DNA from: Gammaproteobacteria bacterium
GTDB lineage: Bacteria; Pseudomonadota; Gammaproteobacteria; JASBUN01
Reading direction: 5' to 3'
Assembly (NCBI GenBank): GCA_030147845.1
Contig: JASBUN010000036.1
Span: 1 to 64,000 of the forward strand
DNA: 64,000 nucleotides
In this document: positions 1 through 64,000 of the stretch, piece after piece
Numbering within the stretch: position 1 is the stretch's first letter
Layout of the letters: every line of letters starts with the position of its first letter
Notes under the pieces: model-generated
Database searches by the model: none
The model's input: only the letters and a program-made list of their open reading frames with translations
Told to the model about the DNA's origin: nothing
Program-made: the position numbers and the translations under genes

Positions 1-1753
1 CGTTGGCTTCGTTCAGCGCTTGTTCGTGTGCCGCCTGCAGTTCGGCATATTGGGCTTCCGCGCGTTCGCGAGCACGTTGCAACTCGGCGGTTTCGCCACC
101 GGCCTGCTCGAGCGCCTCGCGTAATGCTTGTTCATGCTCGATACGCTGGTCGTTCAGCCGTTGTTCCAGCGCGTCCTTATCGGCCTGCAGCGCCGCGAGC
201 GCCTGGTCACGTTCACGCGCCTGTGTTTCGGACTGCTCGCTGGCATCGACCTGATCGAGCAAGCTCGCTTCCAATTGTGCATGCTCGGCCTCCAGCGTGC
301 GTATGCGATCACTGAGTTCCTGTGCGCGTCGATCACCATCATGTTCAAGTTGTTTAATAGCCGCGCGTGCCGATTCGTGAGCGGCCTGTTCTTCACGCAA
401 CTCACCCTGTACCGCTTTTAGCTGATCGCGAAGTTCATTCAGCTTTTCACCCGCGCGCGCTTCGTGGTCGATCAACTCCGCCTTGAGCATCGTCCGAGCG
501 GCCGTCATTTTGTCCAAAGTCGAAGACAATTCGGCCAATCGAACCTGCGCCTGTAACAACTCTTCGGTCGTAGCCGCCGGCGCTTGCCGATCGGGCACAC
601 TCGATGCAGCAGCTTGATCACCCTTTGCATCGGCAGCTGCGCCCTTGAACTCGATAATTGCGGCGCTCGGCTGTCCATCCGGCGACGCGTTCGCGGCGGA
701 AATCAGATCGTCGTGCGCAACAGCGGCCAAACCACCCTTGAGTACTGGTGCATGCAAGCCGCGCTGCGTCAACAGGAAAGCGGCGCCGGAACTGCGCGTT
801 CCGGTGTCACAACAAACGATGAGAGGATGATCCCGCGGCAGCTGTTCGATTGACTCCCGCACCGCCGCCAGCGGTACGTTGATACTTCCCGGAAGATGCG
901 CGTTATGATACTCACCCGGTAACCGCACATCGAGCCAGGCGGCGCCGCGATCGACCATACGACAGGCTTCTTTGTAGGAAACCTGATTGAGCATCGGTTC
1001 ACGCAACAGCGCTTCGAAATCGCTCTTCGCCAACCGCATGAGCGCACCATCCGTGACCATGGTCACTGTGGCATTTCGCTTGCCGCCTGAAACCAGCGAC
1101 TCCTCGCCGAAACTGTCACCGTCCTTCAGTTCAGCGAGCGTTACGGGCTTTGCTTTAGCCGATGGCCGGCGCGAAACCGCCGCTTTTCCCTGCTGAATAA
1201 TGTAGTAGTAGTCACCCTCGTCATCCTGTTCAACCACGACCTGACCGGCACTGACCGCAACCGCCTCCATGCGCATGATCATCTGCTGAATGTTGGTCGC
1301 CGGCAGTTGTAAGAACAACTCGGATTGCAACATGCGTGTCATCCAGTCCTGGTCATCATCGGACTGGATATCGGTCACTTCGTAACTGGCGGACTGATCC
1401 CACGCCAACAGCACGTCGAGCAGACCGCTGTCGATTCGAAGTAGCGTTACGTGGGTGTTTGCGCGCGCGGTGAACTGGCGCGGCTGATGGGCCGCGAGCG
1501 GGTGCAGTGCCTCCTCGCTGCCAGCGCTAACCGTGCCCTTGGCGTCCCGTCCCTGTTGTAGCGACACCTCGCCATCGAGCAGAAAGTAGGTCTGGCCGTC
1601 GCGTTTGCCTTCCTTGAAAACGATTTTGCCGGCACGGAACTCCTCGATGGAGCCCTTCTGCGTGACCTCGTCGAAATGGGCCTTGGACAACCCATTCAAA
1701 GGAACGAGATTTTTCAATAACTTCTTGTCGACTAGGTCAATCGCGGCGCTCAT
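1..1753 (-). CDS. Dual cyclic-nucleotide-binding / rhodanese / coiled-coil protein (3' end off window)
   Basis: This is a partial gene: 584 codons are visible from an ATG at 1753, and the reading frame is still open at the left edge. Residues about 10-115 form a degenerate cyclic-nucleotide-binding fold. Residues about 145-250 form a second one with the phosphate-binding signature FGEESLVSGGKRNATV. Residues about 258-345 are a rhodanese domain with an intact active-site loop CCDTGTR (314-320). From about 385 onward the sequence is rich in Glu, Gln, Ala and Leu and reads as a long coiled coil. I infer a cytoplasmic sensor that couples nucleotide binding to sulfur or persulfide chemistry. No DNA-binding domain is visible. 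The ligand and partner are unknown, and the missing C-terminus could add another domain. Confidence 0.85.
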   Translation of the reverse strand, partial: MSAAIDLVDKKLLKNLVPLNGLSKAHFDEVTQKGSIEEFRAGKIVFKEGKRDGQTYFLLDGEVSLQQGRDAKGTVSAGSEEALHPLAAHQPRQFTARANTHVTLLRIDSGLLDVLLAWDQSASYEVTDIQSDDDQDWMTRMLQSELFLQLPATNIQQMIMRMEAVAVSAGQVVVEQDDEGDYYYIIQQGKAAVSRRPSAKAKPVTLAELKDGDSFGEESLVSGGKRNATVTMVTDGALMRLAKSDFEALLREPMLNQVSYKEACRMVDRGAAWLDVRLPGEYHNAHLPGSINVPLAAVRESIEQLPRDHPLIVCCDTGTRSSGAAFLLTQRGLHAPVLKGGLAAVAHDDLISAANASPDGQPSAAIIEFKGAAADAKGDQAAASSVPDRQAPAATTEELLQAQVRLAELSSTLDKMTAARTMLKAELIDHEARAGEKLNELRDQLKAVQGELREEQAAHESARAAIKQLEHDGDRRAQELSDRIRTLEAEHAQLEASLLDQVDASEQSETQARERDQALAALQADKDALEQRLNDQRIEHEQALREALEQAGGETAELQRARERAEAQYAELQAAHEQALNEAN

Positions 1754-2044
1754 TTACTCAATCCCGGATCATGCGCCTGGGGAAATCTCCCCGGCGCTGG
1801 TCATCGTCGCGGAGACGGTTACCTCTCACGTATAGGGTAACGGCCGCAAGTACAATTTCCTTCACAAAACAGGCGGTAACCCTATTTGTTATAGACGATA
1901 TTCAGTGTCGAATTTGTGGCCAAGTTCACAAGCATCGGTGTATTCGCTCGATTCCGATTAAGGGCTTACAGGCATTGCGCCTTGACCACCTGTTACCTAC
2001 CATAGGCGCCCGGTGCGATACGCACGGCCGAGGATGCCGGACTC
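1754..2044. other. Intergenic region with nested inverted repeats
   Basis: These 291 bases separate the divergent regulator and NTF2-like genes. GGTTACC (1818-1824) is the reverse complement of GGTAACC (1875-1881), and ATAGGGT (1832-1838) is the reverse complement of ACCCTAT (1879-1885). The arms interleave, which would suit an operator. I see no convincing coding sequence here. Confidence 0.35.
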
Positions 2045-2482
2045 ATGAATGCCCCCGCCTACCCCACCCCGGACGACGCCGAAGACGCTTTCTACCGCGC
2101 CTTCGAACTGGCCGCCGTGGACACCATGATGTCCGTTTGGGCCGATGACGATAGGATCGCGTGCATCCATCCCATGGGAAAAATCGTTACCGGGCTCGCG
2201 GCCGTACGAGACAGTTGGGCGCAACTGTTCGACGGCGATCAACGCATGCATTTTAAGATCCAGCATCACCAGCGCCGCGTCGATGACGACTTTGCCGTGC
2301 ATATGCTCACCGAGAATATCTATCTGCCGGGGGATACCCAGCCGCGGCCGCCGATTCTGGCGACGAACATCTATCGCCGCACCGATAACGGTTGGCGCAT
2401 GATCTTGCACCATTCGTCGCCGTCGGTCATCGACGCCGGTGGCCGGCGCCCGGACGATAGCCCCGGCCATCACCTGCACTGA
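2045..2482 (+). CDS. SnoaL/NTF2-like domain protein (DUF4440 type)
   Basis: This gene encodes 145 residues that match the small cone-shaped NTF2/SnoaL fold. An N-terminal helix (DAEDAFYRAFELAAVD) is followed by VWADDDRIACIHPMG, a conserved glycine stretch, and a C-terminal strand ending in WRMILHHSSP. Members of this family are small cytoplasmic proteins that may be isomerases, binding modules or stress proteins, so the substrate cannot be read from sequence. The gene ends 18 bases before the convergent ExoIII gene and stands alone. The last 20 residues (GGRRPDDSPGHHLH) look disordered. Confidence 0.8.
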   Translation: MNAPAYPTPDDAEDAFYRAFELAAVDTMMSVWADDDRIACIHPMGKIVTGLAAVRDSWAQLFDGDQRMHFKIQHHQRRVDDDFAVHMLTENIYLPGDTQPRPPILATNIYRRTDNGWRMILHHSSPSVIDAGGRRPDDSPGHHLH

Positions 2483-2500
2483 TACGATATCCGAACCCGG

Positions 2501-3286
2501 CTAATCGACGCCCGGCAAAGGGTAGTCGTAATCAATCGTGAGCGGGGCGTGATCGGAAAACCAGGCGCCTTTATAGATGGCGGCACGTCGCACGCATTCC
2601 TTTAGCGCAGGCGAAATGATCTGATAATCAATGCGCCAGCCCACATTTTTCTCGCGCGCGCGGCCCCGGTTGGACCACCAGGTGTACTGATCGGGCTCAG
2701 TATTGACTTGGCGAAACGCGTCCACAAACCCTACCGGCCCCAACAATTGATCGAACCACGCGCGCTCCTCGGGCAGAAAACCGGAATTTTTCTGGTTGGA
2801 GCGCCAATTCTTGAGATCGATGGGTTTGTGCGCGATATTCCAATCGCCGCAAAGGACGTATTTGCGCCGCCGCCGGCGTAAGCTGCGCAGGTGCGGCAGC
2901 AGGCGTTCGAGCACACCGAATTTAACCGCTTGGCGTTCGGGGCCGGATGAACCGGACGGCAAATACAAAGACACCACGCTCAACTCACCATAATCGACCT
3001 GCACGTATCGGCCTTCGGCATCGAAGTCCGGCCAACCCAGCCCCATGACCACGTTATCCGGCTGATGGCGGCTGTAGACGGCCACGCCGCTGTACCCGGG
3101 ACGCTGGGCCTCGTGCAAAAAAACATGATAGTTGCGCGGATGAAAGGTGGCCGAATCAAGTTGAAAGGCCTTGGCTTTGAGTTCTTGCAGGCACACCACG
3201 TCGGCGCGTTGACGTTTCATCCATTCGAAGAAACCCTTGCTCGCGGCCGAGCGAATACCGTTCAGGTTAGCGGTGATGATTCTCAT
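2501..3286 (-). CDS. Exodeoxyribonuclease III family protein (ExoIII/Crc lineage)
   Basis: This is an AP endonuclease/3'-5' exonuclease fold of 261 residues. I chose the ATG at 3286 (MRIITANLNG) because it gives the standard family N-terminus; the in-frame ATG at 3346 would add 20 unrelated residues. The metal and catalytic motifs are intact: N in ANLNGIR, E in CLQELK, D and N in CGDWNIAH, and the terminal D-H pair in SDHAPL. A basic stretch (LRRRRRKY) precedes the GDWN motif. Its neighbour pyrE, divergently placed, is also the neighbour of crc in Pseudomonas, and the residue pattern NWRSNQKNSGFLPEERAW resembles Crc. Unlike Crc, the catalytic residues are kept, so I expect an active nuclease in DNA base-excision repair. 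Confidence 0.93.
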   Translation of the reverse strand: MRIITANLNGIRSAASKGFFEWMKRQRADVVCLQELKAKAFQLDSATFHPRNYHVFLHEAQRPGYSGVAVYSRHQPDNVVMGLGWPDFDAEGRYVQVDYGELSVVSLYLPSGSSGPERQAVKFGVLERLLPHLRSLRRRRRKYVLCGDWNIAHKPIDLKNWRSNQKNSGFLPEERAWFDQLLGPVGFVDAFRQVNTEPDQYTWWSNRGRAREKNVGWRIDYQIISPALKECVRRAAIYKGAWFSDHAPLTIDYDYPLPGVD

Positions 3287-3417
3287 GCATTGCCCCGTGT
3301 AACTTGACTCAGGCGGCATGGTACCGGACTCCGGCCCGATCCCCAAAACGCCGAGCCTGGACCCGCCTGGACGGATTCAGTACAGTAAACGGCCCCGACT
3401 GACGGCGAAAGCAGGCC

Positions 3418-4062
3418 ATGCGCGAATATCAACGACAATTTCTCGATTTTGCCATCGACATCGGCGTGTTGCGCTTTGGCGAGTTTGCACTGAAATCCGG
3501 CCGCCGCAGCCCTTATTTCTTCAATAGCGGTCTGTTCAACACCGGCGCCAGCCTGGCGCGTTTAGGGCGCTATTACGCCGAAGCCATTGTCGCCGCGGAC
3601 GTCGACTTCGACATGCTCTTCGGACCCGCTTATAAGGGTATTCCCCTGGCGGCTGCCAGTGCGATTGCGCTCGCCGACCAACACGGCCTCGACCTGCCGT
3701 ATGCATTCAACCGCAAGGAGGCCAAGGATCATGGCGAGGGCGGCACCGTGGTGGGAGCCGCACTGCAAGGCCGCGTGTTAGTCGTCGACGACGTTATCTC
3801 GGCCGGCACATCGGTACGCGAATCGGTCAACATGATCCAAGCGGCCGGGGCTACGCTGGCCGGCGTCGCCATCTCACTCGACCGCCAGGAGCGCGGCCAG
3901 GGTCAGCGCTCGGCGATACAGGAGGTCGAAGCCGATCATGGCGTCAAGGTCGCCAGCATCGTCACGTTGACGGACTTGGTCGAATACTTGGGCGCCAAAC
4001 CGGAGATGGCAGCCGCGCTGGCGGCGATCAACGCTTATCGCGACCAGTACGGCGTCGGTTGA
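3418..4062 (+). CDS. pyrE: Orotate phosphoribosyltransferase
   Basis: PyrE converts orotate and PRPP to orotidine 5'-phosphate in UMP synthesis. The 214-residue length is typical of the enterobacterial-type enzyme. The N-terminus [37 protein letters not shown] and the flexible-loop segment [15 protein letters not shown] are characteristic, and the PRPP-binding motif is [13 protein letters not shown]. The protein is cytoplasmic and acts as a dimer. The gene is divergent from the ExoIII gene, with about 130 bases between their starts. No attenuator leader like that of the enterobacterial rph-pyrE operon is visible upstream. Confidence 0.97.
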
Positions 4063-4172
4063 ACCGGACGCGCGGCGCCGTTGCGCCGGTATGGTGCGCA
4101 CGGGAAACGGCGCGATACGCCACCCACTGTATGCCGAAGGCGCGTTTTTTTGTCCATCGGCGAAGCAAACGT

Positions 4173-4928
4173 TCAACCGATCACTAGCTTGATACCGACC
4201 GCCAGCGTGACCACTTCAAATGCGCGTTTGATCCAGCGGTTGCCTTTGACGATGGACAAGTGCGCACCGATGTAGCCGCCCAACAAAGAGCCGAGCAGCA
4301 GCGTTGGCACCCACGACCAGCGAATCGTACCCAGCAGCCCCAGGGTGACCGCGCCGGCACCGTTCCAGAACAGTCCGACCAGCACCAGTGTATAAGCCAC
4401 CGCGCGTTTGTAATCGAGCCCAAACCAACCGATCAGCCACAACGTCACAAACAGGCCGGTGCCCGAGGTCAGCGAGCCGTTCAGCACACCGATACACAAT
4501 AGCACCACACCGCCGACGACAAGACCGCGCCGGTCGCGGTTGCGGGGCGCGTAATGCTGGCCGAGGTCCGAGCGGAACCAGGAATAGATACCCAGGCTCA
4601 TGGTCAACACACCCAGCGCGATCTCTGCCACGCGATCATCTACGCGCAGCACCAGACTGGCGCCCAATAGCACGCCCGGGAGCCCGGTGAGCAGAATAAA
4701 CGCGGAAAAACGCCGCTCCAGTTGGCCGCTGCGCCAGTGGCGTAACGTCGCGCCCAGGCCCAGCGCAACGCTGGCGACTTTGTGCGTGGCCAGAGCAACG
4801 CCGAACGGCAAACCGAGAAAAATCAACGCTGGAAATTGGATCAAGCCTGCCCCGCCGCCGGAAAATGCGGAAAAAATATTGGCGATCAAGGAGATCAGAA
4901 ATAGAGCGATTTGTGCCGAAATATCCAA
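4173..4928 (-). CDS. TauE/SafE-family membrane permease
   Basis: This gene encodes 251 residues dominated by hydrophobic segments, consistent with about seven or eight transmembrane helices. The N-terminal half contains the family-typical glycine-rich motif SGGGAGLIQFPAL and the segment GVALATHKVASVALGLGATLRHW. The C-terminal repeat has LLGSLLGGYIGAHLSIVKGN. TauE/SafE proteins are proposed exporters of sulfite or sulfonate-related organic anions in the inner membrane, but substrate cannot be assigned here because no sulfur gene is adjacent. It converges with pyrE and diverges from the DUF4124 gene. Confidence 0.88.
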   Translation of the reverse strand: MDISAQIALFLISLIANIFSAFSGGGAGLIQFPALIFLGLPFGVALATHKVASVALGLGATLRHWRSGQLERRFSAFILLTGLPGVLLGASLVLRVDDRVAEIALGVLTMSLGIYSWFRSDLGQHYAPRNRDRRGLVVGGVVLLCIGVLNGSLTSGTGLFVTLWLIGWFGLDYKRAVAYTLVLVGLFWNGAGAVTLGLLGTIRWSWVPTLLLGSLLGGYIGAHLSIVKGNRWIKRAFEVVTLAVGIKLVIG

Positions 4929-5077
4929 TTTGCTACCGTAAGCGCGGTACGGCGCGGTTGCGGGACGCCCGGCGGCGCGGCAGACCGGGTTCGCAGCTTA
5001 ACTTTACCGCCATTGCGCCGATGCACTGTAGAATCAGTAGCGCTGCGCTTGACGCATTTACGTAGGTACCGCAGGCC

Positions 5078-5737
5078 ATGACTCGGCGTATTTCCATATC
5101 CGCATATATCTTGATTTTGTCGTTGGCGGCCGCGCCGCTGTCGAACGCCAACGCGGATAGCAAAAAGTTATACAAATGGATCGATAGCAGTGGCGAGGTC
5201 CATTATACCGACACAGTTCCACCGCAGGCGGCGCCCAAGGGTCGCACCATCTTGAATGGCGAAGGCATCACCGTCGACCGGGTCGATGCAGCCAAAACCC
5301 CCGAAGAGCTCGCCGAACAAGCCCGAATAGCCAAACTACGGGCGGCGCGACAGCGCAAGGCGGCCCAACAAGCCACGCGCGACCGGCTGCTTCTCAACAC
5401 CTACGCCAGCGAGCATGACATCATCAATGCACGCAATAGTCAGCTCAGCGCCATACAGAACCTGATCAGCATAAGCACCGACACCCTGGGCAAACTCAAC
5501 CGTAGACTAACGCATCAATTGAAATCGGCCGCCGATGCCGAGCGCGCCGGGCGCGCGGTGCCTCCCTATCTGGTGCAGCGTATGTCGGACCTGCGCGGAC
5601 AAATCGGGCGCATCGAACGCTACATCAGCGGGAAACGTGCGGAACAAACGGCCATCCGCGCTTCGTATGAGAAGGACCTCCACCGCTTCCGCCAACTCAG
5701 CGCGTCCAAGACCGGCACACCGTCCGATGGCCAATGA
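5078..5737 (+). CDS. DUF4124 domain-containing periplasmic coiled-coil protein
   Basis: This gene encodes 219 residues. Residues 1-26 form a Sec signal peptide (MTRRISISAYILILSLAA, then a likely cut after SNANA). Next comes a DUF4124 module, KLYKWIDSSGEVHYTDTVPP, which is a small beta domain common in exported gammaproteobacterial proteins. The rest, about residues 85-205, is charged and helical with heptad character (SQLSAIQNLISISTDTLGKL, then MSDLRGQIGRIERYISGKR), suggesting a coiled coil. The function is unknown; an envelope location is inferred from the signal peptide. The stop lies 14 bases from the convergent argB stop, and a GACGCC/GGCGTC hairpin (5740-5753) fills that gap. Confidence 0.85.
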   Translation: MTRRISISAYILILSLAAAPLSNANADSKKLYKWIDSSGEVHYTDTVPPQAAPKGRTILNGEGITVDRVDAAKTPEELAEQARIAKLRAARQRKAAQQATRDRLLLNTYASEHDIINARNSQLSAIQNLISISTDTLGKLNRRLTHQLKSAADAERAGRAVPPYLVQRMSDLRGQIGRIERYISGKRAEQTAIRASYEKDLHRFRQLSASKTGTPSDGQ

Positions 5738-5751
5738 GCGACGCCTCGGCG

Positions 5752-6657
<906 letters not shown>

Positions 6658-6778
6658 TCAAACCTAAACGGCCGAACGATTTTGTTCTGTTTGCCGAGTG
6701 CTTGCGGCCAAACCTCTCAACTGCGGCCAGCCGCCTCGGCACCCATGCGCGCAGCCACCGCCTCAGTCCGACAGACGT

Positions 6779-9271
6779 CTAGAACGGCAAATCCAACGTC
6801 GGATCGAGGCCTAGAAGCTGTTGCCGAAACTCGTCTTGGATACGGCGTAGGGCCTCGGCGTCATCCGCCTCAAAACGCAGTACCAGTGACGGCGTGGTGT
6901 TAGAGGCTCTGACCAGTCCCCAACCGTCGGCGAACTCGACCCGCAAGCCGTCCAACGTGATAAGCCGGGCGCCGCCAAAACGGGCGTTCGCCAGCAGACG
7001 TTGCATGAGCCGGAAATGCTCCCCCTCGGCCATCAGCACATTCAACTCGGGGGTGCTGACGCCGTCGGGCAACTGCGCGAATACCGCGGCTGACTTCTGC
7101 CCGTCGGCGGCCAAAATCTCCAATAAACGCGCACATGCATACAGGGCGTCATCAAAACCAAACCAGCGTTCTTTAAAGAAGATATGACCGCTCATTTCTC
7201 CCGCCAACAACGCCCCGGTTTCCTGCATTTTGGCCTTGATGAATGAGTGCCCGGTCTTCCACATCAGCGGCTCGCCGCCGTTTTCACTAATTACACGCTC
7301 GAGGTCGCGTGAACATTTAACATCGAAAATGATCTGGCCGCCCGGGTTGCGCGACAGCACATCCATGGACAGCAGCATAAGCACCCGGTCAGGCCATATA
7401 ATTTTGCCGTCCGAGTCGACCACGCCAAGGCGGTCACCATCGCCGTCAAAGGCAACGCCGACATCGGCCTGATGCTCGGTCACCGCGCGCGTCAGCGCCA
7501 CCAAATTCTCCGGCTTACCCGGATCAGGATGGTGATTAGGGAAGTGACCGTCGATTTCGCAATATAACTCGATCACTTCGCAACCCAGTGCACGTAACAG
7601 CTGCGGCGCAATCTCGCCGGTAACACCATTGCCGCAATCGACCACCACCTTAACCGGCCGCGCCAAGCGCACGTCGCTGGTGATGCGATCGACATAGCTC
7701 GGCACGACGTCGAGCGTTTGCACTTTACCGTCACCGCTGAGCAGCGCACCGGTTTCGATGCGCTCGCGCAACACCTGAATGCTATCGCCGTGCAGCGTTT
7801 CACCACGCAGCATGATCTTGAAGCCATTGTAGTCCGGCGGATTGTGACTACCGGTGACCATGACACCCGAGCCGCTGCCGAGATACTGCGTAGCGAAGTA
7901 CAACACCGGTGTCGGCACGCGCCCGACATCGATGACTTCACGCCCCGAGGCCATCAGACCTTTGACCATGGCGGCGCTGAGTTCCGGCCCGGAAAGCCGG
8001 CCATCGCGCGCAACGATGACCTTCTGCTGGCCGCGCTCATGCGCCTCGCTGCCGATGGCTTGGCCAATTTTGCCGGTGATATCGGCGCTAAGGCTTTCGC
8101 CGATGATGCCGCGGATATCGTAGGCACGGAAGATATGGGCCGGTAACGGCACGGCGGCAGCAACCACTTCTTCGCCCGCACCGAGGTCGTCAAACAGCGC
8201 CTTTTCGGCCGGATTCGGCGCTTTTGCCGCCAATGCGAAGCCGCGTTCGCGCGCCAGATGCTGAAGCTGCTCAATCGTGCCGCGGCAATTGCGCAAACGA
8301 CAGGGATAACGCGGCGCGAGCGTACCGTCACCAATGTCGCGGACCAATTTAATGACCGTCACCTGATCCAGCTGCAATGCCCGGAAAAGCAACCGGTACA
8401 ACACCAGCAGCAACAGCGCCAGCGCGACGAAAGCCGCGCCGAAGCCGCCCCAATAGAGCAAGGTACTCTCGCCGCCCATCGCGGTCGCCGCCGGCGGCCA
8501 GTAGGCCAGCTGCCAACGAGTGTCCTTGATGTCCACCACCTTGGCCGGCGACTTCCGATCCGACGGCCGGCTACCCAAAGCGGCCAAGGTCAACGTCTTG
8601 TGCCCCTCCACCGGCTGCAGCACTTCGACGAAGCCGCCGTTGACCGGCAGCTTGTTGACCACCTGCTGCAAAATCGACACCGGCAGCGTAACCAGCAAAT
8701 TGCCCACCTTGGTGCCGTCCGCCGCGGTAATGCTATGCACCAAATCCAGATGCTGCTCGGGCGTGCCGAAGCTGTGCACCTCCGCCGGCGGCGTACGCGT
8801 CGAGGTTTCGGCCTGGTGCAGCAAGTCCAGGCAAGCGTAACTAAGCGGTGGTGTGGTCGTGGTGTTGGGCGTGTCGACGCCGATCGGCAACAATCGGATA
8901 CGCAGCGCCGACGGGAACAAATAGCCCAGCGCCTGTTCCTTGTCGCGCACGGCTTGCGCGTCGCCTGCGCGCAGTAACGCGACGAGGCTGGGGTCCCGCG
9001 CGATGTAAGCCGTGGTTACGCGGTAGTGGCGCATGCTCTCATCGATCTCACCGGCATAGGCACTCGCCATGGTTTGCACTTGCAGGCGCTGGCCTTGCTC
9101 CTCATGGAGCGAAATTTCCTTAGCGGTAAAGAATGCCAGAGCGGCCAAAATCAACGCACTACCGATGAACAGAATAGCCCACACGCGCTCGAGACTGAGC
9201 CGCCCGGCCAGGGGCGACTCGGACGCAACCTGCGACTTGAACGATTTGGAGGATTTGCGGCCCAATTTCAT
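6779..9271 (-). CDS. algC: Membrane-anchored phosphomannomutase/phosphoglucomutase (AlgC type)
   Basis: AlgC interconverts mannose-6-P and mannose-1-P (and glucose phosphates) for exopolysaccharide and LPS precursors. I chose the ATG at 9271 (MKLGRKSSK), giving 830 residues; the longer frame from 9379 would run into dut. Residues about 31-50 and 271-295 are transmembrane helices that flank an exported domain of roughly 220 residues. The mutase domain begins near residue 376 (HIFRAYDIRGIIGE). The phosphoserine loop is GVMVTGSHNPP with the serine near 475, and the metal loop is FDGDGDRLGVVD. A typical mutase is about 460 residues, so the N-terminal half is an addition; long AlgC forms of this kind are annotated in Pseudomonas. 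The extracytoplasmic domain may sense something, but its ligand is unknown. Confidence 0.93.
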   Translation of the reverse strand: MKLGRKSSKSFKSQVASESPLAGRLSLERVWAILFIGSALILAALAFFTAKEISLHEEQGQRLQVQTMASAYAGEIDESMRHYRVTTAYIARDPSLVALLRAGDAQAVRDKEQALGYLFPSALRIRLLPIGVDTPNTTTTPPLSYACLDLLHQAETSTRTPPAEVHSFGTPEQHLDLVHSITAADGTKVGNLLVTLPVSILQQVVNKLPVNGGFVEVLQPVEGHKTLTLAALGSRPSDRKSPAKVVDIKDTRWQLAYWPPAATAMGGESTLLYWGGFGAAFVALALLLLVLYRLLFRALQLDQVTVIKLVRDIGDGTLAPRYPCRLRNCRGTIEQLQHLARERGFALAAKAPNPAEKALFDDLGAGEEVVAAAVPLPAHIFRAYDIRGIIGESLSADITGKIGQAIGSEAHERGQQKVIVARDGRLSGPELSAAMVKGLMASGREVIDVGRVPTPVLYFATQYLGSGSGVMVTGSHNPPDYNGFKIMLRGETLHGDSIQVLRERIETGALLSGDGKVQTLDVVPSYVDRITSDVRLARPVKVVVDCGNGVTGEIAPQLLRALGCEVIELYCEIDGHFPNHHPDPGKPENLVALTRAVTEHQADVGVAFDGDGDRLGVVDSDGKIIWPDRVLMLLSMDVLSRNPGGQIIFDVKCSRDLERVISENGGEPLMWKTGHSFIKAKMQETGALLAGEMSGHIFFKERWFGFDDALYACARLLEILAADGQKSAAVFAQLPDGVSTPELNVLMAEGEHFRLMQRLLANARFGGARLITLDGLRVEFADGWGLVRASNTTPSLVLRFEADDAEALRRIQDEFRQQLLGLDPTLDLPF

Positions 9272-9320
9272 ACTCGCGATTATTTTACTTCCTTGACACC
9301 GATCGCTTCGCCAGCGCCGC

Positions 9321-9776
9321 TCAGTGGCGTCCGGTGTGCCCGAAGCCGCCTTCACCCCGAGCACTGGAATCAAAGTCATCCACTACTTCAAACGCAGCGC
9401 GCACTACCGGGACGAACACCATTTGCGCAACACGCTCACCGACGTCGATGGTAAATGACTCTGTACCGCGATTCCAGCAAGACACAAACAGCTGACCCTG
9501 GTAGTCCGAGTCAATCAAACCAACCAGGTTGCCGAGCACGATGCCGTGTTTGTGGCCAAGGCCGGAGCGTGGCAATAACACGGCCGCCAGGTGCGGGTCG
9601 CCAATGTGGATCGCCACGCCGGTCGGAATGAGTTCGGCTTTTCCCGGCGCCAGCGTCATCGGTTGATCCAAACAGGCGCGCAGATCCATTCCCGCGGCGC
9701 CCTCGGTGGTGTAATTCGGCAACGGGAATTCATGCCCGATGCGCGGATCCAGAATCTTCAGTTGAACTTTCTGCAT
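9321..9776 (-). CDS. dut: dUTP diphosphatase
   Basis: Dut hydrolyses dUTP to dUMP and pyrophosphate, which keeps uracil out of DNA and feeds dTMP synthesis. At 151 residues it is the usual trimeric length. All five family motifs can be followed: [45 protein letters not shown], and the C-terminal arm [12 protein letters not shown] that closes the active site. The gene overlaps the 3' end of coaBC by 47 bases, so the two are translated from one message. algC starts 49 bases downstream of its stop. Confidence 0.97.
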
Positions 9777-10962
9777 GGTACCTCTCGGCGATAATCGAAA
9801 TCAGGTCCTCTGCCAGACGTGATTTCGGCGCGCGTGCAAGCTGCTGCTCGCCGCCGTCCCAAATCACCTCAAGGGCATTGTCGTCCGCGTCAAATCCCAA
9901 GCCTTCACCGACGCGATTGGCGACGATCATGCGCAAGCGCTTGTCGCGCAGCTTGCTACGCGCATAAGCTGAGACGTGGTCGGTTTCGGCGGCGAATCCG
10001 ACGGTGAAGGGAGCTTGCGATAACGCGGCCACCGCCGCCAGTATATCGGCGGTTGGCTCGAGCACGATGTGCATCTCTTCATTTTTCTTTTTCAGCTTGT
10101 TGGCTGCCGGATGCACCGGGCGATAATCGGCCACCGCCGCCACGCCGACAAATATATCGCATTCCGGCGCGAGCGCCATAACCGCGTTGAACATCTGCTC
10201 GGCGCTTTGCACCTCGATCCGGTCAACCGCGCGCGGCGCGGGTAAATTTACCGGCCCACTGACCAACGTCACGCTCGCGCCCGCCGCCGCCGCCGCGGCC
10301 GCAAGCGCGTAACCCATTTTGCCGGAACTGCGATTACTCAAATAACGCACCGGGTCCAGCGCCTCGCGCGTCGGACCGGCAGTAATCAATACGCGCACGC
10401 CGCCAAGCTCGGCGTCACCGAAGTAGGTAGCCACTTGCGCGGCCAAGACATCCGCATCCAACATGCGGCCGAAGCCGAGCTCGCCGCAGGCCTGCTCGCC
10501 TTCGCCCGGCCCGAGTATGACGGCGCCGCGCCGCCGTAACGTGGCACAATTCTCGACCGTGGCAGCGCTCTCCCACATGACTCGATTCATGGCGGGCGCA
10601 ACCAGGATCGGCGCTTGGCTGGCCAGGCATACGGTCGCCAAAAGATCATCGGCCAGCCCGTGGGCAAGGCGGGCGAGAAAATCCGCGCTGGCCGGCGCCA
10701 CCAGAATAGCATCGGCCCAGCGCGCCAGTTCGATATGACTCATGGCCGCTTCAGCCTCGGGATCCATCAATTTTTGACGCACCGGATGGCCCGATAAGGC
10801 TTGCAAGGTAAGCGGGGTAATAAATGCGGTTGCCGCAGCCGTCATGATCACTCGAACAGTCGCTCCGGCCTCACGCAGACGCCGCACCAGTTCGGCGCTC
10901 TTATAGGCCGCGATACTGCCGGTGACCCCTAGCACGATGTGTTTGTCGGTCAGCGTGGACAT
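9730..10962 (-). CDS. coaBC: Bifunctional phosphopantothenoylcysteine decarboxylase / phosphopantothenate-cysteine ligase
   Basis: CoaBC adds cysteine to 4'-phosphopantothenate and decarboxylates the product, two consecutive steps of coenzyme A synthesis. The protein has 410 residues. The N-terminal CoaC flavoprotein domain (about 1-185) has [19 protein letters not shown], the His-containing [18 protein letters not shown] and the PXMNXXMW motif as APAMNRVMW. The C-terminal CoaB domain (about 190-400) starts at [18 protein letters not shown] and includes [12 protein letters not shown], followed by KLKKKNE of the ligase site. It heads the coaBC-dut-algC-argB run and diverges from radC, as in many gammaproteobacteria. 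Confidence 0.97.
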
Positions 10963-11133
10963 GGCGGAAGTGTACCAAAAATCAGCGCCCTACCAATGAG
11001 GAATGATGCCAACAGTGGGATGTCGGACATTCGGGCGGTCACGGCTGACGATGACGCTGGGGTTATCGGCGGCAACCATGGTAGGCTTTTGCGCGCACCC
11101 AGGACGCAGCACAACCACCATGGAGGGCGAAGC

Positions 11134-11808
11134 GTGCCGATCACCGACTGGCCAGCCGCCGAGCGCCCGCGCGAGAAACTACTGGCGCGCGGCGCGGCGG
11201 CACTATCAGACGCCGAATTATTGGCGATTTTCCTGCGCACCGGCGTCGCCGGCAGCACCGCAGTCGACTTAGCCCGCGAGCTACTGCAGCGCTTCGGTGG
11301 CCTACGCGCATTATTGGATGCCGGCCAGGCGCAGTTTTGCGGTGGCCGTGGCCTTGGCACCGCCAAATATGTGCAATTACAGGCCGTGTTGGAAATGAGC
11401 CGGCGCCACCTGGGCGAAATTCTGCGGCGTGGCAGCGTTTTGGGTAATCCGAACGACACTTGCCGGTTTCTCAGCGCGCACCTGCGCGACTTGCCGCATG
11501 AGGTGTTCGCCTGTTTGTTTTTGGACAATCGGCATCGGGTCATTTGCTTCGATGAGCTGTTCCGGGGCACCATCAATGGCGCCAGCGTGCATCCACGCGA
11601 GGTCGTCAGGCGGGCCTTGACGCATAATGCGGCAGCGGTCATTCTGGCTCACAATCACCCCTCCGGCGTCGCCGAACCCAGTCAAGCCGACCTGGCGCTG
11701 ACCGCGCGCCTCAAGAATGCACTGGCGCTGATCGACGTAGTGGTGCTCGACCATATTGTCGTCGGCGACGGTGAGACCGTATCCCTGGCCGAACGCGGAC
11801 AGGTTTAA
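11134..11808 (+). CDS. radC: RadC family JAMM-domain protein
   Basis: I chose the GTG at 11134 because GGAGGG lies seven bases upstream and the product (224 residues) then has the family length and N-terminus [16 protein letters not shown]. The longer open frame from 10939 carries unrelated residues. A helix-hairpin-helix-like N-terminal half ([15 protein letters not shown], then FGGLRALL) precedes a JAMM/MPN-like metal-binding domain with the motif [14 protein letters not shown]. RadC is conserved and was once linked to repair, but its biochemical role is unsettled. The gene lies between coaBC (divergent) and rpmBG (downstream), the classic order. Confidence 0.95.
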
Positions 11809-11827
11809 GTCCAACCGGCCCCTAGTC

Positions 11828-11856
11828 TTGTGTCATTGCCGTCGAATCGGTAGAAT
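11828..11856 (+). promoter_or_regulatory. Sigma-70-type promoter for rpmBG
   Basis: TTGTGT (11828-11833) and TAGAAT (11851-11856) are separated by exactly 17 bases. The site falls just after the radC stop and about 190 bases before rpmB, which leaves room for a leader. The downstream leader contains a CCGGGC/GCCCGG stem near 11930-11970. This is inferred from sequence match only. Confidence 0.55.
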
Positions 11857-12047
11857 TGCGCGTCTTGCTATTTTGCTATTCGCGGTTAGGGAAGCGCTGA
11901 TTGATTCGGCCAAGCGCACGAGGCCGGGCGGAAAGCGGCAAAGAGGCCCGGTAAGTGGGCATTCTGAGTCGAGTTCCAACGCCACTTCGACGGATAAATC
12001 AGAGTTTTCTTAAAGACGAAATATTGTATTTTGTTGGAGTAGGTTCC

Positions 12048-12284
12048 ATGTCCAGAGTATGTCAGGTAACCGGCAAGCGCCCGATGGCCGGGAACAATGT
12101 GTCCCACGCCAATAACCGCACGCGGCGGCGCTTTTTACCGAATCTTCACTCACATCGTTTCTGGGTCGAGGCCGAGAAGCGCTGGGTACGGCTGCGGGTG
12201 TCCTCTAAGGGCATGCGTATGATCGACAAGTTGGGCATTGAAAGCGTGCTCGCCGACATGCGCCGACGCGGCGAAAAGTTTTAA
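12048..12284 (+). CDS. rpmB: 50S ribosomal protein L28
   Basis: L28 is a small basic component of the large ribosomal subunit. The start is the ATG at 12048, preceded by TTGGAGTAGG; the open frame extends further upstream but the added residues do not resemble L28. The 78-residue product begins [20 protein letters not shown] and contains [19 protein letters not shown], both family hallmarks. Of the cysteine pair found in zinc-binding L28 forms, only one Cys is present, so this is a zinc-independent (C-minus) type. rpmG follows after 12 bases and is certainly co-transcribed. Confidence 0.98.
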
Positions 12285-12296
12285 GGGGATATCGTC

Positions 12297-12452
12297 ATGC
12301 GTGACAAGATCAAGCTCGTTTCCAGTGCCGGCACCGGCCACTTCTACACCACGACCAAGAATAAGCGCACCATGCCCGACAAGCTCGAAATGAAGAAATT
12401 CGATCCGGTGGTACGCCAGCACGTGATGTACAAGGAAGCCAAGATCAAGTAA
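12297..12452 (+). CDS. rpmG: 50S ribosomal protein L33
   Basis: This is a 51-residue basic protein starting [20 protein letters not shown] and ending MYKEAKIK, which is L33 of the large subunit. An AAGGGG ribosome site lies at 12283-12288, overlapping the rpmB stop. No cysteines are present, so it is the zinc-independent form. A strong intrinsic terminator follows 48 bases after the stop, marking the end of the rpmBG unit. Confidence 0.98.
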
Positions 12453-12500
12453 CCCCGCAGCAGTGCTGGCGGGCTTGCGTAAGCGCCCGCAAAACGCCGT

Positions 12501-12527
12501 AAAAAACCCGCCATTGGCGGGTTTTTT
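12501..12527. terminator. Bidirectional intrinsic terminator between rpmG and the desaturase gene
   Basis: A 12-bp perfect stem (AAAAAACCCGCC and its complement) closes a 3-base ATT loop. The A-run and T-run on either side make it functional in both directions. It would serve rpmBG on the plus strand and the desaturase gene on the minus strand. Confidence 0.9.
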
Positions 12528-12558
12528 GTTTGCGTCCGGCAGAGCCGAAGCGCCCTGG

Positions 12559-13758
12559 TCAGGCTGATTTCAACGAAAATCCATGCAGCGAACGGGCAAA
12601 CTCCTGCAGCGCCCGTATACCGCTGGCTTCGGCCTCGGCACACCAATCCTTGAGCGCATGCACCAGGGACTCATGGCTCGATGCCGCCCGTCCCCAGACT
12701 TCCTGCAGTTGCAGCCGGAATTTGTACACCGTCTCCAACTTATGGTCTTCACTCAGTACTTTTTCCAACGCCACGCGCGCGGAGTCGTCCATCAGGCTCT
12801 GGTCGCGAATCAGCAATGACTTGGCCTTGCGGAACGGCAAGCCGTGGCTGCCGCCGGCCTTGGCCAGCGCCTCTTTCAATACCGGACGAATAACCTGGCG
12901 CGCGTAGGTAGCCGTGACGTGCAGCCGTGCACTGACCACCGCGCGCAGCGTATCCAGGTCAATACGGTGTTTGTTGGGCTCGATACGCGGGCTGGGCGCG
13001 ACCTTCTTGACGCGCGCAAGCCCTAACAGGGCCAGCGTGCGGATGTACATCCAACCGATGTCAAACTCCCACCATTTGCTGGAAAATTTGGCCGAACTCG
13101 GGAAGGCATGGTGATTATTGTGTAGTTCTTCACCGCCGATCCAAAATGCGATCGGCCATAGATTGGTAGCCGCATCCGGCGTCTCGTAGTTGCGGTAACC
13201 CCACCAATGCGCGAGGCCATTGATAACCCCCGCAGCCCAAAATGGGATCCAGGCCATTTGCACGGCCCATACCACAAGACCAAGCACACCGAACAAACTG
13301 ACGTTTAATACCAACAGCAAGGCAACGCCGGAATACTTGGTGGACGAGTAGACGTGGCGCTCCATCCAATCGTCCGGCGTACCGTGGCCATAACGTTGCA
13401 AAGTCTGCGCCGTCGAGGCCTCGACCTGATACAGCGATACGCCATCCAGCAGCAGCTTGTTGATACCATGCACCACGGGGCTATGCGGATCCTCTTCGGT
13501 CTCACATTTCGCGTGGTGCTTGCGATGTACGGCCACCCATTCCTTGGTCACCATACCGGTGGTCATCCACAACCAGAAGCGGAAGAAATGACTCACGACC
13601 GGATGCAGATCAAGGCCGCGATGTGCCTGATGGCGATGCAAATATATCGTGACCGAGGCGATCGTGATCTGCACTAAAATTAGTGTGGTCAAAGCAATCT
13701 GCCAAGCGGAGAAATTAAGCAGACCTTCGTTAAGGAAAGTCAGGAGATGATCAAACAT
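12559..13758 (-). CDS. Acyl-CoA/acyl-lipid delta-9 fatty acid desaturase
   Basis: This is a 399-residue integral membrane di-iron desaturase. The three histidine boxes are visible: HRHQAHRG near residue 42, HRKHH near residue 80, and HNNHHAF near residue 215. Paired hydrophobic segments lie between the boxes, giving about four transmembrane helices. The C-terminal 130 residues are soluble and helical. Such enzymes introduce a cis double bond into saturated acyl chains with oxygen and an electron donor, and so tune membrane fluidity aerobically. The gene is divergent from the EAL-HDOD gene with a 282-base gap. Length and boxes fit the DesC/OLE1-like class rather than plastid-type soluble desaturases. 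Confidence 0.93.
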   Translation of the reverse strand: MFDHLLTFLNEGLLNFSAWQIALTTLILVQITIASVTIYLHRHQAHRGLDLHPVVSHFFRFWLWMTTGMVTKEWVAVHRKHHAKCETEEDPHSPVVHGINKLLLDGVSLYQVEASTAQTLQRYGHGTPDDWMERHVYSSTKYSGVALLLVLNVSLFGVLGLVVWAVQMAWIPFWAAGVINGLAHWWGYRNYETPDAATNLWPIAFWIGGEELHNNHHAFPSSAKFSSKWWEFDIGWMYIRTLALLGLARVKKVAPSPRIEPNKHRIDLDTLRAVVSARLHVTATYARQVIRPVLKEALAKAGGSHGLPFRKAKSLLIRDQSLMDDSARVALEKVLSEDHKLETVYKFRLQLQEVWGRAASSHESLVHALKDWCAEAEASGIRALQEFARSLHGFSLKSA

Positions 13759-14040
13759 GCGGGGCTCTCAAATTTGCGTCGTTTGCACTACCTACGGGGG
13801 CGCCGACGGATAGAAACCCCCAGCCGAGAGCATACAGGAAGCCACAGCCAGCGCAACCACCGTTATCCGGGAATGCAAACCCGGGCGGCATGCGGCATGG
13901 GCGATCAGTCGCTTATACGCGCCGATCGAAATTCAAGAAGGCGCGCAAAGCGCCGATACCCAGCTGTAATTCGGGGCATTTCGTCCGCCCTCCTGCCGGA
14001 CGTCCACTCCAGCGTCGCCGACGAACGGATACAAATTTTC

Positions 14041-15249
14041 ATGCAAGAATATTTTTTAGCCCGGCAACCGATCTTCGATCGCGCCCTACATGTGGTTGCC
14101 TATGAGCTTTTATACCGAAACAGGGACAACGCTACCGCCGAGGTACTCGACGGCGACCAGGCCACTTCGCAAGTCCTGCTGAACAGCTTTGTCGAGATCG
14201 GCTTGCCGAAGCTGGTCGGCGAGCGCAGCGCGTTCATCAATTTGACGCGTAAATTCCTTTTGAACGACGAATTGTTACCGCCACCCAGTGAGCGCATCGT
14301 GCTCGAAGTCCTCGAGGGCATGACGGTCGATGCCGAGCTGATCGGCGCCGTTGCCGGACTGTCGCGCAAAGGCTATACGATCGCGTTGGATGATTTCATC
14401 TTTAACGAAGAGCTCCGTCCGTTGGTCGAGTTGGCCGACATCATCAAAATCGATCTGCGCGCGCTTGACCAAGCCACCTTGCATGAGCATGTCGCCTTAT
14501 TGCGCGAATTCCCGCTCAAGCTGCTGGCGGAAAAAGTGGAAACGCCGGAAGAATTCGACCTTTGCAAAGAACTCGGCTTTGAATTGTTTCAAGGCTATTT
14601 TCTTTGCTGTCCACGTAATATCAAAGGTAAATGCCTGCCGGCTAATCGCGCCAACACCCTCAAACTGGTGTCCAGCCTTCAGCGAAACGACATCGGCATC
14701 GATGAGCTCGAACACATTATCAGCCAGGACATCACGCTCGGCTACAAGCTCATGCGTTACCTCAATTCCGCAGCGTTTTTCGGCCGCAAAGAAATTTCTT
14801 CCATCCGGCACGCGATCGTCTACCTGGGGCACCGCTCAATCCGAAACTGGGCGACACTCATCGCGCTGGCCGAGATCGATGATAAGCCGGTCGAACTCAT
14901 CTCCACCTCTCTGGTGCGTGCGCGCATGTGTGAATTATTGGTCGAAGCTACCGGCATCGACGGCGCGCACGGGGCGTTTACGGTCGGCATGTTCTCGGTC
15001 CTCGACGCCATGATGGACGCCCCGCTCGACGAGCTGGTGGCTGAGCTGCCGTTCTCCGATGAGATATCCATTGCATTATTGAATCACCAAGGTCCTTATG
15101 GCGCCGCACTGCAGAGCACCATCGCCTACGATCGCGGCGAGTGGGCGCACATCAAATCGGCACCGCCCATCGGTGAGGAGATTGCCAGTATCTACGTCAG
15201 CTCGGTCGAATGGGCGCGCGCTATGCTGGGCGGATTAACCCAGCGCTAA
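14041..15249 (+). CDS. EAL-HDOD signalling protein (YuxH/CdgJ type)
   Basis: I chose the ATG at 14041 (MQEYFLARQPIFDRALHVVAYELLYR), giving 402 residues; the frame is open for 98 codons upstream but without recognisable sequence. Residues about 1-200 are an EAL-like domain whose signature reads ELL rather than EAL. FINLTRKF, the DD of IALDDF, IKID, AEKVET and FQGYF keep most metal-binding positions, but the loop after DD lacks the usual glycines. Residues about 200-400 are an HDOD domain. Proteins of this architecture act in c-di-GMP-linked signalling and motility; whether this one hydrolyses c-di-GMP is doubtful. Its stop overlaps that of the convergent hydantoinase gene by 4 bases. Confidence 0.9.
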   Translation: MQEYFLARQPIFDRALHVVAYELLYRNRDNATAEVLDGDQATSQVLLNSFVEIGLPKLVGERSAFINLTRKFLLNDELLPPPSERIVLEVLEGMTVDAELIGAVAGLSRKGYTIALDDFIFNEELRPLVELADIIKIDLRALDQATLHEHVALLREFPLKLLAEKVETPEEFDLCKELGFELFQGYFLCCPRNIKGKCLPANRANTLKLVSSLQRNDIGIDELEHIISQDITLGYKLMRYLNSAAFFGRKEISSIRHAIVYLGHRSIRNWATLIALAEIDDKPVELISTSLVRARMCELLVEATGIDGAHGAFTVGMFSVLDAMMDAPLDELVAELPFSDEISIALLNHQGPYGAALQSTIAYDRGEWAHIKSAPPIGEEIASIYVSSVEWARAMLGGLTQR

Positions 15250-17210
15250 ACGCCTGCCCGCCGCAGCTCGAGCGTCCCGGTCGGCTGCACGCAGCAACGC
15301 CAATCGGGCGCGACGTAGGTAGTGGATAATGTCTCTGTAATCAGCGCCGGGCCATCGAAGGTTTGGCCGATAACCAATTCGGCGCGGGAAAATACCGACA
15401 CTGCGGTATCCGCGCCAACCACGTGCGTCGACGGCACGGAGGGTGTCGACACACGGGTAGCCGGTGGGCGCAATGGTACGTTCGGCTCGGCACCGCGCAC
15501 GGTCACGCGAAGGTTGACCAGCTCCACCGGTTCGCGCAGCGCGTGACCATAGTGTTGCTGGTGCGCGAGGTGAAATTCGTCGGCGCTGGCGCCCACGCCC
15601 AACCACGGCACGTTAAGCACATAGGACTGCCCGATATAACGCAGGTCGGCACTATGCCACGCCTGCAGCTCGGCGTCGGCGACGCCCTCGCTTAGCAACT
15701 GACGTCGTCCGTCTGCCTCCAACTGCGCAAACAAATCTTGTAATTCGGATTCATTCGCCTCGTCTATTGGTATGAGCACCGATTTTGATAACTGCCGGCT
15801 GCTTGGCGCCGCCAGCATACCGAGCGCCGACAATACGCCGGCGTGCACCGGCACCAGGGCGCGATCCAAATCCAGTGCCATGGCCAGCGCGCATACGTGT
15901 AATCCGCCGGCGCCGCCAAACGACAACAGCGCACAGCTGCGTGGATCGACGCCGCGCTGTACGGAAATGGCGCGCAAGGCACGCGCGATGTGCTCATCGG
16001 CAATGCGTACGATACCCTCGGCGACCTCTTCCACGGTCAGCCCGAGGCGCTGCGCCAGCGGTATCAGCGCCGCTCGCGCGGCGTCCTGGTCGAGGTGCAT
16101 GGCGCCGCCGAGAAAGGCATCTGCGCGCAGCCGGCCGAGCACAAGATTGGCGTCCGTGACAGTCGCAGCGCTACCGCCCAATCCATAACAGGCCGGCCCT
16201 GGATCGGCACCGGCGGACAGCGGTCCGACCTGCAGTAAACCGCCGGCGTCTACATAAGCAATGGAGCCGCCACCGGCACCAATGGTATGCATGTCCACCA
16301 TCGGCACCGCCACCGGATAACCGCCGATGCGCCCCTCGCTGGTCAGCGCAGGCTCGCCATCGAACACCGCCACATCCGTTGATGTGCCGCCCATATCAAA
16401 GGTCATGATGCGTTCGATATCGAGCGCGCGGGCCATCAGGCGCGCACCCATAAGACCGCCGGCCGGCCCCGATAACAGCAGGCGAACCGCCTGGTGTCCG
16501 GCCTGAGCCGCCGCCATGGTGCCGCCCGAGCTCTGCATCACGGCCACTTGCGCCGGCGCCACGGCAACTTCCAGGCGCTGCAGGTAACCCTGCATCAACG
16601 GCCCGATACTGGCGTTCAACCAAACACTGACCCCGCGTTCATACTCACGATACTCCGGCAGCACCGCTGACGAACACGATACGAACAGATCATCCGGTAG
16701 GGCCGCCGCCAAAGCCCGCTCATGGCGGTCGTCGATAAACGAGAACAATAGATTGATGGCCACCGCCTTTGGCGCCAGACGGCGTAGATCGGCAATCAGG
16801 GTTTCCAGATCGGCCGCGGTCAGCGCCTCGACATCACTGCCATCGGCGGCCAAGCGGCCGCCGGTCTCCAGGCACAGCTCGGCCGGGACGGGCGGATCGC
16901 GCCGTTGCGGCTGCAGGTCATACAGTTCGGCGCGTGCTTGGCGACCCAGGCTAAGTACATCACCCAAGCCGCGGTTGGTGATATAGGCGGTACGTACACC
17001 CTTGCCCTCGAGCACCGCATTGGTCGCCACCGTCGAGCCATGCACAATGCGCAAGGCCCGCAAATCGATGCCCATGTCCTGAATACCGCGCACAATAGCG
17101 CGTTCCGGCGCCGCCGGAGTTGACAACACTTTGTGTACGCGCAACGTAGCACCATCGAACAACACAAAGTCGGTAAACGTCCCGCCCGTATCGACACCGA
17201 GTCGAAGCAT
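15246..17210 (-). CDS. Hydantoinase/oxoprolinase subunit A (HyuA family)
   Basis: This is a 654-residue ATP-dependent amidohydrolase subunit. The N-terminal domain begins MLRLGVDTGGTFTDFVLFDG and has IVHGSTVATNAVLEGKG. The central actin-like ATPase core contains VMQSSGGTMAAAQA, SGPAGGLMGARLMA, FDMGGTSTDVAVFDG and TIGAGGGSIAYVD. The C-terminal part ends in FDGPALITETLSTTYV. Family members act with a HyuB partner on 5-oxoproline, N-methylhydantoin or ketones. No hyuB gene lies within the window, so the substrate is open. I preferred the ATG at 17210 over 17219 because it starts directly at the conserved first strand. It is divergent from the ABC transporter genes. Confidence 0.9.
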   Translation of the reverse strand: MLRLGVDTGGTFTDFVLFDGATLRVHKVLSTPAAPERAIVRGIQDMGIDLRALRIVHGSTVATNAVLEGKGVRTAYITNRGLGDVLSLGRQARAELYDLQPQRRDPPVPAELCLETGGRLAADGSDVEALTAADLETLIADLRRLAPKAVAINLLFSFIDDRHERALAAALPDDLFVSCSSAVLPEYREYERGVSVWLNASIGPLMQGYLQRLEVAVAPAQVAVMQSSGGTMAAAQAGHQAVRLLLSGPAGGLMGARLMARALDIERIMTFDMGGTSTDVAVFDGEPALTSEGRIGGYPVAVPMVDMHTIGAGGGSIAYVDAGGLLQVGPLSAGADPGPACYGLGGSAATVTDANLVLGRLRADAFLGGAMHLDQDAARAALIPLAQRLGLTVEEVAEGIVRIADEHIARALRAISVQRGVDPRSCALLSFGGAGGLHVCALAMALDLDRALVPVHAGVLSALGMLAAPSSRQLSKSVLIPIDEANESELQDLFAQLEADGRRQLLSEGVADAELQAWHSADLRYIGQSYVLNVPWLGVGASADEFHLAHQQHYGHALREPVELVNLRVTVRGAEPNVPLRPPATRVSTPSVPSTHVVGADTAVSVFSRAELVIGQTFDGPALITETLSTTYVAPDWRCCVQPTGTLELRRAGV

Positions 17211-17371
17211 ACTGATCACCTCTGCCGAAATCGCGTTTGCCTATTGCGGTCGCACCACCGTCGTGGCGCGGCATGTCAGCCAATTCTGGACCAGCTGCGC
17301 ACGCCGGTGCCAGGCGTCTGTCGGATTCGGGCGCTGGCAAAGCCGCGTCCGAAAACGGATAATCACACCCC

Positions 17372-18319
17372 ATGGTCGGCACCCCCCTGATAAGCGCCCA
17401 GCATTTGTACCACTATTACGGTGACCATTGCGCCTTGGTCGACGTTAGCCTGGAAATCCAGCGTGGCGAGGTGGTCGGCTTCCTGGGCCTGAATGGCGCG
17501 GGCAAATCCTCCACCTTGAAAATTCTCAGCGGCAGCACCGTACCGAGCGCCGGGCACGTTCAGATCGGCGCGGTCGATGTCGCTAAGCAACCACGCCAGG
17601 CCCGCGCCCGACTGGGTTACTTGCCCGAACAAGCGCCGCTATACCGCGAACTGAGCGTCGACGAATACCTCGGCTATTGCGCGCGATTACACGGCGTCGG
17701 CGCCAAACACCTTAGTGCGGCGGTCGAACGGGCGCGTCAACGCTGCGGGCTCGACAATAGCGGTGCGCGGCTAATCGGCACGCTATCGAAAGGCTACCAA
17801 CAGCGTGTTGGCATCGCCCAAGCCATCGTCCACGAACCGGACGTCGTGCTGCTCGACGAGCCCACCAGCGGCCTCGACCCGGTACAGATGCGCGACATCC
17901 GCGCCGTGATCCGTGAGCTCGGCCGCGATCATGCGGTATTGCTTTCGAGCCACCTGCTGGCGGAGGTCGAGGCCATTTGCGCGCGTGTCCTGATCTTGCA
18001 CCACGGCCACCTGGTATTCACCGAATCGTTAGGTACGCCGGGCGGCGGTATTCTGCGCGCACGCTTTGGTACGACGCCGCAAACAGCCGCCCTGGCCGTG
18101 TTGCCGGGTGTGAACGCAGTCGAGCAAGTGACCGAGCATGACTTCGTGCTGCGCCATGACGCCGGCGATGCGACCGCCGAAGCGCTGGTCGAGCGCGCGG
18201 TGCAACAGCGTTGGCACCTGCAAGCGCTCATCCCCGGGCGCGGCTCGCTGGAAGACGTGTTCGTGGCCCTGACTTGTGGCGACGATACCAGCCGTCGGGT
18301 GGCACCGCCATGCGCATGA
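17372..18319 (+). CDS. ABC transporter ATP-binding protein (GldA/NosF-like)
   Basis: This gene encodes 315 residues with one nucleotide-binding domain: Walker A GLNGAGKSS (about 39-47), signature LSKGYQQRVG, Walker B VVLLDEPTSGLD and the switch His in VLLSSHLLAE. The C-terminal 90 residues are an accessory domain found in ABC-2 exporters. It is the first of three consecutive genes (ATPase, permease, auxiliary protein) that overlap or nearly touch, the arrangement of Gld-type ABC cassettes. In Bacteroidetes these relate to gliding; in proteobacteria the substrate is unknown, and I do not infer gliding here. Confidence 0.92.
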   Translation: MVGTPLISAQHLYHYYGDHCALVDVSLEIQRGEVVGFLGLNGAGKSSTLKILSGSTVPSAGHVQIGAVDVAKQPRQARARLGYLPEQAPLYRELSVDEYLGYCARLHGVGAKHLSAAVERARQRCGLDNSGARLIGTLSKGYQQRVGIAQAIVHEPDVVLLDEPTSGLDPVQMRDIRAVIRELGRDHAVLLSSHLLAEVEAICARVLILHHGHLVFTESLGTPGGGILRARFGTTPQTAALAVLPGVNAVEQVTEHDFVLRHDAGDATAEALVERAVQQRWHLQALIPGRGSLEDVFVALTCGDDTSRRVAPPCA

Positions 18320-19062
18320 TCGGCATCGTTGCCTGGCGCGAACTGCGCAACCTGTTCGTCACACCGTTGGGCTGGACCGTTTTGGTATTGGTGCAGGCCA
18401 TTCAGGGCCTGCTGTTCTACCGACTCACCCAAGCCTACCTAAACGCGCCGGTCATCACCGGCGCCAAGGCCGGTATCACCTATAATGTTGCCGCTTTGTC
18501 GCTCGGCACCAGCGGCTACATCGCCCTGTTGGTGGTGCCGCTGTTGACCATGAACCTGATCAGCGGCGAGCGCCAGCGCGCGACCTTGCCGTTATTGCTA
18601 TCGTCGCCCGTGTCCGGACTACAGGTCGTGCTCGGCAAGTACCTCGGCGTACTCGGCTTCCTGGCCGTACTCCTGGCCATGCTGACAGCAATGCCGTTAT
18701 TTCTGCTCATCGGCACGCCGCTTGATATGGGCCTGCTGGCGTCGGCACTGTTGGGCACGTTTTTGCTATTGGCGGCGTACGCGGCGTTGGGCTTATATAT
18801 GTCGGCGTTGGCGCCGCGCCCAGCACTGGCCGCACTCGGCACCGTGGTGGTCTTGCTGCTGTTGTGGGTGGTCGAACTGCTGGCCAGCACCGGCATCGAC
18901 GCGATGGACGCAACATTGGCCTATTTGTCCGCCTTTCAGCACCTCGAGCCGATGCTGCGCGGCGCGGTCGACAGTCGTGATCTCGCCTATTTTCTGCTGG
19001 CAATATTCGCCTTCGTCTCGCTCAGCGCGTTGCACCTCGAACGCCTGCGGTTGCGCAACTGA
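18310..19062 (+). CDS. ABC-2 type permease (GldF-like)
   Basis: This gene encodes 250 residues with about six transmembrane helices. I start it at the ATG at 18310 (MRMIGIVAWRELRNLFVTPLG), which overlaps the ATPase stop by 10 bases and gives the typical ABC-2 membrane N-terminus; the upstream in-frame residues only mirror the ATPase gene. Characteristic segments are LVVPLLTMNLISGERQRATL followed by LLLSSPVSGLQVVLGKYLG. It forms the channel half of the cassette, in the inner membrane. Translation is probably coupled to the ATPase. Confidence 0.9.
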   Translation: MRMIGIVAWRELRNLFVTPLGWTVLVLVQAIQGLLFYRLTQAYLNAPVITGAKAGITYNVAALSLGTSGYIALLVVPLLTMNLISGERQRATLPLLLSSPVSGLQVVLGKYLGVLGFLAVLLAMLTAMPLFLLIGTPLDMGLLASALLGTFLLLAAYAALGLYMSALAPRPALAALGTVVVLLLLWVVELLASTGIDAMDATLAYLSAFQHLEPMLRGAVDSRDLAYFLLAIFAFVSLSALHLERLRLRN

Positions 19063-19063
19063 C

Positions 19064-20443
19064 ATGGCGCAGGCCGCCAAACCCAAGTCTGCACGACGTC
19101 GGCCCTTGTGGCGCAGCCGCTTGATGGCCGCGCTGGTGGTCATGGTCACGGTCGGCGCCGGCTGGCTGGCGAACCGCGATCACGTCGCCTGGGACTGGAC
19201 CTCCGGCGCACGCAACACGCTCACCGCCGACAGCCGTAAACTGCTCGACAGTATGCACGGCGCCGTGCAGGTGACGGCTTTTGTCGCCGATGATGCGCGC
19301 CTGCACCGTGACATCGCCGCGTTGTTGCAACGTTACCACCGTTACAAACGCGATCTCGTACTGCGCTTCGTCGATCCCAAAACGGCGCCCGAACAAGCGC
19401 ACGCCCTCAACATCCCGGCCAGCGGTGCGCTCGTCATCGAGTACCAAGGCCGGCGCGAGAAGCTGCAGGTGCTGAATGAGCAAAAGCTGACCAATGCATT
19501 GCTGCGCCTGGCCGGCGGCGGCGACCGCTGGGTGGCTTTTCTCAGCGGTCACGGCGAACGCAGCCCGTTCAGGAAGGCCAATTACGATGTCAGCCTGTTC
19601 GCCAAGGAATTGCGTGAACGCGGCATGCATGTGCAAAGTCTCGATCTCGGCAAGGCGCCGGCGATTCCCGACAACACGTCGGTACTGGTCATCGCGGCGC
19701 CGCAGAGTCCGCCTTCGCGGGCCGAAGTCACCGCCATCCAGGCCTACGTCCGCAACGGCGGCGATCTGTTGTGGCTGGCTGAACCCGGCGCGCAAAAGGG
19801 TCTGGAAGCGCTTGCCCACCAGCTCGGCGTGCAGTTTCTTCCCGGCGTGGTGCTGAGCACGCGCAGCCGCCTGCTGGGCCTGCGCAACCCGGCGTTTATC
19901 GTCATCGAACATTATGCCGACGACGACCCGGTCACGCGTGGTCTGCAGCAGCGCAGCGTGTTGCCGGTGTGCGTCGGGCTGGAAGCGGCACCACACAGCG
20001 GTTGGCAGACGTCGGCCTTCATCCGCTCCGGCGCCGATAGCTGGTCGGAGAGCGGCGATCTGAACCAACCGCCGGTTCGTTTCGATGCCGGCAGCGCCGA
20101 TCGCCGCGGACCATTGGATCTGGGACTGCGCCTATGGCGCGCGTCGCCGGCCACACAGGGTCAACAACAGCGGGTCATCGTCGCCGGCGATGGCGATTTT
20201 CTTTCCAATGCGTTCTTGGCCAACGGCGCCAACTTGCAGCTGGGCTTGAACATGATTCACTGGCTGGCGCACGACGACCGCTTCATCGCCATCAAGCCGT
20301 CGGCCTCAACCGATCTGCACTTGCAGTTGTCGACCGCCGCCGCAGCCTTCATCGCCTTCGGCTTTCCGCTCGGAGTGCCACTGTTGTTGACGCTCGGCGG
20401 CACCGTGTTGCTGTGGCGACGGCGCGTACGCGCCGCCGGCTGA
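19064..20443 (+). CDS. ABC transporter auxiliary protein (GldG-like)
   Basis: This gene encodes 459 residues and starts one base after the permease stop. It has an N-terminal transmembrane anchor (about 18-38), a large extracytoplasmic ABC_transp_aux-like region and a C-terminal transmembrane helix (about 420-450) ending in basic residues. Family-like sequences include LTADSRKLLDSM, VAFLSGHGERSPF, and YVRNGGDLLWLAEPG. The periplasmic part probably binds the substrate or partner of the GldA/F-type exporter. The role is inferred from gene order; the transported molecule is not identifiable. Confidence 0.87.
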   Translation: MAQAAKPKSARRRPLWRSRLMAALVVMVTVGAGWLANRDHVAWDWTSGARNTLTADSRKLLDSMHGAVQVTAFVADDARLHRDIAALLQRYHRYKRDLVLRFVDPKTAPEQAHALNIPASGALVIEYQGRREKLQVLNEQKLTNALLRLAGGGDRWVAFLSGHGERSPFRKANYDVSLFAKELRERGMHVQSLDLGKAPAIPDNTSVLVIAAPQSPPSRAEVTAIQAYVRNGGDLLWLAEPGAQKGLEALAHQLGVQFLPGVVLSTRSRLLGLRNPAFIVIEHYADDDPVTRGLQQRSVLPVCVGLEAAPHSGWQTSAFIRSGADSWSESGDLNQPPVRFDAGSADRRGPLDLGLRLWRASPATQGQQQRVIVAGDGDFLSNAFLANGANLQLGLNMIHWLAHDDRFIAIKPSASTDLHLQLSTAAAAFIAFGFPLGVPLLLTLGGTVLLWRRRVRAAG

Positions 20444-20467
20444 GACGCGTCGGACCACACTGCGACC

Positions 20468-21286
20468 ATGCCCGAATTACCCGAAGTGGAAACCACGCGG
20501 CGCGGCATCGAACCGCATGTCGCCGGCCGCTGCGTAACCGCGGTGCAGGTGCGTGATGGCCGTTTGCGCTGGCCGGTACCGGCCGAGCTTGGCGAAGTAC
20601 TTCGGGGTCAACGTATCGAGGCGGTGCAGCGGCGCGCCAAGTATCTCTTACTGCGCACCCAAGCCGGCACCTTGATCGTCCACCTGGGCATGTCCGGCAG
20701 CCTGCGTTTGGTCGCCGCCGACAGCGCCGCCGGTCGCCACGACCATGTCGATATCGTACTCGATAGCGGCATTGCGTTACGCCTGCGCGATCCGCGCCGC
20801 TTCGGCGCCTTACTCTGGACCTGCGGCGAGCCGTTCGAACATGCGCGTCTGCGCGATCTTGGCCCCGAACCGCTCGACGCCGAACAGTTCAACGGTAATT
20901 ACCTGTATGCACGCTCACGCGGACGCCGCCAGGCACTGAAAAACTTTCTCATGGATGCCCACACCGTCGTCGGCGTCGGCAACATCTACGCCAGCGAAGC
21001 ACTGCACGCCGCCGGTCTGCGCCCGTCGCTGGCTGCCGGTCGGGTCTCGCGCCTGCGTTATGAACGCCTGGTCGCGAGCGTGCGCGAAGTATTGCAGCGC
21101 GCCATCGCCGCCGGCGGCACCACCCTGCGGGACTTCGTCGACGGTGACGGTCAACCCGGCTACTTCGCCCAGCAACTACGCGTCTATGGCCGCACCCACC
21201 AGCCCTGCCCGGTGTGCGGCACGCCGATCCGCCAGCTACGCCTTGGCCAGCGTTCCAGCTTTTACTGCCCTCGCTGCCAGAAATAA
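20468..21286 (+). CDS. mutM: Formamidopyrimidine-DNA glycosylase
   Basis: MutM (Fpg) excises 8-oxoguanine and ring-opened purines and nicks the abasic site in base-excision repair. The 272-residue protein starts [18 protein letters not shown], with the catalytic Pro2 and Glu3 in place. The lysine of AKYLL and the helix-two-turn-helix segment [19 protein letters not shown] are present. The C-terminal zinc finger is CPVC...CPRC. The start lies 24 bases after the GldG-like gene, so read-through from the ABC cassette is likely. Confidence 0.98.
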
Positions 21287-21407
21287 TTCAACAAATCCAT
21301 GAATAACATGCGTTTACAATGGGGCGTGCTGTTACTTTAGGGGCTCACGTAGTATTATGCGCATAGCGTGCCGTGCCACATGGGTCGGCGTTTCGGGGTA
21401 AGCAAAC

Positions 21408-21773
21408 ATGAGCGAGATCGATCAGAACAATGACGGCAGCGGCTGCTCGGCCAAGGCGCCGTACGCACTGCGCGTACTGGGCGACAGCATGGCGCCGGAA
21501 TTCGCCGACGGCGCAGTCATCATCGTGGACCCGAATGTACCGCTGTTTGACGGCGCTTATGTGGTGTGCGATCACAATGGCGAAACCACCTTTCGCCAGT
21601 TCGTGCTACGCGAACAAGAATACTGGCTGGTGGCGGTCAATGAGCGTTATCCAGCCGAACAGGTCGATCAGCAGCGCTTCGACGTACGCGGCGTCGTCAC
21701 CCAGCAGGCCCGCAATCGCCGCGCCGGCCTCAAGCACGCCAAACACTACGTTGGCGAAAAGGCGCAGGTCTGA
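21408..21773 (+). CDS. Stand-alone S24/LexA-like protease domain
   Basis: This gene encodes 121 residues consisting almost only of the LexA/UmuD-type S24 fold, with no helix-turn-helix. The nucleophile motif is GDSMAPEF (Ser27). At the position of the general-base lysine the sequence reads TTFRQFV, so Arg63 replaces the usual lysine. Without the lysine, classical autocleavage should fail, so the protein may be a non-cleaving relative or a binding domain. The basic tail (RNRRAGLKHAKHY) could bind nucleic acid. It follows mutM by about 120 bases, and its stop abuts that of ggt. Confidence 0.8.
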   Translation: MSEIDQNNDGSGCSAKAPYALRVLGDSMAPEFADGAVIIVDPNVPLFDGAYVVCDHNGETTFRQFVLREQEYWLVAVNERYPAEQVDQQRFDVRGVVTQQARNRRAGLKHAKHYVGEKAQV

Positions 21774-24367
<2,594 letters not shown>

Positions 24368-24426
24368 TCACGTGAGCGCCAAGCGCCGCCCGCCGGCGGC
24401 AACATCGCCGCAGCATCGCCATGCGC

Positions 24427-25041
24427 TCAATCATCCGTATCCACTTCGACGCTATCGGCGGCCTGCCGCAGCGCCAGATGATAGCCCACACGCCCAGCTT
24501 GCTTGCTATGGCGGACGATCCAGTTGTCGGGTATGTCCGTGATCTCCAGCCCGCGCTCGGCCTCCAAGTAGATATAAGCGCGCTCGGCCAGCCAGCCGCC
24601 GCTCTCCAACTGTCGACAGCACGGCGCCAACAAACCCTGCCCGAATGGCGGATCGAGGAAAACCACGTCGAAGCGCGCCGTCGCCGGCGCCTGCAGATAA
24701 CGTAGAGCGTCATTCGGCACCAAACGCAGATTTTCGCAATGCAATAAAGCCGCGTTATCCCGTAAGCCACGCGCAGCGGTAACATCGTACTCGAGCGCGG
24801 TGACCTGTGCCGCACCGCGCGACAGCGCCTCGAACGCCAGCGCGCCGCTTCCGGAAAAAAGATCCAGACAGTGGGCGCCAGGGATGACCGGCTGCAGCCA
24901 ATTGAACAAGGTCTCGCGCACCCGATCCGGCGTCGGGCGAATACCGGGCACCTCCGGAAAACTGAGTTTGCGACCACGCCACTGCCCGGCGATGATGCGC
25001 AGGCAGTAGGCCGTCTTGGTCGACGGGCGTCGCGCCACCAT
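24427..25041 (-). CDS. rsmD: 16S rRNA (guanine966-N2)-methyltransferase
   Basis: RsmD methylates G966 of 16S rRNA with S-adenosylmethionine. I start it at ATG 25041 (MVARRPSTKTAYCLRIIAGQWRGRKL), 204 residues; an in-frame start at 25122 would lie within the upstream peptidase gene. Conserved segments are IRPTPDRVRETLFNWL, the SAM loop CLDLFSGSGALAFEALSRGA and the catalytic DPPF in VVFLDPPFGQG. The gene begins 16 bases after the M16 peptidase stop, so the M16 pair and rsmD form one unit. Confidence 0.95.
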   Translation of the reverse strand: MVARRPSTKTAYCLRIIAGQWRGRKLSFPEVPGIRPTPDRVRETLFNWLQPVIPGAHCLDLFSGSGALAFEALSRGAAQVTALEYDVTAARGLRDNAALLHCENLRLVPNDALRYLQAPATARFDVVFLDPPFGQGLLAPCCRQLESGGWLAERAYIYLEAERGLEITDIPDNWIVRHSKQAGRVGYHLALRQAADSVEVDTDD

Positions 25042-25057
25042 GCGAGCCGCTGCCGAC

Positions 25058-26392
25058 CTAACTACCGCTACCAACGACGACCGTAACCATACGCGTTGGA
25101 TCGAGACGACTGCGCATGGCATCGGTGATCTGTTTGCGCGTTACAGCTTCGACGCGGGCGTTAAAACGCTGCAGATAATCCAACGGCAAGCCATAAAAGC
25201 CGATCATGGCCAAGTACTCCACGATCTTGCTGTTGCTGTCGATGCGCAACGGAAAGCCGCCGGTAATGTTCTCCTTAGCCGCCTTGAGCTGTTTTTCGCT
25301 GATCCCTTTATGCAGAAATTCGTCCAGCGTTTTACGCATGACGTCAATGGTCTTTTTGGTTTGATCATTGCGGGTCTGCGTCGCCATAATGAACGGACCC
25401 TTGCGCGCCATCGGCAGAAAATAACTGTAGACACTGTAGGCCAAGCCGCGTTTTTCGCGCACTTCCTCGCTCAGCCTGGACACCAGTCCGCCGCCGCCGA
25501 GGGCGTGATTGCCGACGTACAGAGCGAAATAATCCGGGTCGGTGCGCGTATCGCCCGGCTGACCGATCAGCACCGTCGTCTGTGACGCAGGATATGGCTT
25601 ACGAACGGTAACGGCGGCCTTTAATGGCGCCACCGGCGGCAATGGCGCGGCGCGCTCGCCGGCCGGCAGCCTGCCGACCAGCTTGTTCGCTAACGCCTCG
25701 GCGCCGGGCCGATCCATGTCGCCGACGATGGCGACCACGGCGTTGCGCGCAACGTAGTAGCGCTTATGGAACGCAATCAAGTCGGCGCGGCTGAGCTTTT
25801 TTATGCTCGCCGACGTACCGATCGGCGGTGACCCGTAGGGATGATCGCCATAGATCGCTTTGTAGAACGCGCGCGACGCAACCGCCTGTGGCGACTGCTT
25901 TTGCTGCTCGATTGCCACCAACGTATTGCTGCGATCGCGCTCGAAGTCGGCCTGCGGAAAAGTTGGCTGGCTCAGCATCGAAGACAGCACATCTTCGGCC
26001 GGCTGTAGCAGCTTGGGCTCGGTCAAACTGCGCAACGATACCCACGCCATATCGCGTTCCGCACCGGTGCTCATGCGCGCACCGACTCGGGCGAAACGCT
26101 CGGCAATCTGATCGGCGTTGAGATCGCCGGCGCCGGACTGCAGCATGCCGTTGGTAAGCTTAGCGACGCCCGGCTGCTGGCCATCACGCGCAGCGCCGGC
26201 GTGAAATACAACCCGCACATCGACCATCGGTAGCCCGGCTTCACGAACGAAATAAACCTCGGCGCCATTGTCGGTCTGCCAATGCTGGATGTTGGGGCCG
26301 GCCAGCACGGCTACAGGAAACAGCGCCAGCGCCACCAACCATCGGCGCGCGCGCCGGGCGGTGTTGGCACAACCGCGATACTTAGTGCACAT
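25058..26392 (-). CDS. M16 peptidase family subunit without the zinc motif
   Basis: This gene encodes 444 residues from ATG 26392; an N-terminal signal peptide (RRARRWLVALALFPVAVLAG) exports it. The two-domain M16 fold is recognisable from HWQTDNGAEVYFVREAGLP through VRVVFHAGAARDG and the C-terminal LGGGGLVSRLSEEVREKRG. The first-domain HxxEH zinc site is replaced by GVAKLTN, so it is the non-catalytic partner of the upstream gene. The 11-base overlap with that gene supports a heterodimer in the periplasm, as in other paired M16B systems. Substrate peptides are unknown. Confidence 0.92.
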   Translation of the reverse strand: MCTKYRGCANTARRARRWLVALALFPVAVLAGPNIQHWQTDNGAEVYFVREAGLPMVDVRVVFHAGAARDGQQPGVAKLTNGMLQSGAGDLNADQIAERFARVGARMSTGAERDMAWVSLRSLTEPKLLQPAEDVLSSMLSQPTFPQADFERDRSNTLVAIEQQKQSPQAVASRAFYKAIYGDHPYGSPPIGTSASIKKLSRADLIAFHKRYYVARNAVVAIVGDMDRPGAEALANKLVGRLPAGERAAPLPPVAPLKAAVTVRKPYPASQTTVLIGQPGDTRTDPDYFALYVGNHALGGGGLVSRLSEEVREKRGLAYSVYSYFLPMARKGPFIMATQTRNDQTKKTIDVMRKTLDEFLHKGISEKQLKAAKENITGGFPLRIDSNSKIVEYLAMIGFYGLPLDYLQRFNARVEAVTRKQITDAMRSRLDPTRMVTVVVGSGS

Positions 26393-27755
26393 ATTCACCT
26401 CCCATCGGTTGAGCGCGCGACTTGGGCTTGCCACTCATCGGCAACGGCTTGAGCTCGGCAACAGTGAGATTGTTATCACGCAGATACTGCTTCGCCACTG
26501 CTTGAACCTGCGCGGCGGTCACCGCGCGGATACGCGGAACATAGTCCTGCAGGGCACGCCAGCCGATGCCAACGGTTTCGAGTCTGCCAATCTCCATGGC
26601 TTGGTAAAACATCGAATCGCGTTGATAAACGTTGTCGGCTACCACCTGCGCCTTGACGCGCTCCAGTTCGTCAGCGCCGACCGGCGCCTGCTGTAGCTCG
26701 CGCACTTGCGCCTTGAGCGCTTGCTCGACTGCGGCAATATCTTTGCCTTGCGCCGGCGTGCCATCCAATAAAAATAAATCCGACATGCGGCTATAGAGGT
26801 TGTAACCGGCATCTGCGCCGGCGGCAACCGAGCTACCGCGCACCAGCCGACTGGCCAGGCGCGCGCTTGCGCCACCATCAAGAATGCCGGCTAACACCTC
26901 CAGTGCGTACGGCTGCCAATCGTGCTTGGCGGTCTTCAAGCTCGGCACATGGTAACCCATTAATACGTACGGCAGTTCCGCCGGTTGGCGCACGATGATA
27001 TGGCGCGGACCATCCTGCGCCGGCTCCAGCTGCGGCTTCGGCGGTACGATCTTCGAGGGTTTCAGCGGTCCGAAGTACTTACGCACCAACTCCAGCACCT
27101 GCGGCGCTTTGACATCGCCCACCACCACCACGGTGGCGTTATTGGGCGCATACCATTTTTGGTACCAGGCGCGCAGATCTTGAACGCGCAGGTTTTGCAA
27201 ATCGTTCATCCAGCCGATGATCGGTATATGGTAGGGATTACTGATGAACGCGGCGGCGTTGAAACGCTCATAGGTGAATGCCTGCGGGCTGTCGTCGGTA
27301 CGCATGCGGCGCTCTTCCATGACCACACGAACCTCCTTTTTGAATTGTTTTTCCGTCAGCAACAAACCGCGCATTCGATCGGCTTCCAGTTCAAAACTGA
27401 TTTTCAGCCGATTCTTCTCCAACTGTTGGAAATAGGCGGTATAGTCTCGCGAAGTAAAAGCGTTCTCGCTGCCGCCGTTGGCGGCTATGATGCGTGAAAA
27501 CTGTCCCGGACCATGCTTCTTGGTACCCTGAAACATCATGTGTTCGAGCACATGGGAGATGCCCGTAATGCCATTATGTTCGTATGATGACCCAACCTTG
27601 TACCAGACCTGGGAAACCACGACTGGCGCACGGTGATCTTCCTTGACGATCAGTTTCAAACCGTTGGACAACCGGTATTCGTGTATGTTTTCGGCCGCGG
27701 TAGCCGACAATGATATGAAGCAAGTCAAGATGATACAGGAGAATAATCGGAACAT
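26382..27755 (-). CDS. M16 zinc metallopeptidase (catalytic subunit)
   Basis: This gene encodes 457 residues from ATG 27755; the frame extends nine codons further to a TTG without family sequence. A signal peptide (FRLFSCIILTCFISLSATA) is followed by the mature domain. The zinc motif HxxEH is present as HVLEHMMFQGT, with the downstream Glu in EADRMRGLLLTEKQF and VVMEERRMRTD. The second domain is a non-catalytic M16 repeat. It degrades small peptides by family analogy. It is paired with the HxxEH-less gene downstream and is divergent from ftsY, the standard gammaproteobacterial order. Confidence 0.95.
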   Translation of the reverse strand: MFRLFSCIILTCFISLSATAAENIHEYRLSNGLKLIVKEDHRAPVVVSQVWYKVGSSYEHNGITGISHVLEHMMFQGTKKHGPGQFSRIIAANGGSENAFTSRDYTAYFQQLEKNRLKISFELEADRMRGLLLTEKQFKKEVRVVMEERRMRTDDSPQAFTYERFNAAAFISNPYHIPIIGWMNDLQNLRVQDLRAWYQKWYAPNNATVVVVGDVKAPQVLELVRKYFGPLKPSKIVPPKPQLEPAQDGPRHIIVRQPAELPYVLMGYHVPSLKTAKHDWQPYALEVLAGILDGGASARLASRLVRGSSVAAGADAGYNLYSRMSDLFLLDGTPAQGKDIAAVEQALKAQVRELQQAPVGADELERVKAQVVADNVYQRDSMFYQAMEIGRLETVGIGWRALQDYVPRIRAVTAAQVQAVAKQYLRDNNLTVAELKPLPMSGKPKSRAQPMGGEYVH

Positions 27756-27926
27756 AAGCGTCAGCCCTATAGAAGTAATCAAGCCGCCGGCACGGCGTCT
27801 CGTTCTAACCTGCCGCGAGCACGAAAAATGGATAATAGCCGCAAAAGGTGTTCTCCGCCCGTGCGCGTCTGGTTACAATCCGGTCACCCAGCGCCAGCGC
27901 GCCCCGCACTTTGACAACAGGTAACG

Positions 27927-28922
27927 ATGTTCGGTTTCCGAAAAGATAAATCAGCTAAACGCCCCGACAGCCACGAAGCCGAAGCGGCCGAGCGCGGCCC
28001 CGGTTGGCTGGCGCGCCTCAAGCAGGGCTTAAGCAAGACGCGCGCCAGCCTTACCGGCGGTCTCGCCGATCTTGTGCTCGGCAAGAAGGCGATCGACGAC
28101 GATCTGCTCGAAGAGCTTGAAACGCAACTCCTCAGCGCCGATGTCGGCGTCGAGGCCACCCGGGCGATCATCGGCGACCTCACGAGCCGCATCTCGCGCA
28201 AGCAACTCGATGACGCCGACGCGTTACTATCGGCCCTGCGCCAGGACATGCAAGCAATCCTCGCACCTTGCAGCGCGCCGCTGCAAATCGATACCACGCA
28301 CAAGCCCTATGTGATCCTGGTCGTTGGCGTGAATGGCGTGGGCAAGACCACGACGATCGGCAAACTGGCGCACCATCTACGCGGTCGAGGGCATTCGGTC
28401 ATGCTGGCCGCCGGCGACACCTTCCGCGCCGCCGCCGTCGAACAACTGCAGAGCTGGGGCCGGCGCAACGACGTGCCGGTCATCGCGCAACATACCGGCG
28501 CGGATTCGGCCTCGGTGATCTACGACGCGGTGCAAGCGGCAACGGTGCGCGGTGTCGACATACTGATCGCCGATACGGCCGGGCGGCTGCACACCCAATC
28601 CAACCTTATGGAGGAACTGCGCAAAATCAGGCGCGTAGTGACGAGGCTGGATGAGACGGCGCCACATGAAGTCATGCTGGTACTGGACGCGGGCACCGGA
28701 CAGAATGCGGTATCGCAAGCCAGCCAATTTAACGACGCCGTGCAAATCACCGGTATCACACTAACAAAATTGGACGGCACCGCGAAGGGCGGTATCATCT
28801 TTGCGATTGCCAAGAAGCTCGGTGTACCGATACGCTTTATCGGTGTAGGTGAGCAGCGCGAAGATTTGCGTGTGTTCGATGCCAATGACTTTGTACAAGC
28901 TCTGTTCGAAACCGATGATTAG
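27927..28922 (+). CDS. ftsY: Signal recognition particle receptor FtsY
   Basis: FtsY is the membrane-associated GTPase that docks the signal recognition particle for co-translational protein insertion. The 331-residue protein has a short charged A-domain (about 1-30), shorter than in E. coli. The N domain holds GLADLVLGKKAIDDDLLEEL, and the G domain has GVNGVGKTT, DTAGR, and TKLDGTAKGG. It begins the ftsY-ftsE-ftsX run. The stop codon TAG opens the sequence CAGGCTGCTGAA, a motif that recurs at other stops in this window. Confidence 0.97.
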   Translation: MFGFRKDKSAKRPDSHEAEAAERGPGWLARLKQGLSKTRASLTGGLADLVLGKKAIDDDLLEELETQLLSADVGVEATRAIIGDLTSRISRKQLDDADALLSALRQDMQAILAPCSAPLQIDTTHKPYVILVVGVNGVGKTTTIGKLAHHLRGRGHSVMLAAGDTFRAAAVEQLQSWGRRNDVPVIAQHTGADSASVIYDAVQAATVRGVDILIADTAGRLHTQSNLMEELRKIRRVVTRLDETAPHEVMLVLDAGTGQNAVSQASQFNDAVQITGITLTKLDGTAKGGIIFAIAKKLGVPIRFIGVGEQREDLRVFDANDFVQALFETDD

Positions 28923-29048
28923 CAGGCTGCTGAACTATTCTCCGGCTGATGTCGCGCACGGCGCAACAGCGCGCGACACCGCGTCGCGCCGCCGCAAGAT
29001 ATTTCAAGCCATTATCCGCCGCGTGGCGAGCGCCGCTGGCGGATCAAT

Positions 29049-29735
29049 ATGATCCGTTTCAACAACGTCAGCAAACGGTACCCGGAGGGATTTGAAGCCC
29101 TAAGTGGCGTGACGCTGCATATCGAGCCCGGCGAGATGGTATTCCTTACCGGCCATTCGGGTGCCGGCAAAAGCACCCTGCTGAAGCTGATTTCATTGAT
29201 CGAGCGTCCCAGCCGCGGACAAGCACTGATCGACAACGTCAACCTCGCCACCGTCCGCAGCGGCCGTATCCCGTATTTGCGCCGTCGCGTCGGCGTCATC
29301 TTCCAGGATCATCGGCTGCTGCGCGACCGTACCGTGTTCGACAACGTTGCGCTGCCGCTCGTCATCGCCGGCTATCGCCATCAGGAAATCGGGCGGCGTG
29401 TACGAGCCGCGCTGGACAAGGTCAATCTGCTGAACAAGGAACGCCAATTCCCGATCACGCTTTCCGGCGGCGAGCAGCAGCGCGTCGGTATCGCGCGCGC
29501 GGTGGTGAATAAGCCGCCGCTGGTGCTGGCCGATGAACCGACCGGCAATCTCGACCCGGAACTGTCGCGCGAGATCATGCTGCTGTTCGAGCAATTCAAC
29601 CAGGTCGGTGTAACCATCCTTATCGCCAGCCACGACCTTGATCTCATTTCACGCATGAATCACCGCACCCTTACACTGAAACAGGGTCGTTTGTTGGCTG
29701 ACCAGCGGCCACTGCCGGCTGGAACTTCGGCATGA
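29049..29735 (+). CDS. ftsE: Cell division ATP-binding protein FtsE
   Basis: FtsE is the ATPase of the FtsEX complex, which controls peptidoglycan hydrolases through periplasmic partners at the division site. The 228-residue protein has MIRFNNVSKRYPEGFEALSG, Walker A GHSGAGKSTLLK, signature LSGGEQQRVGIARA and Walker B LVLADEPTGNLD. The stop overlaps the ftsX start by 4 bases (ATGA), so translation is coupled. Confidence 0.97.
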   Translation: MIRFNNVSKRYPEGFEALSGVTLHIEPGEMVFLTGHSGAGKSTLLKLISLIERPSRGQALIDNVNLATVRSGRIPYLRRRVGVIFQDHRLLRDRTVFDNVALPLVIAGYRHQEIGRRVRAALDKVNLLNKERQFPITLSGGEQQRVGIARAVVNKPPLVLADEPTGNLDPELSREIMLLFEQFNQVGVTILIASHDLDLISRMNHRTLTLKQGRLLADQRPLPAGTSA

Positions 29736-30727
29736 AGCGCGCACGCCCCGAACGCCCGCTTCGACGCCGAAGCGCCGCCACTCGTATGCTGCGACCCTCG
29801 TTTGGCACGCGAGTGGGCAGCTATTTCATCGGCAACGCACAGGTGTTGCTGGCCAGCCTGGGTCGTCTCTATCGTACGCCGCTCACCAGCCTCATGACCG
29901 CCGCGGTCATTGGCATCGCCTTGGCGCTGCCGCTGGGCCTGTACGTGACGCTGCAAAATTTCCAGAACGTCAGCAGCGGCTGGGACGGCGCCGCGCAAAT
30001 CTCCGTGTTTCTGAAGATGGATGTCAACGACGCGCGGGCGGGCGCGCTGGCCAAAAAAGTACGCGGCCTGCCCGAAGTTGCCGACGTTCGCCTTCTTACC
30101 CATGAGCAGGCACTGGACGAGTTTCAAGACCTTTCCGGTTTCGGCGACGCGCTCAAGGTATTGCCGAGCAACCCGCTGCCGGCGGTGTTGATCGTGCGGC
30201 CGGCGGCCAAGCACAGCAATCCCGCCTCAGTGCGTAAATTGGTCGAGCAATTGCGCAAACTGCCGGAAACCGATCAGGCCAAGCTCGATATGATGTGGGT
30301 CAAACGGCTCTACACCATGATGCAGATCGCTCAACGCGCCGTGCTGGTCATCGCGGCGCTGCTGGCGATGGCGGTGTTATTGATCATCGGTAATACCATT
30401 CGGCTCGATATCCAAAATCGACGCGACGAAATCATCATCACCAAATTGATCGGCGCGACCAATAGCTTTATCCGCCGGCCATTTCTCTATAGTGGACTGT
30501 GGTATGGATTACTCGGTGGCGTCATTGGCTGGCTCTTGGTCGCCATCGCACTGTCTCTGGTCGATGCGCCGGTGCGCCGCCTGGCCGGTTTGTATGGCAG
30601 CAATTTTGTTCTCAATTCGCTGGACGCACAAACCGTACTGGGACTGCTGCTGTTTAGTACGCTGTTGGGCCTGGCGGGCTCGTGGCTGGCGGTGGGACGG
30701 CATCTCAGCGCCATCGAGCCGACCTGA
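29732..30727 (+). CDS. ftsX: Cell division membrane protein FtsX
   Basis: FtsX is the membrane half of FtsEX. The 331 residues include a basic cytoplasmic N-terminus (RPERPLRRRSAATR), a first transmembrane helix near residues 50-72 (LMTAAVIGIALALPLGLYV) and a periplasmic domain of about 110 residues. Three more helices follow in the C-terminal half, with the FtsX signature LIGATNSFIRRPFLYSG. Length and topology are normal. The start codon lies within the ftsE stop overlap. It is followed by the regulatory gene at 30869 rather than directly by rpoH. Confidence 0.95.
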   Translation: MKRARPERPLRRRSAATRMLRPSFGTRVGSYFIGNAQVLLASLGRLYRTPLTSLMTAAVIGIALALPLGLYVTLQNFQNVSSGWDGAAQISVFLKMDVNDARAGALAKKVRGLPEVADVRLLTHEQALDEFQDLSGFGDALKVLPSNPLPAVLIVRPAAKHSNPASVRKLVEQLRKLPETDQAKLDMMWVKRLYTMMQIAQRAVLVIAALLAMAVLLIIGNTIRLDIQNRRDEIIITKLIGATNSFIRRPFLYSGLWYGLLGGVIGWLLVAIALSLVDAPVRRLAGLYGSNFVLNSLDAQTVLGLLLFSTLLGLAGSWLAVGRHLSAIEPT

Positions 30728-30868
30728 GCGCGGCGGCGAGTGGGCGCCGGCGTATTCCGGCGCAGCAGCTTTAGGAATACCGGACTCGGCCGAAATAGTA
30801 TACGTTCGGTTATCTGATATATACTCGCCTGAAAAATATGGATAATAGGGTCGGGTACGAGACAGGGA

Positions 30869-32278
30869 ATGAAAAACAAGGCCACCAGCATCATGGTCGT
30901 GGATGGGTCGGAAGTATCCCGCACGATCATCTCTCGGATTCTCCACAGCGAAATGGAGAACACGCGTATCGCCACGTCCGGTCACGGGCACGAGGCGTTG
31001 GCGCACCTGAACGAAGGCCGCTTCGATCTCATCACCACGGCATTGATGCTGCCGGACATGGACGGCCTGGATTTAGCGCGCGCCATTCGCAAATCCGACA
31101 CGCATCACTACACCCCCATCATCGTCGTCTCCGGCGATGCCGACACGCGGCTATTGCGCGAAGGCTTTAACGCCGGTGTCACCGATTACTTTGACAAATC
31201 GCTCGGCTATCAAGCCTTCGTCGAGTTTATCAAGACCTTTACCCGTCGCAACTCCGGCTTGGTGGGCAAAATCCTGTACGTCGAGGATAGCCGTACCGCC
31301 GCCATGGTGGCCTGCCACATCATGGAAAAACATGGTCTCAAGGTCACGCATACGACTTCTGCCGAGCAGGCGCTGGAGCTGCTCGAACAGACCCGCTCCG
31401 GTAGCGCCAAGGAGGAAGACGGCTTCGATATCGTCATTACCGATTTTTTCCTCAAGGGCCGTCTAACGGGCGGCGACCTGCTGCACGCGGTGCGCACCCG
31501 CATGCACTACTCACAACAGGAAATGCCGGTGCTGGTGGTCACGGTAGCGGACAATGAGCAGAAACAGGCCGAAGTGTTCCATGCCGGCGCCAATGATTTT
31601 GTCACCAAGCCGATCGTCGAAGAGATACTCATTGCCCGCATCCGCTCGTTGCTGCTGATCAAGCAGCAGTTCAACGCCCTCAAGCGCCAAGCCGAGGAAA
31701 TGCGGCGCATCGCCGGCACCGACAGTCTTACCGGTGTGCGCAGCAAGCGCTATCTGCTCGACCATGGCGAAGCCTTTATGGCCGAGCCGGATAATCACCC
31801 GATCTGGGCGTTGCTCATGGATATTGACCACTTTAAGAATATCAACGATAAACTCGGACACATCACCGGCGATCACGTACTCGCGGCGCTGGGCGACCTG
31901 CTCAACCAGAGTTTTACCGATGACGCGATCGTAGTGCGCTTTGGCGGTGAGGAATTCGCCGTCATTTTGCCTCGCTGCGGCGCCCGCGAGGCCAACGCCA
32001 AGGCCGAGGTACTGCGCCGCAAAGTCGAAAAATTGCGCCCCGCCAACGTTCCTGTCACCATCAGCATCGGCATGGCGTCGTCAATTGAACACCCTGACAT
32101 CAACCTAAATCGGCTGCTATCGTTAGCCGACAAGGCGCTGTACGCGGCCAAGGCGCGCGGCCGCAATTGTATCTGTATCTACTCGCAGCATGGGGTCGAG
32201 TACAGCAGTCCGGCGCAACCACCGCATACCGGCCTCACCGATGCCGATCTGAGCGCCGTCGATTCCAGCGGCTCGTAA
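30869..32278 (+). CDS. Double-receiver diguanylate cyclase
   Basis: This 469-residue protein has REC1 (about 1-125), REC2 (about 130-265) and GGDEF (about 290-440) domains. REC1 is degenerate: the phospho-acceptor Asp is Ala58 in DLITTALMLPDMDG, and the acidic pair is D12-G13. REC2 keeps the aspartate (VITDFFL), an acidic pair (YVEDS) and the lysine (DFVTKP), so it should be the phosphorylated one. The cyclase motif is FGGEEF, which is active-type. The RxxD inhibitory site is absent before it (TDDA). A cognate kinase is not in the window. It lies between ftsX and rpoH, an inserted position relative to the common ftsEX-rpoH order. Confidence 0.93.
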   Translation: MKNKATSIMVVDGSEVSRTIISRILHSEMENTRIATSGHGHEALAHLNEGRFDLITTALMLPDMDGLDLARAIRKSDTHHYTPIIVVSGDADTRLLREGFNAGVTDYFDKSLGYQAFVEFIKTFTRRNSGLVGKILYVEDSRTAAMVACHIMEKHGLKVTHTTSAEQALELLEQTRSGSAKEEDGFDIVITDFFLKGRLTGGDLLHAVRTRMHYSQQEMPVLVVTVADNEQKQAEVFHAGANDFVTKPIVEEILIARIRSLLLIKQQFNALKRQAEEMRRIAGTDSLTGVRSKRYLLDHGEAFMAEPDNHPIWALLMDIDHFKNINDKLGHITGDHVLAALGDLLNQSFTDDAIVVRFGGEEFAVILPRCGAREANAKAEVLRRKVEKLRPANVPVTISIGMASSIEHPDINLNRLLSLADKALYAAKARGRNCICIYSQHGVEYSSPAQPPHTGLTDADLSAVDSSGS

Positions 32279-32323
32279 GTCGCCCCGGCGCCGGAACTTC
32301 CCGCAGTTTCTCTCCTCTAACAA

Positions 32324-32350
32324 TTAGCACTCTCTATTAACGAGTGCTAA
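32324..32350. promoter_or_regulatory. CIRCE operator (HrcA site) upstream of rpoH
   Basis: TTAGCACTC (32324-32332), a 9-base spacer and GAGTGCTAA (32342-32350) form a perfect CIRCE inverted repeat. The centre lies about 60 bases before the rpoH start. HrcA is the established binder of CIRCE. The match to the consensus is exact; binding here is inferred. Confidence 0.92.
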
Positions 32351-32397
32351 ACTAGCTAGTCATAACCTTGCGCAGTCTCCGATCAGGAGGTTAATTG

Positions 32398-33270
32398 ATG
32401 TCTAATTCGTTGATTTTAAAAGATATGAATCTAACGCTTCCGCAACCTGTAGGGAGCCTGGACAATTATATTCAGATCGCCAATCGGATCCCTGTATTAA
32501 CTGCGGAGGAAGAGCGCGAGTTGGCTCAGCGTCTGCAACAACATGGCGATTTGGAAGCCGCTCGACGCTTGGTGCTGTCGCACCTGCGCTTCGTGGTCCA
32601 TATTGCGCACGGTTATAAGGGTTATGGCCTGGCGCTGGCAGACCTGATCCAGGAAGGCAACATCGGCCTGATGAAGGCGGTAAAGCGTTTCGACCCGAAC
32701 GTCGGCGTGCGCTTGGTGTCGTTTGCCGTGCATTGGGTTCGCGCCGAAATGCATGAATTCATTTTGCGCAATTGGCGCATCGTCAAGGTCGCCACCACCA
32801 AGGCCCAGCGTAAACTGTTCTTTAACCTGCGTAGCTCGAAAAAGCGGCTCGGCTGGTTCAGTCACGAAGAGGTACGCAAGGTTGCCGCCGACCTCGGTGT
32901 GAGCCCTGAGAACGTCCTGGAGATGGAATCGCGTTTGAGTGGCCATGACGTCGGCTTCGACGGATACGCCGACGACGACGACGCTGGGAGCGTGTCGGTG
33001 GCGCCCTCGACCTATCTGCAGGCCGAGCAGCGTAGCGATCCAGCGGTCGAATTGGAACGCAGCGACTGGGATGAGCACAACACGCGCAAGCTTGAGCATG
33101 CCATGCAGGCGTTGGATGCCCGCAGTCGCGATATTCTCGTGCGCCGCTGGCTCAGCGAAGACAAGGCCACCTTGCAGGAACTCGCCGATCACTACAATAT
33201 TTCGGCCGAACGCGTGCGCCAGCTCGAGAGTAACGCCATGCAGAAAATCAAGGGCACGATGACGACCTGA
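32398..33270 (+). CDS. rpoH: RNA polymerase heat-shock sigma factor 32
   Basis: Sigma-32 directs transcription of heat-shock genes. The start is ATG 32398, preceded by AGGAGG at 32385-32390; the product has 290 residues. The RpoH box QRKLFFNLR (residues 137-145) is diagnostic. Region 2 contains [19 protein letters not shown], and region 4 ends in the helix-turn-helix [19 protein letters not shown]. The extra acidic insert ([14 protein letters not shown]) is unusual. A perfect CIRCE element precedes it, so HrcA may repress it. An intrinsic terminator follows the stop. Confidence 0.98.
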
Positions 33271-33300
33271 GCTCGGCAAGCACCGCGAGCGATAGCCTAC

Positions 33301-33324
33301 AAAGCCCCTTCCCCGAGGGGCTTT
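33301..33324 (+). terminator. Intrinsic terminator after rpoH
   Basis: AAAGCCCCT pairs with AGGGGCTTT across a 6-base loop (TCCCCG), followed by TGTTATTTC. The 9-bp stem starts about 30 bases after the rpoH stop. Confidence 0.85.
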
Positions 33325-33447
33325 GTTATTTCACGCCGCACGTAAATGGCCGCTATGCCGGACAGCCGCGTCACGCCTGGGCGGCGCGAGCGCCAGGTCT
33401 GGCAATAACTTTTACCAACAGGTCTCGACGCGAGCGACGTATAGGGC

Positions 33448-33475
33448 AAAAAAAACGGCCCCCAGAGGAGGCCGT
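33448..33475 (-). terminator. Intrinsic terminator of the 29-residue peptide gene
   Basis: On the minus strand ACGGCCTCC pairs with GGGGGCCGT (one G-T wobble) around a TCT loop, followed by eight T. It begins about 30 bases after the small ORF's stop, which supports that ORF being a transcribed gene. Confidence 0.9.
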
Positions 33476-33504
33476 GAATAATGGGATAAACGGTACAGCT
33501 ACTC

Positions 33505-33594
33505 TTACGAGAGGACTACCGAAAAGAAGCTCAGGTAGGCAATCACCACCAGGGTGACTACGATTACCAGAGGAAGGTTTTGAAACGTAAACAT
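33505..33594 (-). CDS. 29-residue single-helix membrane peptide
   Basis: This is a 29-codon ORF with ATG at 33594 and TAA at 33505, too short for most gene callers. The peptide starts MFTFQNLPLVIVVTLVV and continues through IAYLSFFSVVLS, which is one hydrophobic transmembrane helix with almost no charge. GGAG lies 8 bases upstream of the ATG. A strong terminator lies immediately downstream. I cannot match it to a known family. It could be a subunit of a membrane complex, such as small oxidase or transporter peptides, or a toxin-like or regulatory peptide. The neighbouring cbb3 cluster makes an oxidase-associated role one possibility, but that is only inference from proximity. Confidence 0.75.
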   Translation of the reverse strand: MFTFQNLPLVIVVTLVVIAYLSFFSVVLS

Positions 33595-34335
33595 CGGTGT
33601 TGCTCCACTCGAATATCAGGGATATCTAATATTACCGGCCCCGCCATCCGAGGGACAAGCTAATTCTTACGTAGCCGCAATAAATTGCAAGTCCTTTAGA
33701 ACAGTTCAAACGCTGCTCAGGATTATTTTTATATAATTGATAATTAAATAATTTTTTTGATTTTAGGGTGGACTCTACGGCTCTGAAAAAAGAAGAACTT
33801 GCGCGAAATCAACGGGCTGCTCGTACGCTTAGCGGACTCTTGTTTTACGATTAAATTTTACTATCAAAACGACTGGTGCAATTATCTTAATGGGAATTCC
33901 GCCTTTACATCGAGACCGTACGCGGTAGTTGGCGGCCTGCCTGCGAAGCTTGCTATCATCGCCTACACCACACGCGCTTCGGTCGTCACGCACGTGGCGG
34001 TCGCAGCAAACGGATTTGTGCTTATACTTGTTCTGGGTCATACCTTCGAATCGTCGCGCTGTGTTATTCATCGCCACACGCCAAGCGCGTTGACGCTTTA
34101 CAGCGGCGGCACGGGTGATTTATTGTCCCACATGCCGCTGCGCGGCGAGCGCGCAATACCACAAGAAAGGGCACTCATTCGAGTGAACACAGTTATCGTT
34201 TCGCAATTATCCCGCAAAGGCACATAAACACCACCGATGCTGAGCGGCATCGGCACTGCATGCGCTCATCGCAGCTGTAATGCCGTGCCCCTGACGGTTC
34301 TGGATCGAGCTTTAGCTCCAGGAGAACGAAGTACG
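33595..34335. other. Gene-poor, AT-rich intergenic stretch
   Basis: About 740 bases between the peptide gene and pmtA hold no supported gene. The part around 33690-33780 is markedly AT-rich and probably carries promoters. A 142-codon open frame on the plus strand (33799-34227) has no recognisable domain and no ribosome site, so I do not call it. Near 34234-34253 CCGATGC pairs with GCATCGG around TGAGCG, a possible leader hairpin ahead of pmtA. Confidence 0.5.
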
Positions 34336-34950
34336 ATGGACAAAGATTCGATCATTACGACATACCGGCGCTACGCCCGACACTACGATACGATTTTCGG
34401 CCGTGTGTTCGACCCCGGTCGTAGGATCGTGGTGGAGCTCATGGACAACAAACCCGGCGAGCGCGTTCTCGAGGTCGGCGTCGGTACCGGTATTTCACTA
34501 CCCTACTATCCACCGCAGACGTTGGTAACCGGCATTGATCTGTCGCCGCACATGCTCGAACGCGCCTCGCAACGCGTCATCGAGCATGAACTGGACAATG
34601 TCTCGCTCGATGTCATGGATGCCGAACGTATGACGTTCCCGGATGGCTATTTCAACAAAGTCGTCGCCATGTACGTGGCCTCGGTGGTACCGCATCCACC
34701 GGTCATGGTGGCCGAGATGAAACGCGTGTGCAAACCTGGCGGCGACATCTTCATCATGAACCACTTCAGCAATTCCAGCCGTTTGGTGAACACGGCTGAG
34801 AAATTACTGTCGCCGCTGGCGAAGATCATCGGTTTTCGCCCAGCCTTCCCCATGAAACAATTCATTGCTGAAAGTAATTTGGATGTGGTCGAGATCGTAC
34901 CCGTCAACGCGTTCGGATACTGGAGCCTGATTCACGTAAAAAATACCTGA
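34336..34950 (+). CDS. PmtA-type SAM-dependent phospholipid N-methyltransferase
   Basis: This gene encodes 204 residues from ATG 34336, preceded by AGGAGAACGAAGTACG; the longer open frame adds residues without homology. The SAM site is VLEVGVGTGISLPYYPP, followed by the acidic strand GIDLSPHMLERAS, and DAERMTFPDGYFNKVVAMY. The C-terminal GFRPAFPMKQFI matches PmtA-like methyltransferases that convert phosphatidylethanolamine to phosphatidylcholine with SAM. The enzyme is soluble and membrane-associated in the family. Some PmtA-like proteins act on other substrates, so the name is from pattern recall. Confidence 0.8.
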   Translation: MDKDSIITTYRRYARHYDTIFGRVFDPGRRIVVELMDNKPGERVLEVGVGTGISLPYYPPQTLVTGIDLSPHMLERASQRVIEHELDNVSLDVMDAERMTFPDGYFNKVVAMYVASVVPHPPVMVAEMKRVCKPGGDIFIMNHFSNSSRLVNTAEKLLSPLAKIIGFRPAFPMKQFIAESNLDVVEIVPVNAFGYWSLIHVKNT

Positions 34951-34987
34951 CGCGCATAGGCGGCGCGCGGGGTTTTCCGACAACCTG

Positions 34988-35197
34988 TTAATGCCGCGAC
35001 GGCGGCTTGGTGGTGCGCACGACGGGGTGGTCGGTGCGTGCATGCGGGATGCGCGGATCATCATCGTCCATGAGTATCCGATGCGCCGGTCCTTCCAAGT
35101 CATCGTATTGACCATTTTTGATGGCCCAAATGAACGCCCAGATCGCGAATGCCAGGAAAATCAGGCTGACAGGGATGAGCAGGTAGAGAATATTCAT
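34988..35197 (-). CDS. ccoS: Cbb3 oxidase maturation protein CcoS
   Basis: CcoS is a small inner-membrane protein needed for haem and copper insertion into cbb3 oxidase. The start is ATG 35197 (MNILYLLIPVSLIFLAFAIW), giving 69 residues with one transmembrane helix and an acidic cytoplasmic tail (DLEGPAHRILMDDDDP). Upstream in-frame residues lack homology. It is the last gene of the ccoNOQPGHIS run on the minus strand. Its stop TAA starts the stop-codon motif CAGGTTGTCGGAAAA. The spacing to ccoI is 23 bases, so co-translation is expected. Confidence 0.95.
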   Translation of the reverse strand: MNILYLLIPVSLIFLAFAIWAFIWAIKNGQYDDLEGPAHRILMDDDDPRIPHARTDHPVVRTTKPPSRH

Positions 35198-35220
35198 GCG
35201 CGTGTTCCCGAGATTTGGCC

Positions 35221-37692
35221 TCAGCGTATGGCCGCCGGCGCCTGCGACGTGTCTTGGGCATCGCGACGACGTTGCGGCTGCACAGCGGACAGCGGCGCCA
35301 GTCGCAACGCATTGGCAACCACGAGCAAAGAACTCACCGACATGCCGAGCGCAGCCATCCACGGCGCCACCAAGCCAGCGGCGGCTAACGGCACCGCAAT
35401 TATATTATAGAGGATGGCCCATACCAGATTCTGTCGAATGACCGCCAAGGTACGCCGCGCGGTGCGTACACCATCGACCAGATGCATCAGGTTTTCCGAC
35501 AACAACACCATATCGGCGCTGGCATGCGCAAGCTGGGCGCCGCCACCCATTGCCAATGACACCTGTGCGCCGGCCAACACCGGGGCGTCATTGACGCCGT
35601 CGCCGACCATGGCGACCACGGCGCCATCGGCCTGCAAACGGCGGATATGCGCAAGCTTGTCAGCCGGCAGACAGGCGCCTTGCGCCCGCGTAATGCCCAG
35701 CCCGGCGGCCACGCGCGCCACGGCAGCCGGCTGGTCGCCGCTCAATAGTTCGACTTCCAAGCCCAAATCGCGCAACCCGTCGATAGCCGCACGCGCCTGC
35801 GGTCGTACGCGGTCGGCCAGCACGAACAACGCCAGCAGCGTATCCACGCTGCCCAGCGCGACCACCGTCGCACCCTGCAGGTCGGCGCTATATTCCGGCA
35901 TAACCGCGCCCAAATCCCGCACGAAAGCGGGGCTGCCGATACGGTAGCGTGTTCCCTCGATCTCGCCTTCGACGCCGCGACCGGGCTGCGCACGCAGCGA
36001 ACTTGCACGCAGCGATTTCGGCGCCGCCTGCGACAACGCCGTAGCCACTGGGTGTTCCGAGCCATGCTCCAGCGCTGCTGCGATGTCGAGACAGCGTTGG
36101 CGACTAGACGCCGACAGCACGATCACATCCTCTAGCTGCAAGCTGCCAAAGGTCAGCGTACCGGTCTTGTCGAAGACCACGTGCGTAGCGCGCGCCAGCG
36201 TCTCGAGCGCGTGTCCGCGCGTGGTCAGCAAGCCGCCGCGAGTCAGCCGTCCGCTCGCCGCCGCGACGGCGGCAGGCGTAGCCAGAGACAACGCACACGG
36301 GCAGGTCACGACCAGCACCGACAAAGTGATCCAGAAGGCCTCGTCCGGGCGCACCTGCGACCACCACAGCGCCACGCCGGCCGCCAACAACAACAGCGCG
36401 GCGACAAACCAGCCGGCCACACGATCGGCCAACAGGGCGATGGCGGGCTTCTCGCCCTGCGCGCGGTCCAGCAGGCGTACAATCGATGACAGCACCGTTT
36501 CCTGCCCGACTCGTCCGACTTCCATTTCCAACGGGCTTTCGACATTGATCGTGCCACCGACCAGTTCGTCGCCGGAAGCGCGCCGACGCGGAACGCTCTC
36601 ACCGGTCAACAACGACTCATCCACCGAACTTTCACCGGCGACGACGCGGCCATCGGCGGCGACGGTCTCGCCCGGTCGTATCAAGATCCTGTCGCCGGGC
36701 GCCAATTCGGCCACCGGTACAACCTCGGCTTCGCCGCCACGAATTCGGGTTGCGGTAGCGGGCAACAGACGCGTCAGCTCCTCGGTGGCTTGACCCGCGC
36801 GATGGCGCGCACTCATTTCGAGAAAGCGTCCGCTGAGCAGAAAAAAGGTAAACATGGTGGCCGAGTCGAAATACACCGCGCCATGGCCTGAGATCGTCGC
36901 CCAGGCACTGGCGATAAAGGCGGCGGCAATGGCGAATGACACTGGCACGTCCATACCCAGGCGGGCGCGGCGCAAATCACGCGCGGCGGCTACGAAAAAC
37001 GGCCGCGCCGAATACAACACCACCGGCACCGTCAGCACCAGACTTACCCAGCGCATAAACGTACGCAGAGCAACATCCATGCCGTAGAAATCCCCGGCAT
37101 ACATGGCAACCGCCAACATCATCACTTGCAGGGCACCGAGACCCGCAACCGCCAATCGACGTAACGCAATGCTGCGTTCTTTTTTGTAGACGGCTTCCTG
37201 ACGACCAGGATCAAACGGATGCGCATGATAACCGATTTCGGTGATAGCGCGCAGAATGTCACTGAGATGAATGCGGCTGTCATCCCAACTGACTTGCGCG
37301 CGCCGAGTAGTATAGTTGGTACGAAACTCGATCACTCCAGGCAGCGCGCCGACATGCCGCTCGTTCAGCCATAGACATGCCGCACAGACGATGCCCTCGA
37401 GAATCAATGATGCCTCGCGTAACTGCCGGTCACCGTGCCGAACGAAGCTGCGCTGTAATTCAGGCTGATCATAAAGTTCGAGTTCGCGCAGCGCTTGCGG
37501 CACCAACGGCTGCGCGGTGAGCGAATTTTCGGTGCGATAGCGGTAAAAATCGGTCAAGCCATAATCGACGATGGCCGCCGCCACCGCTTGGCAACCAGGA
37601 CAACACATAGCGCGTTGCGTATTTTCGATTTCGACCTGATAACGGCTTCCCGACGGCACCGGCAACCCGCAATGAAAGCACGCTGCTTGCAT
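35221..37692 (-). CDS. ccoI: Cu(+)-transporting P-type ATPase CcoI
   Basis: CcoI exports Cu(I) to the periplasmic side for cbb3 oxidase. I favour ATG 37692 (MQAACFHCGLPVPSGSRY, 823 residues); an in-frame ATG at 37737 would add 15 residues. It has a Cys-rich N-terminus (CFHCG, CCPGC) and a heavy-metal-associated domain with GIVCAACLWLNE. The P-type core includes CPC in VTCPCALSLATP, phosphorylation loop DKTGTLT and hinge MVGDGVNDAPVLAGA. About eight transmembrane helices are expected. The N-terminal zinc-finger-like CxxC stretch is typical of CcoI over CopA. It precedes ccoS on the same message. Confidence 0.95.
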   Translation of the reverse strand: MQAACFHCGLPVPSGSRYQVEIENTQRAMCCPGCQAVAAAIVDYGLTDFYRYRTENSLTAQPLVPQALRELELYDQPELQRSFVRHGDRQLREASLILEGIVCAACLWLNERHVGALPGVIEFRTNYTTRRAQVSWDDSRIHLSDILRAITEIGYHAHPFDPGRQEAVYKKERSIALRRLAVAGLGALQVMMLAVAMYAGDFYGMDVALRTFMRWVSLVLTVPVVLYSARPFFVAAARDLRRARLGMDVPVSFAIAAAFIASAWATISGHGAVYFDSATMFTFFLLSGRFLEMSARHRAGQATEELTRLLPATATRIRGGEAEVVPVAELAPGDRILIRPGETVAADGRVVAGESSVDESLLTGESVPRRRASGDELVGGTINVESPLEMEVGRVGQETVLSSIVRLLDRAQGEKPAIALLADRVAGWFVAALLLLAAGVALWWSQVRPDEAFWITLSVLVVTCPCALSLATPAAVAAASGRLTRGGLLTTRGHALETLARATHVVFDKTGTLTFGSLQLEDVIVLSASSRQRCLDIAAALEHGSEHPVATALSQAAPKSLRASSLRAQPGRGVEGEIEGTRYRIGSPAFVRDLGAVMPEYSADLQGATVVALGSVDTLLALFVLADRVRPQARAAIDGLRDLGLEVELLSGDQPAAVARVAAGLGITRAQGACLPADKLAHIRRLQADGAVVAMVGDGVNDAPVLAGAQVSLAMGGGAQLAHASADMVLLSENLMHLVDGVRTARRTLAVIRQNLVWAILYNIIAVPLAAAGLVAPWMAALGMSVSSLLVVANALRLAPLSAVQPQRRRDAQDTSQAPAAIR

Positions 37693-37812
37693 CGACTCGT
37701 TCACCCGTAAGGCCGCCGCGTCAGACGGAACACACATACGCGGATACCGGCTGCGCGTTCGCGCCGATTTCCGTCTCGTCCGGCATCCAGCGGAGAATTC
37801 TTGAACAAGCTG

Positions 37813-38658
37813 CTAGTCATGGACCACCGTAGCCGAGGCCGCGATATTGGTGGTAGCAGTCAAGCGATGCGTTAACGTGCCTTGGCGGACAAGCAATTGT
37901 AACTCCCAGACACCTGGCTGCGGCAGCATCACCGTGACGCGATACAAACCGTCATCTACCTGCGTCATGGAAAAGCGCTGATCGAAGCGGCTGTCCGACG
38001 GTCGCACGAAGCGCCCGCTCACTTTGGCGCCGCCGATCGGCCGACCGTCGCGGTCGGTGACGCGCACTTGAAACACCTCTGCCTGTCCCGCGAATGGCTT
38101 CTGCGTCAGCCACCCCTTGCGCACTTTCCAACCGCGCTTGCGTTGCGTGGCAACTTGTTGCAGATAGTCGTTAAATGCCGTTTCTTTCTGATAGTAATGA
38201 TCATGCACGACACCGGGGAACTCGGTATTGGCGGCCTTGACCGCCAACCGCGCCGGCAATAACTCCTTTTCGATACCCTTGGGTACGCCGTTCACCGCCA
38301 AGGTTACGAACACCGTGTCGACGGCGATAATCACCACGAAGAAAATGACGATCGCTGCAGGTCCCCAGTGAAACCATTTACCGGGCGGCAGCGACCCATC
38401 TTCACGCCGAAGCGTATCTCGGTGCGAAGCGATGATTCCAAGCACGTAGGCGCATACCAGGTAAATGGCAAAGTGGATCGTGACAACGTCCGCGCCCGGC
38501 CAACGCAACAGCGGAAATGGCAAATACGCTGTACAGGTCAACAATCCGGCTACGAGCGCGGACTGTTTGCCATTCAACGGTGTCCAGCGATTCAGCAGCA
38601 GGAACAACAGCATCAGCAGCAGCAAGCCCGCGCCCAATGTTACGGTCAGATTGGTCAT
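37813..38658 (-). CDS. ccoH: FixH/CcoH-like cbb3 assembly protein with N-terminal membrane extension
   Basis: This gene encodes 281 residues. The C-terminal two thirds (from about residue 100) is a FixH domain with one transmembrane helix (AAIVIFFVVIIAVDTVFVTLAV) and a periplasmic part that includes YYQKETAFNDYL and VSGRFVRPSD. Known FixH/CcoH proteins are about 150-180 residues. Here about 90 extra N-terminal residues form three predicted hydrophobic helices. FixH helps cbb3 assembly, probably with CcoI in copper delivery. The stop TAG starts the CAGCTTGTTCAAGAA variant of the stop-codon motif. Confidence 0.85.
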   Translation of the reverse strand: MTNLTVTLGAGLLLLMLLFLLLNRWTPLNGKQSALVAGLLTCTAYLPFPLLRWPGADVVTIHFAIYLVCAYVLGIIASHRDTLRREDGSLPPGKWFHWGPAAIVIFFVVIIAVDTVFVTLAVNGVPKGIEKELLPARLAVKAANTEFPGVVHDHYYQKETAFNDYLQQVATQRKRGWKVRKGWLTQKPFAGQAEVFQVRVTDRDGRPIGGAKVSGRFVRPSDSRFDQRFSMTQVDDGLYRVTVMLPQPGVWELQLLVRQGTLTHRLTATTNIAASATVVHD

Positions 38659-38677
38659 GATCGTCTATAGCCTCACA

Positions 38678-40114
38678 TCAGTCATCTGCCGGCGCGCGCC
38701 GGGGCATGGAAAAATAAGCCTGTTCGCGCAACACCACCGGCTGCGTGCCGGCAGCCGTGCGCAATACGAAATGAAATGGGATTTGTTCTCCGCGGCTGTC
38801 CTTGGGCATACGTACGCGCACACGTAACGACAGACTATCGTCGGCGGCGACGCGCAAGGTCCGGGGATCGCCTGTCGCCAACGCCAAACTACCCCGAGGC
38901 AGCCCTTGCAAGCTGAGCGTCGCCGTCACCGTACGCTCGGACTTATTGTTGATCTTGAGGTCGTAGCTGTTTTGGATACGGCCGTCGGAGAGCACCACGA
39001 ACAACGGTTGCCGGACTTGGCGCGCCGCCATATCAAACGCACTATCGAAAACGATGCTCCAAGTCAGCATACCGATAGCGGCAAACAGCGCCACTGCGTA
39101 ACCGATCGTCTTGACGCGAATCAAGCGTGTCTTACCACCTTGCTGCACACGTTCCGAATCATAACTGATCAGTCCGCGCGGCCAGCCCACCGAATCCATG
39201 ATGGTGTCGCAGGCGTCAATGCAAAGCGCACACGAGATACATTGAATCTGCAAACCGTTGCGAATATCGATGCCGGTCGGGCAAACCTGTACGCAATAAC
39301 CGCAGTCGATGCAATCGCCGACCCCCTGTTGTTGGCGCTGTTCACGCGTCTTACTGTCTCGGCTCAGCCGCGCACGACCACGCGTGCCCTCGCCACGCTC
39401 GGCGTGATAAGCAACGACATAGGTATCACGATCGAACATGACGCTTTGGAAACGGGCGTAGGGACACATATAGGTGCACACCTGCTCGCGCGCGAGCCCC
39501 GCCATGACATAGGTAGTAGCGGCGAGAAACACGGTCGTCGCGTAGGCGGGAAACGGCGCCGCACCGGTAAACAGCTGCAATAATAATTTCGGCGCATCAC
39601 CCCAGTAGAGCGTAAATGTCAGTCCTGTGAGTAACGCGACCAGCACCCACAGCAGATGAGTGGCGCCCTTCTTGACGAACTTTTCGGCGCCCCAGGACGA
39701 TTTGTCGAGGCGCATGCGGGCGGGGCGCTCACCTTGCACCAAGCGTTCGATCAAAATATAAACGTCGGTCCACAGCGTCTGAAAGCAGAAGTAGCCGCAA
39801 AATGCGCGACCGGCAATACCGGTGACGAAAAACAACAACATGGCGGCGATCACCAGAAAGCCGGCCAGCCAGAAAATATCTTGCGGATGGACGACGAGAT
39901 CAAACAGATAGAAGCGGCGGTGCGCAATATCGAACAAGACCGCCTGGTCGGGGCCGGTTACACGCTCCCAGCGTAGCCATGGCAATAGAAAATAGACGCC
40001 ATAGGCGAACGTCAAAATACCCCATTTGAGCCGTCGAAAGCGGCCCTTTACCGAACGCGGGTAAATCGGGATCCGGGCTTGGTAGATGATGTTCTGTGGT
40101 GCACTTTCAGCCAT
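38678..40114 (-). CDS. ccoG: Cbb3 oxidase accessory Fe-S membrane protein CcoG
   Basis: CcoG is an inner-membrane ferredoxin-like protein linked to Cu handling in cbb3 biogenesis. I use ATG 40114; a TTG two codons upstream is in frame. The product has 478 residues and several transmembrane helices. CGYFCFQTLWTD and CTYMCPYARFQ are family hallmarks. Two cluster motifs are CIDCGYCVQVCPTGID and CISCALCIDACD. The C-terminal periplasmic Ig-like domain ends PRRAPADD. It lies between ccoP and the FixH gene. Confidence 0.95.
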   Translation of the reverse strand: MAESAPQNIIYQARIPIYPRSVKGRFRRLKWGILTFAYGVYFLLPWLRWERVTGPDQAVLFDIAHRRFYLFDLVVHPQDIFWLAGFLVIAAMLLFFVTGIAGRAFCGYFCFQTLWTDVYILIERLVQGERPARMRLDKSSWGAEKFVKKGATHLLWVLVALLTGLTFTLYWGDAPKLLLQLFTGAAPFPAYATTVFLAATTYVMAGLAREQVCTYMCPYARFQSVMFDRDTYVVAYHAERGEGTRGRARLSRDSKTREQRQQQGVGDCIDCGYCVQVCPTGIDIRNGLQIQCISCALCIDACDTIMDSVGWPRGLISYDSERVQQGGKTRLIRVKTIGYAVALFAAIGMLTWSIVFDSAFDMAARQVRQPLFVVLSDGRIQNSYDLKINNKSERTVTATLSLQGLPRGSLALATGDPRTLRVAADDSLSLRVRVRMPKDSRGEQIPFHFVLRTAAGTQPVVLREQAYFSMPRRAPADD

Positions 40115-40273
40115 ACGCAAAGTGTCAGAGAGGTGGTCGACGCTGCGCGGCGATTACATCGACCGCGACATCCGCCTAGCGCCGAGACAGCCGCAACCTA
40201 CCGGTGTCTGTAAATCAGTGGCGCTATGGCCGCCCGTCGTACGCGGCACCCATGCGCTTCCATGAACATGAAA

Positions 40274-41206
40274 TTATTTGCCGACGCCGAGCACGTTGTG
40301 CACGTAAACGGTCAACAGCTTGATCTCGGTGGCGCTCAAGCGGCCGTTCCAGTTCGGCATCTGACGGTGCACACCGTTCAAGATTACCTGCGCGACCACA
40401 TCGCGCTTGCCCGTCAGCGTGCCTTGTCCAGGTACGTCGGCGATAGTCCAGATACTGTCGGTCAGGTTGGCCGAGCCTTGGCTTTTCATACCCTTGCCGT
40501 TTTCACCGTGACAGTAATAACAACCGCCACCCTGGCCGTTGAACATAGCCTTGCCGGCAGCGGCGGAGGCCGGGTCAACTTGATGTCCGCTGAGGCTCAA
40601 GACGTAATCGGAAACCTGTTCGACTTGGGCGGCGCTGAAGGTCGCGCGGAAGGACGGCATGTAGCCATGCCGTCCCTGCGATATGGTCGCGTGTATATCC
40701 TCAAGCGAACCGCCCCATAACCACGCGTCGTCGCTCAGATTGGGAAACAATCCGATCTTGCCTTGCCCGCCGCTGCCATGACAGGCGGCGCAGTTATCGG
40801 CAAACAACACCTTACCCACCGATTGCACAAAACCCATCATTTTCGGGTCGGACACGATTTGCTGATAGTCGGCATTGGCGACTTGATCCATATAGCGACG
40901 CTGTTTGACCGCTTCGGGCCCGGTCTGCATGTCCCGCCATAGTAGCGCACGCGTATTCCAGTGCATCGTGACTTCCTTATCGCCCTCTTTGAAGGTAATG
41001 TTGTTCATCACCCCTTTGGTATACGAGCGACCGATCGGCCATGCCGGATATAAAATCCAGTAAACGACGGCAAACACGACGGTAGCGTAGAACGCCCACA
41101 CCCACCAGCGCGGCAACGGATTGTTGAATTCCTGCAGGTCGCCGTCCCAGGCATGGCCCGTGGTTTGGACGGCGCCGCTCGGTTTGTTTGGTTTCGCTTC
41201 GGCCAT
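40274..41206 (-). CDS. ccoP: Cbb3 oxidase dihaem subunit CcoP
   Basis: CcoP is a membrane-anchored dihaem cytochrome c subunit that passes electrons to CcoN. The 310-residue protein has an N-terminal helical anchor (RWWVWAFYATVVFAVVYWIL) and two haem-binding sites, CAACHGS and CYYCHGE. Its initiator overlaps ccoQ spacing by only a few bases. The gap of about 160 bases between ccoP and ccoG contains no gene. Confidence 0.96.
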   Translation of the reverse strand: MAEAKPNKPSGAVQTTGHAWDGDLQEFNNPLPRWWVWAFYATVVFAVVYWILYPAWPIGRSYTKGVMNNITFKEGDKEVTMHWNTRALLWRDMQTGPEAVKQRRYMDQVANADYQQIVSDPKMMGFVQSVGKVLFADNCAACHGSGGQGKIGLFPNLSDDAWLWGGSLEDIHATISQGRHGYMPSFRATFSAAQVEQVSDYVLSLSGHQVDPASAAAGKAMFNGQGGGCYYCHGENGKGMKSQGSANLTDSIWTIADVPGQGTLTGKRDVVAQVILNGVHRQMPNWNGRLSATEIKLLTVYVHNVLGVGK

Positions 41207-41209
41207 GAT

Positions 41210-41413
41210 TTATTTCACCTTGCGCTCGGCAGACGTTTTTTTCTCGTCGTCATCGTCCTGCAATGGTATGTACTTGTAGGACTCCAGACGCTTGGAACGG
41301 TTGCGGTCGGCATAAACGTAGAGCAGGATGCCGCAGAACAGGACGAAGAACAGCACAAGCGCAAGCACCTTGCTGTTCTCCATGTGCGTAAACCATTGCA
41401 TCCAATCCCACAT
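41210..41413 (-). CDS. ccoQ: Cbb3 oxidase small subunit CcoQ
   Basis: CcoQ is a small stabilising or regulatory subunit. This 67-residue protein has one transmembrane helix (KVLALVLFFVLFCGILLYVY), then a charged cytoplasmic tail (ESYKYIPLQDDDDEKK). Length and topology match CcoQ, and it is located between ccoO and ccoP as in the standard operon. Confidence 0.93.
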   Translation of the reverse strand: MWDWMQWFTHMENSKVLALVLFFVLFCGILLYVYADRNRSKRLESYKYIPLQDDDDEKKTSAERKVK

Positions 41414-41450
41414 GCTTGATCCTGTTGCGCGCCCGAGCGCCTAAGCCGCG

Positions 41451-42209
41451 TTAGCGAAACTCGGCAAAATGCCCTTCCTGGTATTGCTTGAAATCGACCA
41501 TGGTGCCGAGTACTTGCAGATAAGCCACCAACGCGTCCATCTCCGTCAGGCGACGGCGGTCACCGTCGTAATCACCCTGCTCGGCCTGTTTGAGAAGATT
41601 CGATTCGGCGTCGAGAATATTGAGTTTTTCAGCCACCTTAACGCCAAAACGTTTGACGTTGGCCTGGTATTCTTGATCGGTTTCTGAATACGGCACGCCG
41701 ACAGCATTCAGCGCGCGCATACGATCGGCAATATCGGCATAGGGCAGCGCGGTTTTCATCAACCAAGGATAATTAGGCATGATGGACTCCGGCACCACGG
41801 AACGCGGCGCCATCAGATGCTGCACATGCCATTCATTGGAGTACTTGCCACCGACGCGCGCCAGATCGGGGCCGGTGCGTTTGGAACCCCATTGGAACGG
41901 ATGGTCATACTGTGACTCTGCCGCCAGCGAGTAGTGTCCGTAGCGCAGCATCTCGTCACGGAATGGCCGAATCATCTGCGAGTGACACAGATAACAGCCT
42001 TCGCGCACGTAGATATCGCGCCCGCGTATTTCCAATGGCGTATAGGGGCGCACCGCATCGTGGCCGTCAGCGGTCTTGACCTCTTCGACCGTATCATTAA
42101 TAAAGAACAGCGGCACGATCTCGACCAAGCCGCCGATGCTGATGACAACCAGGGTCAGCACCAATAGCAGGCCGGCGTTGACTTCGATGCTTTCATGCTT
42201 GAGCTTCAT
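41451..42209 (-). CDS. ccoO: Cbb3 oxidase mono-haem subunit CcoO
   Basis: CcoO is the mono-haem cytochrome c subunit. This 252-residue protein has an N-terminal membrane anchor ([23 protein letters not shown]) and haem motif [15 protein letters not shown]. The segment [34 protein letters not shown] is near invariant in CcoO. Its ATG overlaps the ccoN stop by 4 bases, so it is translated with ccoN. Confidence 0.97.
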
Positions 42210-43696
42210 TCTTGATTACTCCACGTCACGCGCCGGTACCAAGCCCGGGCCAACTTCGCGCTCAGCCTGGCCTCGACCTCAGCCGCCTCGCGTTTGCCGT
42301 TGGCAATAGTGCGCCAGGTGTTGTACGCCATGACCAGCACGCCCGATAGGAAAAACGCGCCACCGAGCGCACGCCAGACATACGGTTGATGCAGGAAGGT
42401 TACGGTTTCGATGAAGCTGTAGGCGAGATTACCGTAGTCATCAAAGCCGCGCAGTAACAACCCTTGCCCGATACCGGCCACCCACATCGAGGTGATGTAG
42501 AGCACGATACCAATACTGGCCAACCAAAAATGCACGTAAATAAGTCGTATGCTGTGAATTTTTGTGTCATACAAGCGCGGCACTAAATGATACATGGAGC
42601 CGAAAGTGATCATCGCCACCCAACCCAGCGCGCCGGAATGAACGTGGCCAATGGTCCAATCAGTGTAATGGGATAAGGCATTTACACTCTTGAGCGACAT
42701 CAACGGTCCTTCGAACGTCGCCATGCCATAGAAGGACAGCGCCGTTATCAGAAACAGCATGATCGGATCCGTACGCAGCTTCTCCCACGCACCCGACAGG
42801 GTCATGATGCCGTTGATCATGCCGCCCCAGGACGGCAATAACAGCATGATGGAGAAAGTAGCGGCCAGCGTCGAGGTCCAATCCGGCAACGCCGTCCAAT
42901 GCAGATGGTGGGCGCCCGCCCACATATAGAGAAACACCAACGCCCAAAAGTGGATAATGGACAGGCGGTAGGAGTACACCGGCCGACCGGCCTGTTTCGG
43001 CACGAAGTAATACATCATGCCCAGAAAAGCCGCAGTCAAAAAGAAACCAACGGCATTGTGCCCGTACCACCATTGCGTCATGGCATCCTGCACGCCGGCG
43101 AACGCGCTATAGGAAGCCATGCTGGACATACCCACCGGCACGGCCAGATTATTGAAGATATGCAACAAGGCCGTGGCCAGAATAAAACCCAGATAAAACC
43201 AATTCGCCACGTAGATATGCGGTTGCGAGCGACGTCTCAGGGTCTGCACGTAAATTAATAAGTAGGCCACCCAAACGACGGCGATGAGGATGTCGATCGG
43301 CCAAGGAAATTCGGCATACTCGCGGCCCTGGCTGTACCCCCACATATAACTCAACGCACCCAAGGCCAACACCGCCTGCCAACCCCAGAAGGTGAAATTG
43401 GCTAACGCACTACCCCATAGACGAGCCTGGCAAGTACGCTGCACGACATAGTATGAGGTGGCAAACAGGGCGCAGCCGCCAAAACCGAAAATTACCAAAG
43501 TGGTATGTACCGGGCGGAGACGACCGAAAGTGATTTGGGCAATATCGAGATTAAAGGCGGGAAAGGCCAACTCCAGCGCCGCATAGAGCCCGGCGGACAT
43601 GCCGAGAATGCCCCAAAACAGCGCCATAATGGTAAATTTTCGAACAATATCATAATTATATTGTTCTGGAGCGGCAATTGATTGCAGCTGTGCCAT
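42206..43696 (-). CDS. ccoN: Cbb3 oxidase catalytic subunit CcoN
   Basis: CcoN is the haem b/b3-CuB catalytic subunit and reduces oxygen at high affinity. I use ATG 43696 ([21 protein letters not shown]), 496 residues; the in-frame upstream ATG would run across the promoter. About 12 transmembrane helices are expected. The haem and CuB ligand region contains [19 protein letters not shown] and [23 protein letters not shown] follows. A TTGAC-N4-GTCAA box lies about 120 bases upstream of the start, so low oxygen probably induces the operon. Confidence 0.97.
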
Positions 43697-44054
43697 AGCG
43701 TTTTCTCGCTTTATCTGAAAATTTCCTACGGCCGCAGCTGGCCCCGTTGCCGGCGACCGCAATCCGGCCGGCCGACAAACCCAGTCTAAAGTGCAACTCA
43801 AGTTGGGATATTGACGTATGTCAAATACGCCAAAAGATGCCACCATATTAAATAAGATAGTATTTATATTCTAATTGATAGAATTGGGCGGGATCAAGTT
43901 ACGGTCGTAGACTGGCGCGCGCCTCGTCGCGCACGCGGCGGCGCGACCAGCCGGCGGACCGGCGCGGTCGCCGGTGCGTATGCTAATCTACTATTTTTAT
44001 TACCTTATTTTTTTATTTGCGAGGATTACTGATGCCCAACCGGGCGCCAGTATG
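43697..44054. other. ccoN-cyoE intergenic region with promoter and GC-rich hairpin
   Basis: About 360 bases hold no gene. It carries the FNR-type box (43811-43824), an AT-rich part near 43845-43885, and a GC-rich inverted repeat around 43944-43977 (GGCGACC against GGTCGCGCC on the minus strand) that could end cyoE transcription. Confidence 0.5.
43811..43824. promoter_or_regulatory. FNR/ANR-type box upstream of ccoN
   Basis: TTGAC-GTAT-GTCAA is a perfect inverted repeat that differs from the FNR consensus (TTGAT-N4-ATCAA) at one position per half. A TAGACT candidate -10 (43788-43783, minus strand) places the box centre at about -41.5 from the expected start, the usual activation geometry. FNR control of cbb3 oxidases is well established; binding here is inferred. 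Confidence 0.65.
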
Positions 44055-44987
44055 CTAGCCAAATAGGAGCGGGATATAATGGTCGACTAGCAGACAGGCG
44101 AATATTCCCATTAAATAAAGAATGGAATAGCGAAAAGTTTTAATTGCGACCTGGTCACTTTTGGTGACCATCAAGGCGATCGCGTAATAGAGGAAAATTC
44201 CGCCCAAAATCAAGGCGCCAACCAGGTAAAACAGACCGACACCACTCAACGTCACGTACGGCATGATGCTGACCACCACAAGTAATATGGTGTATAGCAA
44301 TACGTGTAGACGTGCAAAATCCGCCCCGTGTGTAACCGGCAACATGGGGATTTCGACTTTCGCGTACTCGTTACGCCGGTAGATCGCCAAAGCCCAGAAG
44401 TGCGGCGGCGTCCAAACGAAAATAATCAAAAACAACCACAGCGCATTCGGATCGATACTGCCGGTCACCGCGGCCCAACCGAGTACCGGCGGTGCGGCGC
44501 CCGCAGCGCCGCCGATGACAATGTTCTGTGGCGTCGCGCGTTTCAAGAACATGGTATAGATCACGGCATAGCCGATCAGCGACAGAAACGTCAGAAACGC
44601 CGTCAGGCCGTTGACCAAACCCCAAAGCATGGCCATGGCAATGGCGCCGAGCGTAAGCGCGAAAAGCAGCGCTCTGGAGGTCGGCAAATGTCCGGTCGGT
44701 AGCGGCCGATTGCGGGTCCGGGCCATGACCGCGTCGACGCGTTGGTCGACGATGTGATTAATGGCGGCAGCGGACGCCGCAGCCATACCGATACCAAGCG
44801 TACCGAAGACCAGAACATGCAGCGGCACCATACCGGGCGTAGCCAGGAACATACCGACCATGGCGGTAAATACGATCAGCGCCACCACCCGTGGCTTACA
44901 CAGTTCGTAGTAATCCCGCCAACTCGCGCCCACCGATAAATCCGGGATTGCAGGAGATTCAATTTTTGCGGTCAAACTCGGACGCAT
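44055..44987 (-). CDS. cyoE: Protohaem IX farnesyltransferase (haem O synthase)
   Basis: The enzyme attaches a farnesyl group to protohaem, making haem O. The 310-residue protein has about eight to nine transmembrane helices. The allylic-diphosphate motif is AAAINHIVDQRVDAVMARTRNRPLPTGHL, with the second aspartate-rich region around YRRNEYAKVEIPMLPVTHG. The sequence also shows the VWTPPHFWALA hallmark. It is the last gene of the cta group on the minus strand; the COX15/ctaA partner that makes haem A is not in the window. Confidence 0.96.
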   Translation of the reverse strand: MRPSLTAKIESPAIPDLSVGASWRDYYELCKPRVVALIVFTAMVGMFLATPGMVPLHVLVFGTLGIGMAAASAAAINHIVDQRVDAVMARTRNRPLPTGHLPTSRALLFALTLGAIAMAMLWGLVNGLTAFLTFLSLIGYAVIYTMFLKRATPQNIVIGGAAGAAPPVLGWAAVTGSIDPNALWLFLIIFVWTPPHFWALAIYRRNEYAKVEIPMLPVTHGADFARLHVLLYTILLVVVSIMPYVTLSGVGLFYLVGALILGGIFLYYAIALMVTKSDQVAIKTFRYSILYLMGIFACLLVDHYIPLLFG

Positions 44988-45035
44988 GGGTCCACCCTCT
45001 CAAAATTTACAGCAACAGCCCTAGCGGGCGTTGCG

Positions 45036-45677
45036 TTAGCTCTTATGATCACGCAGCAGCTTGGCCAAGTCCTTGCGCATGCCGGTGGCTTCGCCGAGCA
45101 TTTCGCGGCCTTTGCCCTGGATGCGGTAATACATCATCAGATCGCCGCGCCAGTCAACCAGGTAAATATTTTGCCCAATGTCCGCCGCTGGCGCGGAAAC
45201 TTCGAGCTTTTTCGCCACCGCCGCCACACTGGCCGCGTCGCCCGTAACCACCTTCATACCAGGGTAGTTGCGCAGAAACGCGCCAAGGTCACCGACGCCC
45301 TTGGCATCGGTGACAATCATCAAGCGCTGTACCCGACCGGCTTCCTTGCCCTGCGTAAGCCGCACTTGGCGCATCAAATAGATGTTGCCTTTGCAGCGGT
45401 CATCGCACACGGAGCTGTGCATGTACACATAGGTCCACTTACCGGCGAAAAAATCCGCCGGTAGTGGCTGTCCATCCAATGTATGCAACGAGCTTGGCAG
45501 ATCCATTGGGCGTGCGGGACTGATAAATTGCCCATGATTGGTCGTGCCCCAGCTCCGCGCCAAGTCCGGGAAGTGGTAATACAGCACCCACGCGCCGACC
45601 ATCGGCGCAGCGAACACCAATATAATCGCCACCACATTAAACCATCCCAGGCCGCGCCGCCGGGTTCCAGTTGCCAT
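45036..45677 (-). CDS. Sco-like thioredoxin-fold protein in the cta cluster
   Basis: I start at ATG 45677 (MATGTRRRGLGWFNVVAIILV), giving 213 residues with one N-terminal transmembrane helix and a periplasmic domain. CDDRC (Cys91, Cys95) matches the CxxxC copper site of Sco/SenC proteins. The conserved C-terminal histidine ligand is not seen: the expected segment reads ADIGQNIYLVDWRGD. It may be a redox protein rather than a copper carrier. The upstream neighbour is SURF1 and the downstream one cyoE. Homologues annotated as cytochrome oxidase-associated proteins occur at this place in other clusters. Confidence 0.75.
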   Translation of the reverse strand: MATGTRRRGLGWFNVVAIILVFAAPMVGAWVLYYHFPDLARSWGTTNHGQFISPARPMDLPSSLHTLDGQPLPADFFAGKWTYVYMHSSVCDDRCKGNIYLMRQVRLTQGKEAGRVQRLMIVTDAKGVGDLGAFLRNYPGMKVVTGDAASVAAVAKKLEVSAPAADIGQNIYLVDWRGDLMMYYRIQGKGREMLGEATGMRKDLAKLLRDHKS

Positions 45678-45694
45678 GTTATATAGTGCCTCGC

Positions 45695-46435
45695 TCAAGT
45701 CGATTCCCGGCGCCGAAGGTGCACGCTGATATAGATGATCACCAACACCAGCGCCAATGCGAACCATTGTACCGCGTATCCGATATGCTTCTCCGGCGGC
45801 ATCAGCTCATGACCTTGCTGATAGTCGGCCCAGTCTCGCACCAACCCATATTTCTTGCCGTCACGTTGCAACAGCACATAAGGCAGGAACGAATAACCGA
45901 CTTCTTTACCCAGCCAATGCAGATCAACGTACTGCACAACCTTTGGCCACGCCGTGTAACCCTCTCCGGGGGTACCCAGACGCAGCCCTACATTCGGCGG
46001 CGTGTCTACCGAGCCGACCAATGTTATCTGGCCGGCCGCAGCCGGCAGCGGCGGCAACGCTTGGCGGCTCGGACCCTGCGTAACCCAGCCGCGGTTGACC
46101 AAAACGGCCAAATGGGTGCCGGCGATACGCAGCGGCGTAAATACGTAGTAGCCCGGCTGACCCTGATATTTGCGATTATCAAGCAGCAGCTGGTGCTGAG
46201 AGTCAAAGCTTCCCCGCACGCGAAGCTTGCGGTTCAACGCGGCCTCGGTATCGGACATGTCGGCGCGCAGCGCCACCGGCGGCCGCTCGGCGTTATGCTC
46301 GCGCTGCGCGCGCAGCGCATACTTGTAATCGGCACGGTGTAACTGCCACACGCCGAGAGCGATCAGTGCCGGCAATAGAATGAGCGTCGCCAGAGTTGGC
46401 GCCAACTTGGGGCGATTGAATTGCCATCTAGCCAT
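45695..46435 (-). CDS. SURF1 family cytochrome oxidase assembly protein
   Basis: SURF1 assists haem A insertion into cytochrome oxidase. This 246-residue protein has two transmembrane helices, one near the N-terminus (LATLILLPALIALGVWQLHRA) and one near the C-terminus (AVQWFALALVLVIIYISVHL). Between them, VRGSFDSQHQLLLDNRKYQGQ and VLVNRGWVTQG are family motifs. The gene ends 18 bases before the Sco-like gene start. It is divergent from the DUF2909 gene, whose start lies 88 bases away. Confidence 0.94.
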   Translation of the reverse strand: MARWQFNRPKLAPTLATLILLPALIALGVWQLHRADYKYALRAQREHNAERPPVALRADMSDTEAALNRKLRVRGSFDSQHQLLLDNRKYQGQPGYYVFTPLRIAGTHLAVLVNRGWVTQGPSRQALPPLPAAAGQITLVGSVDTPPNVGLRLGTPGEGYTAWPKVVQYVDLHWLGKEVGYSFLPYVLLQRDGKKYGLVRDWADYQQGHELMPPEKHIGYAVQWFALALVLVIIYISVHLRRREST

Positions 46436-46522
46436 TATCGTTGCGCAGCCAATGAGCGTCCTGTAATTCGTTCCGGAACATCGCTATACTTCGAACCTCC
46501 CTCGCGATTCGGATTGATCGCC

Positions 46523-46726
46523 ATGCTCTTCAAAACACTCGTGATCCTATTGCTCCTGTCGGTACTGTTCGCGCTCTTCTCCGGCCTCTATTACCTGCTC
46601 CATGACCAAGGCGGTACCGATCGCGCAGTCAAATCGCTGACTTGGCGCATCGGCATTTCCATGGTCCTGTTTGTCATACTCATGATCGGTGCCGCTACCG
46701 GGCTGATCCAGCCACATGGGGTTTAA
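46523..46726 (+). CDS. DUF2909 twin-transmembrane protein
   Basis: This is a 67-residue protein starting MLFKTLVILLLLSVLFALFS at 46523. It contains two hydrophobic helices separated by YYLLHDQGGTDRAVKSLTWR, the DUF2909 pattern. These proteins sit in cytochrome oxidase clusters beside SURF1 and are thought to help assembly; the precise role is unknown. It is the only plus-strand gene in the cta cluster. The longer open frame upstream starts at 46421 and overlaps SURF1; I disregard it. Confidence 0.88.
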   Translation: MLFKTLVILLLLSVLFALFSGLYYLLHDQGGTDRAVKSLTWRIGISMVLFVILMIGAATGLIQPHGV

Positions 46727-46785
46727 TCGAAGCGCCCGCCCGGCTCGAAGCGCTCAACCGGGCGAGTAAAGCTGGGAGGAGAAGC

Positions 46786-46823
46786 GGAGCCAAGCGCCGT
46801 TGCCGGCAACGGCGCTTGGCTCC
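46786..46823. repeat. 38-bp perfect palindrome between DUF2909 and ctaE
   Basis: The 19-base arm GGAGCCAAGCGCCGTTGCC is followed without spacer by its exact complement. It lies between the convergent DUF2909 and ctaE stops. No T-run follows, so it is not a standard terminator on either strand. A second imperfect hairpin (CGCCCGGCT against AACCGGGCG) lies just before it at about 46733-46764. Confidence 0.95.
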
Positions 46824-46840
46824 GACGAGGATACCTTGCG

Positions 46841-47707
46841 TTATGCGAGCCAGTACACAAAGATAAATAACCCCAACCAAACCACGTCGACAAAGTGCCA
46901 ATACCACGCGGCCGCTTCGAAGGCGAAGTGGTGGTGAGGACTAAAATGTCCTTTTACGCTGCGTAGCAAAACCACCAACAACATAATCGCGCCGATGGTG
47001 ACGTGCAGACCATGGAAACCGGTCAGCATGAAGAAGGTCGAGCCGTACGCGCCGGTGCTCAACTTTAGGTTCAATTCCGTGTAGGCATGGTGATACTCGA
47101 ACGCCTGTAAACCCACGAACAACGCACCCAAGGCCACCGTCATGAACAGACCCAGAATGAGCTGACCGCGGTTGTTCTTTTTCAAGCCCCAGTGTGCCCA
47201 GGTGACGGTGACGCCACTGGAGAGCAGGATTAGCGTGTTGATCGCCGGTAAACCCCAGGCCGGCATTTGCCCAAACTTGCCACCGACCGTGCCAGGCCCA
47301 TTACTCGGCCAATGCGCGACGTAATCCGGATAGAGCCACTGGTGCGTGAAAAAATTGTTGCTCGCGCCGCCTAACCAGGGCTCGGCGAATATACGCATGT
47401 AGAACAAGGCACCAAAGAAAGCGGCAAAAAACATCACCTCAGAGAAGATGAACCAAGCCATACCCATGCGGAACGAGCGGTCCACTTGTGCGTTATAGGC
47501 GCCCGAGCCGCTCTCATGGATAACCGTGCCAAACCAGCCGAACATCATGATCGCCAGGATGACGAAGCCCGAAATCATCCACAACGGACTGCCGTGATCG
47601 ACCAGGAAATGAGCAAAACCGCCCAGCGCCAGGAACAGTCCGACCGATCCTACCAACGGCCAGTAGCTCGGTTGGGGGAGATAGTATCCGCCGTGTGACT
47701 CAGACAT
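46841..47707 (-). CDS. ctaE: Cytochrome c oxidase subunit III
   Basis: This 288-residue membrane protein has about seven hydrophobic helices. The family features FFGALFYMRIFAEPWLGG and the C-terminal GFHGLHVTIGAIMLLVVLL, HHHFAFEAAAWYWHFVDVVW are visible, which match CoxC/CtaE. Subunit III stabilises the catalytic core of the caa3 enzyme. It starts about 107 bases after the ctaG stop. Confidence 0.96.
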   Translation of the reverse strand: MSESHGGYYLPQPSYWPLVGSVGLFLALGGFAHFLVDHGSPLWMISGFVILAIMMFGWFGTVIHESGSGAYNAQVDRSFRMGMAWFIFSEVMFFAAFFGALFYMRIFAEPWLGGASNNFFTHQWLYPDYVAHWPSNGPGTVGGKFGQMPAWGLPAINTLILLSSGVTVTWAHWGLKKNNRGQLILGLFMTVALGALFVGLQAFEYHHAYTELNLKLSTGAYGSTFFMLTGFHGLHVTIGAIMLLVVLLRSVKGHFSPHHHFAFEAAAWYWHFVDVVWLGLFIFVYWLA

Positions 47708-47814
47708 ACGCGATCCTCTCTATTCTATGGTTTTTTTACTGATGCGATTCTGTTACTGCCAAACCGTAATGGATACCCGTGCCATCGCGCGGTAACCCGT
47801 GTTTATCCCGTACC

Positions 47815-48366
47815 TCAATTGCTTACCGCGAACGCCGCGGCATTGAAGAAGGTATACGTCAAAGTAACCTCGTGTACGTCCTTTGGCAACGCGGGGTGCA
47901 GCATAAAGCGCACCGGCATCTGTTTTCGTTCGCCCGGCTTGAGCGCCTGCTGGCGGTAACAAAAGCACTCCGTCTTCTTGAAATGCACCGCCGCCTTATC
48001 CGGCGTAACGCTATGCGTCGCTTGGCCCACGCTGTCGCGACCGGATAAATTCTCAGCCGTATAATATATCGTCCGGACTTCGCCCGGATGCACCTTCATC
48101 TCGCTCACCACCGGCCGAAACGCCCATGGCAGCTTATCGTTAACGATGGCGTGAAACTGCACCGTGACCTGGCGACTTTTGTCGACCGCAACCTTGTCCG
48201 CCTGAGCCGCCTCGATGGCCGCCGTCTGACCGTTGATGCCGAATGCCGTGCATATCGCACCGTAGATCGGCACCAACAAAAAGCCAAAGCCAAACATACC
48301 CGCCGCCACCACCAGCGTATTACGCAACACCCTGCGGTTTGCGCGACGAGTCGCTTCCCGGTCCAT
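47815..48366 (-). CDS. ctaG: Cytochrome c oxidase assembly protein CtaG (Cox11)
   Basis: CtaG delivers copper to the CuB site of subunit I. The 183-residue protein has one N-terminal transmembrane helix (NTLVVAAGMFGFGFLLVPIYGAIC) and the Cox11 motif FKKTECFCYRQQALKPGE with CxC copper ligands. The start overlaps the stop of the 34-residue peptide by one base (TGATG). The domain order and length are as expected, and it is located between ctaD and ctaE. Confidence 0.95.
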   Translation of the reverse strand: MDREATRRANRRVLRNTLVVAAGMFGFGFLLVPIYGAICTAFGINGQTAAIEAAQADKVAVDKSRQVTVQFHAIVNDKLPWAFRPVVSEMKVHPGEVRTIYYTAENLSGRDSVGQATHSVTPDKAAVHFKKTECFCYRQQALKPGERKQMPVRFMLHPALPKDVHEVTLTYTFFNAAAFAVSN

Positions 48367-48470
48367 CAGCCCTTCATCGCCTGATAAACGAACGTGCCCA
48401 CATACAGCGCAACCGCAGCCAGAATCAATATCACAGCCGTTCGGCGCGCGCTTCGCGTCGAGTGTTTCAT
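48366..48470 (-). CDS. Small cytochrome oxidase assembly peptide (34 residues)
   Basis: This ORF runs from ATG 48470 to TGA 48366 and overlaps the ctaG start by one base, a strong sign of translational coupling. The peptide starts MKHSTRSARRTAVILILAAV, then LYVGTFVYQAMKG. The basic head and single helix match the small membrane peptides found between ctaD and ctaG in many proteobacteria and annotated as cytochrome oxidase small assembly proteins. No experimental role is visible from sequence. Confidence 0.85.
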   Translation of the reverse strand: MKHSTRSARRTAVILILAAVALYVGTFVYQAMKG

Positions 48471-48522
48471 ATACCGCCGTCCACGATCCGCCCCGCCGCA
48501 GCGGGACGGATGCGTATGTCGC

Positions 48523-50112
48523 TTATTTCACCTCGGGTGCGATCGCGAAGGTGTGATAAGGCGCCGGTGAGGGCACCGTCCACTCCAGACCTTCCGCACC
48601 TTCCCATACCTCGCTGGTTGCCTTCTGGCCACCACGGATGCACTTGATCACCAGGATCAACAACAGCAGTTGCGAGAAGCCGAAAATGAATGCACCAACG
48701 CTCGACCATTGGTTGAAGCGGGTGAATTCCAACGGATAGTCGGCGTAACGGCGCGGCATCCCGGCCAGACCGGTGAAGTGCATGGGGAAGAAGGTCAAGT
48801 TGACCGAAACCAAGGATAACCAAAAATGCCACTTGGCCAGTTTGTCGCTGTACATGTTGCCGGTCCACTTCGGCAGCCAGTAGTACACCGCCCCGATGAT
48901 GCCGAACAACGCGCCGGTCACCAACACGTAATGGAAGTGCGCGACAACGAAGTAGGTGTCCTGATACTGCACGTCGGCCGGCACCACCGCGAGCATGATG
49001 CCGGACAAGCCGCCGATCGTGAACAGGAACACGAACGAGATGGCCCATAACATCGGCGGCTCGAAGGTCATGGAACCGCGCCACATGGTAGCGACCCAGT
49101 TGAATACCTTCACGCCCGTGGGCACCGCGATCAGCACGGTCGCGTACATGAAGAACAGCTCACCGGCCACCGGCATGCCGACGGTAAACATGTGGTGAGC
49201 CCAGACGATGAACGACAAAAAGGCGATGGACGCGGTTGCGTACACCATCGACGAATAGCCGAACAACTTCTTACGGGCGAAGGTCGGAATGATCTGCGAG
49301 ACGATACCGAATGCCGGCAAGATCATGATGTAAACCTCGGGATGCCCGAAGAACCAGAACACATGCTGGAACAGTACCGGATCGCCGCCGCCTGCCGCGT
49401 TGAAGAAACTGGTACCGAAGTACTTGTCAGTCAACAACATGGTCACGCAACCCGCCAATACCGGCATGACCGCGATGAGCAGGAAAGCCGTGATCAACCA
49501 GGTCCAAACGAACAGCGGCATTTTCATCAGCGTCATGCCGGGCGCGCGCATGTTCAAGATCGTGGCGATGATGTTGATGGCGCCCATGATGGACGAGATG
49601 CCCAGCAAGTGGATGGCGAATACGAAGTACGCCAAATGGTTGTACTGCAACGACAACGGCGCGTAGAAAGTCCAGCCAAACCAAGGTCCGTTACCGTCCA
49701 TGAAGTGAGCGCCCATAAACATCGGCGCGACTAACATGGTTGCGGCGAACGGCAGCAGCCAGAAACTCCAGTTGTTCATGCGCGGTAATGCCATATCGGG
49801 CGCGCCGACCATCAACGGTATCTGCCAATTGGCGAGTCCGACGAACCCCGGCATGATGGCGCCGAAAATCATCACCAGACCGTGCATGGTGGTCATCATA
49901 TTGAAGAACTGCGGATTGACGATCTGCAGACCCGGCTCAAATAACTCAGCGCGGATAACTAGCGCGAAGGTGCCACCGATCAGGAACATGGTAAAGCTGA
50001 ACCATAAGTACAGCGTGCCAATATCCTTGTGATTGGTGGTGAAAAGCCACCGTTTGATGCCGGTGGGATGCTCTTCGTGATGGCCTGCATCATGTGTCAT
50101 GGTTGTACTCAT
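48523..50112 (-). CDS. ctaD: Cytochrome c oxidase subunit I
   Basis: Subunit I carries haem a, and the haem a3-CuB oxygen-reduction site. This 529-residue protein has 12 transmembrane helices. [17 protein letters not shown] holds the CuB histidine and the cross-linked tyrosine, and [11 protein letters not shown] the other CuB ligands. [13 protein letters not shown] supplies the haem ligands. It begins 22 bases after the ctaC stop. The amino-acid pattern is that of aa3 A-type oxidase. Confidence 0.98.
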
Positions 50113-50134
50113 TGCATATCCTCCGCACTAAGCC

Positions 50135-51322
50135 TTAGGGCGCCTTGCGAGCAGCCGCAACATCTTTCGGTTGAACCGCGTCCCCGGTATTATTGCCCCA
50201 CGCATTACGTTCATAGGTAATAACAGCCGCCAATTCAAGATTGTTCAACTGCTTCCCGAATGCCTGCATGGGTGTACCGGCTACCCCGAAAATCACCGTG
50301 TGTAAGTGCTTGGCGACCGGGCCGGTGGCGACCTTGCTGCCCTTCAGTGCCGGGAACGGGCCACCGCCTAAGCCGTTCGCGCCGTGACACCCGAAGCAGC
50401 CACCCTTGCCATGATAGATCTCGTTACCTTTCTTGATCAGATCGGCGAGCTTCCAAACCTTATTGCTGGACGCCTCTTCAGCGGCCTTGACCGCCTCGGC
50501 CTTCTTCTTCGTCATCCAGGCGGCGAAATCGGCCTTGCTGACCGCGCGCACGACGATCGGCATAAAGGCGTGGTCCTTGCCGCACAACTCGGCGCATTGT
50601 CCATAGTAGACACCCGGCTTCTGGATCTCGGCCCAAGTCTCGTTGACGTAGCCCGGGATGGCGTCTTTCTTGATGCCGAATTGCGGTATGAAGAACGAGT
50701 GAATGACATCGTTGCCGGTGACCAAAAAGCGAATACGCTCATTGATCGGCAGCACCAAATCATGATCGACGGTGAGCAGGTACGGATGCTCGGGCGTATT
50801 CAGCTTGTCGATACGCGCACTGTTGCCCGACGATGAGGCCGCGATCTGGTCGGGCAGAATCGTGCTAATAAAACTGACATTATTGGCGTCATTGTTGTCG
50901 TGGTCTACATACTCGTACTTCCACTTCCATTGGATGCCGGTGACCTTGACCGTCAACGCGGCGTCACTGGTGTTTTCCAAATACAGCAATGTCTTGGTCG
51001 CCGGTATGGCGACAACGACGAGGATGACGAACGGAACGATGGTCCACAGGACTTCAAGTTTGGTGTTTTCGTGAAAGTTGGCGGCAACGGCACCCTGGGA
51101 CTTTCGATGCTTGAATATCGAGTAGAACATGGCGCCGAACACAACAATGGCGATAGCTACACAGATCCAGAAGGTCATCATGTGTAAGCCATAGATATCG
51201 TGTGCGACTGGGGTCACCGGCGGCTGGAAATTGAAGCGCTCTGCCAGGGCCTGTCCCGAACCGAGCAACAGTGCCGCCCCAAGCAGGCGTCGTGCTGTCT
51301 TTTTGTAATTGCTCACCGACAT
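50135..51322 (-). CDS. ctaC: Cytochrome c oxidase subunit II with fused cytochrome c domain (caa3 type)
   Basis: I use ATG 51322 (MSVSNYKKTARRLLGAALLL) because GAGGAG lies 10-15 bases upstream; the product has 395 residues. A signal peptide is followed by two transmembrane helices. The CuA site is YGQCAELCGKDHAFMPI. A C-terminal cytochrome c domain has CFGCHGANGLGGG, which makes this a caa3-type subunit II. The domain takes electrons from soluble cytochrome c or a quinol-oxidising complex. It is the first gene of the ctaCD-ctaG-ctaE unit. Confidence 0.97.
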   Translation of the reverse strand: MSVSNYKKTARRLLGAALLLGSGQALAERFNFQPPVTPVAHDIYGLHMMTFWICVAIAIVVFGAMFYSIFKHRKSQGAVAANFHENTKLEVLWTIVPFVILVVVAIPATKTLLYLENTSDAALTVKVTGIQWKWKYEYVDHDNNDANNVSFISTILPDQIAASSSGNSARIDKLNTPEHPYLLTVDHDLVLPINERIRFLVTGNDVIHSFFIPQFGIKKDAIPGYVNETWAEIQKPGVYYGQCAELCGKDHAFMPIVVRAVSKADFAAWMTKKKAEAVKAAEEASSNKVWKLADLIKKGNEIYHGKGGCFGCHGANGLGGGPFPALKGSKVATGPVAKHLHTVIFGVAGTPMQAFGKQLNNLELAAVITYERNAWGNNTGDAVQPKDVAAARKAP

Positions 51323-51336
51323 GCCGTTATCACTCC

Positions 51337-51546
51337 TCAAGTAGCAGTTTCTCGTTTCTTTAATACCCAAATCGGCTCTCCCCACAGCTTCTTACCGTCA
51401 TCGTGCGCCAGCCAATTCGGGCGAATAGCCGATGCGGCGGCGCCAAACCTCGACATTCCGGCGTCTAGCGGCACTCCGCCGTCAAAGGCCAAGGACTGGG
51501 GATTTGCAGCACAACAACAGTATCCGCGCAACGCGGCCGGAAACAT
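51337..51546 (-). CDS. Possible small ORF just upstream of ctaC
   Basis: This is a 69-codon frame from ATG 51546 with CAGGAG just upstream; its TGA lies 14 bases before the ctaC start, within the ribosome site of ctaC. The C-terminus reads WLAHDDGKKLWGEPIWVLKK. I do not recognise it. The tight spacing suggests translational coupling to ctaC, but composition does not prove coding. Confidence 0.35.
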   Translation of the reverse strand: MFPAALRGYCCCAANPQSLAFDGGVPLDAGMSRFGAAASAIRPNWLAHDDGKKLWGEPIWVLKKRETAT

Positions 51547-52130
51547 GCGCTCCTGGGCGCACGCTTCGAAGAGTTCGTTCCATAGCGGTAAATATTAAAC
51601 GTGGTTGGCGCAACTCGCGTTGCCGCCGCGGGGGATCGCGCCAGGTAATTCGCACCAAATCGGGGCCAGGCTCGCCCACAAACGCCGGGCCATTCGGGCC
51701 GCTGCCGCGACGGCGCTCCCTTCATACCCGTCAATCGCCACGCGGTAGCGAGGCATTTTAGTTGTACAGCAACCACTTGCAATGGGTCTCCCCGCACCAT
51801 TAGCCGGGTGTAGCAGCGAGTTATAGTTATCCGGCGAGGATGCTATCGCATGGTCTACAGGCGTGCAATTAAATTTGGGCTTTTAAGTCATAACCTAAAG
51901 TTATGGTTGAAAATTCGAATAGACCGGATTAATGTTTTACTAATATGCAATGCGTCAATTTAATTGGTTGATTTTGTTCGCTGACGATCACACCCTTAAA
52001 TCTGATCTAAACCATCAGACATAAAAAAAACTTCGTTAAATCAATTCTATTTCGGCGCAGCGGCGTGCGTAAACCGCGCGGCCTCCGGCCGTCAAGCGAG
52101 CCCGCGTCGACACGCCCGGCAAGGTCACGC
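51547..52130. other. AT-rich control region between the cta and bio gene clusters
   Basis: No gene is supported in these nearly 600 bases. The part from about 51850 to 52050 is strongly AT-rich. It includes CATAAC-CTAAA-GTTATG (51888-51904), a 6-bp hairpin. The cta operon promoter should lie here. The run of eight A at 52023 and following marks the AT-rich tract's end near bioD. Confidence 0.45.
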
Positions 52131-52814
52131 TCATACCACCAGGCGATCGAGCTTCAGCAGCGGCGCGAGCTCGTCGGCCACCGTGCGAGTCATGTAGGGT
52201 ACCTCGCCGAGCAGTGGCGCAGACATCCGTTCGCGCAACGCCGAGACGTTTTCTTCGCGACGCAGCATGTCCGCGTCAACACAATTGGCCACCCAGCCGG
52301 CCAACGGCAGACCACTGGCGACGATCGCGGTGGCGCTGAGCAGGGCATGGTTGATACAACCCAGCCGCACGCCGACCACCAATATCACCGGTAACCCGAG
52401 CGCCACTGCCAGATCGGCGGTAGTACAATCGCGCCCCAAGGGCACCATCCAACCGCCCACGCCCTCGACCACCATATAACCCACATTCGACGCCAGTTCG
52501 TTGTAGTTGCGCGTGATCCTGTCGAGGCGAATGTCAACGCCGGCCTCGACGGCGGCGATATGCGGCGCGATTGGCGGCTCGAACGCATACGGATTGATGG
52601 CATCATAGTCCGTGGCTATCGAAGCCTCGGACTGCAGTGCAAGCGCGTCGTCGTTGCGCAATCCGTGGGCGCTGCGTGCGCAGCCGGACGCCACCGGCTT
52701 CATTCCCGCGACCGTCGCGCCGCGCGCTTTGAGCGCCGCCATCAAAACCGTTGCAATGAGCGTCTTGCCGACGCCGGTATCGGTGCCGGCGACAAAATAA
52801 CCTGGAACGAGCAT
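52131..52814 (-). CDS. bioD: Dethiobiotin synthetase
   Basis: BioD closes the ureido ring of dethiobiotin from DAPA, CO2 and ATP. The start is ATG 52814 with AGGAGG just upstream, giving 227 residues. The P-loop is GTDTGVGKT, and the segment VVEGVGGWMVPLGRDCTTADLA matches the ATP/DAPA region. The 150 bases before it, after bioC, hold no gene. It is the last enzyme gene of the bioBFHCD operon. Confidence 0.96.
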   Translation of the reverse strand: MLVPGYFVAGTDTGVGKTLIATVLMAALKARGATVAGMKPVASGCARSAHGLRNDDALALQSEASIATDYDAINPYAFEPPIAPHIAAVEAGVDIRLDRITRNYNELASNVGYMVVEGVGGWMVPLGRDCTTADLAVALGLPVILVVGVRLGCINHALLSATAIVASGLPLAGWVANCVDADMLRREENVSALRERMSAPLLGEVPYMTRTVADELAPLLKLDRLVV

Positions 52815-52964
52815 ACATCCTCCTGCGCTGGACGCCCGACCCGCCAAACGCCGGTCGTAACGAATTCATTGGTACCGCGCCACAACACCACAGACGTTGG
52901 CGCGGGCGGCGACATTGTCGGCACGGCTTCAGCCATGCGCGGGAGCGGGCTCATGCGCGCGCCG

Positions 52965-53855
52965 TCACCGCGCCCGTCGTGGTTGCGGCGCCGCCACGTC
53001 GACGTCGCGTTTAGCCGGCTGCGCTACCCAGCCGTGTCCGTACACCACCTCGTAACTGGCGGGCAAGGCGCCGTCGCGGCGAAAATTCTCATAGGCGCGC
53101 TCCAAGGCCTGCAGGCGTCCTTTACCCGTCAGCCCGCGGGCGCGCCCGGCGGTCGCGTTGTGCGCGCCGATGGCCTTGATCTCACGCATCAGCGTGCGCG
53201 CGTTGTCATATGCGAGCGTGAAATGTTCAGCATCCATCACTGGATCGGCAAACCGATTACGTAATAGTGCGTCACCGATATCGTGCATATCCGCAAACGC
53301 GCTGACGTGCGTATGGCCGTCTATGCGCGACCAGCATTGGCGCAGTTCCTGTAACGTATCGGGGCCGAAGGTGCTGAACAACAGCAGCCCGCCCGGACGC
53401 AAGACGCGTCGAAACTCGGCAAACACGCGCTCCAGGTCATTGCACCACTGCAACATGAGATTGGAGAACAGCAAATCGCAACTGCCGTCGGCGAGCGGCA
53501 AGGCTTCGGCATCACCGCCGACGAAGCCGACGCTGCGAAACCACGGCGAGCGCCGTCGCGCACGTTGCAGCATGGCATGCGCGAGATCGATCGAGATCAC
53601 TTGTGCACGGCGGTAGCGCTTCGCCAGCGCCGCTGTCGCCAACCCGGTGCCAGCGCCGACATCACCGATCACATGCGGTTGCAGGCGCATGTAATCGAGG
53701 CGTCCCAGCATGCGCTCGCCGACTTCACGCTGCAGCACCGCGAATTGATCATAGTGCTCGGCGGCGCGCTCAAATGCGGCCCGCACTCGGCGTTTATCGA
53801 TTTGGATACTCGGATGGTCGCCGGCGGCGGCGGAATACGGATCAGCAGAATTCAT
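52965..53855 (-). CDS. bioC: Malonyl-ACP O-methyltransferase
   Basis: BioC methylates malonyl-ACP so that fatty acid enzymes can build pimeloyl-ACP. I use ATG 53855 ([18 protein letters not shown]), whose ATGA overlaps the bioH stop; the product has 296 residues. The SAM site is VIGDVGAGTGLATAALAKRY, followed by LPLADGSCDLLFSNLMLQWC. The length and C-terminal region fit BioC. It is co-translated with bioH. Confidence 0.95.
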   Translation of the reverse strand: MNSADPYSAAAGDHPSIQIDKRRVRAAFERAAEHYDQFAVLQREVGERMLGRLDYMRLQPHVIGDVGAGTGLATAALAKRYRRAQVISIDLAHAMLQRARRRSPWFRSVGFVGGDAEALPLADGSCDLLFSNLMLQWCNDLERVFAEFRRVLRPGGLLLFSTFGPDTLQELRQCWSRIDGHTHVSAFADMHDIGDALLRNRFADPVMDAEHFTLAYDNARTLMREIKAIGAHNATAGRARGLTGKGRLQALERAYENFRRDGALPASYEVVYGHGWVAQPAKRDVDVAAPQPRRAR

Positions 53856-54658
53856 GCGGCTCCCAGCGATTGAAGAAAGTGACGCAGCCGAGTACAAAAC
53901 TCGGCGACATCAGAAACCAACGGCGCATGTCCGGCCGCGGCGATAAGCTGACTGTCAACGGTATGCAAGGCAGCCGCCATGGCCGGCAACGCGGCGGCCG
54001 GCACCAAATTGTCACACGCACCGGTCAGCAGCAGCACCGGACACTGTATCTGTGGCAACAAGGCGCGCAGATCGATGTGTCGCAATATCGCCAGACCGGC
54101 GCGCAAAGCCGGCAACGCGGGTTCTGGCGCAGCGCGCCACAAGCCACGCAGTCGCCTTAGTGTCTCGCGGCGCGCGTGGCCGGCAGCCGCCTGCAACGCC
54201 AGAAACCGTTGCAATGTAGCCGCCGGATCGCGCTCCAGACCGGCTGCAAATTCGTCGAACACGGCCGCATCGAGCGCATGCGGCCAGTCCGGCGTACGCA
54301 CAAAACACGGGCTACTGGCTACCAACACTAAGCCGCGCACACGCTCCGGCGCACGCGCCGCTGCCTGCAGACAAGCCATGCCGCCCAATGACCAGCCGAT
54401 CCAAACGGATTTCGGCGGCGCGCTAGCGAGCAGCCGCTCGCATATTTGCCCCAGATCCGACGCTCCGGCCGCGCCGCTATGCCCATGACCAGGCAGATCA
54501 AGCGCAGTCACGCGATAATCCGGTGCCAGTTCCGTGCCGACCTCCTGCCAAACGCCGCCGTGCATGCCCCAGCCGTGCACCAACAACAAATCCGCGCCGT
54601 TGCCGCGCACCTCGGCGTGCAACCGTTCAGCGACCATTTGACGATGCGGCGTACTCAT
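53852..54658 (-). CDS. bioH: Pimeloyl-ACP methyl ester carboxylesterase
   Basis: BioH removes the methyl ester from pimeloyl-ACP methyl ester, ending chain elongation. The 268-residue alpha/beta hydrolase has [14 protein letters not shown] (oxyanion region), nucleophile elbow GWSLGG (Ser90), and the C-terminal His in [10 protein letters not shown]. Its start overlaps the bioF stop by 4 bases, and its stop overlaps bioC by 4 bases, so bioF-bioH-bioC are coupled. Confidence 0.95.
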
Positions 54659-55821
54659 GACGACGGTACGACGCGGCGCGCTTTCTCTAACGCCGATAAC
54701 AGCCGGTCGACTTGCTCATCGCTGTGCGTCGCACTCAACGTAACGCGCAGACGCGCCGTACCGGACGGCACCGTCGGCGGCCGGATAGCGCTGACCAGGA
54801 TGCCTTGGCGTAGCAGCTCCACGCTCATGGCGACCGCGGCAGCATTGTCACCGATCATCAACGGCTGAATCGGCGTAGTCGAGGCGGCCAGGCGCAAGCC
54901 CACTTGTTCGGCGCCGCGGCGGAAGCGCCGGATCAACTCCTGCAAGCGCAGCCGCCGCCACGGCTGTTGGCGAATCAAGCGCAGACTGGCGCGCGTGGCT
55001 TCGGCCACCGCCGCCGGCGAGGCGGTGGTGTAGATATAGCTGCGCGCACTTTGAATCAAGGTTTCGATCAACGCCTCACTACCGGCGACGAAGGCGCCGA
55101 AGGTACCGAACGCCTTACCCAACGTGCCCATCAGAACCGGCACCTGCTGCAGTCCCAAGCCCATCGCTTCGAGACTGCCGCCGCCACCTTCACCCAGTAC
55201 ACCCAGGCCGTGAGCATCATCGACCATGAGCCAAGCGCCGGCCTGCTGCGCAACGCGCGCCAATTCGGGCAGCGGCGCCAGGTCGCCGTCCATGCTGAAC
55301 ACACCATCGGTGAGCACCAACTTTTGCGCACCGCCGCGCAGCGCCAATTGGCGCGCCAGGTGCGCCGTGTCGGCATGCCGATAGCGCGCGAAGCGCGCCC
55401 GCGACAGCACACCGGCATCCAACAGCGAGGCATGATTGAGACGGTCCTCGAAGACGCTGTCGCCGGCGCCGATCAATGCCGAAACGACGCCAAGATTGGC
55501 CATGTATCCGGTCGAGAACAGCAATGCGCGTGGACGCCCGGTAAACTCCGCCAGCTCCTCTTCGAGCGCGTGGTGCGCAGCGCTGTGGCCGTTGACCAGA
55601 TGCGCGGCGCCGCTGCCGGCGCCATAGCGTTCCAACCCGCGGGCCAAGGCCGCGCGTACGTCGGCATGGTTGGCCAGGCCAAGATAGTCGTTGCTGCAGA
55701 AGGTCAGGCACGGCTGGCCGTCGACCACCATCTCCGGCCCCTGCGGACCGTCGACGACGCGGCGCGTGCGGTACAGATGAGACTCGTGCCGACGCCGTAG
55801 TTCAGCATCCAGATCACGCAT
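54655..55821 (-). CDS. bioF: 8-amino-7-oxononanoate synthase
   Basis: BioF condenses pimeloyl-ACP with alanine using PLP. The 388-residue protein has the N-terminal glycine pocket [16 protein letters not shown]-site segment VMVDD-like [16 protein letters not shown], and the PLP lysine in [18 protein letters not shown]. The C-terminal part ends in [19 protein letters not shown]. It lies between bioB and bioH on the minus strand. Confidence 0.97.
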
Positions 55822-55856
55822 AGCAGCTCCGTGACGGCCGTGTTCGAGGCCAGCGG

Positions 55857-56834
55857 TTACTGCATCATCTCGATACCGAGACGCTCGAACAGGTTACGGT
55901 CGTGATTGACGCCCGGGTTATCGGTGGTCAACAGCCGCTCACCATAGAAGATGGAGTTGGCGCCGGCCAAGAAACACAGCGCCTGAGCCTCGTCGGACAT
56001 GGCCGTGCGCCCGGCCGACAGGCGTACGAAGGCAGCCGGCATCATCAGGCGCGCTACCGCGACGGTACGCACGAATTCCAACGGATCAAGCGCTTCCACG
56101 TCCGCCAACGGGGTGCCTTCGACGCGCACCAGCATGTTGATCGGCACGCTCTCGGGGTGGCTCGGCAGATTGGCCAACTGCTGCAGCAGGCCGGCGCGAT
56201 CGGAGCGGCTCTCACCCATTCCGACGATACCACCGGAGCACACGTGCATGCCGGCATCGCGCACGTGCGCGAGCGTGTCCAGACGATCCTGGTAGGTGCG
56301 CGTGGTAATGACCTCGCCGTAGTATTCGGGCGAGGTATCGAGATTGTGATTGTAGTAGTCCAGCCCGGCATCGCGCAGTTGCAGTGCCTGTTGTTCGGTG
56401 AGCATGCCCAGCGTCATACAGGTTTGCAGACCCAATTCTTTCACGCCCTCGACCATGGCCAGTACGCGGTCAAAGTCTTTGGCGCGCGGGCTGCGCCAGG
56501 CCGCGCCCATGCAGAAGCGGGTGGCGCCGTTGGCTTGCGCCGTACGCGCGGCTTGCAAGACTTGCTCGACATCCATTAACGCTTCGCGCTGCAAATCGGC
56601 GTCGTGATGCGCACTCTGCGAGCAATAGCCACAATCCTCCGGACAGCCGCCGGTCTTGATGCTCAGTAAGGTGCTGATTTGGACTTGGTTGGGCGCAAAG
56701 TACCGGCGGTGTACGGTTTGCGCGTCGAACAGTAAATCATTGAACGGGGTCTCGAACAGGGCGATTACTTGCGCACGTGTCCAATCGTGACGGAACGCGG
56801 CTGCCGGTGGTGCGATATTGTGTACGCTTGTCAT
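55857..56834 (-). CDS. bioB: Biotin synthase
   Basis: BioB inserts sulfur into dethiobiotin with a radical SAM [4Fe-4S] cluster and a [2Fe-2S] sulfur source. The start is ATG 56834 with GAGGG ten bases upstream; the TTG at 56843 is less likely. The product has 325 residues. The radical SAM motif is [26 protein letters not shown] and the Arg of the terminal [12 protein letters not shown] are family signatures. It is preceded by a membrane-protein gene whose stop is 17 bases upstream, so the operon may start one gene earlier. Confidence 0.98.
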
Positions 56835-56851
56835 TATTGTCAAACCCTCGC

Positions 56852-57265
56852 TTAGTGCTCAGTTGTTGCCTCGGGATCGGCAACGCAATCCGCCCACGGC
56901 TCGCGCCGGATGCGGATCAAATCGATAACCGACCACGGAATGATAATCAGTGCCGCCGACGCCCAGGCGACCAGGTAATAGACCGGCTTGTTGCCCGGGA
57001 AAAAGGTCGCAACGGCAACGAAAAAGCCGGTAATGCCGTAGAACCGGTAGGCGGCCTGCTGCGTAAAATAACCCACGCGCGCATTGGGATGATGACGGTT
57101 CAAGGCATAAATGATCATGGACCCACATACCCACAGCAGCCCGATCGGGATTGGCACCGCAATGGCGGCGATGTTGCCCCAATTAAACAATGCCGCCGCC
57201 GAACGTGCCGAGCGTGCCCCGACCAGCCGCGTCGGTGGCGGCGGTGCCGCACTGGACTCGCGCAT
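56852..57265 (-). CDS. Unknown three-helix membrane protein at the head of the bio operon
   Basis: This gene encodes 137 residues that I cannot match to a family. The N-terminus is basic and Pro/Ala-rich (about 1-25). Three hydrophobic segments follow: [20 protein letters not shown] (with [11 protein letters not shown]), [16 protein letters not shown], and [19 protein letters not shown]. The C-terminus is acidic. Its stop lies 17 bases before the bioB start, so it probably belongs to the biotin operon. Biotin transport or membrane-linked supply is one thought, but it lacks BioY features. Small paralogues may occur elsewhere in the genome. Confidence 0.65.
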
Positions 57266-57419
57266 GCCAATAAACCCCGGATTTGGGATACCATTAGGAA
57301 CGCCAAAGCGCGAAATGATCGCCGCAGTGGCCTGTCAGCCTTAGGTAAGGATCGACCGCGGACGCTCCGTGTACGAATGGTACCCGGACCGCGGCAACTG
57401 TCAACCGGAACGGACTCCG

Positions 57420-58130
57420 ATGATTTACATTAGTACAAAAATTATACAGTCGTGGCTATATCCGGCAACCTGCGTCCTGTGCGGAGCGCCGGGCGACGCC
57501 GACCTGGATCTATGCCGAGGATGTCGTCAGGATGCGCCACTCAATCAGCACGCCTGTCGCCGCTGTGCATTGCCGCTGAACGCGCCCCTGCCCGCCCACG
57601 GCCTGTGCGGGAACTGTATGCGGCAGCCGCCGCCATATCATGCCGGATTTGCGTTACTGCGCTATTCATCACCGGCCAGCGACTTGATTCGCGACCTCAA
57701 ATTCCATGCTCGGCTGGAAAATGCGCGCCTGCTCGGCAGCTGGATGGCGGATACCATCGCGGCGCGCAGCGCGCCGCTGCCACAATTACTGATCCCGGTG
57801 CCGCTACACCGCAGCCGCCAGCGCCAACGCGGCTTCAATCAAGCGCTGGAACTGGCGCGACCGCTCGCCCGGCGGCTGCATATCCCGATCGACGCGCGCC
57901 TCGCCCGACGCCTGCGCAATACCGCCGCGCAGACCGAGTTGAACGCCGCTGCGCGGCGCGCCAACGTACGCCATGCCTTCGCCCTGAGTGCGGCCTTGCC
58001 CGTCCGCCATGTCGCCATTGTCGACGATGTCGTGACCACCGGACATACGGTGGCCGAGTTGGCGGCGCTGCTTCAGCGCCATGGCGCGCAAGTCATCGAG
58101 GTGTGGTGCGCTGCACGCGCCGCGCCATGA
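57420..58130 (+). CDS. comF: ComF family phosphoribosyltransferase-like protein
   Basis: This gene encodes 236 residues from ATG 57420 (MIYISTKIIQSWLYPATCVLC); the ORF opens 51 bases earlier but upstream residues lack ComF features. An N-terminal zinc-ribbon-type double-CxxC region (CVLCG, CRGC, CRRC, CGNC) is followed by the phosphoribosyltransferase fold with VAIVDDVVTTGHT. ComF acts in natural DNA uptake and competence in some bacteria, and the exact chemistry is unclear. It is divergent from the bio operon, a frequent arrangement in gammaproteobacteria. Confidence 0.93.
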   Translation: MIYISTKIIQSWLYPATCVLCGAPGDADLDLCRGCRQDAPLNQHACRRCALPLNAPLPAHGLCGNCMRQPPPYHAGFALLRYSSPASDLIRDLKFHARLENARLLGSWMADTIAARSAPLPQLLIPVPLHRSRQRQRGFNQALELARPLARRLHIPIDARLARRLRNTAAQTELNAAARRANVRHAFALSAALPVRHVAIVDDVVTTGHTVAELAALLQRHGAQVIEVWCAARAAP

Positions 58131-58148
58131 TCGACTCCGCTGCGGCGC

Positions 58149-59957
58149 TCACGGTGCACTGCGACGATCGACGAACAGACTGTTGCCTGGCTGTTTTTTG
58201 GCTTCGCGTTTGGCCTCGCTGGCCATGGCCGCCACTTCGTTATGCGAATGACAGCGCTGCGCGTCCGGCAGCACCACGCCGATCGACAAACTCAGGATCG
58301 GGAAGAACATGCGCGCGCCGCTGCGGTCGCTCGACCATATACCCTGCTGCAGGCGATCGGTCGGCTCGTACATCAGCGCGATCTCGGCCGCGAACTGATC
58401 GAGCATAGCTTGACAGCGTGCACGCCAGTCGGCGCTGCGAAACACCAAAATAAAGTCGTCGCCGCCCAGGTGACCGACGAAATCGAGCTTGGCGTCGCTA
58501 TGTTGCACAAGAATGGCGGCCACGCGCTGCAACACATCATCGCCCTTGCCATAGCCGTAGACGTCATTAAATGGCTTGAAATGGTCGAGATCGCAATAGG
58601 CGACGGCAAACTCGCAACGCTCGGCCAACAGCCGATCAAGAATCTCATAGATCGGCACGTTGCCGGGCAGTAAGGTCAGCGGATTGGCGTAACGCGCATT
58701 ACGGATTTGCAAGTCGGTAATTTTCTTCAGCAGATCAACGACGCGGCCGATGCCGAGATACGCGCCCTTGGCGGTGATGATGAAATTGTCCTCGACCCGT
58801 GTGCGCATGTCCTCGGTCAATACCTGACTCACCTCCTCCACCAACATGTCCTGCTCGACCAAAACCGGCTCTGCATCCATGAGCTTGGATATCGGCTTGC
58901 GGTCGTGCAAGGAATGCCCGTACGGCGATGCATAGACGTCCATCAGCCGATGGCGCCGTACCAAACCGATCGGCGTGCCGGCGTCGTCCAGCACCGCTAC
59001 CGACGACAATACCAATGTCGCCGAGAACAACTCGACGACCTCGGCCACCTGGGTCGCCGGTGAAACCGTGGGGGCCTGGCGCAACAAGCTGCCGACGGTT
59101 TCAGACAAGCGCACTGGCCGTCGAATCTGGCGTCGGACGCCATCGCAGGAGAACAGTTCGGCGTCCAATTGACGCTCCGGCAACGGCTGCGGACGGGCAA
59201 AGTAATAACCCTGGCCGCTGGTGATGCCCAGAGCGCAAACGGTATGATATTCATCACGCGTTTCGATACCTTCCGCCACCACCTGGCAGTCCAGGCCGTG
59301 GGCGATGTTGAGAATCGAACGTACGAATTCCTGCTTGACGCGATCGTCGTGGATGCCTTGGATGAAATGGCGGTCGATTTTGACGTAGTCGGGCCGCAAT
59401 TCCGACCACATGCGCAGGCCGGCATAGCCGGCGCCGAGATCATCAATAGCAACTTGAAAGCCGAGTCGGCTGTACTCCCGCGTCGCCCAACGCACGGCCT
59501 CGTAATCATCGACCGGAAATTGCTCGGTCATCTCCAAGACGATGTCATCCGGACGCAGTCCGGCCTGCACCACCAGATCAAGCATTTGCTGTGGTCGCGA
59601 ACCCGGCTGCAGAACACTGGCCGGATTGGTATTGAGGAATAGCTTTCCCGGCAGGCGCAAGCGTCGAAACTGCGCAATCGACAACGCTCGGCAGGTCTGT
59701 TCGAGCTGCGTCAGGCGCCCACTGCGCAGCGCCATATCGAATAACGGCAACGGGCTGTGCAAAGGGCTATCGGAGGGCCCGCGAATCAACGCCTCAAAGC
59801 CAAGGATGGTATGTTCGGCAAGATTAACGATCGGCTGGTAGAGCGTCTGCAGCGCGCCGGAATCGAGGATGTGGAGAAATTCATCCAAGAGGGTGCCAGC
59901 GCGTTCGTCGCGCGCAGCCACCGACGCGACGGCAATACTTTCGTCGAGGTGACGCAT
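58149..59957 (-). CDS. EAL-CBS-GGDEF c-di-GMP signalling protein
   Basis: I use ATG 59957, which AAGGAGCAGC precedes; this gives 602 residues. The N-terminal EAL domain (about 25-270) keeps all the metal and base residues: FEALIRG, LNTNPAS, VLEMTE, IDDLGAG, VKID, AEGIET and QGYYFARP. The central region (about 290-420) is a CBS-pair. The C-terminal GGDEF domain (about 430-600) has GGDDF instead of GGDEF and lacks the RxxD inhibition site (AKLD). The EAL half should hydrolyse c-di-GMP. Whether the GGDDF half is a cyclase or a GTP-sensing domain is open. No transmembrane helix is evident. Confidence 0.92.
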   Translation of the reverse strand: MRHLDESIAVASVAARDERAGTLLDEFLHILDSGALQTLYQPIVNLAEHTILGFEALIRGPSDSPLHSPLPLFDMALRSGRLTQLEQTCRALSIAQFRRLRLPGKLFLNTNPASVLQPGSRPQQMLDLVVQAGLRPDDIVLEMTEQFPVDDYEAVRWATREYSRLGFQVAIDDLGAGYAGLRMWSELRPDYVKIDRHFIQGIHDDRVKQEFVRSILNIAHGLDCQVVAEGIETRDEYHTVCALGITSGQGYYFARPQPLPERQLDAELFSCDGVRRQIRRPVRLSETVGSLLRQAPTVSPATQVAEVVELFSATLVLSSVAVLDDAGTPIGLVRRHRLMDVYASPYGHSLHDRKPISKLMDAEPVLVEQDMLVEEVSQVLTEDMRTRVEDNFIITAKGAYLGIGRVVDLLKKITDLQIRNARYANPLTLLPGNVPIYEILDRLLAERCEFAVAYCDLDHFKPFNDVYGYGKGDDVLQRVAAILVQHSDAKLDFVGHLGGDDFILVFRSADWRARCQAMLDQFAAEIALMYEPTDRLQQGIWSSDRSGARMFFPILSLSIGVVLPDAQRCHSHNEVAAMASEAKREAKKQPGNSLFVDRRSAP

Positions 59958-60239
59958 GCTGCTCCTTTCCAAGAAAGAGGCGACGGGGGGAGGATCGACT
60001 CTAGCGCCCAACTATGACAGTGTGATGACCGCGGGCCCGCGGGCCGAACGCGCGTGCCAGGTGCGATACCGTCGCTGCACACCAACGGCGCCGCCCGAGG
60101 ATTTTTCAACAACCTGTTAACTCGCTGGAGTTGCGCTTGGCTGTCGAATCCGGGTTACGATATCGAACTTTAGATGGCATGCCGTGCCAACTGACCAATC
60201 GCGCACGAATAGGCGACTACACAGGAGTCGTTTCCTCCG
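59958..60239. other. Divergent intergenic region with a stop-motif copy
   Basis: About 280 bases separate the EAL-CBS-GGDEF gene from the GNAT-HDAC gene. It holds TAACAGGTTGTTGAAAAAT (minus strand, 60119-60101), the same motif seen at three gene stops in this window. A 93-codon minus frame ends at this TAA but overlaps the start of the fusion gene and has no recognisable domain, so I do not call it. Confidence 0.4.
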
Positions 60240-61991
60240 ATGATGTTCAGAATTCGCAAAGTCCTCGATAACACATGCGACGCCAACCGTGGCGCAATCG
60301 ACCAGGTGACAACGATCCTCGGCAAGCAGTTCCCGTTGGCGCGCAAGGAGGAGTTCCAAAAACTCGCTCAGCAACTGCACGATCCGCTCAAGTACCAATA
60401 TCGTTCCATACTGTTTGTGGCGGAAAACGGCGCCGGCAAGGTCAAAGGCTTTGCCATGCTGCTACACTTTCCCGATATTGGTATCGCTTACCTCGAACTA
60501 ATTTCCGCGGCACCCGGTATAACCGGCCGCGGCATCGGCAGCGCCCTGTATGAACACGTGCGCGCCGAATGTCTGTTACTAAAAGTAAAAGGCCTGTTTT
60601 TTGAGTGCGCTATTGATGATCGTGAAATAATTCGTGACGCAGCCGTATTAAAGCAGAACATTGCTCGACTGAAATTCTACGAACGCTACGGCGTTTACCC
60701 CATCATCAACAACGTTTATGCATCGCCGGTGACATCGGGCGATCAAGATCTATATTACCTGATGCTGGATGACCTCGGACTGAAGCAACCAATCAACTCG
60801 GCTCTGGCACAGAAAATCGTTCGCGCGATCCTGGTTCGCAAGTACGGCGATCTGATACCGACGAAACAGATCGAAGAAGTGGTACTTTCGTTCACCGACA
60901 ACCCGCTGCGCCTTCGCTCTCCTCAATACGTAAAGAAGGTAGCGGCCGACACATACCCGCGCAAGAACGCCACAAACATCGTTCTGGTGGTAAATGAAGG
61001 GCACAATATTCACCATGTCAAAGATCGTGGTTACGTCGAAGCCCCGGTGCGCCTGTCGACCATCCTTGCCGCACTGGATAAAGCGCAAATATTCAAACGC
61101 ATCGAACCGAAACGGGTCAGTGAGTCACTGATCAAAAGAGTGCATTTGCCGGCCTATGTCGATTATTTGCGACGCGCGTGCGCTCAACTGGAGCCCGGCA
61201 AGTCCATCTACCCGCTCATATTCCCGCAGCGCAACCTGTCACGGCCGCCAAAAGATATCGAACTTCAAGTCGGCTACTACTGCCTGGATACCTTCACTCC
61301 GCTGAACCGCAACGCCTATCTCGCTGCCCGCGGCGCCGTCGATTGCGCGGTCACGGCTGCCAACGCTGTTCTGGATGGTGCGCCGATCGCCTACGCCTTG
61401 GTGCGACCGCCGGGTCACCATGCTGAACGCCGCGCTTTCGGCGGATTCTGTTACTTCAACTCGGCGGCGATAGCCGCGCAACATTTAAGCCGCTTTGGCA
61501 GGATAGCCATTCTGGATATCGACTTTCATCACGGCAACGGTACTCAGGATATCTTCTACGAACGTAGCGACGTTTTGACGATTTCGATTCATGGCGATCC
61601 ACGTTTCGCCTACCCGAACTTTGCCGGTTTCAAGGATGAAGCCGGCAGCGGCGAAGGAGCGGGCTACAACATCAACTACCCGTTACCCGAAAAAATCAGC
61701 GCGGACCGATACCTGCGCACGCTGGCTACCGCATTAAAGCGCATCAAAACATATGATCCAGCCTACCTGGTCCTCTGTTTGGGGCTCGACACGGCGAAGT
61801 CAGACCCGACCGGCACTTGGAATCATACCTTTGAAGATTTTCATAGGATCGGAGAAATGATTGGTAAGCAGAAATATCCGACTATCGTCGTGCAGGAGGG
61901 CGGTTATCGTACGCAGACGCTGGGCACCAACGTCCGGCATTTTTTTCAGGGCTTATGGGCTGGATACTTCGGTCAGGACAACTCGCAATAA
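60240..61991 (+). CDS. GNAT acetyltransferase fused to a histone-deacetylase-family amidohydrolase
   Basis: This 583-residue protein has two catalytic modules. Residues about 1-175 form a GNAT domain with the acetyl-CoA loop ITGRGIGSAL (94-103), followed by an IARLKFYERYGV helix. Residues about 180-240 link it to a histone deacetylase/acetylpolyamine amidohydrolase fold (about 245-575). The catalytic residues are all present: PGHHAERRAFGGFCYFN (His393, His394), zinc ligands LDIDFHHGNG (Asp428, His430) and LGLDTAKSD (Asp517), with EGGYRT (Tyr556). GYYCLDTFTPLNRNAY resembles acetylpolyamine deacetylases. One chain could thus both add and remove acetyl groups. The substrate may be a polyamine or protein lysine. 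It stands alone. Confidence 0.9.
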   Translation: MMFRIRKVLDNTCDANRGAIDQVTTILGKQFPLARKEEFQKLAQQLHDPLKYQYRSILFVAENGAGKVKGFAMLLHFPDIGIAYLELISAAPGITGRGIGSALYEHVRAECLLLKVKGLFFECAIDDREIIRDAAVLKQNIARLKFYERYGVYPIINNVYASPVTSGDQDLYYLMLDDLGLKQPINSALAQKIVRAILVRKYGDLIPTKQIEEVVLSFTDNPLRLRSPQYVKKVAADTYPRKNATNIVLVVNEGHNIHHVKDRGYVEAPVRLSTILAALDKAQIFKRIEPKRVSESLIKRVHLPAYVDYLRRACAQLEPGKSIYPLIFPQRNLSRPPKDIELQVGYYCLDTFTPLNRNAYLAARGAVDCAVTAANAVLDGAPIAYALVRPPGHHAERRAFGGFCYFNSAAIAAQHLSRFGRIAILDIDFHHGNGTQDIFYERSDVLTISIHGDPRFAYPNFAGFKDEAGSGEGAGYNINYPLPEKISADRYLRTLATALKRIKTYDPAYLVLCLGLDTAKSDPTGTWNHTFEDFHRIGEMIGKQKYPTIVVQEGGYRTQTLGTNVRHFFQGLWAGYFGQDNSQ

Positions 61992-62327
61992 CGGCTCTGC
62001 AATGTTGATGTAGGCTAAAAGATCGGCTGACAACGCCACGATACGCCGGGTAAAACACCGATCTACGACCGCGGGTTGTTCGCAAACACATCAGGGCCGG
62101 TATCCGGTCGGCGCGGATGACCCGTAGTGACGGTCCGCACATCGACTCGGTTGAGGTTAAAGCCGATAGCACTCACTGCTACAACCGCCCGGACTAACAA
62201 CGGGTCGGCCGACACAGCCTTGCGCATCGCCGGTTGGGACGATTCGCCGTCGACGTTCCCCAGTTTGGTATTCGTGCCGCGGCGCACACTTGCCGAACAA
62301 GCGTGCCTCCTGCAATACTGTCGCTGA
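61992..62327. other. Intergenic stretch before the phosphodiesterase gene
   Basis: About 340 bases hold no supported gene. Two short opposing frames (62127-62327 plus; 62063-62287 minus) lack ribosome sites or domains. The downstream gene starts at ATG 62328, directly following TGA of the plus-strand frame, so its leader is not evident. Confidence 0.45.
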
Positions 62328-63536
62328 ATGCCAACGGCGCCACTCCCAACCGCCCCCGTGACCGCTATACCTCCCGCATGGCCGCGTCCCGATTACGCCG
62401 GTAACGGCATCGTCAATCTCATGGCAACGCTAATCGGCGCCTGCGGCGGGCAGTCCAATTACCCGCCTATGGCGCAACTGTCGGTCGAGCGGCTGCGGCC
62501 GCGCCGTTGTCTTGCACTCATGGTCATCGACGGGCTTGGCTATGAATTTCTCAGCCGCCACCCGGACAGCTTTCTATTCCATCATCTACACAGTCGCCTA
62601 AGTTCGGTGTTTCCGTCCACCACCGTCTCTGCCATCACTACCTACGGCACCGGTCTGGCGCCACGTGAGCACGGGCTGACCGGCTGGTTCACCTATTTGC
62701 GCGCGCTCGACAGCGTCGCCACCATACTGCCGTTTCGACCGCGTCAGGGCGGCAGCGGCTATCGCGAACTGGGCCTGGACGCCGCCGAGGTCTTCAACTT
62801 CGGCTCGATTTTCGGCCGCATCCGACGCCGCGGCCACGTCATCAGCGCAGCGCAGCTGATCGATTCGGACTTTAGTCGCGCGATCAACGGTAGCGCGCAG
62901 AAACATGGCTACCGCAACCTCGACGATTTTTTTGCATTGAGCGCGCGCGTCATACGCGGCGTGCAGGAACCGAGCTATGTGTACGCCTACTGGCCCGAAC
63001 TCGACAGCCTGTCGCACCGCTTCGGCGCCAACAGCGCGCCGGTTGAAACGCACTTCCGGGCACTCGATAACGGTGTCGCACGCTTATCGGAACAGCTGCG
63101 TGGCAGCGACGTAACGCTGCTGATTTGCGCCGATCACGGTCTCACCGATACGGCACCGAGCGCGACCGTATGGCTGCAGGACCATCCGCGTCTGGCCGAT
63201 ACCCTGCGCTTGCCCTTGTGCGGCGAGCCGCGCGTGGCGTATTGCTACGTTCGCCCAGGGCGCCAGGAAGAATTCCAGGCCTATATGCATCAGCACTTGG
63301 CCGACCGCTGTGTCGCCGTTCCGGCCGCACAGCTGGCCGAGAGCGGCTACTTCGGCGTCGGGCCAGAGCATCCCGAGTTTGGCAGCCGTATTGGCGACTT
63401 CGCCGTACTCATGCGCGACAACTATGTCATACGTGACCGTGTCGCCGGGGAACGTCCGTTCGAGCAGATTGGTGTGCACGGCGGCCTCACTGCGGCCGAG
63501 CTGTATGTGCCGTTGGTCCTGTACGAACCGGATTGA
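62328..63536 (+). CDS. Alkaline phosphatase-superfamily nucleotide pyrophosphatase/phosphodiesterase
   Basis: This gene encodes 402 residues. The metal and nucleophile sites follow the type I nucleotide pyrophosphatase/phosphodiesterase pattern: VIDGLGYEF (first Asp), FPSTTVSAITTYGTGL (Thr nucleophile), YWPELDSLSHRFG (Asp and His), ADHGLTDT (Asp-His) and GVHGGLTAAEL (His). No signal peptide is evident: the N-terminus is Pro/Ala-rich and not hydrophobic, so it may act in the cytoplasm. Substrates in this family include nucleotide sugars, phosphonoacetate-like molecules and lipids; none is assignable. A TetR-family gene follows 90 bases downstream. Confidence 0.88.
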   Translation: MPTAPLPTAPVTAIPPAWPRPDYAGNGIVNLMATLIGACGGQSNYPPMAQLSVERLRPRRCLALMVIDGLGYEFLSRHPDSFLFHHLHSRLSSVFPSTTVSAITTYGTGLAPREHGLTGWFTYLRALDSVATILPFRPRQGGSGYRELGLDAAEVFNFGSIFGRIRRRGHVISAAQLIDSDFSRAINGSAQKHGYRNLDDFFALSARVIRGVQEPSYVYAYWPELDSLSHRFGANSAPVETHFRALDNGVARLSEQLRGSDVTLLICADHGLTDTAPSATVWLQDHPRLADTLRLPLCGEPRVAYCYVRPGRQEEFQAYMHQHLADRCVAVPAAQLAESGYFGVGPEHPEFGSRIGDFAVLMRDNYVIRDRVAGERPFEQIGVHGGLTAAELYVPLVLYEPD

Positions 63537-63565
63537 GTCCTCCATCCATGGCAACCTGAATATAT

Positions 63566-63595
63566 TTGTAGACAAAATTATTATTGTTGTATATA
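63566..63595 (+). promoter_or_regulatory. Candidate promoter for the TetR-family gene
   Basis: TTGTAG (63566-63571) and TATATA (63590-63595) are separated by 18 bases within a strikingly AT-rich 60-base island (63559-63608). It lies just upstream of the TetR gene start at 63627. The match is modest, but the local AT bias supports a promoter or operator. Confidence 0.45.
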
Positions 63596-63626
63596 AAATT
63601 ATAAAAAGCGGCGACGGGACAAAGAC

Positions 63627-64000
63627 ATGGCTACCCGAATAAACATCCCACTGCGCGAACGTAAGCACGCCCGCACGAAATTGGCCCTACTGCAAGCAGC
63701 GTTAACGCGCATCGAACAAGATCCGTTGGAGGACATTGCGGTCAAGGATCTGTGCGATACGGCGATGGTTTCAGAGGCAACTTTCTTTAACTACTTTCCG
63801 CGCAAGGCGGATCTGTTGGCCTATCACAGCCAGCTCTGGAGTCTGGAACTCAACTGGCATGGGCGCGCCACCGCACAACAGACGCCTGGTCTGAAGGCGA
63901 TCGAAGCGGTATTTCGTCAGGCCGCGCAACAAGTGCAGGCCCGTCCCGGCGTCATCGGCGAACTGATCGCCTACCAGGCGCGCGTGCGCGGTCGGCCGCC
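63627..64000 (+). CDS. TetR/AcrR-family transcriptional regulator (3' end off window)
   Basis: This is a partial gene: ATG at 63627, with the frame open to the right edge after 124 codons. The N-terminal DNA-binding helix-turn-helix is clear: ARTKLALLQAALTRIE, then IAVKDLCDTAMVSEATFFNYF and PRKADLLAYHS. This is the TetR_N pattern. The ligand-binding C-terminal half continues past the window. The target might be the upstream phosphodiesterase gene or genes beyond the edge. Confidence 0.9.
   Translation, partial: MATRINIPLRERKHARTKLALLQAALTRIEQDPLEDIAVKDLCDTAMVSEATFFNYFPRKADLLAYHSQLWSLELNWHGRATAQQTPGLKAIEAVFRQAAQQVQARPGVIGELIAYQARVRGRP

Follow-up and report, generated by a model that had tools for sequence, protein, structure and literature searches.

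A CIRCE element merged with predicted sigma-70-type and sigma-E-type promoters upstream of rpoH in Gammaproteobacteria

In a gammaproteobacterial genome, rpoH, which encodes the heat-shock sigma factor sigma-32, is preceded by a perfect CIRCE element, the operator of the repressor HrcA. Judged by comparison with related genomes, this element probably works as an HrcA operator through which rpoH is repressed at two overlapping promoters, one sigma-70-type and one sigma-E-type. The rpoH CIRCE is not unique to the source genome, and its presence largely follows that of HrcA across the class.

A perfect CIRCE element upstream of rpoH

The window, i.e. the whole stretch of DNA analysed (64,000 nucleotides), carries the sequence TTAGCACTCTCTATTAACGAGTGCTAA at 32324-32350. 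This confirms the perfect CIRCE that had been claimed there by a sequence-only reading, as TTAGCACTC-N9-GAGTGCTAA is matched exactly, with 0 mismatches. The short gap to rpoH described in that reading also stands, although it measures 47 bases between the last CIRCE base and the ATG at 32398, not 48. Its account of the region was correct for CIRCE but overlooked the overlap with predicted sigma-E-type and sigma-70-type promoters, due to which the element may control more than a single input. The features of the region are as follows:

32293..32299, + strand: predicted sigma-E-type -35, GGAACTT, identical to the consensus
32316..32320, + strand: predicted sigma-E-type -10, TCTAA, 16 bases after the -35 and ending 3 bases before CIRCE
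32324..32350, + strand: CIRCE, predicted HrcA operator, TTAGCACTC-N9-GAGTGCTAA
32324..32329, + strand: possible weak -35, TTAGCA, 4/6 to TTGACA, inside the CIRCE left arm and 18 bases before the -10
32345..32353, + strand: predicted extended -10 of a sigma-70-type promoter, TGC-TAAACT, its first six bases within the CIRCE right arm
32385..32390, + strand: Shine-Dalgarno sequence, AGGAGG, from the sequence
32398..33270, + strand: rpoH (sigma-32), 290 aa, from the translation (TIGR02392 408.9 bits, above the curated cut-off of 323.1; NF005143 431.9 bits)

At up to three mismatches, CIRCE has a single match in the window, against 0.02 expected from dinucleotide shuffling. A chance palindrome, a vanishingly improbable reading, is ruled out by this expectation together with the conservation of the site in other genomes. 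The rpoH CIRCE is almost certainly real as a site, because the arrangement is widespread in related HrcA-bearing bacteria.

Between ftsX and rpoH, the window carries a gene for a 469-aa response regulator/diguanylate cyclase (PleD-like, GGDEF 127 bits; 30869-32278, + strand). In E. coli, ftsX adjoins rpoH.

HrcA, RpoE and other CIRCE sites of the genome

The source genome (3,664,633 bases in 68 contigs, 94% complete) has one copy of hrcA, at G000:C55:102923-103582 (220.6 bits), identified with PF01628 (E 3.6e-65) and TIGR00331 (335.8 bits). The further CIRCE copies that the sequence-only reading had proposed looking for are present: a scan of the whole genome at up to three mismatches found the element in three places, ahead of rpoH and, besides it, of groES and of hrcA, and every one is perfect. 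Downstream of the CIRCE-hrcA pair lie open reading frames that read as grpE, dnaK and dnaJ (named by eye). The source genome thus has both sites of the known HrcA/CIRCE system of groESL and hrcA-led dnaK operons, and its repressor and operator are like those of that system. An rpoE gene is found on contig G000:C16 (TIGR02939 325.8 bits, cut-off 236.15), with a plausible anti-sigma gene, judged from position and length only, directly 3' of it.

A weak scan for sigma-32-like sites found CTTGAAT-N13-CCCAAT, with 2 mismatches, ahead of dnaK, and none ahead of groES or rpoH of the source genome. As only dnaK of these three has such a site, the rpoH CIRCE would join an HrcA branch (groESL) with a sigma-32 branch (dnaK).

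The groES CIRCE of the source genome (L125, G000:C38:2856-2882) is part of a longer palindrome, also perfect, whose arms (CGCCGTTATTATTAGCACTC and its complement) are about 20 bases long. The CIRCE sites ahead of hrcA genes (L236-L261) often end in GAGTGCCAG or GAGTGCTAG, not GAGTGCTAA. Given these differing ends, the self-regulating CIRCE of hrcA appears, in its outer bases, to be a weaker site than the CIRCEs of rpoH and groES.

Distribution of CIRCE upstream of rpoH

Named genomes were scanned for a CIRCE core followed by a gap and an RpoH motif. At least 119 loci were found, mostly from beta- and gammaproteobacteria, along with one Geobacteraceae and one Zymogenaceae record; Nitrosomonas europaea, Dyella, Bordetella, Pseudoalteromonas and Thioalkalivibrio are among the names listed. 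Two of the loci, L021 and L118, are titled Verrucomicrobia and Rhodospirillales and have a gammaproteobacterial-looking RpoH with CIRCE; these contigs may have been mis-binned or mislabelled.

From the class, 185 genomes were drawn evenly; among them, HrcA was found in 130, the strict CIRCE-rpoH pattern in 73, and rpoH in 171 (E <=1e-60; 14 genomes without). The comparison is class- and phylum-wide, with the source genome as sole representative of its order. For CIRCE upstream of rpoH, 151 genomes were examined, 73 having the strict pattern and 78 through their rpoH upstream DNA (80 regions, with the best CIRCE in each scored); 20 other rpoH-bearing genomes of the draw, including G016 and G020, fall outside this set. 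CIRCE with up to three mismatches is found in 108/115 genomes with HrcA versus 10/36 without detectable HrcA (Fisher p 5e-15, a value that overstates the significance because the genomes tested are related). Among genomes that are at least 90% complete, the counts are 100/107 versus 4/29. In composition shuffles of the 80 regions (three per region), the best CIRCE never fell below 6 mismatches.

Thus, rpoH is not the unusual CIRCE target that it had been taken for: it is the rule among HrcA-bearing members of the class, and was predicted as a target in 2004 for Geobacter sulfurreducens. CIRCE on rpoH as an oddity of one lineage is ruled out by its recurrence across the named scan and the class sample. 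The earlier suggestion that HrcA controls rpoH is strongly supported by this comparison, in that hrcA is present and the site recurs with HrcA, which points to such control.

The seven HrcA-bearing genomes without an rpoH CIRCE are G026, G071, G112, G120, G147, G150 and G171, and G112 has an apparent 8-base CIRCE spacer. Six of the ten genomes with CIRCE and no detectable HrcA are less than 90% complete, so hrcA may merely be absent from the assembly; the other four (G074, G093, G127 and G134) are at least 97% complete. Two rpoH genes each are found in G032 and G176; of the two in G032, only one has the CIRCE pattern.

In a draw of 150 genomes from the phylum, the strict CIRCE-rpoH pattern was found in 10, with 6/37 in the same class and 4/113 outside it. 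The four outside matches (G221, G241, G268 and G311) all belong to one family, f178, and have CIRCE before a gene with an RpoH motif; their flanks are unlike the class pattern in three of the four.

A predicted sigma-70-type promoter merged with the operator

Promoters were scored in 117 of the 119 listed named loci, these having enough flank, and in a further class set of 45 rpoH sites that includes 4 HrcA-negative genomes. The control operators were 31 groES sites of the 42 places found (30 loci plus the source genome) and all 26/26 hrcA sites.

Conservation at rpoH continues past the right arm of CIRCE. In 118 aligned rpoH sites, among the matches listed, position +28 is A in 89% and +29 is T in 96%, and the right arm therefore reads GAGTGC-TAAwAT, a sequence that predicts a sigma-70-type promoter with TGC-TAAwAT as its extended -10. 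AT at +28/+29 is seen in 101/117 named rpoH sites (among the matches listed) and 34/45 further class sites, versus 1/31 at groES and 1/26 at hrcA. A hexamer with at most one mismatch to TAAAAT or TAATAT occupies this -10 position in 107/117 (among the matches listed) and 40/45 rpoH sites, and the same position of the control CIRCEs in 6/31 for groES and 6/26 for hrcA.

The sigma-70 score gives weight to a TG ahead of the -10; as all CIRCEs contain one, groES is the control. By this score, +24 is the start of the best -10 in 98/117 named rpoH sites (among the matches listed) and in 37/45 further class sites. For groES, the start is at -5, i.e. ahead of the operator, in 27/31 sites, while at the 26 hrcA sites no common register of the sigma-70 -10 was seen. 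One operator is therefore used in different registers, lying just downstream of the -10 at groES and containing most of the -10 at rpoH. In the window, the best sigma-70 score for rpoH is likewise at offset +24, with a spacer of 18 and a -10 (TAAACT) that has 2 mismatches.

A predicted sigma-E-type promoter at the left side

The sigma-E-type promoter consensus is GGAACTT for the -35 and TCnnA for the -10. When both strands were scanned for GGAACTT-N15-17-TCnnA, the window had one match, which is perfect, with a spacing of N16. Transcription from it is predicted to start about 6-7 bases past TCTAA, inside the left arm of CIRCE. The rpoH of E. coli K-12, the positive control of the scan, has a near-consensus TGAACTT-N16-TCTGA.

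Sigma-E-type promoters were found at 81/117 named rpoH sites (among the matches listed; shuffle mean 10.3, maximum 20) and at 38/45 further class sites (shuffle mean 3.7, maximum 9), and at only 1/31 groES and 1/26 hrcA control operators. The common arrangement is GGAA(C)TT near -16, then 16 bases, then TCnnA, and in this register TCnnA is built from the left arm of the operator plus the first bases of its spacer. An exact -16 register for the -35 is seen in 61/162 rpoH sites (the 117 named ones being among the matches listed), versus 1.8 by shuffle. Of the sites with this register, 55/61 have the A that completes the -10 within the operator spacer, versus 46/101 of the other sites.

These registers bear on a rival reading, which we regard as unlikely, in which HrcA represses the sigma-70-type promoter only, and the sigma-E-type promoter escapes, allowing envelope stress to bypass the chaperonin check. 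The promoter of the window is in a minor -31 register, 15 bases upstream of the common one, and its -10 (32316-32320) ends 3 bases ahead of the operator rather than within it, as such an escape would have it; among relatives, the sigma-E-type promoter also occurs in several registers. However, its -10 falls within the left arm of the operator in many relatives, the commonest register places it inside the operator with enrichment of the base needed there, and even in the window the expected sigma-E start would still be within the left arm.

The predicted starts also bear on a highly improbable reading in which the repeat is not a DNA operator but forms an RNA hairpin where the rpoH message begins, acting in stability or thermosensing. 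If the sigma-E start predicted in the window holds, the 5' end of the transcript would fall in or at the left arm, and a stem of as many as 9 bp could form in it. In the commonest arrangement, however, the predicted starts are within or past the right arm, and thus neither message would hold both arms; on these predicted starts, a hairpin as the general function was rejected. Furthermore, what is kept is the exact HrcA operator sequence, beyond what pairing would need, and its presence tracks HrcA. The arms of the rpoH sites are nearly fixed, with distinct spacers in 116/117 (among the matches listed).

Proposed regulation of rpoH

HrcA activity depends on GroEL in other bacteria, such as Bacillus. 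For HrcA at rpoH, we infer binding, repression, the start points and GroEL dependence from the comparisons above. With repression of both promoters by HrcA, the preferred reading, free GroEL would keep HrcA active, and HrcA would occupy the rpoH CIRCE so that neither holoenzyme starts rpoH. Misfolded protein would titrate GroEL, upon which HrcA would release rpoH, groESL and hrcA (followed by grpE-dnaK-dnaJ) together. Release would give more sigma-32, and still more once envelope stress frees sigma-E. The outcome would be a feedback from chaperonin to sigma-32 that is linked to envelope stress. If this is true, GroEL feedback and envelope stress meet at a single rpoH site of about 60 bp, and if it is true for most HrcA-bearing members of the class, sigma-32 is under transcriptional GroEL feedback in these bacteria.

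Relation to known systems

Textbook regulation of sigma-32 derives from E. coli, which is without HrcA; accordingly, a profile search for HrcA in the E. coli control gave no match. Unlike the rpoH of the window, that of E. coli has no CIRCE, its best match having 8 mismatches. Geobacter sulfurreducens belongs to a different phylum from the source genome. CIRCE upstream of rpoH may have been reported earlier for beta- and gammaproteobacteria, by Permina and Gelfand in 2003.

A perfect CIRCE was predicted at -51 from the rpoH start of G. sulfurreducens in 2004 (PMC545781, Table 8), and is like that of the source genome in both operator and target gene. Among the Geobacter entries of the accessible part of that table, the rpoH site is given for one species only, and how it lies with respect to sigma-70 or sigma-E promoters is not described in the accessible text (PMC545781). 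CIRCE before rpoH is not reported in the accessible portions of PMC3989490, PMC13171946 and PMC10696704. The rpoH genes of E. coli, Salmonella and Pseudomonas likewise have a sigma-E (AlgU) promoter, with sigma-E binding at rpoH in Salmonella and at least one AlgU-dependent rpoH promoter in Pseudomonas, according to the accessible sections of PMC4577112 and PMC4585239. The merged layout of sigma-70-type promoter, sigma-E-type promoter and CIRCE was not found in the open-licence literature. CIRCE before rpoH is thus already known, and the combined cassette may be undescribed.

Possible ancestry and loss of the operator

It is quite possible, although we put this forward tentatively, that the rpoH cassette, in which CIRCE is embedded in sigma-70-type and sigma-E-type promoters that are both gated by a chaperonin-sensing repressor, is ancestral in Gammaproteobacteria sensu lato (including the former Betaproteobacteria). 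The repressor-less design of E. coli would then consist of the promoters left after loss of hrcA and the operator.

At HrcA-negative loci that lack CIRCE, TGnTAnnnT is retained 50-130 bases ahead of the RpoH domain in 17/26, versus 3.2 in shuffles. This pattern is consistent with an operator that was lost from a promoter that stayed, but an extended -10 on its own could also have arisen anew. The same retention of the extended -10 is what would be expected were the repeat a relic, its right arm kept solely as a promoter -10 and HrcA now irrelevant. As a reading of the window this is very improbable: the left arm there is perfect too, hrcA is intact, and the operator has in most cases decayed or gone where HrcA is undetected. 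Some HrcA-negative loci, e.g. those of G076 and G055, resemble decayed operators.

Follow-up and report, generated by a model that had tools for sequence, protein, structure and literature searches.

A conserved bacterial fusion of a GNAT acetyltransferase and an HDAC-fold deacetylase, with a possible role in acetyl turnover on a lysine-type molecule

Enzymes that write and erase acetyl groups are normally separate proteins and are regulated apart. Bacillus subtilis encodes an opposing pair of this kind in its acu operon, the GNAT acetyltransferase AcuA and the HDAC-type zinc deacetylase AcuC. For bacterial deacetylases of the HDAC fold, a survey of bacterial deacylases (PMC11532494) associates the motifs RPPGHH and EGGY with the removal of acetyl rather than long-acyl groups. 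It treats a PIS motif at the gatekeeper position as the mark of bacterial polyamine deacetylases (cluster 4), and an acidic L2-loop residue (E106 in Mycoplana APAH), a head-to-head dimer and a salt bridge across the dimer, R95–D163, as further criteria for these enzymes. GNAT-HDAC fusions are not mentioned in the consulted passages of the survey. A search of the open-access literature returned no description of such fusions, nor of a lysine 2,3-aminomutase (KamA) together with ATP-grasp or Ddl ligases. The two domains described here are of known kinds; their conserved fusion, its signature residues and the operon that accompanies it in some relatives are apparently undescribed.

The window, a 64,000-nucleotide stretch of a gammaproteobacterial contig (JASBUN010000036.1), carries the fusion gene at positions 60240–61991 (+). 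The gene is a single uninterrupted open reading frame of 583 amino acids; on the reverse strand, the same interval contains many stops. The alignment of homologues to the GNAT-HDAC fusion starts at Met2 (60243), and an AGGAG at 60223–60227 (+), 12 nt upstream of the ATG, is a plausible ribosome-binding site. The first-pass annotation of this DNA had described an acetyltransferase and a deacetylase in one protein, which is borne out by the reading frame, Pfam, AlphaFold2 and homologues. The motifs it named lie where it had placed them: ITGRGIGSAL at residues 94–103, PGHH at 391–394, DFHH at 428–431, Asp517 and Tyr556. An EAL-CBS-GGDEF signalling protein is encoded divergently at 58149–60011 (−), and GGDEF-type genes also lie near the fusion at two other loci (L022 and L023).

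The protein, all features of which are encoded on the forward (+) strand, begins with a GNAT acetyltransferase domain (residues 2–178; 60243–60773), delimited by Pfam, the AlphaFold2 model and Foldseek. A helical linker follows (residues 179–245; 60774–60974), which by domain-wise identity is the fastest-evolving part and whose C-terminal end is disordered in the model. The remainder is a zinc deacetylase domain of the HDAC fold and the acetylpolyamine-amidohydrolase (APAH) type, as judged by Pfam and structure matches (residues 246–583; 60975–61988). In Pfam, the first half matched GNAT family PF00583 (residues 24–126, 4.6e-8, exceeding its gathering score) and PF13508 (residues 56–151, above the curated cut-off), and the second half PF00850 (HDAC; residues 266–571, 1.4e-77, above the curated cut-off).

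AlphaFold2, run with an alignment of relatives, predicted residues 1–248 alone with a pLDDT of 91.4 and a pTM of 0.86, and the full chain with values of 84.0 and 0.72; the weak spots of the full-chain model are residues 236–243, 260–269 and 395–399. Foldseek matched the GNAT half to Gcn5-type GNATs (TMt 0.76; Gcn5 5trm, E = 1.5e-8), with SpeG among the fold matches, and the deacetylase half to acetylpolyamine amidohydrolase (TMt 0.85, ~38% identity). Structural modelling, which had been proposed as a check on the fusion, thus yielded two folded domains that match solved enzymes, and the loss of the GNAT acetyl-CoA pocket, named beforehand as a possible objection, was not seen in the model. The best matches of the HDAC half were all APAHs and AcuC was not the closest; a fusion of AcuA with AcuC is not supported by this placement.

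The active site of the GNAT half is well preserved. Its acetyl-CoA loop, ITGRGIGSAL (60519–60548), was identified from the sequence and the alignment of fusions, in which Gly98 is present in 84 of 84 proteins and Gly100 in 83. The classic Q/R-x-x-G-x-G motif begins with Thr in the window protein and, for the majority of relatives, with Thr or Arg. By reference to the GNAT mechanism, Glu86 (60495–60497) is a candidate general base; of 83 assessable fusions, 55 have Asp and 27 Glu at the aligned position, 82 acidic residues in all. Likewise, Tyr147 of an FYE motif (60678–60680), kept in 83/84 fusions, is a candidate general acid. Residue 122 is Glu in 80/84 fusions and Asp in the other four. When the GNAT half was compared with NCBIfam, it matched no family at E 0.01, AblB included. 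A degenerate GNAT half is ruled out by the fold, the conserved residues and the evolutionary rate.

The catalytic set of the deacetylase half was located by alignment. RPPGHH (residues 389–394; 61404–61421), invariant in the fusions, provides the catalytic tandem histidines H393 and H394. DFHH (61521–61532) contributes the zinc ligands D428 and H430, Asp517 (61788–61790) is the third zinc ligand, and EGGY (residues 553–556; 61896–61907) holds the catalytic Tyr556. All six of these residues are present in every assessable fusion. The L1 loop additionally carries a family signature, HxxHH (residues 255–259; 61002–61016), whose histidines are found in 83 (H255), 84 (H258) and 83 (H259) of the 84 fusions; the signature is rare or absent in HDAC-only relatives. 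In the L2 loop, Arg331 (61230–61232) aligns with R95 of PsApaH and is present in 84/84 fusions.

The same fusion is encoded at 84 non-redundant loci in about 12 phyla, most of them in metagenome-assembled genomes. A search for relatives recovered full-length homologues with 66, 57, 53 and 39% identity, and a scan of genome contigs, which retained the 80 best-ranking out of 330 candidates and so gives counts for a sample, added about 70 further fusions with 40–78% identity. The hosts include anammox planctomycetes, Nitrospirota, Bacteroidota and gammaproteobacteria. The phylum count sets aside loci labelled Campylobacterota and Lentisphaerota, which are nested among gammaproteobacteria in the tree and probably represent mis-binned contigs or transfer. 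In one locus (L060:8004–9766), the fusion is split by a frame change into two overlapping reading frames that share 73 and 79% identity with the query; this is either a pseudogene or an assembly error.

The HDAC halves of the fusions form one clade (support 100/98), which indicates that the fusion arose once; a single fusion event followed by wide spread would be the simplest reading of the tree. Two HDAC-only proteins from Patescibacteria are the sister group and the solved APAHs come next, the fusion clade sitting outside the clade of solved APAHs (98/87). No adjacent GNAT-domain gene or operon partner was detected with our reference set beside these HDAC-only sisters (L089 and L093). When 369 gammaproteobacterial genomes were searched with a profile of the GNAT half, 18 proved to carry fused copies; no standalone or split GNAT half was found, apart from a remote 296-aa match in G149, whose neighbourhood (L135) holds none of the partner genes described below. 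With both domains found together at all these loci, the homologue search that the first-pass annotation had called for removes its concern that the fusion might be a local artefact, and a chance fusion is ruled out by the number of homologous loci and their single clade.

To compare the constraint on the two halves, amino-acid identity by domain was used in place of dN/dS, which was unusable because synonymous sites are saturated or nearly so. Between the window protein and L139, the GNAT and HDAC cores are 82 and 83% identical and the linker 57%; the corresponding values are 77, 82 and 55% for L021, and 73, 72 and 49% for L022. Drift would be expected in a half that had lost its function, and the GNAT and HDAC cores are equally constrained. 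The retention of catalytic residues and the equal, constrained rate suggest that both activities are probably used. We consider it very probable that the fusion is genuine and that both halves are catalytic, in line with the earlier proposal of two complete, opposite enzymes in one chain, which the folds, the catalytic residues in homologues and the equal constraint support.

The gene neighbourhood offers a lead to the substrate. At 22 of the 84 fusion loci, KamA, one or two Ddl-like ATP-grasp ligases, or a small second GNAT are encoded nearby, mostly on the same strand as the fusion and often with 4-nt overlaps. The fullest set, tetR-kamA-fusion-ddl1-ddl2-gnat, with frequent 4-nt overlaps, occurs in planctomycetes and partly in a kiritimatiellote and others; the order kamA-ddl1-ddl2-fusion(-gnat) is found in the gammaproteobacteria G014, G367, G084 and G155. 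The first-pass annotation had noted that the gene stands alone. This is true in the window, where no polyamine genes are adjacent, but it missed the operon present in about a quarter of the homologues. The two branches that part at the base of the fusion tree each include operon members, which makes the linkage an old one; lineages like that of the window have probably lost it.

Several partners are themselves joined to other domains. The small GNAT forms a third domain of the GNAT-HDAC protein in G014, G367 and L081, giving GNAT-HDAC-GNAT chains of ~751–760 aa (L111:6802–9057, L138:5101–7356 and L081:7968–10250) whose third domain is the GNAT encoded separately in other operons. At two loci, the Ddl-like ATP-grasp ligase shares its chain with a SAM methyltransferase (L083:5645–7579 and L112:5174–7120), and the gene adjoins that of the GNAT-HDAC protein in divergent orientation.

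The operon-type KamA proteins, where assessable, all keep D293, D330, K337 and R134 of the lysine 2,3-aminomutase 2a5h. D293 and D330 are the aspartates that bind the lysine side-chain amine in the clostridial enzyme. Operon KamA scores 512.7 bits with the AblA model, close to its cut-off of 525.4. A KamA-like aminomutase downstream of the fusion at another locus (L058:3535–5142) has His and Asn at the lysine-specifying positions 293 and 330, and its substrate is therefore probably different.

The association is not obligatory. Sets of kamA-ddl1, some with ddl2 and a small GNAT, occur without the fusion (L147–L154) in genomes of another class of the window's phylum, and look like a simpler form of an undescribed beta-lysine ligase pathway. 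Together with solitary fusions that lack a lysine-type KamA, they show that the two are separable both ways. None of the HDAC-only loci with long flanks contains the operon set; L097 has only a remote homologue of KamA (27%), and the Ddl-like gene at L094 belongs to a different type.

At 62 of the 84 loci, the window's included, the fusion has no KamA, Ddl or GNAT partners nearby. Among 109 immediate neighbours counted, no Pfam family recurs in the flanks of these solitary fusions. In the genome of the window and the other solitary gammaproteobacteria searched, a lysine-type KamA is absent and only EpmB-like proteins were found; beta-lysine can therefore not be assumed in this lineage. MscS-type channel genes adjoin solitary fusions on the same strand in several cases (L036:7125–7931, L042:9936–11807, L070:4200–7865 and L140:5992–6834). 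A link to osmotic stress through MscS or Trk neighbours was considered on this account and set aside, as the MscS beta-domain occurs in only 2 of the 109 neighbours, with no clear winner among the families.

Other neighbours recur more locally. A glutaminase gene lies directly upstream of the fusion, on the same strand, in three Nitrospirota (L078:6999–7970, L079:7037–7957 and L080:6944–7732). In gammaproteobacteria, circularly permuted ATP-grasp, alpha-E and zinc-peptidase-like genes, another amide-ligase gene set, are found at or near the fusion (L028:9817–13228, L034:370–2773, L112:9921–13324 and L140:2–1548), with the trio not complete at each locus. Elsewhere in the window's genome (L109:8263–10367), a Ddl-like ATP-grasp gene overlaps a zinc-peptidase-like gene by 4 nt, and the same pair occurs in G033 (L110).

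The reading we favour, with a probability of roughly 45%, is that the two halves turn over an acetyl group on an amine of a small lysine-type molecule. The GNAT domain would transfer acetyl from acetyl-CoA onto a primary amine, and the zinc domain would hydrolyse the same kind of N-acetyl group. In operon-bearing relatives the substrate may be beta-lysine or a beta-lysyl peptide; in solitary fusions, including that of the window, it may be lysine or a related amine. One chain would thus make and recycle the acetylated form, at a level set by the acetyl-CoA supply, comparable to the production and turnover of acetylated lysines and N-acetylglutaminylglutamine amide (NAGGN) as solutes. The old linkage to a lysine-specific KamA, Ddl-like ligases and a GNAT points in this direction, and the invariant L1-loop histidines and the lost polyamine-reading residues would fit a substrate that bears a carboxylate. 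Against it stand the 62 loci without partners, the kamA-ddl sets without the fusion and the lack of an NCBIfam match for the GNAT half. A more far-reaching version is a widespread, undescribed pathway in which KamA, Ddl-like ligases and GNATs produce a (transiently) acetylated beta-lysine peptide, with the fusion installing and removing the acetyl group; we put this forward tentatively, as somewhat unlikely.

A target protein is an alternative that we judge unlikely: a single chain would write and erase acetyl-lysine on that protein, as AcuA and AcuC do on acetyl-CoA synthetase. The protein acetyltransferases Gcn5/PCAF head the Foldseek matches of the GNAT half, and Gcn5 as the best structural match would fit a protein substrate equally. 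PMC11532494 also indicates that bacterial APAH-type enzymes are able to deacetylate AcsA. However, the HDAC half is closest to the small-molecule APAH group and not to AcuC, and no protein partner gene is conserved, the conserved partners being small-molecule enzymes.

In arginine biosynthesis, an acetyl group is added and later removed. By analogy, the GNAT half could acetylate one amine of a lysine-type building block, leaving the Ddl-like ligases to join the other end before the HDAC half deacetylates the product. Such protection would explain why opposite activities share a chain, and why their operon also encodes a pair of ligases and an aminomutase that makes a compound with two amino groups. 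We nonetheless regard it, too, as unlikely: kamA-ddl1-ddl2(-gnat) sets occur without the fusion, and most fusions have no ligases nearby.

The first-pass annotation had leaned towards polyamines, and the GNAT half could indeed acetylate spermidine, putrescine or cadaverine for the HDAC half to deacetylate. The nearest solved structures are acetylpolyamine amidohydrolases, which share RPPGHH and EGGY with the fusion, SpeG is among the GNAT fold matches, and Glu341 in the L2 loop aligns with E106 of Mycoplana APAH. Glutamate at this last position, where PsApaH has His, is found in a minority of fusions and is common only in solitary ones (26/62). The residue aligned with the polyamine contact E117 of Mycoplana APAH is Phe352 in the window protein (61293–61295) and F, G, C or M among the fusions listed, never Glu. 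At the gatekeeper position, DPTG (residues 522–525; 61803–61814) replaces the DPIS of bacterial polyamine deacetylases; PTG occurs in 82/83 assessable fusions, and the Asp position of the R95–D163 dimer salt bridge is Arg or Lys in 67/84 (signatures from PMC11532494). No polyamine genes recur near the homologues. With the polyamine-reading residues mostly replaced, polyamines are not favoured as the substrate, and a polyamine cycle appears distinctly improbable. Basic and hydrophobic residues in place of acidic ones point to a substrate with less positive charge than a polyamine, which may bear a carboxylate.

Very unlikely, finally, is a sensor design, in which the GNAT domain binds acetyl-CoA chiefly to control the deacetylase and has little or no transferase activity. 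Motif A and the general-acid Tyr could be of use for binding as well, and one chain would couple the acetyl-CoA level to deacetylation, but almost all homologues retain the candidate catalytic residues 86, 122 and 147, and constraint on the GNAT core equals that on the HDAC core.

A conserved fusion with both sites intact raises the question of why both activities share one chain. If the more far-reaching pathway proposed above is correct, the fusion would be the first known to combine a GNAT with a deacetylase of the HDAC fold for switching the acetylation of a single small metabolite on and off. The operon marks a candidate undescribed metabolite route built from a lysine aminomutase, ligases and acetyltransferases, and an annotation as histone deacetylase or acetylpolyamine hydrolase may hide a different function.

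Among known systems, GNAT-nitrilase fusions, apparently encoded near L028 and L043, also combine an acetyltransferase with an amide-cleaving hydrolase in one chain, but their hydrolase fold is unrelated to that of the fusion described here. In NAGGN synthesis, a GNAT/ATP-grasp fusion makes an acetylated dipeptide solute; GNAT and ATP-grasp are shared with the operon, whereas Ddl-like ligases, KamA and an HDAC are not part of it. The N-epsilon-acetyl-beta-lysine pathway (AblA/AblB) resembles the operon in pairing a lysine 2,3-aminomutase with a GNAT, but it contains neither an HDAC nor ligases, and the GNAT half of the fusion has no AblB match. AcuA and AcuC, like the fusion, are an acetyltransferase and a zinc deacetylase of opposite activity; they are separate proteins that act on the protein AcsA, and the HDAC half of the fusion is APAH-like rather than AcuC-like. 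The bacterial APAHs (msAPAH, 6phr; Mycoplana ramosa APAH, 3q9b; PsApaH, 9gkz) have the fold, zinc ligands, tandem His, catalytic Tyr, RPPGHH, EGGY and L2-loop Arg in common with the fusion, at about 38% identity in the structure matches. The fusion differs from them in its GNAT domain, in PTG for PIS, in the replaced equivalents of E117 and D163, in the HxxHH of the L1 loop, and in forming a separate sister clade.
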